Shown here: in pieces, positions 1 through 64,000 of the stretch
How positions within the stretch are numbered: the stretch's first letter is position 1
How the letters are laid out: each line of letters opens with the position of its first letter
Source: Pseudomonadota bacterium
Lineage (GTDB): Bacteria > Pseudomonadota > Alphaproteobacteria > Paracaedibacterales > CAITNM01
DNA length: 64,000 bases
Direction of reading: 5' to 3'
Assembly: GCA_018062345.1 (NCBI GenBank)
Contig: JAGOSL010000006.1
Coordinates: 1-64,000 of the forward strand
Program-made: the position numbers and the translations under genes
Notes under the pieces: generated by a model
Database searches by the model: none
What the model saw: only the letters and a program-made list of their open reading frames with translations
What the model was told of the DNA's origin: nothing

Positions 1-110
1 AAGACAGTTTTCCTCTATTCCTAAAAGAGTGCGAATGGAGATTTAACAATCCAAATCCAAAAGCTCAATTAACCCAGCTAAAGCAATGGGTTAAAGGCAA
101 ACTAAAATAG
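1..110 (+). mobile_element. C-terminal end of an ISXO2-like (IS1595-family) transposase
   Basis: The window opens inside a reading frame that runs from base 3 to a TAG at 108-110. It encodes a tail with the order KECEWRFNN, then a basic stretch ending QLKQWVKGKLK. The ECEWRFN block followed by a short helical tail is typical of the end of ISXO2-like DDE transposases. Only about 35 residues are visible, so it cannot be judged whether the gene is intact upstream. No terminal inverted repeat was recognised after the stop. Confidence 0.65.
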
Positions 111-222
111 TTATCTAGGACACCCCTAATTGATTTTAAGCTCTTCTTAAAACTTATAACTTCATCAATAGTAGAATATCCACAAGAAGAAAAAGCTACG
201 ATTAAAAAAAGAGCCCTTAACA

Positions 223-690
223 TCAGCTAACTTCTGGGTCTATAGCACAAAAGCCATTAACTTTTTCTCTGTGTTCTGGATCATTTGTTTGAATGGTGGC
301 TCTAATTTCATACACATCTGAGGGGTGCTTTCTAAAAGCATTCCATAAATACGAATGTAATCCAAAGTCATAAAATTTCCCTAAAATAAATGATTTTGTA
401 ATATCACTTGGTAATTCCTCTGGAGTAAGACTTCTCTCATTTTCGTACTCTGGACATCTACTATAAACATTCCTAACTCTTACAGAAACTTTAATAGGGA
501 TCCCCTCAGAGGCTATTCTCTTAAAATAATCTATGAACTCTTTTTCTATGAGAACATCATCATGCAAGCTAAAACTAGAAGCAAATTCTTTTTCTAATGA
601 CTCACTTTCAGACGCCGCTTTCAAAAGACTACCAATGAGAAACATCAGCCCTGTGAATGTAAAGGCGTAAAAAATTGATTTTTTACTCAT
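223..690 (-). CDS. Small exported protein of unknown function
   Basis: The 155-residue product begins with two lysines and a hydrophobic stretch at about residues 6-25, consistent with an N-terminal secretion signal. The mature part is polar and charged, with two cysteines (in YSRCPEYE and NGFCAID) that could pair in the periplasm. A strong ribosome-binding site, AAGGAG, lies seven bases before the ATG and supports this start. I do not recognise the family. It lies between the transposase tail and the repeat cluster upstream of the primase genes, so it is probably accessory. It has no close operon partner. Confidence 0.6.
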   Translation of the reverse strand: MSKKSIFYAFTFTGLMFLIGSLLKAASESESLEKEFASSFSLHDDVLIEKEFIDYFKRIASEGIPIKVSVRVRNVYSRCPEYENERSLTPEELPSDITKSFILGKFYDFGLHSYLWNAFRKHPSDVYEIRATIQTNDPEHREKVNGFCAIDPEVS

Positions 691-1165
691 TTGTATCTCC
701 TTGTAATAATTTTATAGTCACCTGAATTGATTTTTTGTTGATAGCAACATTGCTATTCCTGATTGCAATTTATTTAAAAAAATACAGAAAGAAAAGAAAG
801 AATTTTAAAATTAAAACATTAATTGTTGGGTTCCTAACGATATTATTTTAGACTGTTTTTAGTATCTTTGAACTTGAAAAAATAGAAAAGGAATTCTTCA
901 TAAAATTACAGAATTCATTATCTGATGTACCCCCTAATTTTACCGTCCGACCGTCCAGTTTAGCCGTTTTGCTTATGTTGGATGGACAGGTGGACGGTTG
1001 GGGTAGTAAAACCGGACGGATCACGGGTACTGGACTGATAACCGGACCGATGAAAAAGCCGTGAACATGTAGGTTTTCTTGAGTAGTGGACATTCGGACG
1101 TCACGGACGGCATTTTTGAGGGGTCAAAAAAGAAGAAAAATAGCGAAAAAATAGGATGATATGAT
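691..1165. other. 475-bp gene-free stretch with GC-rich repeat island
   Basis: No convincing gene lies here; the short frames across it lack ribosome-binding sites and family features. The part near 700-930 is AT-rich. The part from about 940 to 1110 is clearly richer in G and C and is built from short CCGTCC/GGACGG words, described separately. The stretch follows the 3' end of the primase/helicase gene. Confidence 0.6.
942..1110. repeat. Cluster of GGACGG / CCGTCC words (iteron-like)
   Basis: The word ACCGTCC occurs at 942-948 and again at 950-956. Its complement GGACGGT is at 992-998, and GGACGG recurs at 1014-1019 and 1105-1110. A partial copy GGACG is at 1096-1100. That is five full copies in both orientations within 170 bases of otherwise AT-rich DNA. 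The position beside a replication-type primase/helicase gene resembles the iteron origins of P4-like satellites and plasmids. An origin role is inference; the words could also be binding sites for another regulator. Confidence 0.45.
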
Positions 1166-3145
1166 TTAGTGATATCGTTCCCATGCTTCGGTAAACGTAT
1201 GCTGATCAAACCCTTTACGTTGAATCCCCGCTATCTCTATGTTGCGACTGTGAATATGATACGGAGCCAGCAGTCTACTGAGTTGCCGCGGCGTGATCCG
1301 TTTATCCTGACCACGCGTATTATACATCGCCCACGGGCTTTCCTCATCGTCACATAAAGCATTAATCAAATCGACAGTGTGAATTTTAAACAGGGTTTTT
1401 TCTTTAAAGACTTTTTCAATATCGCTAAGCAATTCGGTGCCAATCGGTAACGCTTCTTTCTCATGGCCGGAAAGATGTGCTGCTGCTTGCAAAGCTTTAT
1501 CCGTCCACTGACTTCCCCCAAGGTTGGCAATCGCCAATAAGGGTTCCCAGTTATCTAAGGCGCGATCGGAAATGGAGAGATCACTCGGAAATGTCATCCG
1601 TGTGCTTTTGATAACGTCTCCATAATCTTGCGCAAAACGTAACAACTTGCGTTGCAAGGTACTAAAAGTTTGCGGATCCGCGTGGCGTAATTTTTCTGTT
1701 TGCTCATGGGTAAGCTTGCGTCTTAAAGAAATGACAATCGAGCGATCATGCAGTGTATCAGGAAGGCCGCCAATAATGGCAATGGCTTTGGCGCCCCAGG
1801 TGCTGAAGCGTTTGGGGGTATGATCTTCGCCGGTTGTTCTTATCACATAAGCCGTTGGGCGTGTGTGTCCGGAATTGATCATGCCGCGCAGTTCATCGGA
1901 ATCGCGAATAAACGTATCCGCTTCATCAATAATCATCGTCGGCTGCCAAAGTTCAATGGTTCGAAACAAAGCTGCTGCTGAAATGTTCGAAGCCAGCAGA
2001 GGTTTACACACCAATTGCCCCAATAGTGAAATCAGCGTGGTTTTACCGCAGCGTTTTTCTGGCGAGGAGACGGCAAGAATCGGTGACACATTTACTTGAT
2101 CAATTACCCAGGTAAACATTACCCATAAGGCAAGGGCGGTATCCGCATGGGTGGGTAAAATCGCAAAGCGTTTTAAAAGGTGCGTGATTTCAGCTAAGAG
2201 ATCATTAGCTATAACAGGGTCATGCCAAGGATCAATGAGTGGAAAAATATCCGCTGTGTCGTCAGTTTTAGTCTGCTCAAAACGACGCTGTGTTTTAACT
2301 TCTTGATCAAGTGTTGAGACGCTTACACCCAGCTTCTTCGCTTCTATTTTTCGCAAGCGATCGTATTCAAGCGCAGAAAGTTCAGCTAAACGTTGTAAGG
2401 TTTGTGTATCAGTATCAACATCCAGTTGAGTTGGTTCAGGAAAAACCTCTTCGTATTTTAGAAACAATCGAAAGTCTGAATTTTCTTCAATGCTTGATAA
2501 GAACTTATGCGTCCACCCCTCACGCACTGCATCTGCTAAATCGTAGCCCTTAGTTAAAGTAATCGGCGTGTCGTATTTCAGTAATTGATGTTTATCAACA
2601 CGATAATGATTAAAAAGGGTATTGTTAACAAACTGAACAGATTTGGCCCCAATACGACGACACTGTTCATACAGCTCTTTACCATAGTGTTGACCTGCTT
2701 GATCATGATCCATAGCAATCATTACATGGCGATCTTTTAAAGGCGCATAATCGGTTTGTTTTGCCGATTGTGCCCCTTGCATGGTGGTGGTTGTCACAAA
2801 TTCGGGAAATAACTCTCTCGCTGCTAAGGCAGCTTTTTCGCCCTCACAAATTAATACTGTTTTTTCAGGACATTTAACCAGTTGATCCAATTGAAATAGT
2901 GGACGGGGATAAGCAAAACCTTTGGCCTGCCATTCATGTTTATTAGAAGCACGAATAAAGGGACGGAATTCTTTTTTCAAGGCTCCATTTTCTTGTTCAA
3001 CGGTATTCCATCTGACGATGTAGCCCACAATCGTACTATGCGTATTAGCATATGGATAATATTGGTCTGCTTCATTACCGAACGCTTTCACAAAGTGCTG
3101 ATATACCGCTGACTGCTTTAAAGAAATAAGGACCTCATCAGACAT
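1166..3145 (-). CDS. Toprim primase / DUF3631-type P-loop helicase of the mobile element
   Basis: This 659-residue protein combines a Toprim-type segment and an ATPase. The Toprim motifs are ICEGEKAA near residues 99-106 and AMDHDQAG near 144-151. The ATPase carries a Walker A (SPEKRCGKTT, 361-370) and a Walker B (TMIIDEAD, 403-410) followed by sequence typical of DUF3631 (roughly 390-580). Such proteins prime and unwind DNA for replication of satellites, plasmids and integrative elements. The ATG at 3143-3145 overlaps the end of the preceding small gene by eight bases, so translation is probably coupled. Base composition looks richer in GC than the neighbouring chromosome, as expected for an acquired element. 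Confidence 0.85.
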   Translation of the reverse strand: MSDEVLISLKQSAVYQHFVKAFGNEADQYYPYANTHSTIVGYIVRWNTVEQENGALKKEFRPFIRASNKHEWQAKGFAYPRPLFQLDQLVKCPEKTVLICEGEKAALAARELFPEFVTTTTMQGAQSAKQTDYAPLKDRHVMIAMDHDQAGQHYGKELYEQCRRIGAKSVQFVNNTLFNHYRVDKHQLLKYDTPITLTKGYDLADAVREGWTHKFLSSIEENSDFRLFLKYEEVFPEPTQLDVDTDTQTLQRLAELSALEYDRLRKIEAKKLGVSVSTLDQEVKTQRRFEQTKTDDTADIFPLIDPWHDPVIANDLLAEITHLLKRFAILPTHADTALALWVMFTWVIDQVNVSPILAVSSPEKRCGKTTLISLLGQLVCKPLLASNISAAALFRTIELWQPTMIIDEADTFIRDSDELRGMINSGHTRPTAYVIRTTGEDHTPKRFSTWGAKAIAIIGGLPDTLHDRSIVISLRRKLTHEQTEKLRHADPQTFSTLQRKLLRFAQDYGDVIKSTRMTFPSDLSISDRALDNWEPLLAIANLGGSQWTDKALQAAAHLSGHEKEALPIGTELLSDIEKVFKEKTLFKIHTVDLINALCDDEESPWAMYNTRGQDKRITPRQLSRLLAPYHIHSRNIEIAGIQRKGFDQHTFTEAWERYH

Positions 3146-3449
3146 TGCTCAAAAATCCTTGTAGTTCACGTACTGCATCTGTTTGATTTATGCCGCGCAC
3201 ATATGCCCACAGCGAGATAAAATCCCCGCCTTTATCGCCGGTAGCAAAATCGGCCCATTTACCGGTGCGGGTATTAATACGGAATGAGCCAAGATGACGA
3301 TCGCAACGGGTGGGATTAAGCGCTACGTATTCTTGGTTTTTTAATGTTCCGTTGGGTAATAACCATTGCAGCAGGGGCAGCACGTAAGGGGTAAGCTGAC
3401 GGTTGAATTGATAAAAATCAATTTTTTCTTGATGGTGATTAAGATGCAT
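3138..3449 (-). CDS. Small primase-associated protein (N-terminal primase domain as a separate gene)
   Basis: The 103-residue product contains a block running from a DRHLGSFRIN segment through KWADFATGDKGGDFISLWAY and ending in QTDAVRELQGFL. This is the domain that normally sits at the N-terminus of Toprim-helicase primases of mobile elements, without zinc-binding cysteines. Here it is a separate reading frame ending inside the next gene. I chose the ATG at 3447-3449, preceded by AAAGAGAA, over an earlier in-frame codon that lies inside a hairpin. The two products probably form one primase complex; an ancestral frameshift splitting a single gene is the alternative. Confidence 0.7.
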   Translation of the reverse strand: MHLNHHQEKIDFYQFNRQLTPYVLPLLQWLLPNGTLKNQEYVALNPTRCDRHLGSFRINTRTGKWADFATGDKGGDFISLWAYVRGINQTDAVRELQGFLSNV

Positions 3450-3481
3450 ATTATTCTCTTTGGTGAATTGATGATGAATTC

Positions 3482-3511
3482 TTGCCCTCTGTCCGGAGGG
3501 CAATTTTTTTT
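3482..3511 (+). terminator. Hairpin with T-tract between alpA-like and primase genes
   Basis: Arms TTGCCCTC (3482-3489) and GAGGGCAA (3496-3503) are perfectly complementary with a six-base loop and are followed on the plus strand by eight T residues. It therefore has the shape of a rho-independent terminator for plus-strand transcription. The genes on both sides lie on the minus strand, where the hairpin lacks a trailing T run. It may insulate them from antisense transcription or act in the leader of the primase genes. Confidence 0.6.
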
Positions 3512-3515
3512 ATTG

Positions 3516-3740
3516 TTAATGCAATCGTTGCGCAACGGTACGATCGGCCAGGAAACTATCGAGATCTGATTTACGATATCTAACCAAGCGCCCTACTTTA
3601 ATAAAGGGTAGGTGATACCGCTTAGTACAACGCCACACCTCTAGTGTTCCTGGCAAAACCCCAAGATAGGCCGCGGCTTGGTTGCTGTTCAACAGCTCTG
3701 CATTTATATTAAAATTAAAGGGTGTTGGATAATCTGACAT
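3516..3740 (-). CDS. AlpA/excisionase-like helix-turn-helix regulator
   Basis: The 74-residue protein matches the small MerR-like helix-turn-helix fold of AlpA and excisionases. A segment LLNSNQAAAYLGVLPGTLEV forms the recognition helices at residues 16-35, followed by HLPFIKVGRLVRYRKSDLDSF (about 43-63), the wing and basic strand. In P4-like elements such proteins control integrase expression or assist excision. It is the first gene of a minus-strand run leading into the two primase genes. The ATG follows an AAAGGATTATTTCC region with AAGGA at moderate distance. Confidence 0.85.
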   Translation of the reverse strand: MSDYPTPFNFNINAELLNSNQAAAYLGVLPGTLEVWRCTKRYHLPFIKVGRLVRYRKSDLDSFLADRTVAQRLH

Positions 3741-4164
3741 GGAAATAATCCTTTCATGATGGTGGTTAATAGAGCTTCATCATTTCGGGTTTTTAAAAAC
3801 AAGAAAATGCCTTTAATGGATTTGAGTATGACCAAATTAAGGGTAACCGGAGTAGCTGAAAGCGCTAGTTTTATTGGCGAAAAAAGGGTGATGCCCATTT
3901 AGTAAAATATTTAGAAAATTAAATGGGTTTGACCCATTATTTCTGATGATACGTAAAAATTAAGATGCACTCGTCGGCAAAAAATCTTATGGGCATCTGT
4001 ACCATCGTTGAACAAGTTTAGGTTGAGCCAGATATCTAAAAACCGCTAGTTTTTCAGATTTTCATTGTAATGAGGCTAGTTTTTGATTTTGAATCTAAGC
4101 TCAACTACTGCCATTTTATTGACTGTTATTACATTAGCAATGTTTAATTAGCCAGTTTTTTGCT
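3741..4164. other. 424-bp divergent intergenic region rich in short repeats
   Basis: This space separates the minus-strand alpA-primase genes from the plus-strand SIR2 gene and should hold promoters for both. Visible structure includes an inverted repeat AATGGGT/ACCCATT (3922-3928 and 3932-3938). There is also a longer-range pair GATGCCCAT/ATGGGCATC (3890-3898 and 3989-3997), and three GCTAGTTTT words at 3864, 4045 and 4075. No gene is convincing here. The repeats could be regulator-binding sites. Confidence 0.5.
3890..3997. repeat. Nested inverted repeats upstream of alpA-like and SIR2 genes
   Basis: The outer arms GATGCCCAT (3890-3898) and ATGGGCATC (3989-3997) are perfect complements 90 bases apart. 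They enclose a tight dyad AATGGGT-TTG-ACCCATT at 3922-3938. All arms share the word CCCAT/ATGGG, so one protein could bind several of them. No function can be assigned from sequence alone. Confidence 0.4.
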
Positions 4165-5169
4165 ATGTGTAAAACATCAACTACATTAATGAAAGCTGAA
4201 TTGGGCAATTATATACTTACTGGTGCGGGATTTAGTAAGAATTGGGGAGGGTGGTTATCACAGGAGTTATGGAATTTTTTGATAGGCCATGCTGAAGTTC
4301 AACAAGATGAAAAATTAAAAGAGTTACTTTGGAATAATATAGACAATGGGTTTGAGCATGCCTTATGTGAAGCAAAACAGAGAGCAGAAAATAATGATGA
4401 ATGGAAGAAGCGCTATGGAAATTTACAAAAGGTTGTAAGCCAAGCGTTTAAAGAAATGAATGCGTTATTTGATGATGTTTCTAATTTTTGTCAGGGCGAT
4501 TATGAGATACAAAAGTTTATAGCCGAATTCGATATTATTTTTACGACAAATCAAGATATGCTGGTAGAAAAAAGATTTAGTAGCTTGGCAGAAAATCTTT
4601 GTATCCCTGGTATAAAAAGTCGTTATCCTGGAGCATTTCGAGGGGCTGCATATCTAAATGATTGTAGTGGTATAATTGATCGTGACACTCAATACCCCGA
4701 CTCTCAGGGTTATAATGCTCCTGTTGATCATGCTTATATTAAACTTCATGGCTCTTCAAATTGGTTCACTTCTCAAGGAGGAAATGAACTGATGATTTTG
4801 GGAGGAGAAAAAGCCGCACAGATTGCTGGAAATACTCTTATAAAATCGTACTTTGATATTCTGCGAGAAAAACTATCTGAACCAAAAAGTAGACTTTTAA
4901 TATTGGGTCACAGCCTTCTAGATTTTCATATAAATGAGATTATTTTTGAAGCGATTAGAAATTATGGACTTAAGTTTTATATTTGGAATAATTCTGGACT
5001 CAAAGACCTAATGAAAAATTTAGAAAAAGACCCTAATTATGATGAGCAGTTTTTTAAACAAGGCTTGATAGGAGTAAGTATAGTCTCTCTTCAATACATA
5101 CTCAAAGAAGATTCTATCAGGGAATTTGAGTTTGCAAGAATCAAAAGAGAATTTTTTGGAAAGGCTTGA
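4165..5169 (+). CDS. SIR2-like domain protein, probable anti-phage NADase
   Basis: The 334-residue protein shows the SIR2_2-type NAD-binding pattern. LTGAGFSKN at residues 18-26 is the nucleotide-binding loop, FTTNQD at 126-131 carries the conserved asparagine, and IKLHGSSNW at 192-200 carries the catalytic histidine. LLILGHSLLDFHINEII at 244-260 closes the fold. Proteins of this group deplete NAD+ during phage infection in several defence systems; deacetylase activity is less likely without the zinc module. No sensor domain or partner gene is evident: the next genes are HipBA, with their own promoter. An ATG eight codons downstream is an alternative start. The defence role is inferred from family and setting. 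Confidence 0.8.
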   Translation: MCKTSTTLMKAELGNYILTGAGFSKNWGGWLSQELWNFLIGHAEVQQDEKLKELLWNNIDNGFEHALCEAKQRAENNDEWKKRYGNLQKVVSQAFKEMNALFDDVSNFCQGDYEIQKFIAEFDIIFTTNQDMLVEKRFSSLAENLCIPGIKSRYPGAFRGAAYLNDCSGIIDRDTQYPDSQGYNAPVDHAYIKLHGSSNWFTSQGGNELMILGGEKAAQIAGNTLIKSYFDILREKLSEPKSRLLILGHSLLDFHINEIIFEAIRNYGLKFYIWNNSGLKDLMKNLEKDPNYDEQFFKQGLIGVSIVSLQYILKEDSIREFEFARIKREFFGKA

Positions 5170-5230
5170 AATTCATATCATTTCATGCAACGAATCCAGA
5201 CAAAATTATACCACTATTACTTTTCAAAAA

Positions 5231-5277
5231 ATGCCTTATAAGGAGTATAAATGCGAATAAAATGCCTTAAAAAGCAT
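5231..5277. promoter_or_regulatory. Two operator-like repeats upstream of hipBA
   Basis: Two near-copies of AAAATGCCTTA(T/A)AA lie at 5228-5242 and 5259-5273. The first contains the perfect palindrome CCTTATAAGG (5234-5243). The second is an ATGC-N8-GCAT dyad (5262-5265 and 5274-5277). They sit just upstream of the hipB promoter, where HipB-type antitoxins usually bind for autoregulation. HipB binding here is inference. Confidence 0.5.
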
Positions 5278-5282
5278 AAATT

Positions 5283-5311
5283 TTGACAAAAGTGCCAATG
5301 TTATATATATT
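5283..5311 (+). promoter_or_regulatory. Sigma-70 promoter of hipBA
   Basis: TTGACA (5283-5288) and TATATT (5306-5311) are separated by 17 bases, a near-consensus vegetative promoter about 47 bases before the hipB start codon. The operator-like repeats abut the -35 box from upstream. Confidence 0.7.
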
Positions 5312-5357
5312 ATTTAAAGCATATGCAGTACAATTATCAGTTTTTTGAGGGTAGACA

Positions 5358-5699
5358 ATGTCACGTAAAAACAAGCTTATAGAAACTCCACCTTACGCTA
5401 TTGAAGTGACGCTCAAGCGGCTTGGTGCTAATCTACGCACAGCTAGGTTGCGCCGCAATCTTACCATTGATGCGGTTGCACAAAAAATAGGTACTGGGCC
5501 TCGTGCCATTGCTAATGCAGAAAAAGGCAAAGTCTCAGCCGGAATTGGAATATACGCCGCTCTACTCTGGGCATTGGGTCTTCTCAAGCAATTGGATGAT
5601 GTAGCAGACCCTGTTAAAGACCAAGAAGGATTAGCGCTTTCGCTACACAATGAACGAGAACGTGCGCGTCAACATAAGGATATAGATAATGATTTCTAA
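5358..5699 (+). CDS. hipB: HipB-type antitoxin, XRE-family DNA-binding protein
   Basis: The 113-residue protein has an XRE-type helix-turn-helix at about residues 22-75 (LGANLRTARLRRN, then TIDAVAQKIGTGPRAIANAEKG). It is followed by a short helical region and a charged tail that could contact the toxin. Its stop overlaps the start of the hipA gene by 11 bases, the usual antitoxin-first arrangement. It probably neutralises the HipA kinase and represses its own promoter through the repeats at 5231-5277. The start codon follows GAGGGTAGACA, a good ribosome-binding site. Confidence 0.85.
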   Translation: MSRKNKLIETPPYAIEVTLKRLGANLRTARLRRNLTIDAVAQKIGTGPRAIANAEKGKVSAGIGIYAALLWALGLLKQLDDVADPVKDQEGLALSLHNERERARQHKDIDNDF

Positions 5700-6966
5700 A
5701 TCTCCAGAAGAAACGTGCTACGTTTATATTACTCTTCCTGGACAAACAGAACCCATCACTGCTGGTCGTTTTATTTTGACAGTCGATAGATACGACACTC
5801 CTTTGGGGCGCTTTGTGTATGGAAAGAAATATTTAGAACGCGCTGATGCTGTAGCATTTGATCCTGTTGAGCTAAAACTTAGTCAACATGTCTATGAAAC
5901 AACAGCATTAAAAGGTGTTTTTGGCGCTTTGCGCGATGCAGGACCGGACTATTGGGGGCGACGTGTAATCGAACATCATTCAGGAAAATCTCAGTTAAGT
6001 GAATTAGATTATCTCCTCTATGCACCAGATGACCGTGCTGGAGCACTTGGGTTTGGTTTAAATCAAGAACCTCCTGCGCCAAAACGTACATTCAATCAGA
6101 CCATTAATCTTCAAAAACTTCAGCACGTCGCTAATGCTATTGTTAATGAGGAAGAATTGCCAGCAAGTGCTATTCATCAGCAAATTCATGATTTAATGCT
6201 TATTGGAACTTCAATGGGAGGAGCACGTCCCAAGGCCGTCGTGGAAGACGAGGAAGGTTTGTGGATTGCTAAATTTAATAGAAGCGATGACAGATGGAAT
6301 CAGGCCCGAGTTGAACATGCGATGTTAGTTTTGGCACGTCATTGCGGGTTAAATGTTGCTAGCAGCAAAGTTGTTGAGGTAGGAGACCAAGATGTCTTGC
6401 TTGTTAAGCGTTTCGATCGTGAAAAACAAGCGCAAGGATATTTACGAGCACGCATGGTTAGTGCTTTAACCTTGCTGCGTACTGAGGATACGCATCGTTC
6501 CAGAGAACAGTGGTCTTACATTGCACTGGTAGAAGAGCTAAGACGTATCAGTAAAGAGCCCGCAAAAGATGCTAGCGAATTATTTCGTCGGATGTGTTTT
6601 AATGCGCTTATTTCAAATATCGATGATCATCCTCGCAATCATGCGGTTATCGCAAAAGAACAAGATTGGCGTCTCTCGCCGGCTTATGATTTAACGCCCT
6701 TTGCTTCTGTTAGTATTGAAAGGCGAGATCTGGCAATGATCTGTGGTGATTACGGGCGCTTCGCCAATGTCAGCAATTTTCTTTCACAACATGCTAGGTT
6801 TTTGCTGGATAAAGAGAGTGCGCTAGCAATAGTGAACGAAATGAGAGACTATATCGCAAACAATTGGTACTCAATAGCACGAGCTGAAGGTGTTTGTGAA
6901 AATGACTGCGAGAAAATAGAAACTGCTTTTGCTTATCCTGGATTCAGTAAAATACTAACAGAGTGA
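5689..6966 (+). CDS. hipA: HipA-type serine/threonine kinase toxin
   Basis: The 425-residue protein carries the HipA N-terminal lobe and kinase core. Visible motifs are GTSMGGARPKA (173-183, the regulatory/ATP loop), NIDDHPRNH (310-318, catalytic loop) and SPAYDL (330-335, metal-binding aspartate). HipA kinases phosphorylate translation factors, classically glutamyl-tRNA synthetase, and arrest growth when antitoxin is lost. All key residues appear intact, so it is probably active. It is co-transcribed with hipB. In this setting it may stabilise the element or serve as abortive defence; the target in this organism is unknown. Confidence 0.88.
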   Translation: MISKSPEETCYVYITLPGQTEPITAGRFILTVDRYDTPLGRFVYGKKYLERADAVAFDPVELKLSQHVYETTALKGVFGALRDAGPDYWGRRVIEHHSGKSQLSELDYLLYAPDDRAGALGFGLNQEPPAPKRTFNQTINLQKLQHVANAIVNEEELPASAIHQQIHDLMLIGTSMGGARPKAVVEDEEGLWIAKFNRSDDRWNQARVEHAMLVLARHCGLNVASSKVVEVGDQDVLLVKRFDREKQAQGYLRARMVSALTLLRTEDTHRSREQWSYIALVEELRRISKEPAKDASELFRRMCFNALISNIDDHPRNHAVIAKEQDWRLSPAYDLTPFASVSIERRDLAMICGDYGRFANVSNFLSQHARFLLDKESALAIVNEMRDYIANNWYSIARAEGVCENDCEKIETAFAYPGFSKILTE

Positions 6967-7090
6967 ACCTTTTGTCAAAAGCAAAAAATAAAAACCGTAG
7001 CATTCACAAAATTATTTGGAGCGCAATATACCGATATGACCATAAATTAAAAGAGAAAACTCTGTCATATCAGCATTTTTTTGAAATTGC

Positions 7091-7993
7091 TTAAATGTTA
7101 TTTTGTTCGCTGCTCTTCTTTCTTTTTGCATGATACTTTTTGCCCTCTTTTTGTTCAGCAAGGCGAATGAACTTAGCAAGATAGGGAATATCAGACGCTG
7201 CAATATCGAGTTGATGCTTTTCAATATACTCTTCAATGAAAAATTCAACACTAGTTTTTGCTGCCTCTGCTAATTTCTCTTTCCCATATTGTTCATAAAC
7301 AGCATTTAATACTTGTAACCAAGGAGTGATATACTCATTTGGGTTAAATAGAAAAGAAGGGCTGTTTATAAGAGGGGCTTTAAATTTGAACGATCGGGTA
7401 GTTTTTTCATTAAGCTCAAAAGACATGCAGCGCTCAACATCTTCTTTTCTAAAATAAATGCTTTCTATAATCTCTGCGATGGGAGGTTTTACATGATGCA
7501 TTCTTCCATCCGCCAGCAATCGATACCAGTTATAATCAGTATGCCAAAGTGCTGCATCAACTTTATGATATATACAATTATACTGAATGTATGCGTCCAA
7601 ATATCCTAGTGAAATAAGGTATCTTAAATGATGCATCGCTTTAAAAACAGGCAAAGAGCTTAGCTTAAAATCAAAACTTATACCCTTTCGTTTATTTATT
7701 TTCATTAAGAGACAATGCCCTTGAATATCAATTCTCACCTCAATAAGAAGAATAGTTATATTTGGGAAAAATCTATTTTTTTTAAGCTTTTCTTCAAATT
7801 TTTTTAAATTGTTACTATCATAAAAAATATATTTCATCGCGTAATGATCTTCTGGGATAACGCTCCATACATTCCGTGTATTTTCTATGCTCTTTCCGAA
7901 AAGTTCAATTTCTTGTTGAAGCTTATTTATTCCTATTTCATTCAAAACTTCATACACGTTTAATAATCCGGGAGGAGATTGCATATTGGTCAT
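7091..7993 (-). CDS. Unrecognised 300-residue protein of the accessory region
   Basis: I do not recognise the family. The protein has no signal peptide or membrane segment. It is rich in aromatic residues in the middle (IQYNCIYHKVDAALWHTDYN near 137-156), suggesting a folded globular core. The C-terminal quarter is helical and charged and ends in a lysine-rich tail. The ATG is preceded by AAGGAA at good distance, so it is likely a real gene. It lies between hipA, which converges on it, and the integrase, so it is probably element cargo. No enzyme motif is visible. Confidence 0.6.
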   Translation of the reverse strand: MTNMQSPPGLLNVYEVLNEIGINKLQQEIELFGKSIENTRNVWSVIPEDHYAMKYIFYDSNNLKKFEEKLKKNRFFPNITILLIEVRIDIQGHCLLMKINKRKGISFDFKLSSLPVFKAMHHLRYLISLGYLDAYIQYNCIYHKVDAALWHTDYNWYRLLADGRMHHVKPPIAEIIESIYFRKEDVERCMSFELNEKTTRSFKFKAPLINSPSFLFNPNEYITPWLQVLNAVYEQYGKEKLAEAAKTSVEFFIEEYIEKHQLDIAASDIPYLAKFIRLAEQKEGKKYHAKRKKSSEQNNI

Positions 7994-8437
7994 AGAATTT
8001 CCTTCTTAATCTTGATGTATTTAATATCATTTTCGTCGAAAAATTATAATTCATCGCCTAATATATCATTATGATTAACGAATAATCATTAAATTTAGCA
8101 ATATAAAAATAATTTTGGTGAATTTCATTAAGATAATCAAGAGTGAAAATATGGAGAGCTAATCAGATAGCATGAAAAACTCCCCTTATTTGGGCTGCTA
8201 TCGAACATTTGAGTATCATTTTTAGAATAATTCGTCCAATATAGAATTGGTTGTCGTATTTGCCGAAAAATATTTATGCGCCATCTGAAAACGACTTTAG
8301 CAGCAACAGTTAAGCATGTTTCTTCTACTTGAAAGAGAAAGACGCTCCGTTACCAACAATGTTACAGCTATTCCAATTATTTGCTTGTGATAATTCAAGT
8401 GTAACAAACGAGATGAATACCTAATATCACTGACTCT
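7994..8437. other. 444-bp gene-free stretch between accessory gene and integrase
   Basis: No supported gene or RNA was found. A seven-base inverted repeat GATAGCA/TGCTATC occurs at 8166-8172 and 8196-8202. Translations on the minus strand are broken by stops and show no clear family, so any decayed gene here cannot be named. The stretch holds the upstream region of the 300-residue gene and the end of the integrase gene. Confidence 0.45.
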
Positions 8438-9601
8438 TTATTTTCTTATGTAATCTATCATTGCACTTGTTGCTCTTTCTACAGACTCTCTTACAGGGTC
8501 AATATTTAATCGTGCATAAATTGCTGTGGCTTGCTGTGATTTATGTCCAAGAGATTTGCCAATTACATAACTATTTGCGCCAGTTGCGGCTTGCCAACTG
8601 CCTAAGGTTCTGCGCAGATCGTGTATCCTTAAATTTTGTAATTTTGCTCGTTTTAAAATTCTTTTCCAGGCACTTTTTGGTTCTTCTAAATGACCGGATC
8701 GACTTGTGCTACTGGGGAAAACCCAATTATTTTGTTTTTCTTTAAGGCGTTCCTTTAGAATTACAGTGGCTTCAGGGGAAAGTGGTACTAGAAGGGAAGA
8801 GCCATTTTTAGTTTCTGGAATACACCACGTTGCTTGATCTAAATTAATATCTTGCCAACTCATTGATAATAAGTTGCCGCGTCTTGCTCCTGTTAAAATG
8901 CCAAGCATAAAAAAATCAGCAAGGGTTCGATTATGTTCTTCTTTTAAAGCTTCAAAAAATCTTGGTAATTCATCTCCTGCAAGAAAGCGTTCTCTACTAA
9001 TTTCTCTAAATTTTTTAATACCAACAGCTGAGTTAGTTCCCTCCCATCCCCAGTCTATGGCTTTATTAAACATAACCCCTAAGAGGGTGATCATTCGATT
9101 CGCGGCATAAATACCATGTTCTTTTCCAACTTTTGCATGCAATGACTCTATTTCGCTTCTGTGAATGCTGGAAAGCCTACGCCTATCCCATCGAGCTAAA
9201 TAAAGCCTGTATAACTTCTCGTCAGTTTTCCACGACTTCTTATGAAGCTTTGCATGCCTTTCAAAATATTGAAGAAAAAGCTCATTTAAGGTTAATTCTT
9301 TTTTGAGCTTATTTTTTTCTCTGTTAGGATTTTTGCCTTGGGCAATTAATGCATTTGTCTCAAAAGCTAATTTTCGAGCATTTTCAACAGATAAGTCAGG
9401 GAATCGTCCGAGTATTATACGTTCGGGGCGTCCTTCAATTTTTCGGTAAACAAAAAAAGTTTTTGAGTCTTTGTCAGTGATTGAGATGCCAAGGCTTTTT
9501 ACGGCTTCATCATAGTAATAAGAACGTTTACCTTTTTGTGGGGTGGGTAAAGATTTCAAACTGCTGTTTTTAAAATTAAATCGGTTATTTTTAGCTTTCA
9601 T
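8438..9601 (-). CDS. P4-type tyrosine recombinase (integrase)
   Basis: The 387-residue protein has the short arm-binding N-terminal domain of P4-like integrases (about 1-95), a SAM-like core-binding domain (about 103-190) and the catalytic domain. The catalytic residues are all visible: R240 in TGARRGN, H327 and R330 in HDLRRT, H353 in LGHKS and nucleophile Y362 in IYARL. It should cut and join DNA at an attachment site, and one lies 140 bases beyond its start, the tRNA-Asn half at 9743-9787. Integration into tRNA 3' ends is typical of this family. The gene appears complete and probably functional. Confidence 0.93.
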   Translation of the reverse strand: MKAKNNRFNFKNSSLKSLPTPQKGKRSYYYDEAVKSLGISITDKDSKTFFVYRKIEGRPERIILGRFPDLSVENARKLAFETNALIAQGKNPNREKNKLKKELTLNELFLQYFERHAKLHKKSWKTDEKLYRLYLARWDRRRLSSIHRSEIESLHAKVGKEHGIYAANRMITLLGVMFNKAIDWGWEGTNSAVGIKKFREISRERFLAGDELPRFFEALKEEHNRTLADFFMLGILTGARRGNLLSMSWQDINLDQATWCIPETKNGSSLLVPLSPEATVILKERLKEKQNNWVFPSSTSRSGHLEEPKSAWKRILKRAKLQNLRIHDLRRTLGSWQAATGANSYVIGKSLGHKSQQATAIYARLNIDPVRESVERATSAMIDYIRK

Positions 9602-9742
9602 CTGGTGCTACCCTGGTGCTACCTTTTTGGTGAAAATCAGTTAAAATTTATAGATAATCATAAAAGTAATTCGCCTATAAAGTCAACTTTTACCAATGAT
9701 TGTAGGTGATTGTTAAATTATATAAAATGTGTAGACCAGAGA

Positions 9743-9787
9743 CTGTTAACCACTGGGTCAGCGGTTCGAGTCCGTTCCGGGGAGCCA
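9743..9787 (+). other. 3' half of a tRNA-Asn gene, probable attachment site
   Basis: The 45 bases match tRNA positions 32-76. They comprise anticodon loop CTGTTAA (anticodon GTT, asparagine), the 3' anticodon stem CCACT, a five-base variable loop, and a complete T arm AGCGG-TTCGAGT-CCGTT. The 3' acceptor strand CCGGGGA, discriminator G and CCA follow. The 5' half is absent: the preceding bases cannot form the anticodon stem, D arm or acceptor strand. A half-tRNA cut at the anticodon loop beside an integrase is the signature of a duplicated att core; the complete gene should lie at the other end of the element, outside the window. Confidence 0.85.
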
Positions 9788-9835
9788 ATTTCAAGTTTAA
9801 ATTCTCAAAATAATATTTGGTGTGTCGCTTTTTTC

Positions 9836-9864
9836 TTGACGGAAGCCAAGGGATTTTCTATAAA
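9836..9864 (+). promoter_or_regulatory. Sigma-70 promoter of rpsT
   Basis: TTGACG (9836-9841) and TATAAA (9859-9864) are spaced by 17 bases, 30 bases upstream of the rpsT start codon. It lies just outside the attachment site, so the host gene keeps its own promoter. Confidence 0.75.
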
Positions 9865-9893
9865 GTACCACAGGATATTAATAAATTTTTGAT

Positions 9894-10175
9894 ATGGCAG
9901 ACCATAAAAACTCAAAAAAAGCTATTCGCCAGACAGAGCGTCGTACAGGTGTAAACCGTAATCGTATGACTCGCATGCGTAATTTTGTAAAAAACGCTGA
10001 AAAAGCACTAGGAATGCACAATGCTCCAGCAGTTTCTTTCGAAGAAGCTAAAATTGCAGTAGTTGCTGCAGAAAGCGCAATGATGAAAGTTGCAAAGACA
10101 GGAATTATTCATAAAAATTTTGTTTCCAGAAAAGTTTCTCGTTTGGTAGCTAGATTGAAATCGATTGCTTCTTAA
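9894..10175 (+). CDS. rpsT: 30S ribosomal protein S20
   Basis: The 93-residue basic protein begins MADHKNSKKAIRQTERRTGV and ends in a SRKVSRLVARL helix, the standard S20 pattern. S20 binds 16S rRNA early in small-subunit assembly. Length matches the family. The gene stands alone between its own promoter and a strong terminator. It is the first clear chromosomal gene after the mobile element. Confidence 0.97.
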   Translation: MADHKNSKKAIRQTERRTGVNRNRMTRMRNFVKNAEKALGMHNAPAVSFEEAKIAVVAAESAMMKVAKTGIIHKNFVSRKVSRLVARLKSIAS

Positions 10176-10201
10176 TAGAGTGTTTCTTTTATAAAGTTAA
10201 G

Positions 10202-10227
10202 ACCCGCTTTCAAAGCGGGTTTTTTTG
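10202..10227 (+). terminator. Rho-independent terminator of rpsT
   Basis: The palindrome ACCCGCTTTCAAAGCGGGT (10202-10220) is followed by a run of T residues. It lies 26 bases after the rpsT stop codon. Confidence 0.92.
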
Positions 10228-10706
10228 TAAAGAGGCATTATAATATAGAAAATAACCATTTGCTTTTCTTTGCTGTGGATAGGTGGGGGCGTTTTTCTGA
10301 CATTGAAAGGCGAGGTATTGGAATGATGCAGTTTTTGCATAGAAGAAAATTGTAAAAGTATTAGGGTGCGTAATAATCATAGCGAAAAATATGATCCCAT
10401 ACTAAATTTGCATAAAAAATCAGACTTTGGTCAAATGTGAAAATTATCTCTTTGCTTGCGTGCTAAACAATTTTTCATCTTTTAGTTCTGCAAATTTTTA
10501 TAGTATTTCACTGGAAATGATGAAATGAGGGCATTGTGAACGATTTTTTAAGAAAAATTCCGTTTATATTCATTCAATACTCTGTTAGCATTCCTTAAAC
10601 GATGTTCTTGAGTTAAAGAGCGTAGCGCTTGTCATAGTGCGTCGGTCTTGCTACAGTGCTGAGCTGAAAAGAATAAATTTATTAAAATTTAAGGATAGAG
10701 GTTTCA
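10228..10706. other. 479-bp gene-free stretch before topA
   Basis: No supported gene, tRNA or terminator was found between the rpsT terminator and topA. One near-match to a DnaA box (TGTGGATAG, 10274-10282) is isolated and not evidence for an origin. The stretch presumably contains the topA promoter, but no clear -35/-10 pair stands out. Confidence 0.45.
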
Positions 10707-13070
10707 TTGGCACAGAGTGTCGTTATTGTTGAGTCTCCTTCAAAAGCGAAGACTATAAACAAGTATCTGGGCAGCGACTATACGGTTGTTGCTAGTTATG
10801 GGCACGTGCGTGATTTGCCGTCAAAAAATGGATCCGTAAATCCAAATGATAATTTTTCTATGATCTGGGAGCTTGATGATCAAGGAAAAAAACGCATTAA
10901 AGATATAGTTGCATCAGCAAAAGGTGCAAAAAATCTTCTTTTAGCAACCGACCCGGATCGCGAAGGAGAGGCCATTTCTTGGCATATTCAGCAGGTTTTA
11001 GAAGAAATGAAAGCAACTAAGGGCATGAATGTGCAGCGAATTGTTTTCAATGAAATTACTAAAAAGGCTGTGCAAGATTCATTAAAGTCGCCAAGAGATG
11101 TGAATAAAGAGCTTGTAGACGCATATTTAGCGCGTCGTGCCCTTGATTATCTTGTCGGATTCACTTTGTCGCCTATCTTGTGGAGAAAGCTTCCCGGAGC
11201 CCGTTCTGCAGGGCGCGTGCAATCTGTGGCATTGCGCTTAATTGTTGAGCGTGAGCAGGAAATTGAAGCATTTGAAACCCAGGAATACTGGTCGGTTGAA
11301 GTGCAATGCATGAACAGCGTTAGTGTTAATTTTCTGGCAAAGTTGAATTTTTTAAATGCTAAAAAACTAGAGAAATTTGATTTGCCAAATGAAGAAATAG
11401 CGAAAGCAGCGGCTGAAACTATTGAAAAATCTACTTTTACAGTTGGGGATATCGAAAAGAAACAGGTTAAGAGAAATCCTGCGGCTCCTTTTACGACATC
11501 AACTCTTCAGCAAGAAGCATCAAGAAAGCTTGGATTTAGCCCAAAAAAAACGATGCAACTTGCGCAGCGTCTTTATGAAGGTATTGATATAGGTGGAGAA
11601 ACTATTGGTTTAGTAACTTACATGCGTACCGATAGCGTTAATCTTTCAAACGATGCTTTAGCGTCAGCTCGAGAATTTATCGAGAAGGATTATGGCAAAC
11701 AGTATTTACCAGCTGCTCCTCGTGTATACAAAAGCAAGGCGAAAAATGCGCAGGAAGCCCACGAAGCAATTCGCCCAACTGATGTTGTACGTACTCCTAA
11801 ATCAATGGCTTCTTATCTTGATGATGCGCAGTTGAAGCTTTATGAGCTTATTTGGAAACGCACGGTTGCAAGTCAAATGGAAAATGCTTTGTTTGATCAG
11901 GTAGGAGTTGATATTACTTCTCATGACAAACAAACAAGTTTACGTGCAACTGGTTCAACTCTCATTTTTGACGGTTTTTTAAAACTTTATCAAGAAGGTA
12001 AGGACCAAGAAAATAAAGATGATAAAGCTTCTGAGGATGATGATCGTATTTTGCCTCCACTAACTGTGGGTGAAGCAATAAGCATTAATGGGGTTACGCC
12101 TGAGCAACATTTTACTATGCCACCTCCGCGATACACAGAGGCAAGCCTAGTTAAAAAGCTTGAAGAGCTAGGTATTGGTCGTCCGTCAACCTATGTTTCA
12201 CTTATTCAGACCCTTCAAGATCGTGATTATGTTCGTATTGAAAAACGTCAATTTCACCCTGATCAACGAGGCAGGCTAGTGACTTCGTTCTTGAGTCATT
12301 ATTTTCCAAAGTACATCCAGTATGATTTTACTGCTGACCTGGAAGAGCAGCTTGATGATATTTCTGGTGGTCGTAGGGGTTGGATTGATGTGATGAATGC
12401 CTTTTGGGTTCCTTTTCATGACACTGTTAAACTAGCTGAGCCTTTAAAAATAAGTCAGGTTTTAGATGACGTGCAAAAAGACCTTGAGTCTTCGCTCTTC
12501 GATATGACAAAAGAAAATCCTAGAGCTTGCCCAACTTGTGGTGAGGGGCAGCTTTCTTTGAAGCTTAGTAAGTTTGGCCCTTTTCTTGGGTGTAATCGTT
12601 ATCCAGACTGTAAGTACACGAAATCTCTGAGTGGTGCTGCAAATCCTGAAGAAGGCATGCAAGAGGTCAATGATGTGATTGTGTTGGGGCAGGACCCCAA
12701 GCTTGGTGTTGATATATCTGTTCGTAAAGGTCCTTATGGTCCTTATTTACAGTGGGAAGAAAAGGATGTCAAAAAACCAAAACGTGTGAGTATTCCTCCT
12801 GGGTTTGATCCATATAATATGTCGTTAGAGCAAGCAGTTAAGTTAGGTTCATTGCCTGCGCTTATTGGAAAGCACCCAGAAACTCAAGCGGATATTCTTG
12901 TCGGCATTGGCCGTTTTGGTCCTTATTTAAAATATGAAGGTGCATTTGCGTCTATTCCTAAAGCGTATAACTTTATGGAAGTCACTTTAGAAGAAGCGCT
13001 CGAGATTTTAGAAAAAAAGAAAAATGCACCTCCAAGGGCAGGCGGCTTTAAGGCAAAAACTAAAAAGTAG
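10707..13070 (+). CDS. topA: DNA topoisomerase I
   Basis: This type IA topoisomerase relaxes negative supercoils. The Toprim domain is at the N-terminus (VIVESPSKAKTINKYLG from residue 6, and ATDPDREGEA at 80-89). The catalytic tyrosine is Y305 in TYMRTDS. The C-terminus has one four-cysteine zinc ribbon (CPTCGEG through CNRYPDCKY) and two GPYL-type repeats, giving 787 residues, shorter than the E. coli enzyme with its several ribbons. The start is a TTG preceded by AAGGATAGAGG; no ATG fits the conserved N-terminus. Its end overlaps the convergent serC gene by 11 bases. Confidence 0.97.
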   Translation: MAQSVVIVESPSKAKTINKYLGSDYTVVASYGHVRDLPSKNGSVNPNDNFSMIWELDDQGKKRIKDIVASAKGAKNLLLATDPDREGEAISWHIQQVLEEMKATKGMNVQRIVFNEITKKAVQDSLKSPRDVNKELVDAYLARRALDYLVGFTLSPILWRKLPGARSAGRVQSVALRLIVEREQEIEAFETQEYWSVEVQCMNSVSVNFLAKLNFLNAKKLEKFDLPNEEIAKAAAETIEKSTFTVGDIEKKQVKRNPAAPFTTSTLQQEASRKLGFSPKKTMQLAQRLYEGIDIGGETIGLVTYMRTDSVNLSNDALASAREFIEKDYGKQYLPAAPRVYKSKAKNAQEAHEAIRPTDVVRTPKSMASYLDDAQLKLYELIWKRTVASQMENALFDQVGVDITSHDKQTSLRATGSTLIFDGFLKLYQEGKDQENKDDKASEDDDRILPPLTVGEAISINGVTPEQHFTMPPPRYTEASLVKKLEELGIGRPSTYVSLIQTLQDRDYVRIEKRQFHPDQRGRLVTSFLSHYFPKYIQYDFTADLEEQLDDISGGRRGWIDVMNAFWVPFHDTVKLAEPLKISQVLDDVQKDLESSLFDMTKENPRACPTCGEGQLSLKLSKFGPFLGCNRYPDCKYTKSLSGAANPEEGMQEVNDVIVLGQDPKLGVDISVRKGPYGPYLQWEEKDVKKPKRVSIPPGFDPYNMSLEQAVKLGSLPALIGKHPETQADILVGIGRFGPYLKYEGAFASIPKAYNFMEVTLEEALEILEKKKNAPPRAGGFKAKTKK

Positions 13071-14148
13071 ATATTTTATCACTGAAGACTTGTGTTAGAT
13101 AAGCTAAATCATTTTTTTCTACAGTTGCGCCGCACCATACTCTAAAGCTTGGTTTTGAATGCGCATGATTTACTATGTCAAACAATAGCCCTGCATTCGC
13201 TAACGTCTGGGCGAATTCTCGATATTCGTCAAAAGAAGTAAATGTATCTGCATAAAAGCAGACAGCTCCACCTTTTGCCTGAATGTCTCTCGTTGCCATG
13301 GGAGTTAAGCCTGGAGTGTTTACAACCCAATCATATAAAAACGAAACATTCTCTGCTGCTTTTTTGTATAAACCATCAGCTCCGCCTAAGGCATCAACCC
13401 AATCAAGAGCGCATTCAACATCAGCCAGAGATAACATTGAGGGTGTGTTTAATGTTAATCCCTCAAAAATTCCATGATTAACTTTGTCGCCCAACCATAA
13501 ACTCATAATTCTTGGGATTGGCCAATCGGGGATGTATGTTTCGAGTTGTTGCAGTGCACGTGGGCTAAGAGCAAGCATGCCATGAGCTGCTTCTCCACCT
13601 AGACCTTTTTGCCAAGAAAAAGCCACTACATCAAATTTTTCAAAAGGTATGTCAAAGCAAAATGCAGCAGCTGTTGCATCAACAATAACTAAACCTTCTC
13701 TTTCTTCCTTGATCCAATCGACATCAGGGTAGGCTACGCCTGTAGTTGTAGCGCTTATTGTCATTACTAAATCATGTTTTGAATTATGGTGCAATGTTGG
13801 AAGAGCTCCGTATTCTGCTTCAAAAATGTTTGCATCAATTTTAAGTTGATGTTTAATGTCATGTGCCCAAATCTTGCTAAAAACGTCCATTACGTGTACA
13901 TTTACACGACGATTTCCTAGGAAACACCACATAGCCATTTCCATGGCGCCTGTTGCAGAAGCAGGTACAATTGCTAGCTTATAGTCATGAGGGATATGCA
14001 AAACTTTTTTCTGGCGCTCGATAATCGACTTTATGTGTTCTTTGGCAATATCGCTTCGGTGAGATCTATTTAAGAATGGTCGATCTAATTTCTCTAAAGA
14101 CCACCCTAAATGCTTAACGCAGGGACCAGAGCTAAAATACGGTCGCAC
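13060..14148 (-). CDS. serC: Phosphoserine aminotransferase
   Basis: The 362-residue PLP enzyme converts 3-phosphohydroxypyruvate and glutamate to phosphoserine, also serving pyridoxal synthesis. SWQKGLGGEAAHG near residues 182-194 contains the PLP lysine, and the N-terminal RPYFSSGPCVKHLGW fits the alphaproteobacterial serC group. It is the last gene of a minus-strand run (efp, suhB, rlpA, dac, serC), two bases after the carboxypeptidase gene. A retained serine-pathway gene in a host-dependent bacterium is notable; no serA or serB is in this window. Confidence 0.9.
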   Translation of the reverse strand: MRPYFSSGPCVKHLGWSLEKLDRPFLNRSHRSDIAKEHIKSIIERQKKVLHIPHDYKLAIVPASATGAMEMAMWCFLGNRRVNVHVMDVFSKIWAHDIKHQLKIDANIFEAEYGALPTLHHNSKHDLVMTISATTTGVAYPDVDWIKEEREGLVIVDATAAAFCFDIPFEKFDVVAFSWQKGLGGEAAHGMLALSPRALQQLETYIPDWPIPRIMSLWLGDKVNHGIFEGLTLNTPSMLSLADVECALDWVDALGGADGLYKKAAENVSFLYDWVVNTPGLTPMATRDIQAKGGAVCFYADTFTSFDEYREFAQTLANAGLLFDIVNHAHSKPSFRVWCGATVEKNDLAYLTQVFSDKISTF

Positions 14149-14150
14149 AA

Positions 14151-15359
14151 TTAATCCTTTTGTAAAAGATATTTTAGTGTCTGGCCTATTCTACTTAAAA
14201 AAGAAGATCTTTGAACATCATTTTTCACAATCAATGGAATAATCACTGGCTCACTCCAATCAGGATGAGCGAGCGTGATTGTTCCTACTTGATCTCCTGC
14301 TTTAAGTGGTGCTTCTAAAACGCTTTGGAACCTTACAATTGCTTGTACTTGATGGGCTCTGTTGCGATGGAGTGTTAAAAGATGCTGTGCAGGTATAATT
14401 TCCGCCATTTCTTGGGGGCTATATCTAACTGGTAATTTAATGATCGATTTATTATTTGGCAAAATTGTGTAATTCCCAAAAGTTCCAAACCCCCATTGTA
14501 ATAAGCGATAGGCCTCATCGGCCCTTTGTTTCATTGAGTGAAGTCCTGTTATTACTAGAAATAAGCGACGTCCATATTGTTCAGCAGAAGCAACCATTCC
14601 GTATCCGGGGCCTGAAGCAAAACCAGTTTTTACGCCATCGCATCCTATATTTTTTTGTAATAATAAATTTCTATTAGGCTGTTCAATGTTGCGATATTTG
14701 AATTTTAATTCTTTGTAAATGCCGTACCATTCAGGAAACTCTTTAAGAGTGTTTTTGCTTATGATGAATAAATCATAAGCGGTGGATAGATGGCCTTCTT
14801 GAGGTAAACCACTGGCATTTTTGAATTCAGTTTTAGAACAGCCCATCTCTTTTGCAACATGGGTCATGTCTGCTGCAAATGCGCTTTGTGTACCACTTAA
14901 GTATTCTGCTAATGCTATAGCTGAATCATTACCTGAGACAATAATCAGTCCTTTTAAAAGGTCCTCAACGCTTACTTGATCTCCAACTTCTAAAAACATA
15001 TCACTACTACCAGCTTCTATTTCACGAGCATTGCTGGAAATAGTTACGAGTGAGTCTTTTTTTATGCGGCCTTCTTTTAAAGCTTTCATAACCATATAAG
15101 CTGTCATGATTTTAGTCATGGAAACTGGTTCAAATGGTTCATTGGCATTTTTTTCTAATAAAATTTTACCTGTTTGATAATCGACTAGAAGAGCATGAGT
15201 GGAATCAACTTCTATACCATAAGGTTCTAAAATATTGTCCTTTGATTTTTCTTTAGATTTTTGAATTTTCTGTATTTTTTTGCTAGGGAGCTTTTTTGCT
15301 TTTGCTTCACCGACGGAGAAGCTAAGGAATAGAATAAATAAAAATTTGAATAAGAGCAT
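14151..15359 (-). CDS. D-alanyl-D-alanine carboxypeptidase (PBP5/6 family)
   Basis: The 402-residue protein trims the terminal D-alanine of peptidoglycan stem peptides in the periplasm. It has a signal peptide (about 1-19) and the three active-site motifs SMTK (80-83, catalytic serine), SGN (142-144) and KTG (244-246). A lysine-rich linker at 20-42 precedes the enzyme domain. The C-terminal part has a PBP5_C-like beta domain ending in a basic amphipathic tail. It follows rlpA by two bases, so the two septal or cell-wall enzymes are probably made together. Confidence 0.93.
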   Translation of the reverse strand: MLLFKFLFILFLSFSVGEAKAKKLPSKKIQKIQKSKEKSKDNILEPYGIEVDSTHALLVDYQTGKILLEKNANEPFEPVSMTKIMTAYMVMKALKEGRIKKDSLVTISSNAREIEAGSSDMFLEVGDQVSVEDLLKGLIIVSGNDSAIALAEYLSGTQSAFAADMTHVAKEMGCSKTEFKNASGLPQEGHLSTAYDLFIISKNTLKEFPEWYGIYKELKFKYRNIEQPNRNLLLQKNIGCDGVKTGFASGPGYGMVASAEQYGRRLFLVITGLHSMKQRADEAYRLLQWGFGTFGNYTILPNNKSIIKLPVRYSPQEMAEIIPAQHLLTLHRNRAHQVQAIVRFQSVLEAPLKAGDQVGTITLAHPDWSEPVIIPLIVKNDVQRSSFLSRIGQTLKYLLQKD

Positions 15360-15361
15360 TT

Positions 15362-16309
15362 TTAATCCTTTACTGCAATTGCTTGCGCATATCCTTTTTT
15401 ATGCAGCTGCTTTAAAAGCTGCTGGGATGTTTGTCCGTTAAAAGGGCCAACCTTTATGTTATAGAGCATTTGTCCGCTTGGGTGAAGTACTGGTTGTACG
15501 GAAGCATTCCAGGTTTTTGGAAAGCTTGCTGCAATTTTTTGAGCGTTATTCTTTTGGATATAGGCTTCACCTAAATTGATGTAAGTATTGAGACTTGCTG
15601 CGGATTTTGGTATTTCGGGATTTTTTTCCATAGCTTGCGGTGTTACGGACTTTAAAATATCATCTAATTTTGCTGTTTGGTTTGAGAGTGCCTTTTTTGT
15701 GGATTTTGTAGTGAGTATACCAGATTCTTGCGTTTTTACAGTTGCTTGATTATTTTTTCCGGCAATTTCCTCTGCATAAACTTGTTGCCAAGTTCTTCCG
15801 TCTCTCATTTTTCCACTTTTATTTCCGTGCTTAGCTAAATAGTCAGAAAGTAATCGGCTTTCTCCCGGAAGGCTTTGAACCCTAACGGTAACTAGTCCCT
15901 TGCTGTAAGTTCCGAGGGCTTTTGCTGCTCCTACACTTAAATCTATAATGCGCCCTTCATAGACAAAAGGGCCGCGGTCATCAACGACTAAATTAATTGC
16001 TTTTCCATTTTGTAAATTTGTTACTTTGACCACAGTTGGTAGCGGTAAAGTACGGTGAGCTGCTGAAATTCCGTGCATATTAAATTTCTCGCCATAAGGT
16101 TTTGGCTTACCGTGAAACCCGGGGCCATACCAAGAAGCTAATCCTGTTTTATCGTATTCATAGAAATTTTGCGGATAATGCCATTCGCCTCGGCAATAAT
16201 AGCTTTTGATTGAGCCTTTCCCAATTCCTCCAACAGGAGTGCGTGGACCATAATGGCCTCCACCAGCACACCCTGCTAAGAACAACAATAAAATTATTAT
16301 AGAATGCAA
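15362..16309 (-). CDS. rlpA: RlpA-type septal lytic transglycosylase lipoprotein with SPOR domain
   Basis: A lipobox LAGC at residues 12-15 makes this an outer-membrane lipoprotein. A double-psi beta-barrel follows (about 55-145), with TGLASWYGPGFHGKPKP and the RGPFVYEGRIIDLS block containing the catalytic aspartate. The C-terminal 70 residues form a SPOR-like fold ending in IKVGPFNGQTSQQLLKQL, which binds denuded glycan at the septum. RlpA removes such glycan during daughter-cell separation. It lies between suhB and the carboxypeptidase gene. Confidence 0.92.
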   Translation of the reverse strand: MHSIIILLLFLAGCAGGGHYGPRTPVGGIGKGSIKSYYCRGEWHYPQNFYEYDKTGLASWYGPGFHGKPKPYGEKFNMHGISAAHRTLPLPTVVKVTNLQNGKAINLVVDDRGPFVYEGRIIDLSVGAAKALGTYSKGLVTVRVQSLPGESRLLSDYLAKHGNKSGKMRDGRTWQQVYAEEIAGKNNQATVKTQESGILTTKSTKKALSNQTAKLDDILKSVTPQAMEKNPEIPKSAASLNTYINLGEAYIQKNNAQKIAASFPKTWNASVQPVLHPSGQMLYNIKVGPFNGQTSQQLLKQLHKKGYAQAIAVKD

Positions 16310-16383
16310 AAAAATACAGATAGATTATATTTAGTATTCATTTATAGTCGTTTTTATTTACATATCACAAGAGATATCTGTAA

Positions 16384-17154
16384 TTAATTAATCATTGGCA
16401 AGAAGGTTTTATGTAGTAATTCATTTGCACATAAAACAGAACTTATATAGATATCCATTGATTCTCCGTTGAAATTTGTAATCACTCCGCCTGCTTCACG
16501 TATTAATAGTACGCCAGTTGCCATATCCCAGGGTTTTAATCCTTGTAAAAAACAAACATCAAAGCGACCGCTAGCAATATATGCTAAGTCAAGAGCTCCG
16601 GCACCTGTGTAGCGAATGCCAGAAATTTTTTCATCTATTTCTTTGACTATAGGATGATCATAGTCGCAGCATAAGAGAAGAGACTCTAGATCACGACGTG
16701 CTGAAACACGCAATCGTTTTTGATTACAAAACGCGCCTTTCCCTTTTTCAGCCCAAAAAAGCTCATCAAGAATTGGCTGGTAAGTTACTCCAGCAATAAT
16801 TTCTCCGTCAAATTCTAGGGCAACTGTGATTGCAAAATGAGGATTGCTGTGTAAAAAATTCGTAGTGCCATCGAGTGGGTCAATAATCCAGCGATGTCTC
16901 GGGTCTTTACCTTTGATTTCCCCAGCCTCTTCACACAAGAAACAGAAATCAGGCCGCGCCTTGCGTAATTCATCAATCAGAATTTGTTCTGATCTTTTGT
17001 CTGCTGAGCTTACGAAGTCACCAATAGATTTTCTGGTGATTTGCAAATGGCTTAATTCCCCAAAATCACGTACTAATCCACGTGCTGCTTTATACACAGC
17101 TTGTGACATTACATTGATCAAGGCAGATTTTGGTGTTTGAAATGTTCTTGACAT
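16384..17154 (-). CDS. suhB: Inositol-1-monophosphatase family protein
   Basis: The 256-residue protein has the magnesium-dependent phosphatase motifs: EEAG at about 75-78, IDPLDGTTNF at about 91-100 and KPWDMATGVLLIREAGG at about 206-222. These residues coordinate the metals and position the phosphate. SuhB homologues hydrolyse inositol or sugar monophosphates, and in E. coli the protein also joins rRNA antitermination complexes; which role applies here is not visible. The start follows the efp stop by two bases. Confidence 0.92.
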   Translation of the reverse strand: MSRTFQTPKSALINVMSQAVYKAARGLVRDFGELSHLQITRKSIGDFVSSADKRSEQILIDELRKARPDFCFLCEEAGEIKGKDPRHRWIIDPLDGTTNFLHSNPHFAITVALEFDGEIIAGVTYQPILDELFWAEKGKGAFCNQKRLRVSARRDLESLLLCCDYDHPIVKEIDEKISGIRYTGAGALDLAYIASGRFDVCFLQGLKPWDMATGVLLIREAGGVITNFNGESMDIYISSVLCANELLHKTFLPMIN

Positions 17155-17156
17155 TG

Positions 17157-17723
17157 TTAATCTTTCGCGCGTTCGACATAAGTTCCATCGGCTGTGCGCA
17201 CGACAACTCTAGTTCCAGATTCGATGTGTGGAGGCACCATAATACGAATACCATTCTCTAAGACAGCAGGTTTGAACGATGAAGTTGCTGTTTGCCCTTT
17301 AACAACGGGATCAGCTTCTGTAATTGTTAAGATGATTGTGTCTGGTAATCTTACAGAGATAGGTCGTCCTTCATGCATGCACAATTCAACAATCATGTTG
17401 TCTTGTAAGTATGCGGCAGCATCTCCCACAAAATTTTTTGCAAGATTAATTTGTTCAAAAGTAGTTTGATCCATAAATACAAGGTCATTGCCTTCAGCGT
17501 ATAAATATTGAAATGGGAGTTGGTCTAAGTGCACCCTCTCAACAGATTCTGCAGAACGAAATCTTTCGTTAAGCTTAGTGCCATCTGTTAAACATTTTAG
17601 TTCAACTTGCATATAAGCTCCGCCTTTACCAGGTTGAGTGTGCTCTGTTTTTACAGCAGTCCATAGTTTTCCTTGGTACTCAATAATATTCCCAGGGCGA
17701 ATTTCGTTTCCTGATATTTTCAT
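17157..17723 (-). CDS. efp: Translation elongation factor P
   Basis: The 188-residue protein has the three beta-barrel domains of EF-P, which relieves ribosome stalling at polyproline. The exposed loop reads TQPGKGGAY with lysine 33 at the usual modification site. No epmA or epmB gene is in the window, so modification status is unknown. It is the first gene of the run efp-suhB-rlpA-dac-serC, starting just after the pal terminator. The C-terminal domain carries the expected [18 protein letters not shown] signature. Confidence 0.96.
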
Positions 17724-17763
17724 AGTTTTCTCACGTTCTGTAGATGTTGCATTATAATAGGTA

Positions 17764-17796
17764 TAAAAAAACCCGCAACTAATTGGTGCGGGTTTT
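17764..17796 (-). terminator. Terminator downstream of pal
   Basis: Arms AACCCGCA (17770-17777) and TGCGGGTT (17787-17794) form a stem. Read on the minus strand it is followed by six T residues. It lies 18 bases after the pal stop codon and shields the efp run from pal transcription. Confidence 0.88.
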
Positions 17797-17813
17797 TAAA
17801 GAAAGAAATGATA

Positions 17814-18269
17814 TTAGTTGATAACTGTGATGCCAACGCGGTTTTGTGCGTACGCTTCTTCAGTGTCACCAACAACTTCTAATTTTTCTTTTCCATAAGA
17901 AATTGTCTTTAGGCGATTCTTATCGATGCCAAGTTTAACAAGTTCCTTTTCAACAGCATTGGCGCGACGTGCACCGAGAGCTAAGTTGTATTCACTTGTT
18001 CCGCGTGGATCACACTTACCAACAACAGATGCTGTTGTTGATGAGTAAACCTTCAACCAACCAGCTTGCGCTTCAACGGATTTCTTTGCGTCAGCTGAAA
18101 GAGTTGAGCTGTCAAAATTAAAGAATACGCGATCTTTTACAGTTTGTTTGAAATGACCAGGTGTACCTGGAGTAGCTGCTGCATTTGCATCTACATTTTG
18201 GCATGTGTCTGTGCATTCACAACCAATTAACAATAGCCCAAGAGCTACTGAAGACAATACTTTTTTCAT
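17814..18269 (-). CDS. pal: Peptidoglycan-associated lipoprotein
   Basis: The 151-residue protein has a lipoprotein signal with lipobox LIGC (14-17) and a C-terminal OmpA-like peptidoglycan-binding domain. The domain is marked by RVFFNFDSSTL and the block DPRGTSEYNLALGARRA. Pal anchors the outer membrane to the wall and works with TolQRA in cell constriction. It stands alone with its own terminator, more than 2.7 kb from tolA and separated from it by fliI and lpxB; tolB, normally next to it, is absent here. Confidence 0.95.
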   Translation of the reverse strand: MKKVLSSVALGLLLIGCECTDTCQNVDANAAATPGTPGHFKQTVKDRVFFNFDSSTLSADAKKSVEAQAGWLKVYSSTTASVVGKCDPRGTSEYNLALGARRANAVEKELVKLGIDKNRLKTISYGKEKLEVVGDTEEAYAQNRVGITVIN

Positions 18270-18413
18270 GAATAATCCTTCTCAACAAATTCATTTAAAT
18301 TGAACCATTTCAAAGGTAACAAAGATTTAAGAAAACACCAAGAGAACTAGAGCTTGATAGAATACAATCTGAAGGTATGTAGATCTTTTGCAACACTATG
18401 AGGAGCAATCTGG

Positions 18414-19781
18414 TTATTCAGTTTTGTTCTGTCCAACAATATTCTTGAGAGTTTCAAACGATTCGGTTTTTTTGTTAAATTCAGTAGGTCTTTGTTTTAA
18501 AAAAGATTCTAGCTTTTCGTTCATTTGAATGGCTTTGTCAATAGCTGGATCTGTCCCAATTCGGTAAGCTCCCAAACGGATAAGATCAACCATGTCGTGA
18601 TAAGTACTTAGATTTTTTCTGGCCTCAATTACGGTTTGCTGTTCTGCCTCTGAGTGGCACATTGGAACAGTACGTGAAATGCTTTGCATAATATTGATTG
18701 CTGGGAAGTGACCTCGTGTTGCTAAGTTTCTATCAAGTACAATATGTCCATCTAAGATGCCCCTTACAGCATCTGATATGGGTTCATTATGGTCATCACC
18801 ATCAACTAGAACGGTGAAAAAACCTGTGATATATCCAGTTTTTTCATTGTTATTGCTGTTTTCAATCCCTGGTCCGGCTCTTTCCAGCAATTTTGGCAGT
18901 TCTGCAAAAACACTAGGTGTATAACCTTTTGTTGTGGGGGGTTCATGTGCTGCTAATCCAATTTCACGCTGAGACATAGCAAATCTGGTAACGCTATCCA
19001 TGACACAAAGAACGCTTAGTCCTAGGTCTCTGTAATATTCAGCAAGACGTAATGTTAGTTGAGCGGCTTCTCGTCGTATTAATGCTGTTTCATCAGAAGT
19101 TGCTACAACTAAAATTGTGCGTTTTAGGCCTTCTTCTCCTAAGGTATCTTCTATGAACTCACGTACTTCGCGTCCTCGTTCACCAATCAACCCTACGATG
19201 CAAATGTCACAGTCGGCAAATTTTACAAGCATAGAGAGAAGTACAGACTTTCCAACCCCGGAGCCAGCAAAAATGCCTAGTCTTTGCCCCTTACAGCAAG
19301 TTAAGAAAGTATCAATTGCTCGAACTCCAATTTCAATTGGATCTTTTACTTTTGCTCGATTGTGGGCGAGTAGAGGTGTGCCGTGTAGGCTATACGGGAT
19401 GGAGCCATGAGAAAGCTGACCTTTCCCATCAATTGGTTCAGCTAGTCCATTAATGACCCTGCCTTGCCACTGTAAGCTTGGATAGATGGTTGTGCCGTGC
19501 TCTAAAAAAGTTACCTTACATTTAGGGTGTAGCCCCTTAAGATGTTGAAATGTCATCACTTGTGCAAGATCTTGATTGAAACTTATTACTTCTCCAAGTA
19601 CAGGCTGGTGATTTTGGGGATGCAGCCAACAGCGGGTGCCAATATGAATTCTTTGTGAATTAACTCTTACAACTGCGATTAAACCTTCTAGGCGCTCAAC
19701 AAATCCACACAATTCAAAGTCTTCAATGCTTTGAATTTGCCCTAAAATTTCATCTATTTTTTCTTCAGTTAGATTAAACAA
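18414..19781 (-). CDS. fliI: Flagellar export ATPase
   Basis: The 455-residue ATPase resembles the F1 beta subunit. It has a Walker A (GIFAGSGVGKSVLL, about 169-182), a Walker B within LGLSVLCVMDSVTRFA (about 247-262) and the GYTPSVFAELPKLLERAGP block typical of FliI and type III ATPases. The early segment QWQGRVINGLAEPIDGKGQL favours FliI over injectisome SctN. It energises export of flagellar parts across the inner membrane. No other flagellar gene is in the window, not even fliJ, so flagellar genes must be dispersed or partly lost. The assignment to flagella rather than injectisome is likely but not certain. Confidence 0.88.
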   Translation of the reverse strand: MFNLTEEKIDEILGQIQSIEDFELCGFVERLEGLIAVVRVNSQRIHIGTRCWLHPQNHQPVLGEVISFNQDLAQVMTFQHLKGLHPKCKVTFLEHGTTIYPSLQWQGRVINGLAEPIDGKGQLSHGSIPYSLHGTPLLAHNRAKVKDPIEIGVRAIDTFLTCCKGQRLGIFAGSGVGKSVLLSMLVKFADCDICIVGLIGERGREVREFIEDTLGEEGLKRTILVVATSDETALIRREAAQLTLRLAEYYRDLGLSVLCVMDSVTRFAMSQREIGLAAHEPPTTKGYTPSVFAELPKLLERAGPGIENSNNNEKTGYITGFFTVLVDGDDHNEPISDAVRGILDGHIVLDRNLATRGHFPAINIMQSISRTVPMCHSEAEQQTVIEARKNLSTYHDMVDLIRLGAYRIGTDPAIDKAIQMNEKLESFLKQRPTEFNKKTESFETLKNIVGQNKTE

Positions 19782-19870
19782 TGAGAATTAATCTTGATAG
19801 TTATAGGTATAGTGTTGGTAAACCTAGCAGGAAAAGCAAGATTTTTTATTCAACCATTAAAAATCCTGTA

Positions 19871-21007
19871 CTAAAAAAATTTGCTCACTACTGAGGCAGC
19901 GACATCACTTGGGTGCATATTTGAGACCTTTAAGCTATTGATTGCTTCTTTGTATTTTTCGTGTATTTTTTTCTTTAATCTACTATCAGATAGAATGCTA
20001 TCAAGTTGCTTGCTTAAGAATTCAGCATTGCATTGATTTTGTAGATATTCTGGCACTACCATTTCTTTGTTCAAGATATTTACCAGGCTGGCATACTTGG
20101 AAGTTATTAAAATTTTAGCTACCCAATAGGTTAGTTTTGATAATTTATATGCAATAACTTGGGGAACACCTACATAAGCTAGTTCTAGGCTTACGGTTCC
20201 ACTGGCGGCAAGAGCAATGCTGCTTTGCATAAATGCTTGCCATTTTTCTTCGGCGGTTGTTACTATTTTTACAGGAATCGCGGCATTTTTTATTATTGGA
20301 TCAATAAGCGGAACAAGATGAGGTAATGTGGGCAAAACCACTTCAATGCGTCTGTTTAATGATAGTTTGGTGATTGCGTCTAAAAATATTTCTAATAGGT
20401 TTTGAATTTCGCTTTTGCGACTTCCTGGAAGGACGCAAACCAATGTGGCCTCACGGCTTATGCCTAGAGATTCACGAAAGCCTGTGTCATCAGGCAATGC
20501 TATTTCAGTAATAGGATGGCCTACAAAAGTTGTTGATAATCCGTGGCAAGTGAAGTAGGGAGGTTCGAAAGGAAGCAAACATAACAGGTGATCAACAGCT
20601 ATATTTTTTGCAAGCTTTTTTGCTCTTTGGGGTTTCCATGCCCAAACTGATGGAGCAACGTAATGTACCACAGGAATCTTAAGCTTTTTTGCATATTTAG
20701 CTATTCTTAAGGTAAAGCCGGGTGCATCGATAGTTACTAGCACATTTGGCATAAATGCATTTATTGCTTTTTTTGTTTCATTGATACGTTTTAGAATTTT
20801 GAATAAGTGCGGAATAAGTTCAAAAAGTCCGTAAAGCGATAGGTCAAACATGGGGAAAAGACTTTTCAAGCCTTGAGCTTCCATTTGATTTCCACCAATA
20901 CCTGCTATTTCGATATCAGGATGTTGTTTTTTTAGTGATTGTAATAGCTGTCCGCCTAAAAAATCTCCAGAAGCTTCTCCAGCAATGATAAAAATGCGTT
21001 TAGTCAC
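19871..21007 (-). CDS. lpxB: Lipid-A-disaccharide synthase
   Basis: The 378-residue glycosyltransferase joins UDP-diacylglucosamine and lipid X to make the lipid A disaccharide. It begins IFIIAGEASGDFLGGQLLQ and contains VHYVAPSVWAWKPQRAKK and LPGSRKSEI, all LpxB hallmarks. It therefore indicates an LPS-bearing outer membrane. It follows tolA by two bases, an unusual partner: lpxB is normally with lpxA, lpxI or fabZ in alphaproteobacteria. Confidence 0.96.
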   Translation of the reverse strand: MTKRIFIIAGEASGDFLGGQLLQSLKKQHPDIEIAGIGGNQMEAQGLKSLFPMFDLSLYGLFELIPHLFKILKRINETKKAINAFMPNVLVTIDAPGFTLRIAKYAKKLKIPVVHYVAPSVWAWKPQRAKKLAKNIAVDHLLCLLPFEPPYFTCHGLSTTFVGHPITEIALPDDTGFRESLGISREATLVCVLPGSRKSEIQNLLEIFLDAITKLSLNRRIEVVLPTLPHLVPLIDPIIKNAAIPVKIVTTAEEKWQAFMQSSIALAASGTVSLELAYVGVPQVIAYKLSKLTYWVAKILITSKYASLVNILNKEMVVPEYLQNQCNAEFLSKQLDSILSDSRLKKKIHEKYKEAINSLKVSNMHPSDVAASVVSKFF

Positions 21008-21009
21008 TC

Positions 21010-21927
21010 CTAAAACATCTCTTTAGGGTTAAAGCTCATCGTCATATTTTTCCATTGATCGTGCTTTCCTTTTGGTAGAGGTAATGGATTGCACTTGGGG
21101 TCAAGTACGGCTCTTTGTGCGCTTTCTGCAGCTACATTGTAGTATGGGTCGCTTGCCATGCGTCGTTTATCAACAATATCTGCTTTTATGACGGTACCGT
21201 CAGCACTTAATTCCATATCAATATCCACAATTAAGTCTTTTGCTCCTTTAGCACCTGCCGGTACAGACCAGCATGGACGAATTTTTGCTCGTACTGCATC
21301 TATTTCAGAAGCTGTTACTACAGGGGCAATGTCATTAACATCAGCGCCATCTTCGCTGATTAGTTCATCAATTGCATCTGTATTATCTTTTGTGACACCG
21401 CTCAAAATATCATCGATGCTTTTCTTTTTTGCTTTAGGTTTTTTATCTTTGGCATCTTCTTTTGTGCCTTTTGGCTTAGGTTTAGTTAGATCAACCTCGG
21501 CCTTTTTGGGTGTTTTTTTATCTTTCTTTTTGATATTCTCTTTCTTTTTTTCTTCCTTTTTTGGTTGGGCTTTATCTTTTTTCAGGGGAGCTGTTTCTTC
21601 CTTGTGTTTTTCTTTTTGGATTTCTGATTCTTTTTCTTTGGGTTTTTCTTCTGTTTTAGGTTTCTCAGGCTCTTTAGGCTTTTCTGGTTCAGGAATTGGT
21701 TGCTTTTTTAATTCTTCCTTTTTTTTAGCTTCTTCTTTCGCTGTTTCTTCAGGAATTGGGGCAATTGCACGTTTGGGAGCAGCTGATTTGTCGCTGATGG
21801 CAACAAAATCAATAAGCATAGTTGGTGATGTGTCAATTTTTTGAAAAAATGAGAAGTGTAAGTCGGAGTAAACCAATAGCAGAACTGCGATGTGCAATAA
21901 TAGTGAGTAAAGAATTGCTTTGCGCAT
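21010..21927 (-). CDS. tolA: TolA, inner-membrane link of the Tol-Pal system
   Basis: The 305-residue protein has one N-terminal membrane helix (about 4-20). It is followed by a long lysine/glutamate/proline-rich segment (about 60-170) expected to span the periplasm, and a C-terminal TolA-type domain (about 205-305). That domain contains VRAKIRPCWSVPAGAKGA and the DPYYNVAAESAQRAV helix. It transmits the motor force of TolQ-TolR to the outer membrane. It starts three bases after tolR. The low-complexity middle creates a long spurious frame on the opposite strand. Confidence 0.92.
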   Translation of the reverse strand: MRKAILYSLLLHIAVLLLVYSDLHFSFFQKIDTSPTMLIDFVAISDKSAAPKRAIAPIPEETAKEEAKKKEELKKQPIPEPEKPKEPEKPKTEEKPKEKESEIQKEKHKEETAPLKKDKAQPKKEEKKKENIKKKDKKTPKKAEVDLTKPKPKGTKEDAKDKKPKAKKKSIDDILSGVTKDNTDAIDELISEDGADVNDIAPVVTASEIDAVRAKIRPCWSVPAGAKGAKDLIVDIDMELSADGTVIKADIVDKRRMASDPYYNVAAESAQRAVLDPKCNPLPLPKGKHDQWKNMTMSFNPKEMF

Positions 21928-21930
21928 TAT

Positions 21931-22374
21931 CTACCGTGTAGGTGAAGGTAATTCCGCAATTAGCGAAACTTTTTGAAAGCCTGCTGCAGCAATAGCGCCC
22001 ATAACTTCCATTACTTTTCCATAAGCAATTTTACTGTCGCCTCTTACGTAAATTTTTGCTTCTGCATTATTATTTGTTATTGCTTTTAGCCTATCAACCA
22101 TCGCAGACATTGGAACGAGCGCTTCTTGAATATACGTCTCACCTTTGGCATTAACGCTAACGACAAGTGGTTCAATGCTATCATTCATTTGAGCTGCTTG
22201 AGTTTTCGGTAAATCGACAGGAACGCCGACAGTTAACATTGGCGCTGTTACCATAAAAATAATCAGCAAAACCAACATAACATCGACTAAAGGTGTGATG
22301 TTGATAGACGAGTTGAACCCAGTATTTCTTCTACGTCCCGATGTCTTTTTTGCAGAGTGCAGATGACTAGCCAT
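21931..22374 (-). CDS. tolR: TolR, ExbD-family motor subunit
   Basis: The 147-residue protein has a short cytoplasmic head and one membrane helix containing the conserved aspartate in NITPLVDVMLVLLIIFMV (about 25-42). A periplasmic domain ending in VMGAIAAAGFQKVSL follows. The aspartate is the proton-pathway residue of TolQR motors. Its ATG shares a base with the tolQ stop (TAATG), indicating coupled translation. Confidence 0.96.
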   Translation of the reverse strand: MASHLHSAKKTSGRRRNTGFNSSINITPLVDVMLVLLIIFMVTAPMLTVGVPVDLPKTQAAQMNDSIEPLVVSVNAKGETYIQEALVPMSAMVDRLKAITNNNAEAKIYVRGDSKIAYGKVMEVMGAIAAAGFQKVSLIAELPSPTR

Positions 22375-23162
22375 TAATCATGCTCTTCTAGTTGGCGAGA
22401 AATAATTGAGCTAAACTCGCTTACAAATGCATCTAGACGATTGCCATAACGATTAAAATCACTCGATAATTTGTTATATGCGATTGCTGCTGGAATTGCA
22501 GCAATTAGGCCTATTGCTGTTGCAAATAGGGCTTCTGCAATGCCAGGCGCTACTACGGCAAGATTTGTATTTTGCATAGTTGCAATATTTCCAAAGCTAT
22601 TCATGATGCCCAACACAGTACCAAATAGCCCCACAATTACAGCATTAGCTCCAAGAGATGCTAAAAACCCCATGTGCTTTTCCAATTGATCCATTTCTCT
22701 GCCAACTGTGACTTGCATAACTCTTTCTATGCGTTGCTCAAGAGTTCCACGCAAGCTAGCGGACTTCGTGTGGCCTTTTGACATTGACCTGCGCCACTCA
22801 CGCATAGCGGCGCAAAAGACTGCTGACATTGGGTCTGTGTAGCGGTTTTGTAATCGATTAAATAATTCATCTAACGGACCGCCTGACCAAAATGCTTCTT
22901 CAAATTGATCTGCCAAAGTATTTAGGCGGTGCATTCTAATAACTTTATGAAAAATAATTGTCCATGACCAAATAGAGGCGACTATAAGGCCTGCCATCAC
23001 TAATTTTATTAGGATATCAGCTCCCCAGAACATATCCCACATTGAAAGATGCTTTGCTACATGAGGGCCTGCTTGGGCCATTGTTTGCATAACAACATCA
23101 TTTGCTGATGGAATGTTTGGCATAGCAGCGGATGCTGCGACTGTTGCCGTTTGCGCGTCCAT
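22374..23162 (-). CDS. tolQ: TolQ, MotA/ExbB-family proton channel subunit
   Basis: The 262-residue protein has a first membrane helix near residues 50-70. A large cytoplasmic loop follows, then two further helices (about 165-190 and 208-230) with the conserved GLFGTVLGIMNSF and EALFATAIGLIAAIPA blocks. It forms the channel that, with TolR, energises TolA. It follows the small lipoprotein gene by nine bases, and ybgC, the usual upstream neighbour, is absent. Confidence 0.95.
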   Translation of the reverse strand: MDAQTATVAASAAMPNIPSANDVVMQTMAQAGPHVAKHLSMWDMFWGADILIKLVMAGLIVASIWSWTIIFHKVIRMHRLNTLADQFEEAFWSGGPLDELFNRLQNRYTDPMSAVFCAAMREWRRSMSKGHTKSASLRGTLEQRIERVMQVTVGREMDQLEKHMGFLASLGANAVIVGLFGTVLGIMNSFGNIATMQNTNLAVVAPGIAEALFATAIGLIAAIPAAIAYNKLSSDFNRYGNRLDAFVSEFSSIISRQLEEHD

Positions 23163-23171
23163 AAAATCCTC

Positions 23172-23669
23172 TTATCGTGCTGAGTTATCAGGAACAACGC
23201 GAGAGCGAGCTTGTTGGCCAGCATACCCTTTGTTGTTCAAAACAACAATGACTCGTTGTCCAACAGACATCCTTGGTTCAGCTCCTTGAGCAATAGTGTG
23301 CACTTCACCGCTATCAAGCTGAACGGTGTATTCAATGCCTTCTTGCGAGGTCAGTCCCTGTTCGGCAAAGTGTCCAGCTACACCACCTAATAATCCGCCC
23401 GCTAGAGTTGTGAACGGGCCATGGTTGCTTACAACGTTGCCTATAACGGCACCAGAAACAGCGCCTATACCAGCGCCCACACCGGGTTGGTTAGGTTGTG
23501 ACGCGTTTATATTAATAACCCTTAATGCAACAATTGATCCACGAAGACTTGTGCTGTTGGCTCCTACATCTGCCATTGCATAGTCACTTCCCCCTAATTT
23601 TGGGGCGCAATTGGTCAAAAATAATGGCAACGATGTTAGTGCTATTAAAAAAATTCTTCTCATTTTCAT
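23172..23669 (-). CDS. Outer-membrane lipoprotein with glycine-zipper domain (SlyB-like)
   Basis: From the ATG at 23667-23669 the product has a lipoprotein signal with lipobox LTNC. A glycine-zipper segment follows (GVGAGIGAVSGAVIGNV, then LAGGLLGGVAGHFAEQG) and a C-terminal beta part with YTVQLDSGEVHTIAQGAEP. This is the SlyB/PcP layout, outer-membrane lipoproteins linked to envelope stress and lipid asymmetry. An upstream in-frame ATG at 23712-23714 would spoil the signal peptide, so I prefer the internal start, although neither has a strong ribosome-binding site. It directly precedes tolQ, suggesting one envelope operon. Confidence 0.8.
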   Translation of the reverse strand: MKMRRIFLIALTSLPLFLTNCAPKLGGSDYAMADVGANSTSLRGSIVALRVININASQPNQPGVGAGIGAVSGAVIGNVVSNHGPFTTLAGGLLGGVAGHFAEQGLTSQEGIEYTVQLDSGEVHTIAQGAEPRMSVGQRVIVVLNNKGYAGQQARSRVVPDNSAR

Positions 23670-23769
23670 AGAAACAAAAAACTTACATTGATGGTTAATT
23701 ATAAATTGTTTCATTGGCTTTGACCAGGTCTACTGTAGTAACGAATTTTTCAAAAAACTTAAATTGCTT

Positions 23770-24918
23770 TTACGCCGGAATCTTAATAGATTTTGCAAAC
23801 ACTAGCCCTACAAGAGAAAGAGTTAAGATTAATAATCCAAGGTGTAAAAACTTTCCGTTGTAAGTATAGCTTATTAGTTCTATGCAGATAGCAGAGCTAA
23901 TTAACCTGGTAACATTTACCAGAGCAGCGGCTCGAGATTTTGTATCTGGAACAATTTCCAGAGCAAGTGGATATAAAATATTGACAGGAAAGACCATAGG
24001 CAGTGCAAACATGCACATCAAAGAAGTAATAAGCATAGGATTATTAATGTCAGATAATGCAACAACACCAAGTAATATGGCTATAGTTGTGACGAAAATA
24101 ATAGCTGCCCTAAAACACTTGCTCCGTCCAAATTTAGTTAGTAGTTTAGGGCTCGAGAAGCTCACGATCGCAAATGATGCGGCAATTGCTCCTTGATAAA
24201 ACCCAAAATTAGCAAGTGATACGCCAAATCCTTCAATATACAGAATTGACCCCATACCAATAAATGTCCAGTAACAGCAAATATATGTGCAGATAATCGC
24301 TAGATATTTTAAAAAAATTTTCGACTGAAAAAGTGGTTTATATGACGATAAGGAGATATAAATGCCCTCACTTTTTCGGTGATCTTTTGGAAGAAGAAAG
24401 ATGCAAAAACCAGAAGATACCATAGCTAATGCAAGTAAAACTAAAAAGTTGCCTCGCCAGCCGGCGTAGATTGTGACGTAACTTCCGATTACTGGGGCAA
24501 ATGCCATAGCAACAGTTATAAAACCATTTAAAGTGCCAAGAAGAGAGGCTTGTTTTTCAGATGAATATCTTTCAGCAATAACCACATAACCAAGTGATGC
24601 AGGCGCTGCCATGCCAAGTCCTTGCAGAGCTCTTCCTATTAAAATAGATGAAAATTCTGAAGCAAAAGCACAAGCGATGCTTCCTGCTATAAATACTGAT
24701 AAACCGCCTAAAATAGTTTTGCGAAGTCCATAGCGATCCCCTAATGATCCTGAATATAGCGATGCTATACAGTAGGTGACAAAGTTTACGCTTAAGCAAA
24801 GTTGAACTTTTGCAGGTGATAAATTAAATTGTTGTTGTAATTCTGGGTAGCTTGGAATGAAAATATCGACTTCCATACCAGCTAAAAAGAAAATAAATGC
24901 AACAGCAACGAATAGCAT
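23770..24918 (-). CDS. MFS transporter, Bcr/CflA drug-resistance type
   Basis: The 382-residue membrane protein has about twelve hydrophobic segments. The loop GSLGDRYGLRKTILGG after the second helix is the major-facilitator motif A, and the N-terminal MEVDIFIPSYPELQQQFN fits the Bcr/CflA group of proton-coupled exporters. Substrate cannot be read from sequence; in host-bound bacteria such proteins may also take up or exchange metabolites. It lies apart from its neighbours on the same strand. Confidence 0.85.
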   Translation of the reverse strand: MLFVAVAFIFFLAGMEVDIFIPSYPELQQQFNLSPAKVQLCLSVNFVTYCIASLYSGSLGDRYGLRKTILGGLSVFIAGSIACAFASEFSSILIGRALQGLGMAAPASLGYVVIAERYSSEKQASLLGTLNGFITVAMAFAPVIGSYVTIYAGWRGNFLVLLALAMVSSGFCIFLLPKDHRKSEGIYISLSSYKPLFQSKIFLKYLAIICTYICCYWTFIGMGSILYIEGFGVSLANFGFYQGAIAASFAIVSFSSPKLLTKFGRSKCFRAAIIFVTTIAILLGVVALSDINNPMLITSLMCMFALPMVFPVNILYPLALEIVPDTKSRAAALVNVTRLISSAICIELISYTYNGKFLHLGLLILTLSLVGLVFAKSIKIPA

Positions 24919-25018
24919 TTGAGGCTCTTTAGTGAAATTGGATTAATATTATTTTGTTCCGTTTTTGAATCCTATTGAAATATCTACGGATTAATTTTAT
25001 TTAAACATGCAGTAGTTT

Positions 25019-26308
25019 TTAAGTAACATCTTTTTTGACTGGAACGAAAATAATATACGCAACAACAACAGCGCCAAGAATATAGCAATAATACACTTGT
25101 CCAGCAATTACTAACGGGGAAACTCCCGATAAAGTGCTTGCTAATAGAATTTGTGCTCCATATGGAATAATTCCTTGAAACACACATGAGAAAATATCAA
25201 GCCATGCGGCAGTGTAGTGATTAGGAATTTTGTAACGATGAGCTATCGTTTTTGCTATTTCTCCACTAAAAATAATAGCTACGCAATTATTAGCTATAAG
25301 GACATCAAAAATAGAGACAAGGGAACCAATGACTAATTGAGCGGAGCGTTTGCTTAGGTGGTGTGCTTTGCCAATAAAATCTGCAACATACTTCATTGTG
25401 CCTAAAAGTTTTAGCATGCCAGCAAGACCTCCAACAAAGAGAGACAGCAAGAAGATGTCATGCATGCTTTCAAATCCTTTAGCTATATCTTTGGCAAAGT
25501 TAATTGCGCTGTATGAATGATGAAAAAATCCGATCAAACCAGCTGCGATTAATCCTGATATTAGCACCTGAAAAACATTAAATCCTGAGAAAGCTAAGAT
25601 GACCAGCACTACATAAGGAGCCACCATGATTAAATCGTAATCATTAACAATGGCATTTGCAGTTGGGGTATGAATGACGCACAAAATAATTAACATGATA
25701 ACGGCTGCAATGCAGGCCACTATTGAATTCAAAATTAATTTTTTTCGAAAATCTGCTTGTTGTGACAGTACTGCTGCGATGGTTGTGTCGCCGACAGGAG
25801 ATAAGCTATCACCAAACATTGCACCGCCTATAACAGTAGCAATGCCTAAATCCATTGGTAGAACGCCATGATTTGCAATTCCAATGGCGATTGGTCCCAT
25901 AGTTGCAATTGTTCCCATAGAAGTTCCAATTGCTGTTGAAATAAAAGCCGCAGTTAAAAATATGCCCATCAAAACAAAATGGCTTGGGATTAAAGAAAGC
26001 ACTAGATTAACAGTTGCATCCACACAGCCGATTGATTTTGTTACAACGTTAAAAGCGCCTGCTAGTAAAAATAGTAAGCACATCGTGATGATATCTCGAT
26101 GTCTCAATCCATCCAAAAAGCTGTGTAATCGCTCCTGTGTGGGGCATTTCAATAAAAGGAATGCTAATAAAATGGCTGGGAGAATAGCGACCGTAGGTGC
26201 TATTTGATAAAAAGCTTGATCAACTCCCTGCCAGGTGAATAATAGTCCGCTGCCTACAAATAACCCTAAGAATAAAAAAATAGGAGAAAATAAAATCAAA
26301 AAACGCAT
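25019..26308 (-). CDS. nhaC: Na+/H+ antiporter, NhaC family
   Basis: The 429-residue protein has about eleven membrane segments. It carries the NhaC-type blocks STAIGTSMGTIATMGPIAIG and GGAMFGDSLSPVGDTTI in the first half, with the matching SIFDVLIANNCVAIIFSG in the second. The family exchanges sodium, or in some members carboxylates, for protons. Ion specificity is not certain, so the symbol is provisional. The ATG lies 326 bases from the divergent rplY gene, across a palindromic intergenic structure. Confidence 0.8.
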   Translation of the reverse strand: MRFLILFSPIFLFLGLFVGSGLLFTWQGVDQAFYQIAPTVAILPAILLAFLLLKCPTQERLHSFLDGLRHRDIITMCLLFLLAGAFNVVTKSIGCVDATVNLVLSLIPSHFVLMGIFLTAAFISTAIGTSMGTIATMGPIAIGIANHGVLPMDLGIATVIGGAMFGDSLSPVGDTTIAAVLSQQADFRKKLILNSIVACIAAVIMLIILCVIHTPTANAIVNDYDLIMVAPYVVLVILAFSGFNVFQVLISGLIAAGLIGFFHHSYSAINFAKDIAKGFESMHDIFLLSLFVGGLAGMLKLLGTMKYVADFIGKAHHLSKRSAQLVIGSLVSIFDVLIANNCVAIIFSGEIAKTIAHRYKIPNHYTAAWLDIFSCVFQGIIPYGAQILLASTLSGVSPLVIAGQVYYCYILGAVVVAYIIFVPVKKDVT

Positions 26309-26634
26309 AATGTCCTCGTGGCTGTGAAAATTTTTAGAAGGTGTTTATGAATTTTCACATTCGTTGCGAAGGTGAGGGGGCCTGCTTAAAATTCTGAAAA
26401 TTTCCAATATTTAACAAAAGTAAAGCAATCACTTGAGGAAATATCTTGGTTATTCTTTCAAAGATTAGCATAAGCGATTGCTTACCATCAAGGTGGTCCG
26501 GATGGGGTTTTGTTAAATGTAAAAGTCTACATTTTTTGGTGTCAATCGAACCATAATAAAATTGCCTTGAAAAAAACCTCAAAAATCGGTAGTAATAGCT
26601 AATATATTTTAATTCAGATATTTTAGGAGTTATC
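26309..26634. other. 326-bp divergent intergenic region between nhaC-like and rplY
   Basis: No gene is supported here. It must contain promoters for both neighbours. The notable content is a nested inverted-repeat structure at 26409-26518, listed separately. Confidence 0.5.
26409..26518. repeat. 110-bp nested palindromic structure, possible structured RNA or palindromic element
   Basis: The outer arms ATTTAACAAAA (26409-26419) and TTTTGTTAAAT (26508-26518) are perfect 11-base complements. Inside, GTAAAGCAATC (26420-26430) pairs with GATTGCTTAC (26476-26485) with one bulged base. ATCTT (26444-26448) can pair with AAGAT (26460-26464) at the centre. The stems nest in one fold. It could be an untranslated-leader structure or a small palindromic repeat of the type known in Rickettsia; nothing in the sequence decides this. 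Confidence 0.5.
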
Positions 26635-27252
26635 ATGGCACAGGCCAATGCATTGAAAGCGGAAGAGCGCCAAGGGACGGGAACCGGAGTTGCACGTGCT
26701 TTGCGCCGCGAAGGAAAGATCCCTGGAATTATCTATGGGGGCACAGAGACGCCTCAACCTATATCAGTCGACCTGAAAGATGTTAGTGCGGAATTAAGCA
26801 GATCAGGTTTTTTTAGTCGTGTTTATACAGTTGAAATGGCTAAATCTAAAGTGCAAGTTATTGCGCGTGATGTTCAGTTTCACCCTGTAACAGATGTTGC
26901 CTTACATGTTGATTTTCAACGTGTTGATAAAGACTCAAAAATTAACGTGTCGGTTCCAGTGGAGTATGTCAATGAAGATAAAGCTCCGGGATTGAAGCTT
27001 GGTGGCATGTTGAATATCATTATTCATAACCTAGAAATTATTTGTCCGGCAAACTCAATTCCTGAAAAAATCACAATTGATCTTGCAGGTTTAAACATCA
27101 ACCAAAGCATACACCTAGATGTTGTTTCTTTGCCGAGCGGTGTGAAGGCCGCACAACCAGTGCGTGATTATACTCTTGTTACCATTGTGCCACCAAGTGG
27201 TAGCGATGAAGAAAATAAAGAAAAGACTGAGGAAGCAGCTGCCTCAGCTTAA
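26635..27252 (+). CDS. rplY: 50S ribosomal protein L25/CTC form
   Basis: The 205-residue protein has the 5S-rRNA-binding L25 domain (EERQGTGTGVARALRREGKI then GIIYGG, residues 10-36; FHPVTDVALHVDFQRV at about 82-97). A C-terminal CTC extension follows (about 100-190), then an acidic, alanine-rich tail. This long form is standard in alphaproteobacteria. A ribosome-binding site AGGAG lies nine bases before the ATG. It is followed 12 bases later by pth, a common pairing. Confidence 0.96.
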   Translation: MAQANALKAEERQGTGTGVARALRREGKIPGIIYGGTETPQPISVDLKDVSAELSRSGFFSRVYTVEMAKSKVQVIARDVQFHPVTDVALHVDFQRVDKDSKINVSVPVEYVNEDKAPGLKLGGMLNIIIHNLEIICPANSIPEKITIDLAGLNINQSIHLDVVSLPSGVKAAQPVRDYTLVTIVPPSGSDEENKEKTEEAAASA

Positions 27253-27264
27253 GGATAGTTCATA

Positions 27265-27822
27265 ATGCTATTGTGTGTTGGCTTGGGTAATCCAGGCCAA
27301 CAATATTTGATGACAAGGCATAACATTGGCTTTATGGTTGTCGATGCTGTATCTCTTAACTATAATTTCCCCATTTTTAGAAAAAAATTTCAGAGCGAAT
27401 TTAGCGAGCGCAAAATTCGTGATGTAAATATAGGCCTGATAAAACCACAGACATTTATGAACTTGTCTGGTGTTTCAGTGCAGTCAGCTATGGCTTTTTA
27501 TAAGCTTAAGCCAGAGCAAATTATTGTGATTCATGATGATCTTGATCTTATACCAGGGCAAATTAAAGTAAAATTTGGAGGGGGATCAGGTGGTCATAAT
27601 GGCTTGAAAAGTATCGATCAGGCTATTGGCAACGGTTATTGGAGGTTGCGCTTAGGTATAGGTCACCCTGGTGTGAAGCATTTAGTGGCGCCTCATGTTC
27701 TGTCTCCTTTTTTACCAGCTGACCATGAGTGGTTAAAAATTCTTTTGCAAAAAATCGCTCAAGAATTTGAGCATTTGGCTTCAGAAAGTCCAGATGTATG
27801 GGGAAGACGACTAACAATATGA
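27265..27822 (+). CDS. pth: Peptidyl-tRNA hydrolase
   Basis: The 185-residue enzyme recycles peptidyl-tRNAs released from stalled ribosomes. Motifs are VGLGNPGQQYLMTRHNIGF at residues 5-23 with the catalytic histidine in RHN, KPQTFMNLSG, and HDDLDLIPGQIKVKFGGGSGGHNG. Length is normal. It is co-transcribed with rplY and its stop overlaps the ATG of the next gene as ATGA, so the downstream glycosyltransferase is probably translated by coupling. Confidence 0.97.
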   Translation: MLLCVGLGNPGQQYLMTRHNIGFMVVDAVSLNYNFPIFRKKFQSEFSERKIRDVNIGLIKPQTFMNLSGVSVQSAMAFYKLKPEQIIVIHDDLDLIPGQIKVKFGGGSGGHNGLKSIDQAIGNGYWRLRLGIGHPGVKHLVAPHVLSPFLPADHEWLKILLQKIAQEFEHLASESPDVWGRRLTI

Positions 27823-28967
27823 AAAAAATTGAATTTATTATTGGAAGCTTGGAGCTGGGAGGTGCAGAGCGTCACTTAAGTCAAATACTGCCGGCTCTTA
27901 AATCTATGGGGTTCTCGATCAGAATAGTAGTTCTTTCGCATAAAAAAAGCTTAAAATATATTTTTGATGAGGCTGGAATCGAAGTTGATCTTGGCCCAAA
28001 TCTTGAATGGATGCCTTTTTTATTGCGCAGAATTACTAGCCTTATAAGCTCTTTAACGAGATTGACTATAAGTTTTTTAAAAGATCGACAAACTATCAGG
28101 CATGTCTTTTTGCCTGAAGCTTACTTGTTAACAGCTATTGCTGCGCGCCTTACTTTTTTCTCAGGAGCGCTAATAATGAGCCGCCGTAGTTTAAATGATT
28201 ACCAGAAGCGTCATCCATTTTTGGGAAAATTGGAGAGATTGATGCATAGATTTACTACTAAGGTTCTTGGCAATAGCAATGCAGTTGTGCAGCAGTTATA
28301 TGCTGAGGGACTTTCGTCAGAGAAAGTGCATCTTATTTATAATGGGATTAAATTAGATTCATTCCAAAACTTACCAGAAAAAAATAAATTACGTAGAAAT
28401 TTGAGTATTGAGCAAGATGCCTTAGTGTTTATCATTGTGGCAAATCTTATTCCTTATAAAGGGCATTATGACTTGCTGAATGCAATGAGCTTAATTCGTT
28501 TTCAGCTGCCAGAGAAATGGAAATTATTGTGTGTTGGGCACGATACAGGAATTCTTGGCCAACTAGAAAATGAAGTGCAATCACTTAACTTAAGTACCCA
28601 TGTGCAGTTTCTTGGTAAAAGGTTAGATACCCCTTTATTGTTGGTGGCAGCTGATATAGGAATTTTGTGTTCACATGAGGAAGGTTTTTCAAATGCTATT
28701 TTAGAGGGGATGGCAGCAGGTTTGCCTATGGTTGTGACCAATGTTGGTGGAAATGCTGAAGCAGTAGAGCATATGCGTACGGGTTTGGTGGTGGAAGCGA
28801 AAAATCCTCAATTACTAGCTAAATCATTGCTTTCGATAGCTACTTCTTCAGAAATGCGTGTGAAACTTGGGCGAGCTGGGCGAGAGCGAGTAGAAAAATA
28901 TTTTACACTGTCGCAATGTGCAAAAAATTATGCCGAGTTTTATGAAGGACTGAATCAACATCTATAG
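27819..28967 (+). CDS. GT4-family glycosyltransferase
   Basis: The product has the two-domain GT-B fold. The N-terminal part opens with FIIGSLELGGAERHLSQILP, the acceptor-side glycine loop. The C-terminal part carries SHEEGFSNAILEGMAAGLPMV, the E-x7-E nucleotide-sugar site, then NVGGNAEAVE. I chose the ATG overlapping the pth stop rather than an earlier in-frame codon inside pth. Such enzymes add sugars to LPS core, capsule or lipid carriers. The acceptor is unknown, and the location away from the main glycan locus suggests a separate LPS-core role. Confidence 0.87.
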   Translation: MKKIEFIIGSLELGGAERHLSQILPALKSMGFSIRIVVLSHKKSLKYIFDEAGIEVDLGPNLEWMPFLLRRITSLISSLTRLTISFLKDRQTIRHVFLPEAYLLTAIAARLTFFSGALIMSRRSLNDYQKRHPFLGKLERLMHRFTTKVLGNSNAVVQQLYAEGLSSEKVHLIYNGIKLDSFQNLPEKNKLRRNLSIEQDALVFIIVANLIPYKGHYDLLNAMSLIRFQLPEKWKLLCVGHDTGILGQLENEVQSLNLSTHVQFLGKRLDTPLLLVAADIGILCSHEEGFSNAILEGMAAGLPMVVTNVGGNAEAVEHMRTGLVVEAKNPQLLAKSLLSIATSSEMRVKLGRAGRERVEKYFTLSQCAKNYAEFYEGLNQHL

Positions 28968-29062
28968 CGCATTAAGTGATTATATTTTTTATAGATAACA
29001 TTTATTTAAAATTTTAATCACTCTTTACATATTGGTAACGTTTCCTATGTATTATATGACTT

Positions 29063-30472
29063 ATGAAAATAGGATCGAATATAGAAGCAAGGGTTTCAAC
29101 GACTCTCGCCATGACCCCCAGGTTGCAACAGGCCATTCGCCTGTTGCAATTGTCAGTAACTGAGCTGAATGCTTATGTAAATGAGCAGGCCTCGGAAAAC
29201 CCCTTGCTTGTTGTAGAAAATACTGAACAATCTTTTGCAGAGCAACAAGAAGGTCCGCAGGAATTTTCTGCTGATTGTGATGATGAACGCTCAAGTGAAG
29301 GTTTGCAGTTTGAAGAGCGTAATTCCATGCAGGAAGGTAATTCTCAAAATCCTCGTCTACGATGCGAGCAAACTTTGCAAGACTACTTGCAATTGCAACT
29401 ATCGCTTGTGGTTAATAATCGTGAAGAATATTTAACGGGGATTATTCTTATTAATTGCTTGAATTCTTATGGATTTCTTGAGATTGATTTGGGCGAAATT
29501 TCAGAGCGGTTTGGGATAAAACCTGAGCTTGTTGAAAAAATGATTGTAGTTATGCAAAAATTTGACCCAGTTGGAATTTTTTCAAGAAATATTGAAGAGT
29601 GTTTGAGGGCGCAGCTAAAGGAAAAGAATGCTCTTACTTCTAAAATGGATGTTGTGCTGCAAAATCTTCGGGGTTTGTTGCAAGGTAACCCTGCTATGTT
29701 GGCTAGAAAATGTAATTTAACTATTAATGAATTTCAGGAGTGCTTAATAGAATTGCGGAAACTGAACCCGCGTCCTTCTTCAGGTTTCTTAACAAATATA
29801 GAGCACGATAATGTGATCCCTGATGGATTTATTCAGAAAAATTCAGATAATCAGTTTGTCTTTGAGTTGAATATGAGTGTATTACCGCAAGTACTTTTAG
29901 ACAGCGCATACTATCACGAGCTACGAAGTAAGTTGGCAAAATCTGACGAGAAGCAGTTTCTTCAAGCAAAATTTGCTCATGCAAATTGGTTGATGCAAGC
30001 ACTTAATCAGCGATTAATTACCTTAAAAAGAGTTGGTAGTGCGATCGCACAACATCAGCAGGAATTCTTTTCAAAAGGAGTGCTTGGGCTAAAATCTTTA
30101 ACTTTAAAAACAATTGCTGATCAACTTGAGATGCATGAGAGCACAGTAAGTCGCATCACTACAGCTAAATATGTGAGTACGCCTCGAGGTACTTTTGAGT
30201 TGAAATTTTTCTTTAGCCAATCAATAATCTCAATTTCAGAAGGCCAAGAAGATGTTTCTGCGAAAGCTGTTCAGAACGCGATTAAGGATTTAGTGAATCA
30301 GGAATTAGAGGCAACGCCATTGTCAGACGAGCAACTGGTTGGGAAATTAAGTGAGAAAGGAATGCTAGTAGCTAGAAGAACGATATCTAAATATAGAAAA
30401 ATTCTAAAGATTCCATCTTCTCAGGAAAGGCGGAATTTTTATGCACTAGGGCTGAGAAAAGCTCAGAGTTAA
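29063..30472 (+). CDS. rpoN: RNA polymerase sigma-54 factor
   Basis: The 469-residue protein starts with the glutamine/leucine-rich activator-interacting region (TPRLQQAIRLLQLSVTELNA, about 18-37). An acidic stretch and the core-binding domain follow, then a helix-turn-helix around LEMHESTVSRITTAKYV, and the RpoN box ARRTISKYRK (437-446) that reads the -24 element. It directs polymerase to promoters that need enhancer-binding activators. No activator or -24/-12 promoter was identified here. Presence of sigma-54 argues against Rickettsia proper. Its last four bases overlap the convergent lptG. Confidence 0.96.
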   Translation: MKIGSNIEARVSTTLAMTPRLQQAIRLLQLSVTELNAYVNEQASENPLLVVENTEQSFAEQQEGPQEFSADCDDERSSEGLQFEERNSMQEGNSQNPRLRCEQTLQDYLQLQLSLVVNNREEYLTGIILINCLNSYGFLEIDLGEISERFGIKPELVEKMIVVMQKFDPVGIFSRNIEECLRAQLKEKNALTSKMDVVLQNLRGLLQGNPAMLARKCNLTINEFQECLIELRKLNPRPSSGFLTNIEHDNVIPDGFIQKNSDNQFVFELNMSVLPQVLLDSAYYHELRSKLAKSDEKQFLQAKFAHANWLMQALNQRLITLKRVGSAIAQHQQEFFSKGVLGLKSLTLKTIADQLEMHESTVSRITTAKYVSTPRGTFELKFFFSQSIISISEGQEDVSAKAVQNAIKDLVNQELEATPLSDEQLVGKLSEKGMLVARRTISKYRKILKIPSSQERRNFYALGLRKAQS

Positions 30473-31560
30473 CGATCATCTAATAGAATAGTTAACCAGT
30501 AGGCAGTAATAAAAGTTACAAATGATGGAAGCCAGGCAGCTGCGATTAGAGGAATTTTATGAGCAACGCCAAAAGCATGAACAATCTGTTCAAAGAAATG
30601 CATTAAAAAAGAAAAAACGATACTAATGCTGATAGCGACACTGAAAGATTTATTTCTGGTAGAAACTAAACAAAAGCTTGCCGCTAAAAACACTAGTCCA
30701 ATCATCATCCCTATTTTAGCGATTTGCTTATGCCACAGCATGCTGTATGCACTGGCATCTAGTCCTGCATTCTCAAGCATTCTAATGAAGGCTGGAGTTT
30801 GAAAAAATGAGATTGTTTCTGGGGGGGCAGTTGACTGTTGGATTTGCTCCATCGTAATAGTTGTTGGTTCTGTGTATATTTCAATATTTTCTTGCTGATA
30901 GTTGGAAATTATGTTGGCTCTATGCATATGCCATTTTTTGTCTATTAACTCAGCGACTTCAGCGTCGACTCTGCGAAGAAAATTTCCACTTTTATTGAAC
31001 TCAAAAATGATCAAATTATTGAATTGCTTTTTTGTTACATTGAAGTGCCTAGCATGGATAATATTTTGTGTATTTGGTAAGTTTTCTTTGAGCCATAATC
31101 CTGTGTCTGTAAACGAGATGCTGTAAGGTTTTTTTTGGAAAATTTTTTCTTCTAAAACAACCATTCTACCAAATAAGACTGCCCTAATAGGATCAAGAAC
31201 TATTATATTTAAGGTTCCTAAAAGAACGACGACAATTGATATGCCGCTTAAAAATTGTAATCGGGATACTCCAAAACTTGAGATTACTACAAAATTTTGG
31301 GATTGAGCTAATCGCAAAAAACACCCAAGGGCAGCGAAAAAAGTAATTGAAGGTAAAAGAGTATTTAAAATTTTGGGTAGCTTTAAAAATGCTATTTGAA
31401 AAAGAAATGAAAGTGGGACATCATGTTGCATCGTGCGTTTGGTGAGATCTACTATCTCAAAAAAACTAATTATTAACGCGACGGTGAAAAAAACAAGAAA
31501 AAACCAGAACAAGAAATTTCTGCAGACATATCTGTTAAGTGTTGAAATCAAATACCACAT
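30469..31560 (-). CDS. lptG: LPS export permease LptG
   Basis: The 363-residue YjgP/YjgQ-family protein has three N-terminal and three C-terminal membrane helices around a periplasmic beta-jellyroll (about 130-270). It pairs with LptF and the LptB ATPase to extract LPS from the inner membrane. It lies downstream of lptF with a 13-base overlap. LptG rather than LptF is chosen from gene order and the opening WYLISTLNRYVCRNFLFWF, typical of LptG. Confidence 0.9.
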   Translation of the reverse strand: MWYLISTLNRYVCRNFLFWFFLVFFTVALIISFFEIVDLTKRTMQHDVPLSFLFQIAFLKLPKILNTLLPSITFFAALGCFLRLAQSQNFVVISSFGVSRLQFLSGISIVVVLLGTLNIIVLDPIRAVLFGRMVVLEEKIFQKKPYSISFTDTGLWLKENLPNTQNIIHARHFNVTKKQFNNLIIFEFNKSGNFLRRVDAEVAELIDKKWHMHRANIISNYQQENIEIYTEPTTITMEQIQQSTAPPETISFFQTPAFIRMLENAGLDASAYSMLWHKQIAKIGMMIGLVFLAASFCLVSTRNKSFSVAISISIVFSFLMHFFEQIVHAFGVAHKIPLIAAAWLPSFVTFITAYWLTILLDDR

Positions 31561-32681
31561 CGATCAAACAACCTTTGTAAAGAATGATGAAATTTTCCAT
31601 AACGTAAAATGGTTAAAGTTAAGCCCATAAAAACAATTACAAATAAGTAAGCAAGCACAGCTGAGAGATGAAAACGCATTTGTAGCTGCAGAAGATTCAA
31701 TATTAACCATTGAAATAAGATCCCTGCTAAAATTAGGAGTATCATACGTTTGCGGCGCAATCGTCTTGATGGGCGATTGACAACCATAACCAGAGATACC
31801 ATGAGCATATTAATTATACATAAAAAAGGTAGTAAAATGCGCTGATGTGCTTCTGCGGCCATGCGCTGTTGTAATTTTACATTTTCAGCATTTTCGTTGG
31901 TGATTTGAAAAAGTTCGCGAAGATCTTTTTCATAGGGCTTTAAATTTCTTGAGCTTGCTATTGAGGTGAATTCATCAAGATTATACACTAACTCATCAAA
32001 CTCAAACGATTGAATAGCATTTTTACTATCTTTTTCTTGTCTGATTCCATTGTGTAAGATTAAAATATAATTGTTTTCTATTTTTTTTAAAACACCCTCT
32101 TTTGCAAATATTGTGTAGGGTTTTCTGGGTTTTTTATTTGTATGTTCGCCTGTGTCGTGTATAAAAACTCCTTCAAATTCCTTTGCTGATATACGCTTAT
32201 CTACAAAAATGGTTAAACTTTTTATGACATTAAATGAACCTTCTCTTACTATTGAAGAAGAAAATTGATTACGCAGTTGAAACTCTTGGGTGCGGAAAGC
32301 GCGATAAGTGCTTGGAATAGTAAAAATGTTTAAAAAGAGTAATGAGAAAGTAAGGATGTTGGCCAATGCGAATCCAGAATGAAGAATTTTCCATGGGCTC
32401 TTTCCCAATGTTTGCATAACCTGTAGTTCATTATCTAGGGTCATTTTTCCAAAAGTAATTATTGCTCCCAGGAGAGTGCACATAGGAACTACCTTCACAA
32501 ACATGTCAGGTAATAAATATATAATTAATGAAAAATAGCTTTGTAACGAAACGTTGTGATGAACGATGACTTCAATAAAGCGTAAGGACTGCGTCAACCA
32601 AAGTAATACAACCAAAATTGCAGCTAAAACACCGATTGATGCGCAAAGACGTTTAAAAATATATGACGACGTGATAAACAT
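31548..32681 (-). CDS. lptF: LPS export permease LptF
   Basis: The 377-residue protein has the same six-helix, jellyroll-containing layout as LptG. Its start region is SSYIFKRLCASIGVLAAILV and a cytoplasmic loop contains ELQVMQTLGKSPWKIL, matching the LptF coupling region for LptB. Together with LptG it forms the inner-membrane LPS extractor. It is the first gene of a two-gene unit divergent from surA with 38 bases between the starts, so the promoters must overlap or be very short. Confidence 0.9.
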   Translation of the reverse strand: MFITSSYIFKRLCASIGVLAAILVVLLWLTQSLRFIEVIVHHNVSLQSYFSLIIYLLPDMFVKVVPMCTLLGAIITFGKMTLDNELQVMQTLGKSPWKILHSGFALANILTFSLLFLNIFTIPSTYRAFRTQEFQLRNQFSSSIVREGSFNVIKSLTIFVDKRISAKEFEGVFIHDTGEHTNKKPRKPYTIFAKEGVLKKIENNYILILHNGIRQEKDSKNAIQSFEFDELVYNLDEFTSIASSRNLKPYEKDLRELFQITNENAENVKLQQRMAAEAHQRILLPFLCIINMLMVSLVMVVNRPSRRLRRKRMILLILAGILFQWLILNLLQLQMRFHLSAVLAYLFVIVFMGLTLTILRYGKFHHSLQRLFDRCGI

Positions 32682-32719
32682 ATTCTATATGTACAATTAA
32701 TTTTTGGCTTTTCCTAGGC

Positions 32720-34000
32720 ATGTTTGCATTTATATTTTTATCATTATCATTATTCTTAAATTTAGTAACTTCTTGTCATGCGAGCGAAAAATCTGAGCAA
32801 GCATTGATTGCAGCCGTTGTAAATCAACATGCTATTACAGAGCGTGAGCTCGAAATGCGCCTAGACTTTGCAATCGCAACTCTTAATATGCCAAACACTA
32901 AAGAATCAAGAGATAGCATGCGGTATCAAGTTTTACAAAACTTAATTGTTGAGAGGTTGCAGGAGTCTTCCGCAAAAGAAGCAGAAATTAAGATCACAGA
33001 AAAAGAAGTGGATAAATCACTGGAAAATCTTGCTCAAGACAATGGTGTGACAATAGAGCAATTAAAGGAACGCTTTAAGACTATGGGAGTGAAAATTGAA
33101 ACTCTTAAAAATAGAATGCGAGCGCAGCTTTCCTGGGCTAGATTTATCCGTGCTTTATTTGGTAGTCAAGTTAGAATAACAGACAGCGATATAGAAAGGG
33201 AATTTGAAAAAGTAAAACGCGTACTTGAGACGGATCAATATGAGTTGATTGAGATTGTTTTGCCGATAGACGATAAAAATTACGCAAAAAGCAAACAGGA
33301 GGCTTACCGTCTGCATGCTCAGGTTAGTCGAGCAATGACCAATTTTAGTTTGGTTGCTCAGCAGTTTGGGGCGCAAAGTGGATATGTGGGGTGGAAAACG
33401 CTACGTCAAATGGACGATGAGGTTGCAAAAATCATTCAGCACACATCGGTGGGTGATGTTGTGGGGCCAATTGAGACGCAAAATACTTATAAAATTATTA
33501 AGCTTGTCGATAAGAAGTTGGCAGGGCAAGGGGCATTTCGTAGTAGAAAAATGTCTGTTGCTAAGGTGGTTATTCAGCTTCCAGAGGATATGAGTGAAGA
33601 GAATGTAATGATTTTAGAAACAATTGTTACTCATTTGAAAAAAGCAGGGAGTTGTAAAGAATTTTTGCAGAATGGGAGTGATGCAAACGGGCAAACTGCT
33701 CTTGTAGAAAAGCAACCAATGTTAAGTTTTCCTGAGCCTTTGCAGGTCATTTTAGATAAAGTCACTGTCAATCAAGTTATAGGGCCGATTCAAGAAGACC
33801 AAGCTGTGAGTCTATACAAAGTGTGTGCGGTTGAAAATCCTGAGAAAGATCCATTACCTACTAAGGTGATGATAAAAGAAGGTTTGGAACAAAAAGAGTT
33901 TTCGAGGCAAGCTATTCGTTTGCTGAACAAACTGATGTCAACTGCCAGAATAGTTATCACTTACGAAGATCGCAAAAATTATAAAAAAAATACTATATGA
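32720..34000 (+). CDS. surA: SurA-like periplasmic chaperone / peptidyl-prolyl isomerase
   Basis: The 426-residue protein has a signal peptide (about 1-21), a SurA N-terminal helical chaperone domain (about 28-150) and parvulin-like segments (about 170-275, with a weaker second at about 280-370). SurA escorts outer-membrane proteins through the periplasm. The first parvulin domain contains SLVAQQFGAQSGYVGWKTL, the expected pattern. Neighbouring lptFG fits the alphaproteobacterial lptF-lptG-lptD-surA order, but lptD is not here and orientation differs. The end overlaps ptsP by eight bases. Confidence 0.85.
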   Translation: MFAFIFLSLSLFLNLVTSCHASEKSEQALIAAVVNQHAITERELEMRLDFAIATLNMPNTKESRDSMRYQVLQNLIVERLQESSAKEAEIKITEKEVDKSLENLAQDNGVTIEQLKERFKTMGVKIETLKNRMRAQLSWARFIRALFGSQVRITDSDIEREFEKVKRVLETDQYELIEIVLPIDDKNYAKSKQEAYRLHAQVSRAMTNFSLVAQQFGAQSGYVGWKTLRQMDDEVAKIIQHTSVGDVVGPIETQNTYKIIKLVDKKLAGQGAFRSRKMSVAKVVIQLPEDMSEENVMILETIVTHLKKAGSCKEFLQNGSDANGQTALVEKQPMLSFPEPLQVILDKVTVNQVIGPIQEDQAVSLYKVCAVENPEKDPLPTKVMIKEGLEQKEFSRQAIRLLNKLMSTARIVITYEDRKNYKKNTI

Positions 34001-35750
34001 GTCGTGTTTGCTGAATTTGCGCCAATTCGCTTACGCGTTCTCTAATGCTTAGATGTGCAGCTTTATAGGCAAAAGGGTTATCGCTTAAGCAGTCGTTCAT
34101 GCATTCTTGAACAGACCAGATATCTAGAGTTTGTATCATATTTTCAATGATCTCGATAGAACTAGGATTAACTGAAAAATAGCGTAACCCTATTCCTAAA
34201 AGGGCCATAGCTTCAAGAGGTTGGCTTGCCATTTCACCGCACAGGCTAACGTTGACGTGCTTTGCATTGGCTTTATCTATGATGGTTTTTAGCATTTGCA
34301 TAAAAGCTTTCGACAAAAGATCATAGCGTTTGCTCATTGCGGCATCAGTGCGATCTATAGCGTAGAAGAAGTGGAATAGGTCGTTGCTGCCTATTGAAAT
34401 AAAATCAACTAAATCTAAAAATTGGTTAAGTTGGAATACGACGGATGGGACTTCTAGCATCGCTCCGACTTTAATGATTGCGGGTATTTTGTGTCCTAAA
34501 TTCTTTTCGCGATCTAATTCTTTTTGAATTAGAGTTCGTAAAAAATGCATTTCTTGAGTTTCGCTGATCATGGGAAACATAATTTGTAGGGGTAAGTCGG
34601 GGTGATTGCAAGCGACACGAGCTCTAATCATGGCTCGCAGCTGAAGGCGGATAAGTGATGGTCGTTGTAGCGTGAATCTTGAATGTTTCCATCCCTTCTT
34701 TGTATTTCCAAAGCTTTTATGAAGAGATTGAAAGGCTTTGTCGCCCCCAACATCTAATGTGCGAAAAACTACGGATTTTTCTTGAGCCTTATTTAAAACA
34801 TCTAAGTAAAGCTTAGTTTGGGTTTTAACGTCAGGCCAGTTTTCATTTATCATGAAGGGGATTTCGGTTCTGTATAATCCAATTCCTTCTATTGAGGGGT
34901 GATCTAAAAAAATTAAATCTTCATTTAAATTGGCATTGATTAATAAGTGCACAGGAGTGCCATCTCTGGATATAACAATTTTATGCTTTTTATTTTCAAA
35001 TGACTTGTTAATAGGCATTTTTTTTGGGGCACAGTACGTTTCGATGGTGGTTTTGTGGGGGTGCAAATAAATACGCCCTAAGTCACCATCAACTAGCAGT
35101 TCATCATCGTTACTAATAAGATCTGTTAGATTAACAATTCCTCCAACAACAGGAATGCCTCTGGATCTTGCGATGATCATTCCATGCGACAAAAAGCTAT
35201 CATCTTGAACAATTATCGCTGCTATCTTTGCTTGTTCAAATTGCATCATTTCAACTGGAGAGATAGTCTTAGCACATAGAATTATTGATTTTTCTTTATT
35301 AAAATTGATTTCCTTTTTTGCTAAGCACTGGCGAACAAGTTGAGAAATGCCTCTGATTTCTTGCAATCTTGCATGCCAAAATTCATCATCTCCAAAAATT
35401 ACAGCCAATTCTTGCGCTACTTTATCAAGGGCATCTGTGATATTTAAATTGTTTTTTATTTTGGCAATAACTCGCTGTTGCCAGGCAGGGTCTTGCAATA
35501 AGCTTTGTTGCACAAGTATTAGTTCTTGGTTGTGTTTTTGCCGAACAATAAAGCTATGGCTGCATAATTCTATTGCTTTTTCTACCGCTTGAAGGAAAAT
35601 ATTTATCTTTTTCTCGACGGGAAGCTGGGTGTCTTCTGTGTATTGTGGGTTGTAAATATAAGCGTATCCCTGTGCAATTCCTAAATTTAAACTTGCTCCT
35701 TCTATGATAATTTGAGGTTCTTTAAATTGTGATGTGGAGCTCACTGACAT
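33993..35750 (-). CDS. ptsP: PEP-protein phosphotransferase (enzyme I of the nitrogen PTS), GAF-less
   Basis: The 585-residue protein has the enzyme I arrangement. It comprises an HPr-binding N-terminal domain, the phosphohistidine segment [19 protein letters not shown] (about 183-201) and a PEP-binding TIM barrel with [20 protein letters not shown] and [16 protein letters not shown]. The catalytic cysteine is in VSLCGEM. It transfers phosphate from PEP to an HPr-type protein. E. coli PtsP has an extra N-terminal GAF domain sensing glutamine; that domain is missing here, so it is either sugar-type EI or a trimmed PtsP. It follows ruvB with a 10-base overlap. Confidence 0.85.
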
Positions 35751-53214: not shown

Positions 53215-55239
53215 ATGAAGAAAGTGGCACTTATTCAGGCTCGTATGGGGTCGACTAGATTCCCTGGTAAAGTTCTTGAACTTCTAGGAACAAAACCAGT
53301 TTTGCAATGGGTTGTGGAAGCTGCTTCTCGTATTTCGATAATAGATCAAGTGATTGTCGTAACATCAGATGAGCAAGGTGATCAAAAAATCGTTGACTGG
53401 TGTCAACAACACCTGGTGGACGTTTTTCGAGGCAGTGAAGGAGATGTTCTTGATCGATTTTATCAAGCAGCTTTGACGCATCAGGCGGATGTAATAATGA
53501 GGATTACAGCAGACTGTCCTTTTCTAGATCACCATATTGCGTCTCAAGTTTTAGCATTGGTATCCACTAAGCAAGCAGATTATGCATCCAATGTATTGCC
53601 AGCTACTTGGCCAGATGGTCTAGATTGCGAAGCATTTACATTTGAGGCTTTAAAAAAAGCTTCAATAAACGCAAAAAAACCAAGTGATCGTGAGCATGTA
53701 ACTTCTTATATTTGTAATAACAGAAGTATATTTAATTCTATGAATGTTTCGTGCCCTATGAAAGGATTAGAAAAACACCGCTGGACTATCGATACACTTG
53801 AAGATTTAGAATATCTCAATAAAATTGTTTCAAGCATTAGTCAGCCAATTACCACATGGTCGATTTTAGAAATTTTTCAACGCTATCCAGAATTAGAGCA
53901 ACCGACTTCTAAGCGTAATGAGGGGTTTGAAAGATCTCTACAAGAAGAAGTAAATATATGCACGAATTTTGAACGGTCTAATAAGCTTTTGAAAAGGGCT
54001 TTAGACGTCATTCCCATAGGAACACAAACTTTTAGTAAATCACATATCCAATATCCAGAAAATTCCCCAATGTATATCACGCATGGCATGGGGTCAAGAG
54101 TTTGGGACGTTGATGGAAATGAGTATATTGATTGCGTAAGCGGTTTGTTGCCTATTATTTTAGGCTACAATGATCATGATATAAATTGGGCAATTCAAGA
54201 TCAATTGAATCGTGGCATTACTTTTAGTTTAGCCACAGAATTAGAAATTGAACTGGCTGAGACTTTGTGTGATTTGATTCCTTCAGCTGAAAAGGTTCGT
54301 TTTGCTAAAAATGGCACAGATGTGACATCGGCTGCAGTTCGTTTGGCGCGGGCTTACACAAAACGAGATAAGGTTATTGTTTGTGGATATCACGGATGGC
54401 AAGATTGGTCTATTGGGACAACTACACGGAATAAAGGTGTTCCTAAAGCCGTTGCGGATCTTAGTATTTCCATCCCTTACAATGATTTAAATATTGTTGA
54501 AAAATTGCTAAAATCTTACGATTATGCCTGTCTTATCTTAGAGTCTTGTAATATTGTTGCGCCACATGATGATTATTTAGCGCGCTTAAAAAGCTTATGC
54601 GAACAATATGGATCCCTACTTATCTTTGATGAAGTCATAACTGGGTTTCGTTTTGCTTTAGGTGGCGCTCAGGAATACTTTGGGGTGACGCCTCACTTGT
54701 CTTGTTTTGGAAAAGCAATGGGCAACGGCATGCCCATTTCAGCGGTAGTTGGACAAAATGAATTTATGAAGAAAATGGAAGAAATTTTCTTTTCCGGAAC
54801 ATTTGGAGGTGAAGCCCTTTCCTTAGCTGCTTCTCTTGAAACTATTAGAAAAATCAAGGCAAAAAGTGTTATTCCTTATTTGTGGGAATATGGGGCGGAC
54901 TTAGCTTCTATCCTTGAAACAACCATTAAAGAATTTTCTTTACAAGATATCATTACGCTTAATGGGTTTGCACCTTGGAAAATTTTTGGCTTTCATGATG
55001 TAAGTTTTGCAAGTTCTTTAGAAATCAAAACTCTTTTTATCCAAGAGATGCTTAAGAGAGGAATTCTTATTAATAGTTCTTTTAATATTACTTATTCACA
55101 TAACACTCTTGACAAAATGAAAATACAACATGCTTTTGAGGAGGTTTGTTCGATAATTTCCAAAGGAATAAAAAATCAAAATATACTAGGTCTTTTAAGC
55201 AATCTACCTATTAAGCCTTTATTTAAAGTAAGGCAGTAG
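53215..55239 (+). CDS. Fusion of SpsF/PseF-type cytidylyltransferase and class III aminotransferase
   Basis: Residues 1-235 form a CMP-sugar synthetase-like nucleotidyltransferase with IQARMGSTRFPGKVLELLG (7-25), RITADCPFLD (96-105) and HRWTIDTLEDL (188-198). Residues 245-674 form a class III PLP aminotransferase akin to glutamate-1-semialdehyde aminomutase, with FDEVITGFR (471-479) and PLP lysine K500 in FGKAMGNG. The first domain probably activates pseudaminic acid with CTP, filling the otherwise missing PseF role. The second could aminate or isomerise a related precursor; its substrate is unknown. The joining segment is short and in one frame, so fusion is real. Confidence 0.85.
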   Translation: MKKVALIQARMGSTRFPGKVLELLGTKPVLQWVVEAASRISIIDQVIVVTSDEQGDQKIVDWCQQHLVDVFRGSEGDVLDRFYQAALTHQADVIMRITADCPFLDHHIASQVLALVSTKQADYASNVLPATWPDGLDCEAFTFEALKKASINAKKPSDREHVTSYICNNRSIFNSMNVSCPMKGLEKHRWTIDTLEDLEYLNKIVSSISQPITTWSILEIFQRYPELEQPTSKRNEGFERSLQEEVNICTNFERSNKLLKRALDVIPIGTQTFSKSHIQYPENSPMYITHGMGSRVWDVDGNEYIDCVSGLLPIILGYNDHDINWAIQDQLNRGITFSLATELEIELAETLCDLIPSAEKVRFAKNGTDVTSAAVRLARAYTKRDKVIVCGYHGWQDWSIGTTTRNKGVPKAVADLSISIPYNDLNIVEKLLKSYDYACLILESCNIVAPHDDYLARLKSLCEQYGSLLIFDEVITGFRFALGGAQEYFGVTPHLSCFGKAMGNGMPISAVVGQNEFMKKMEEIFFSGTFGGEALSLAASLETIRKIKAKSVIPYLWEYGADLASILETTIKEFSLQDIITLNGFAPWKIFGFHDVSFASSLEIKTLFIQEMLKRGILINSSFNITYSHNTLDKMKIQHAFEEVCSIISKGIKNQNILGLLSNLPIKPLFKVRQ

Positions 55240-55243
55240 AGTC

Positions 55244-56242
55244 TTGATAAAAAAAGCATTTTTTCGTTTTGAAGCCTCTCCTTCGATTGGAGCAGGACAT
55301 GCGATACGGTCATGTGTGATCGGCGATGCCTTGGTTGAGGAGGGCTGGACATGTAATCTTGTGACATCTGAAGATTCTTATGATTTTATTCCGGGCCTGC
55401 AAAGATTTGACAGGGTTGATCCTGAAGATTTTTATGATGAGCCTGCGCCCCATGATCTTTTGGTGGTTGATCATTATGATTTAGATATAACCTACGAACA
55501 ATACTTTCGACCATATGCTGATAAGATTATGGTTATCGATGATATGGCCAATAGACAGCATGATTGTGATATTCTTTTAGACCAAACTTATGGTAGGGAA
55601 GCAACAGATTACAAAGATCTGGTTCCTGAAAGTTGCAAAATCTTAACGGGTAGCGATTATGCTTTATTACGCAAAGAATTTATTGAGCTGCGACCCAAAG
55701 CTTTGCAGAAAAGACGTGAAAAGAAAGAAATCAAATGTATACTTGTTTCGATGGGGGGAAGCGCCTCACAAAACCATACTCTTCAAGCCTTAGAGATGAT
55801 TAAAGAGGCAGGGTTCAAGGGGAAAATAGATATTGTTCTGGGGTTTAAAGAAAAATCAAAAACTGCAATTTTAGATTTCCTAAAAAGTATGCCTAATCTT
55901 TATCGTGTTCATATTAATCCAAATATGGTCCAATTAATGTATGAAGCAGATTTAGCGATCGGTGCTGCAGGTAGTAGTGTTTGGGAAAGGTGTTGTTTAG
56001 GGTTAGTAACAGGTATGGTTATTCTTTCTGAAAATCAAGTGTTGATCGCATCAAAATTACATAATGCTAATGTTGCTATTAATTTAGGAAAAATTGATTC
56101 CATTAATACGGCCGCTGCAGGTATTCAAATAAAGAACATGGTAAATAGCACCGAAACAATAAAAAAATTGGGAATAAATAGTTCTCGCATATGCGATGGT
56201 TTAGGGATCAATAGAGTTAAAAAGGAATTGCATGTACATTAG
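55244..56242 (+). CDS. pseG: PseG, UDP-sugar hydrolase of the pseudaminic-acid pathway
   Basis: The 332-residue GT-B-like hydrolase releases UDP from UDP-2,4-diacetamido-2,4,6-trideoxy-L-altrose. The N-terminal RFEASPSIGAGHAIRS holds the conserved GxGHxxR with the catalytic histidine. The C-terminal GAAGSSVWERCCLGL matches the uridine-binding part. VIDDMANRQHDCDILLDQTYGR is a further PseG hallmark. It overlaps the pseI start by 11 bases. Confidence 0.92.
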   Translation: MIKKAFFRFEASPSIGAGHAIRSCVIGDALVEEGWTCNLVTSEDSYDFIPGLQRFDRVDPEDFYDEPAPHDLLVVDHYDLDITYEQYFRPYADKIMVIDDMANRQHDCDILLDQTYGREATDYKDLVPESCKILTGSDYALLRKEFIELRPKALQKRREKKEIKCILVSMGGSASQNHTLQALEMIKEAGFKGKIDIVLGFKEKSKTAILDFLKSMPNLYRVHINPNMVQLMYEADLAIGAAGSSVWERCCLGLVTGMVILSENQVLIASKLHNANVAINLGKIDSINTAAAGIQIKNMVNSTETIKKLGINSSRICDGLGINRVKKELHVH

Positions 56243-57278
56243 TATTGGTTCAAAAAAAATAGGAAGTGGTTATCCAGCATATATAGTTGCCGAGATAGGT
56301 ATAAACCATAATGGCGATATGGAGCTTGCTAAAAAGACTATATTAGCTGCAAAAAATGCAGGTGCAGATGCAGTAAAATTTCAAAACTACCAGACTGAAG
56401 ATTTTGTGCCTACAAAAAGCTTAGAATATGAATATTTTTCTCAGGGCAAAGTGGTTAGAGAATCTCAATATGATATGTTTAAGCGATACGAATTATGCGA
56501 TGAGCAAGTAATAGACATAAAAGAGTTCTGTGACAAAAATGACATCGACTTTCATTCTACCCCAACCAATTCTCAAGGTGTTGACCTCTTAAAACGTATA
56601 GGTGTCTCGGTATTGAAGAATGGTTCAGATTACCTGACAAATCTAGGCCTCATTGAATATATGGGGAAATCGAGATTACCTACAGTTTTATCAACAGGGA
56701 TGGCTCTTGCGGGTGAAATCGACGATGCGGTCAGAACTTTTAGTCAAACAGGAAATAATCAATTGATTCTTCTTCACTGCACCTCTCGATACCCTACTCC
56801 AGCAGAAGAAGTAAATTTAAAAAAAATTAATACTCTTCGTGAAGCATTTGAATATGCTGTTGGCTTTAGTGATCATTCAGAGGGACCATGGGCAGCTATA
56901 GGGGCAATAACATATGGTGCATGCTGGATCGAAAAGCACTTTACCCTAGATAAAAATCTTCCTGGTCCTGATCATGGTTTTTCAAGTGATCAGCAAGACT
57001 TCAAATCTTACGTTGAAGGAATCCGCTATATTGAAAAAGCAATGGGAGTTTCTTGCCTGGGGCCAACGATTGAAGAAGAAAAATCCCGAGGGAGCTTTAG
57101 GTTATCTTGCGCGGCTGCGCGTGACTTAAGTAAAGGTGAGATAGTTGATGAAAGAGATGTTATTTTTATTCGACCCGGAACTGGAATTCCTCCAAAGCAT
57201 AAACACTATATTGTTGGGAAAGCGCTCAAAACAAAAGTTGAAAAAGGCACACTGTTAGACATGTCACATATTATTTGA
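56232..57278 (+). CDS. pseI: Pseudaminic acid synthase (NeuB family)
   Basis: The 348-residue enzyme condenses the PseG product with phosphoenolpyruvate. It has the NeuB TIM barrel (AEIGINHNGDMELAKKTI, AVKFQNYQTEDF, FHSTPTN and GFSDHSEG) and the C-terminal SAF antifreeze-like domain (about 285-345). The barrel provides the metal-binding histidines and substrate pocket. PseI, NeuB and LegI are hard to separate by motif; flanking pseBCGH supports PseI. Confidence 0.9.
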   Translation: MYISIGSKKIGSGYPAYIVAEIGINHNGDMELAKKTILAAKNAGADAVKFQNYQTEDFVPTKSLEYEYFSQGKVVRESQYDMFKRYELCDEQVIDIKEFCDKNDIDFHSTPTNSQGVDLLKRIGVSVLKNGSDYLTNLGLIEYMGKSRLPTVLSTGMALAGEIDDAVRTFSQTGNNQLILLHCTSRYPTPAEEVNLKKINTLREAFEYAVGFSDHSEGPWAAIGAITYGACWIEKHFTLDKNLPGPDHGFSSDQQDFKSYVEGIRYIEKAMGVSCLGPTIEEEKSRGSFRLSCAAARDLSKGEIVDERDVIFIRPGTGIPPKHKHYIVGKALKTKVEKGTLLDMSHII

Positions 57279-57312
57279 CCATTTCTCATAATTATTTTTT
57301 AGTTGTTGTCAT

Positions 57313-57756
57313 ATGAATGTTACTTTGAGAAGGGCTACACAATTAGATGAGGATCTTATTTTTTACTGGAGAAATTTGCCTGAAATTTATAATCTTGGCA
57401 AAGAAAAGCGTTCTGTAGAAAAAAACGAACATCGCTTATGGTTTCAAAGTGCCTTACAAAATACTCATCACTTGTTTCTTATCATTACATTTTTTGATCT
57501 TGATTGTGGAGTTATACGGTACAATCGCATCAAGGATCAGGAATGGGAGGTTTCTATTTATATTGTAGAAAAGCGTAGCAAAGGTATTGGTAAAGAAGCC
57601 TTGAATCTTTCTTATTCCTTTCTTCCTAAGGGTGCTACAATCATAGCAAATGTACTGAGAAACAATGCTGAGAGTATAAAATTTTTTCATAAAAATGAAT
57701 TTAGTGAAATAAAAACCGATGGTTCAGAACTCATAAAAATGATAAGGAAAACCTAA
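57313..57756 (+). CDS. pseH: GNAT N-acetyltransferase, probably PseH
   Basis: The 147-residue protein has a GNAT fold, with the acetyl-CoA region around VEKRSKGIGKEALNLSYSFL and the C-terminal ANVLRNNAESIKFFHKNEF. PseH adds the N4 acetyl group between the PseC and PseG steps. The sequence is compatible with PseH and the locus lacks another candidate, so the symbol is supported by context. Its last base is the first base of the next gene. Confidence 0.78.
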   Translation: MNVTLRRATQLDEDLIFYWRNLPEIYNLGKEKRSVEKNEHRLWFQSALQNTHHLFLIITFFDLDCGVIRYNRIKDQEWEVSIYIVEKRSKGIGKEALNLSYSFLPKGATIIANVLRNNAESIKFFHKNEFSEIKTDGSELIKMIRKT

Positions 57757-58433
57757 TGTTTCAAAATATATGGGAAGAAAACTACGCAAAGAAAGTCGCT
57801 TTAAACAAGTATCCTTGGGACTTTGTGGTTACTTTTGTTTTTAATTATTTCAATAGAAATCTCCCGAAACAAAGCCAAAAAATTTTAGAGCTAGGCTTTG
57901 GGGCTGGTTGTAATATTTCTTTTTTTGCGCATGAGGGATTTGATTCTTATGGTGTTGAGGCATCAACTTCAGCATATACGCATGCTAAAAACTGGCTCTC
58001 TCAAGAAGGATTAACAGCTGAATTAAAGAATGAAAGTTTCACTACGTTGTCCTATGAAAATGAATATTTTGATATGATTGTTGACCGTGCTTCTTTAACA
58101 TGTATTCCTTATAACGATTGCTGTAAGGTTTTTCATGAAGTTAAAAGAGTCTTGAAAAAAGATGGAGTATTTTTATTTTCTCCCTACTCTAAGGCTCATA
58201 CTTCCTATATTACAGGACGCACTAATAGAAATATTTTGACAACCATAACGCAAGGTTCATTAGTAGGTGTTGGTGATCTTTGTTTTTACAGTTATGAGAT
58301 GATTTGCGAAATAGCAAAAAAGACTTCATTAGAGATTGTCAAATGTGAGCATATCGAAAAAAAAGAGATGATGTCATCGGAGGTGCATGCAGAATGGCAC
58401 GTTGTTTTGAAAAACACAGAAACATTAATATGA
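57756..58433 (+). CDS. SAM-dependent methyltransferase (first of two)
   Basis: The 225-residue protein is a class I methyltransferase with the SAM loop ILELGFGAGCNISFFAHEG (about 45-63), the acidic strand YGVEAS and a motif IV-like YFDMIVDRASLTCIPY. Such enzymes in glycan loci methylate sugars or act on small acyl groups; the substrate is not evident. The stop overlaps the next methyltransferase gene as ATGA. Confidence 0.82.
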   Translation: MFQNIWEENYAKKVALNKYPWDFVVTFVFNYFNRNLPKQSQKILELGFGAGCNISFFAHEGFDSYGVEASTSAYTHAKNWLSQEGLTAELKNESFTTLSYENEYFDMIVDRASLTCIPYNDCCKVFHEVKRVLKKDGVFLFSPYSKAHTSYITGRTNRNILTTITQGSLVGVGDLCFYSYEMICEIAKKTSLEIVKCEHIEKKEMMSSEVHAEWHVVLKNTETLI

Positions 58434-59005
58434 TCAACGATTATGTGAAAAAAATAACTAAATATTATGCAGATAGCTTAAGTGCATTGGATTCATATAA
58501 GAAGGTAAAATGGGGAAGTAAGGACTCTCAGGAAATAAGATTTAAAATTATTACTGAAATTTCGCCTTCTATTTTCAATTGTAAAGTTTTAGATTATGGG
58601 TGTGGTATAGGAGATTTATGTACATTCTTAGAATTACGTAGTTTTTCTGGTGAATATAGCGGGTATGATCTCTTATTACAAATGATTGAAGAAGCCAAGA
58701 AAAGGCATCCTGCTTATTGCTTTTCGGATAATATTTCTCAATCAAATTTTGATTTTGTAGTATCGAGCGGAATTTTTACATTATCTACAACTCAAGAAAT
58801 GTATGCGGAAATCCAAAAAATGTTTGGGCTATGTTTTAAGGGCGTTGTATTTAACTCGCTAAGTTCTTGGGCTCCAAATAAAGAAGAAGGTGAATTTTAT
58901 GCAGATCCCCTCAAAACCGTTGATTTTTGTCGAACATTAAGTCCTAAGGTGGTCTTAAGGCACGACTATATGCCACACGATTTTACAGTATATATGTATA
59001 AATGA
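58430..59005 (+). CDS. SAM-dependent methyltransferase (second of two)
   Basis: From the ATG at 58430 the product is 191 residues. The SAM site is KVLDYGCGIGDLCTFLE and the acidic strand is YSGYDLLLQMIEEAK, followed by FDFVVSSGIFTLS. It is a different subfamily from its neighbour (the trassembled motifs differ and lengths diverge), so the pair is not a recent duplication. A longer upstream start inside the preceding gene is less likely. Target unknown; the WbqC-like gene next door hints at a shared modification. Confidence 0.8.
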   Translation: MINDYVKKITKYYADSLSALDSYKKVKWGSKDSQEIRFKIITEISPSIFNCKVLDYGCGIGDLCTFLELRSFSGEYSGYDLLLQMIEEAKKRHPAYCFSDNISQSNFDFVVSSGIFTLSTTQEMYAEIQKMFGLCFKGVVFNSLSSWAPNKEEGEFYADPLKTVDFCRTLSPKVVLRHDYMPHDFTVYMYK

Positions 59006-59694
59006 TCATTTCAATTAACCAACCTGCTTATTTACCATGGTGCGGTTATTTTAATCGCATTATTAAAAGCGATCTTCATGTCGTTTTGGATACGGTGCAG
59101 TTTGAAAAAAATAGTTTTATAAATCGTAATAAAATTATTGTGAATGGAGGTCCTATTTGGTTAACAGTTCCTGTGTTAACCAAAAGTCTATTCGGTGAAT
59201 TGGCTATTAATGCCCTCCAGGTTGATAATAAAACAGCTTGGCAGAAAAAACACTGGTTATCAATTAAACAAGCATATTCTAAGAATCCATTTTTCTTTGA
59301 TATGCAGGATTTTTTGGAAAATATTTATGCGAAAAAGTGCAATACACTTATGCCCATTCTAAAAGAAATGCTCAATTTTTTTCTTGGTTATATGTCTATA
59401 CAAACACCAATTATTTATGCATCTCATTATGACTTTTATGAAAGAAAAGGTGATCTAGTTTTGGAAATATGCAAAAAATTTGGAGCTAAAAAATACCTAT
59501 CTGGGTCGTTGGGTAGAGACTATCTTGATGTTTCAGCTTTCTCAAAGCACAATATAAGTGTAATTTTTGATGATTATACTCATCCCATTTATGAACAAAA
59601 AAACAATAGCAATGTTTTCATTTCACATTTGTCGTCTTTAGATATGCTGATGCGTTTTGGTGCAGAATCAAGGAGAATAATCGAAGATGTTTAA
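59002..59694 (+). CDS. WbqC-like family protein
   Basis: The 230-residue protein begins ISINQPAYLPWCGYFNRII and contains DTVQFEKNSFINRNKI, then LTVPV, and a C-terminal ISHLSSLDMLMRFG, the pattern of the WbqC family. Members occur in O-antigen and glycan loci; their biochemical role is poorly defined, with an amide or acyl transfer to amino-sugars often proposed. It overlaps both neighbours by a few bases. Confidence 0.9.
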   Translation: MIISINQPAYLPWCGYFNRIIKSDLHVVLDTVQFEKNSFINRNKIIVNGGPIWLTVPVLTKSLFGELAINALQVDNKTAWQKKHWLSIKQAYSKNPFFFDMQDFLENIYAKKCNTLMPILKEMLNFFLGYMSIQTPIIYASHYDFYERKGDLVLEICKKFGAKKYLSGSLGRDYLDVSAFSKHNISVIFDDYTHPIYEQKNNSNVFISHLSSLDMLMRFGAESRRIIEDV

Positions 59695-60358
59695 AAATAT
59701 TCTTGTTGTCGCTGCGCATCCTGATGACGAAGTTCTAGGATGCGGAGGCGCAATCGCTCGCCATCGCCAACATGGCGATCGGGTTAGGGTTATTTTTATC
59801 GCGGATGGTGTTGGTGCAAGACTAGCTAATTTTGAAGACAGTCTAAAGGAAAGGAAAAACTCAGCCTATAGTGCTTTACGCGCTCTAGATGTAGATTCTA
59901 TTGAATTTTTTGATTTTCCAGACAACCAATTAGACACGATTCCTCTACTTTCTATCATTCAAAAAATAGAAAGTACTGTAAAAGAATTCAATCCAGAAAT
60001 TGTTTACACTCATCACTATGGAGATCTTAATATTGACCACGCTCTTATAGCAAAAGCTTGCATTACGGCCTGCAGGCCTCTTCCTGACTCATCTGTAAAG
60101 ACTCTCTTGTTTTTTGAAGTTTTATCTGCAACGCACTGGGGTATTGCAGTAGAGAATTTTAAGCCAAACTATTATATTGATATAAAAGATTTTTTTGATC
60201 AAAAAATGTCAGCAATTAAATGTTATGTTTCTGAGATGAGAAATTATCCGCATTGCCGATCAGTTGAATCGATTAAATCATTATGCCAACATAGGGGCTC
60301 TCAAGTTGGCTTAGATCTTGCGGAAGCATTTGAAACATTTAGAATTCTTGTAAAATGA
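59687..60358 (+). CDS. PIG-L family deacetylase
   Basis: The 223-residue protein has the zinc-binding motif AAHPDDEVLGCGG (about 9-21) and the third ligand in LNIDHALIAKAC. The PIG-L/LmbE family removes N-acetyl groups from sugars. In this locus it could free an amino group on a pseudaminic-type or GlcNAc-derived sugar for re-acylation, perhaps with the WbqC and methyltransferase proteins; that link is inference. Confidence 0.9.
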   Translation: MFKNILVVAAHPDDEVLGCGGAIARHRQHGDRVRVIFIADGVGARLANFEDSLKERKNSAYSALRALDVDSIEFFDFPDNQLDTIPLLSIIQKIESTVKEFNPEIVYTHHYGDLNIDHALIAKACITACRPLPDSSVKTLLFFEVLSATHWGIAVENFKPNYYIDIKDFFDQKMSAIKCYVSEMRNYPHCRSVESIKSLCQHRGSQVGLDLAEAFETFRILVK

Positions 60359-61530
60359 CCCAAAAATTTGATGTGGTTATTATAGGCAGTAGCCCGCTTT
60401 GTCTCGCTGAAGCTATTTATCAGGTTGGTCTAGGTCATTCCGTATGTGTTTTAGAAAAAGGACAAATAGGGGGTAGCTGGAAGTACATAGATGCTCTTGG
60501 TTTTAAAAGGGTGGAGCTTGGTCCTCACGTCTTAAATGGCGATTATTTAGGTAAAAAAGCAATGGAGATTTTTGGTGTTTCTTTGCAAAAAGAAAAGTTA
60601 CATTATTTTGATGTTAAAAATAAGCGACTTTATAAGAAACACATGGATTCCGAAAAGTATTTTGATAAAGCCATTTTTTGGTTAAGGAAAATACATCAGC
60701 ATCCGATTAGCACGGCAAAAATTGCATACAATCTGTGTAAATATTTTTACATCCGTTTTTTTAAAAAAAAGGACAGTATTTTTTATCTTAAAGGTGGGAC
60801 ATATGAGTTAATCCAGTCTTTTCTTTTACATCCATTATGGTCAAAAGTAAGTCTGCAATTTCACAAATGCTCAGACATTACTTTTAAATCAAGAACCTCT
60901 CAAGAACTCAGTATAACACTAAATTCAGGGGGAAAGATTTATGCAAAAAAAGTATTTCTCACATTAGGGTGCAATATTGATCTTCAAAAGATATTCAAAA
61001 AGTTAATGGGAGAAAGTAAGGGGGCTAATATACATCAAACCACATTTCAATCGCTTCAAGTTTTACTTCTTCTGCGAAATAATAAAAAATCTATCCCTTT
61101 TACAAGTTTTATTTATGACGATAGTTCCTATATAGGAAATCAAAATTTTTTAAAGAGTAAAAAGATTAAGTATTGCAGTGATATCACGAAGTATGTTGCT
61201 TACAATAATTCTACAGACTTCCAAAAAGATAATCTTTCTGTATTAGCATTAGCGGTTGCATCATCGTCATATTGTTACAAGAATCATGAGCTTAATAAAG
61301 AAAAATTGTTAAAAGATTTAAAATACTACAATTTTTTGGATCGAGAAGCCAAAATCGAATCCTACTATATGGAAAATTTTTCTGGCCAAATCATAGACTA
61401 TAATTGTGTGGAGAAAAATAAGATATTTTTAGAAAATATTGGGATTACTGTATTGCAATCAGATAATCTTTTAAATTCGTTTGCTAAAAATTATCAAAGA
61501 TGGAAAGTCTTAGAAAAAGTAGTAGAATAA
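60355..61530 (+). CDS. FAD-dependent oxidoreductase (amine-oxidase/UGM-like fold)
   Basis: The 391-residue protein starts with a dinucleotide-binding fold, VVIIGSSPLCLAEAIYQVGLG then VLEKGQIGGSW; the glycine pattern is less regular (GSSPLC in place of GxGxxG). The order ELGPHVLNG and FYLKGGTYELIQSFLLHP resembles protoporphyrinogen-oxidase or galactopyranose-mutase-type flavoproteins. Substrate unknown. The protein is lysine-rich with a noticeably AT-rich coding sequence, which may mark separate acquisition. It overlaps the PIG-L gene as ATGA. Confidence 0.7.
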   Translation: MTQKFDVVIIGSSPLCLAEAIYQVGLGHSVCVLEKGQIGGSWKYIDALGFKRVELGPHVLNGDYLGKKAMEIFGVSLQKEKLHYFDVKNKRLYKKHMDSEKYFDKAIFWLRKIHQHPISTAKIAYNLCKYFYIRFFKKKDSIFYLKGGTYELIQSFLLHPLWSKVSLQFHKCSDITFKSRTSQELSITLNSGGKIYAKKVFLTLGCNIDLQKIFKKLMGESKGANIHQTTFQSLQVLLLLRNNKKSIPFTSFIYDDSSYIGNQNFLKSKKIKYCSDITKYVAYNNSTDFQKDNLSVLALAVASSSYCYKNHELNKEKLLKDLKYYNFLDREAKIESYYMENFSGQIIDYNCVEKNKIFLENIGITVLQSDNLLNSFAKNYQRWKVLEKVVE

Positions 61531-61532
61531 TA

Positions 61533-62900
61533 ATGGCAAGACAACCTATGCAACAAAAACCCATCATTTTCCTCCCTATTGAATCGACTCCACGAGAGAT
61601 TGATTATAAGCTAAATATTGCACGGCTGATGTGTCATCAAGGTTTTGACGCGATCATTGGTAATCCGCCTTTTATTAGGGATGAACTGAAGTATAAAAAT
61701 TATCAAGGAGTCTTTCTAGAAAAAGGAATGAATCCTGATCCAGCGTATTATAAGAAAATTATTGATAAAGGTATTCTTGTTTACTGTTTGAGTGATGAAG
61801 GTGCTGCAGAACCAGCTTTTAGCGTAACCTATCAACCTGCTGTGGATACACTTAAACAAGCAGAAAAAATATTTTTATGGGGAGTGCATCAAAAACAAGA
61901 TTTAGTGAGAAGGAATTCAGACCCGTGTTTATTAGATAAATATTATGTATCAGGTTATCCCAGTTTTGAATTTTCACTTCCCAAGTATAAAAAATATCAT
62001 GCCTATTTTAGGGACCAAGACTTGGGGAATAATTATATTCTTGTAAATACTAATTTTTCATCTGTTAATGGATACTCCTTAGAAGAGGTATTAAAAGCAT
62101 GCAATGCCATGAGCCCAGAAACAAAAGCCTCAATTACAATAAGTTATCAGCATGAAGAGGCTGTCTTAAAATCATTTTTGCATTGGCTTGAAGAAATTTT
62201 CTTAGCTTTTCCTGGAGAAAACTTTTTGATTCGTCCCCATCCAGCAGAGCGTCAAAACGCTTATGATAGGCTCTCTCAAAAATATAAGAATGTGCGTGTT
62301 TCAGGAAAGGGAAATGCGAATCAGGCCATTTCCGGTGCTAAATTAGTGCTCCACAATGATTGCACAACAGCATTGCAGAGTTATTTAGCATGCGTTCCAG
62401 TTATTTCACTGTCCACACAAAACGAACACTTATTATCTTCTCCCTGGTCTATTCAATTTGGGGCTAAACCAACTGAGCTTTGCGAGGCTATAGCACTTGT
62501 AGAAAATGTGTTGAAAAACGGACATTTTGATGAGTCTTTAAGGAAGCATATTGATGAAAATGCACAAGTAGTATTATCTCAAAGGTTTTGCCATATTGAA
62601 ACCAGCACAAAAGACATCGTAGATCATATCGTAAAAGGTAAAAACGAAAAATTAGTAGGAATATTTCCTTATAAAATAAAAGATACGCGTACATTATTGC
62701 AAAAAGTAAAACTGATGATCAGAAAGCGCCTTCCTCTACACTATAAAGTTCCTGTGGCATCTAGACACATGCTAGCGAAATTTACAAAGAAGGATGTGTT
62801 AGATCGTTTGAACCTTATGAATGATTTAGATCATGTGTCCCGCAACTATATAATTAAAGAAGTGTTTCCTAATACCTTTTACATAGCAAGAGGCTTTTGA
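61533..62900 (+). CDS. Surface carbohydrate biosynthesis protein, glycosyltransferase-like
   Basis: From the ATG at 61533 the product has 455 residues. The opening IIFLPIESTPREIDYKLNIA and LVYCLSDEGAAEPAF match a family of surface-polysaccharide proteins with a GT-B-like fold. The later FLIRPHPAERQNAYD, SGKGNANQAISGAKLVLHND and CTTALQSYLACVPVISL resemble CDP-glycerol-type transferases. It may transfer a sugar or polyol phosphate to the glycan. The chosen start lies two bases after the previous stop. Confidence 0.8.
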   Translation: MARQPMQQKPIIFLPIESTPREIDYKLNIARLMCHQGFDAIIGNPPFIRDELKYKNYQGVFLEKGMNPDPAYYKKIIDKGILVYCLSDEGAAEPAFSVTYQPAVDTLKQAEKIFLWGVHQKQDLVRRNSDPCLLDKYYVSGYPSFEFSLPKYKKYHAYFRDQDLGNNYILVNTNFSSVNGYSLEEVLKACNAMSPETKASITISYQHEEAVLKSFLHWLEEIFLAFPGENFLIRPHPAERQNAYDRLSQKYKNVRVSGKGNANQAISGAKLVLHNDCTTALQSYLACVPVISLSTQNEHLLSSPWSIQFGAKPTELCEAIALVENVLKNGHFDESLRKHIDENAQVVLSQRFCHIETSTKDIVDHIVKGKNEKLVGIFPYKIKDTRTLLQKVKLMIRKRLPLHYKVPVASRHMLAKFTKKDVLDRLNLMNDLDHVSRNYIIKEVFPNTFYIARGF

Positions 62901-63931
62901 TGAAAATCGCTGTTTTTGGTTGGTATGGTCACGACAATGCTGGGGATGAGCGGATCAAATATTGTCTACAATCATTTTTAATGGGTCTAGGCGGTATTAA
63001 AACTATTGATTTTTATGATCTTCACAACGAAGCTGTAAAAGGCCCGACTTCTAAGTTTGATGACTACAATCTTGTCATCATAGGGGGTGGAGGCCTTATT
63101 TTATCACGCCATAATTATCATGATTTTATTCTGGGCATCAATACGAAAATGGTAACGTTAGGCATAAGCGTTGAAACAGACTTAAAGGGAAATCCTAAAA
63201 AGTTTGCGGAGGCTCTTTTGGAAAAAAGTGAAACGATTTTAGTGCGAGATAAAAGTAGCTACGAGAAATTCAAAGTTTTTGACACTCATAAGAAGGTGAT
63301 ACTCAGTGTTGATATGACTTTCTTGGCTCCTTATGATTTGGTTTTAGATCAGAAAGATACGAACAAGTTAGCTATCAACCTTTTGTCGAAAGTTAATGAG
63401 CCTCCTATAATGAGGCAAATAAAATTGCAACTTTTACGTTTTTCCTCAAAGCTTTCCCTCAAAACTCTTTCTTTTAAAGATCTTATTCATGATTTAAACA
63501 GCAAATATAGCCTAATTCCTATTCCACTTTTTTGTGAAGAAAAGAAAGAAAATACACCGCTGTTTCAAGCAAATGACATTACGTTTCTAAAACAGTATTT
63601 TAACAATGTTTCCAATACATTTGATCACACAAATTTAGACAGTTGCATGGCATTTTTAAGTATGCGTCTCCATGGGTTGATTTTTGCAGCACAAAAAGGC
63701 ATTCCATTCATTACTTTTTCAACTTATCCTAAGCAAGAAAACTTTATGAGGGAAGTTGGTTTGCAAGAGTTTTGCCTTGATTTTCATAAAAGCGAACAAA
63801 TAAAAGATAAATTATCAATTATCCTTCGAAATAAACATATTATAAAAGAAATAATTTTAGCTTATCGTGCTAAAGCAGTAAAGCAAAGTAAAGAAGACTT
63901 AATCCAGATCATGAACCAATTTTTAAAATAA
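62900..63931 (+). CDS. Polysaccharide pyruvyl transferase family protein
   Basis: The 343-residue product starts with KIAVFGWYGHDNAGDERIKY, the NxGDE loop of CsaB/WcaK-type pyruvyl transferases. LVIIGGGGLI and a C-terminal MAFLSMRLHGLIFAAQKGIPFI with the RLHG motif follow. The family adds ketal pyruvate from PEP to sugars, giving negative charge; some members are glycosyltransferase-like instead. The ATG shares a base with the previous stop (TGATG). Confidence 0.88.
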   Translation: MKIAVFGWYGHDNAGDERIKYCLQSFLMGLGGIKTIDFYDLHNEAVKGPTSKFDDYNLVIIGGGGLILSRHNYHDFILGINTKMVTLGISVETDLKGNPKKFAEALLEKSETILVRDKSSYEKFKVFDTHKKVILSVDMTFLAPYDLVLDQKDTNKLAINLLSKVNEPPIMRQIKLQLLRFSSKLSLKTLSFKDLIHDLNSKYSLIPIPLFCEEKKENTPLFQANDITFLKQYFNNVSNTFDHTNLDSCMAFLSMRLHGLIFAAQKGIPFITFSTYPKQENFMREVGLQEFCLDFHKSEQIKDKLSIILRNKHIIKEIILAYRAKAVKQSKEDLIQIMNQFLK

Positions 63932-63941
63932 GAAGAAGCAT

Positions 63942-64000
63942 ATGAACAAAAAAGACATTTTAATGATTATGAAAACGCAAATGCGATTATTAATGGGATG
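63942..64000 (+). CDS. Start of a further gene of the glycan locus (cut by the window edge)
   Basis: An ATG at 63942 behind AAGAAG ten bases after the previous stop opens a frame with no stop to the window end. Only 19 residues are visible (starting MNKKDILMIMKTQMRLLMG), too few for a family call. Operon position suggests another glycan gene. Confidence 0.6.
   Translation, partial: MNKKDILMIMKTQMRLLMG

Follow-up and report, generated by a model that had tools for sequence, protein, structure and literature searches.

A probable composite genomic island with satellite-type control genes at a tRNA-Asn in a genome of the Paracaedibacterales

The locus and the question

What kind of mobile element lies at the start of a 64-kb stretch of DNA from an alphaproteobacterium of the order Paracaedibacterales (assembly GCA_018062345.1)? 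The stretch, called the window, comprises nucleotides 1-64,000 of contig JAGOSL010000006.1 (C19, 87.7 kb) in an assembly of 1.46 Mb that is 99.8% complete in 31 contigs (genome G000). The original prediction described the first 9787 nt as an integrative element with a cargo hotspot, possibly a P4-like phage satellite, in a Holosporales-type host. The host was placed about correctly. It is a bacterium of the Paracaedibacter/Odyssella type, and among named records those nearest to the sister elements described below are a 'Candidatus Odyssella sp.' MAG and two Alphaproteobacteria MAGs. Given that the window begins at the contig edge, within the integrated element, positions 1-9787 hold only its right part. 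In short, the whole is probably a genomic island of composite make-up, targeted to a tRNA and about 31 kb long, whose control genes are of satellite type; it would integrate by itself, probably replicate by itself and be moved in trans.

Element boundaries and insertion site

The element ends, and the chromosome resumes, at the following features.

9604..9623, strand not applicable: paired arm-type repeat, GGTGCTACC-CT-GGTGCTACC
9743..9789, plus strand: attR, the 45-nt 3' part of tRNA-Asn (anticodon stem-loop to end) and 2 nt more
9894..10175, plus strand: rpsT, chromosomal flank; adjoins trxA-tRNA-Asn in four congeners

The half tRNA-Asn noted earlier beside the integrase repeats perfectly, over 47 bp, the terminal part of an intact tRNA-Asn(GTT) in the same genome. 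This intact copy, which was expected to lie to the left, is on contig C20 (193155-193230) downstream of trxA. The gene order on C20 is agmatinase, trxA and tRNA-Asn, and beyond attR the window continues with rpsT and topA. The predicted empty site exists in four congeners (G006, G002, G004 and G005), where trxA, tRNA-Asn and rpsT are contiguous, and joining both G000 flanks in silico recreates it. A pair of repeats matching those beside attR lies 50 bp inside attL on C20, as is expected of arm sites for one integrase. With an integrase, direct repeats of a tRNA 3' end and an empty site in relatives, the element is a tRNA-targeted genomic island. Rfam and ARAGORN report no RNA in the window, which is expected of a tRNA that is present only by half. 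The GC content of the island (0.38) equals that of the host, and therefore the island is not recently foreign in composition.

In another congener, G001, the tRNA-Asn site is filled by a decayed relative, with a broken primase adjoining the intact tRNA (L076 9963-11604). A different contig of that genome has an integrase of another clade adjoining a tRNA-Asn half (L078 1219-2640).

Reconstruction of the island

The island of about 31 kb would be made up of the tail of C20, a bridging contig (C31) and window positions 1-9789. From synteny with a contiguous 24.6-kb element in G006, we infer the order C20, C31 reversed, an IS and C19, and with it the contig joins. C20 runs 6.5 kb past the tRNA, through a 714-aa orphan protein at the left end of the island (L003 10118-12262; no match in Pfam, PHROGs, NCBIfam or PADLOC) and then toxin-tip and SUKH-immunity modules, and ends within a toxin gene bearing an LHH tip. 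C31 is 14.5 kb long, and one of its ends falls within a 2484-aa toxin gene of which residues 2130-2483 share 94% identity with the toxin cassette of C20; near-repeats such as this one account for the assembly break. The genes for orf98, the HTH protein and the 110-aa protein of the G006 element match C31 at 93, 88 and 61%, respectively, with their order kept. The other (left) end of C31 appears to carry the start of a transposase of the type whose end opens the window.

1..124, plus strand: 3' end of an IS transposase, which we take to be IS1595-like (35 aa readable in translation), and IS end; multicopy

Because this IS end is multicopy, the contig breaks at window position 1; contig C28 starts with the same 124 bp. 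A direct join of C20 to C19 by sequence overlap was sought and none was found.

Core genes

The core module lies on one strand, in the order integrase, orf300, AlpA/Xis, orf121 and Toprim-DUF3631 primase-helicase, followed by an iteron array.

8438..9601, minus strand: tyrosine integrase of a tRNA-targeting family (Phage_integrase and Arm-DNA-bind_3); motifs TGAR, HDLR, LGH and YAR intact
7091..7993, minus strand: orf300, a core gene conserved across the island family; 50% in G002 and about 40% in G006
3516..3740, minus strand: AlpA/Xis-type regulator, 74 aa (HTH_17); 88% identical in G006
3138..3503, minus strand: orf121, N-terminal half of a split primase (phrog_510 DNA primase match); overlaps the primase gene by 8 nt
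1166..3145, minus strand: primase-helicase, Toprim and DUF3631; motifs CEGEK, MDHD, SPEKRCGKT (Walker A) and IIDEAD
943..1110, strand not applicable: candidate origin of replication immediately beyond the primase gene, with five CCGTCC/GGACGG repeats
223..690, minus strand: orf155, probable secreted protein; no family match in profile searches

Profile searches bear out the AlpA-like regulator and the Toprim/DUF3631 primase-helicase of the original prediction, together with its SIR2 and HipBA. The AlpA-like protein scores 29.3 bits against the excisionase model TIGR01764, just above the cut-off of 28.8, and model NF005477 matches orf121 and then the primase gene in turn. Neither the primase nor the SIR2 protein has a match in a solved-structure search. 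Profile searches of Pfam, PHROGs and NCBIfam place orf300 in no known family; its C-terminal 70 residues are strongly conserved, and its predicted structure has a mean pLDDT of 43.5. The clade of full-length primases is confined to this genus among 42 genomes of the order, and the integrase clade extends to other families. A match to the phage Phipami28 was set aside, as it covers the helicase half only and lies in a stretch without annotated virion genes.

The iteron-like repeats that had been reported next to the primase stand in part. The CCGTCC array is conserved in position and sequence in G006, and clear arrays occupy the same place in G002 (9 copies, a count reached by 0 of 500 shuffles) and, with the different motif CCGCTAC, in G001 (six copies; 6 of 500 shuffles), but in the G000 copy the count is within chance, being reached by 41 of 500 shuffles. 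By position and conservation, the array fits a replication origin that would be read by the primase-helicase of the island itself.

Sister elements and integrase targets

In G006, a complete element of 24.6 kb lies on one contig between tRNA-Thr repeats (C1:58548-58589 and 83162-83203), and the tRNA-Asn site of that genome is empty. It begins with a glycosyltransferase, small genes, a 2525-aa DUF637 toxin, the 110-aa protein, the HTH protein and a 160-aa protein, continues with orf98, a SEL1-like protein, primase, orf121, AlpA and SIR2, and ends with HipA/HipB (inverted, 35%), a weak DUF5677 match, orf300 and int. The G002 element is at a tRNA-Thr and that of G004 at a tRNA-Met. Common to the elements of G006 and G002 are int, orf300, alpA, orf121 and primase, then short repeats; G010 and G001 hold partial or broken copies in which the primase has stops. 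Between G000 and G006, the primase and AlpA are 80-88% identical, the integrase is only 49% identical and the tRNAs differ, a combination that points to modular exchange. As these near relatives sit at different tRNAs, movement after their split is also indicated.

Eighteen related integrases were surveyed for their targets, with flanks that were readable for 16. In all 16, the integrase is abutted by the 3' half of a tRNA, starting at the anticodon, which is by sequence from tRNA-Asn, Lys, Thr, Met or Arg. Paired arm repeats of three kinds track the integrase tree rather than the tRNA, and four flanks have no repeat matching the patterns used. The shared anticodon loop (YT-NNN-AA) is taken as the crossover core. 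To judge from these flanks, sister integrases switch tRNA target repeatedly (Asn, Thr, Lys, Met, Arg) around a constant anticodon loop.

Cargo between alpA and the integrase

The hotspot in G000 carries a SIR2 gene and a HipBA pair.

4165..5169, plus strand: SIR2-domain protein (SIR2_2 and PADLOC SIR2 models); motifs GAGFS, TTNQD and LHGS; 72% in G006
5358..5699, plus strand: HipB-type antitoxin, by profile matches
5689..6966, plus strand: HipA-type kinase toxin, by profile matches; motifs NIDDHPRN and SPAYD

Sister elements carry AbiE or Fic. The G002 element is without SIR2 and HipBA, and AbiEi/AbiEii adjoin its int; the tRNA-Met element of G004 (9 kb) has Fic and HipBA and no primase match. 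The differing cargo shows that the hotspot is real, and together with the second tRNA half and the empty sites it upholds the original description of an integrative element with a cargo hotspot. The SIR2 protein is a probable anti-phage NADase. By family, SIR2 would serve in defence and HipBA in maintenance of the island.

Left arm of the island

The left arm is a polymorphic-toxin locus, with a DUF637 toxin, an LHH tip, SUKH immunity genes and a 94%-identical pre-toxin repeat. With one long toxin gene and displaced modules for tips and immunity, it is a polymorphic toxin system. It does not have the parts of a two-partner CDI system: no CdiB was found among the scanned neighbours and no TPS Pfam match in the toxin. 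Conjugation or full prophage genes to the left, named at the outset as evidence against a satellite, were likewise not found among the scanned ORFs of the left arm. The toxin loci of Ca. Bodocaedibacter vickermanii, from a related host group, similarly have a long toxin gene followed by orphan tip-immunity modules, a likeness of layout, although they are not described as mobile and the words 'integrase' and 'mobile' are absent from the text (PMC8163844).

The 3' end of a tRNA-Arg(CCT), accompanied by an arm repeat, GGGGTTACACTGGAGTTACA, which resembles that of Arg-type integrases, is found some 125 bp inward of the attL tRNA, and so the left arm may derive from an Arg-type element. A homologous left end adjoins an intact tRNA-Arg at C20:167260, and an attR-like scar lies at C20:150746. 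The pair was considered as the borders of a second, 16.5-kb element, and this was rejected; since core genes lie between them, the stretch is read as a rearranged scar. The flank that lies 16.5 kb off in G000, beyond the core genes, is immediately next to the tRNA-Arg in G006. In all, tRNA-Arg(CCT) att scars are seen at three places in G000 (L003 9840-9960; L009 1247-1300; L005 about 1500), one of them inside the Asn island.

Comparison with known families

The P4 family is defined by seven components, namely int, psu, delta, sid, alpA (PF05930), epsilon and alpha (PF03288), and a P4-like satellite has at least five of these within a small element (PMC8628076). Like such satellites, the island has a tyrosine integrase, an AlpA-like regulator, a primase-helicase and defence cargo near the integrase (PMC8628076). 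Of the seven components, only the integrase is found; the AlpA-like protein that accompanies it belongs to a different Pfam family, HTH_17. The P4 Pfam families (psu, delta, epsilon, alpha PF03288 and alpA PF05930) are absent from all island ORFs scanned, and sid has no match to island ORFs in PHROGs scans. With its toxin locus, the island is also far larger than a typical P4-like element (PMC8628076). The P4-like identity first suggested is thus abandoned.

The PICMI of the Vibrionaceae need only int, alpA, the gene beside int and a primase, and have no capsid-remodelling genes (PMC10803314). The island has int, AlpA and primase colocalised, and the PICMI model accepts HTH_17 as alpA (PMC10803314). 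Both share the order int, gene next to int, alpA, small gene and primase, and both carry defence cargo; the place of orf300 next to int recalls that of iolg (PMC10803314), a likeness of position. Rather than a DUF3987/DUF5906 primase beside fis, the island has a DUF3631 and Toprim primase at a tRNA-Asn site, and unlike PICMI it is about 31 kb long with a toxin locus and has no helper known. Its core gene order is closer to PICMI-type satellites than to P4, and the primase family and insertion site differ.

The nearest primases in viral contigs (IMG/VR L113-L115 and L117) are 42-50% identical, and int and AlpA genes lie upstream of the primase in most of these (the int of L115 is not matched by similarity). 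These capsid-forming PICI-like contigs carry a head protease, major head protein, portal or terminase, whereas head and packaging genes of its own were found neither in the island nor in the scanned genes of the G006 element. A literature search on satellites in Rickettsiales found nothing relevant. A 10.4-kb viral contig (L152 217-3311) has a related integrase (46%) and AlpA (70% over 53 aa) with one 226-aa gene between them, and then tail-like genes; the int-orf-AlpA block therefore also travels with phage genes.

Weighing the explanations

Because the scanned ORFs of the island yielded no packaging, capsid, P4-specific or conjugation genes, the island is large and IMG/VR scans gave no close viral copy, it is filed as a tRNA island with a satellite-type core. 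For a composite island of this kind speak the perfect 47-bp att repeat, the four empty sites, the arm repeats at both ends, the unbroken motifs of the integrase, SIR2, HipA and primase, the recurrence of the core at other tRNAs with different cargo, the synteny of C31 with G006, its 94% identity to the C20 cassette and the repeat array after the primase. Against it stand contig joins that are not read through, an IS at one join whose end is shared with C28, a repeat count in G000 within chance and a host-like GC content. That the island is a true satellite of a novel family, which a helper phage packages in PICMI style and which toxin cargo has enlarged, is unlikely. Such a satellite would account for the PICMI order of the core, the anti-phage-like cargo of the sisters and the viral-contig primases that adjoin int/AlpA and head or packaging genes, but no terminase, capsid-remodelling, psu, sid or delta gene was found in the scanned ORFs, known satellites are small, no close copy was found in IMG/VR scans of viral contigs, and no helper prophage is seen in G000. 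G000 has one portal gene and one terminase gene, with 35 kb between them: the portal is clustered with genes for a prohead protease, a major capsid protein and a connector (C25:78.6-84.6 kb; L137 2621-8647), the terminase is at C25:119036-119638, and 7 of 11 congeners have a single portal. For these reasons, the C25 head genes look to us like a gene-transfer-agent-like set, not a helper prophage.

It is rather less probable that two elements share one site, with a small integrase/primase element of Asn type on the right that was joined by chance to a separate toxin island of Arg type on the left. The tRNA-Arg(CCT) 3' end with its GGGGTTACACTGGAGTTACA repeat inside attL, homologous to the flank of the intact tRNA-Arg, would fit such a join, but the island shows neither a right end nor an integrase that would belong to an Arg-type element, and in G006 a single uninterrupted element carries both the toxin locus and the int-primase module. 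Similarly improbable, and slightly more so, is a decayed element that can no longer move and persists for its cargo alone. The broken primases of G010 and G001 and the IS at the left edge of the window are in keeping with decay, but G000 encodes full-length versions of the integrase, AlpA, primase, SIR2 and HipA that keep their catalytic motifs, its att core has no mismatch, and the movement since the split from G006 speaks against immobility. An integrative conjugative or mobilisable element with lost or hidden transfer genes is highly improbable: a conjugation-type relaxase/helicase remnant does lie with a tyrosine integrase on C15 of G000, but no relaxase, coupling protein or mating-pair gene was found in the scanned ORFs of the island, of which the C20-C31-C19 gap is partly read, or in the complete G006 element.

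Proposed behaviour and significance

As a composite island, the element would behave as follows. As a circle, it would be inserted by the integrase into tRNA-Asn(GTT) at the anticodon loop and would restore the tRNA on insertion, as the anatomy and empty sites support. AlpA/Xis, by its family, would turn the integrase toward excision, and the split primase-helicase may copy the circle after excision, starting at the repeat array immediately downstream, as position and conservation suggest. To judge from their families, HipBA would arrest cells that lose the island, SIR2 would deplete NAD when phages infect, and the polymorphic toxin of the left arm, with its exchangeable tips and immunity genes, would hit competitors. 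Pfam and PHROGs scans of the island ORFs, with the C20-C31-C19 gap partly read, found no capsid, terminase, psu, sid, delta, relaxase or conjugation gene; having no transfer or packaging gene, the island would move in trans, putatively by an unseen phage, by the gene-transfer-agent-like particles of the host or by DNA uptake. A bolder reading, that such large endosymbiont islands with a satellite core excise and replicate themselves and are borne by phages or by gene-transfer-agent-like particles of the host between protist-associated bacteria, spreading anti-phage and anti-competitor genes, is speculative and unlikely.

A close parallel is the composite island CGI48 of Shewanella putrefaciens, which is likewise tRNA-borne and is stabilised by HipAB; it is reported as non-replicable, whereas this island has a primase-helicase and a candidate origin (PMC8978831). 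The family described here looks active in a protist-associated lineage where gene exchange is thought to be limited, and it combines satellite-type control genes with defence against phages and toxins against other bacteria. Contiguous, empty and mosaic versions of the island occur side by side within a single genus, and the sister integrases, with five tRNAs and one anticodon-loop position, form a natural series on change of integrase target.

Elsewhere in G000, the stretch at C15:78-97.9 kb (L100 1-19901) is what is left of a different mobile element and holds a TraA-like helicase/Toprim protein (1075 aa or more), a tyrosine integrase, a HipA_C-like protein and transposase pieces.
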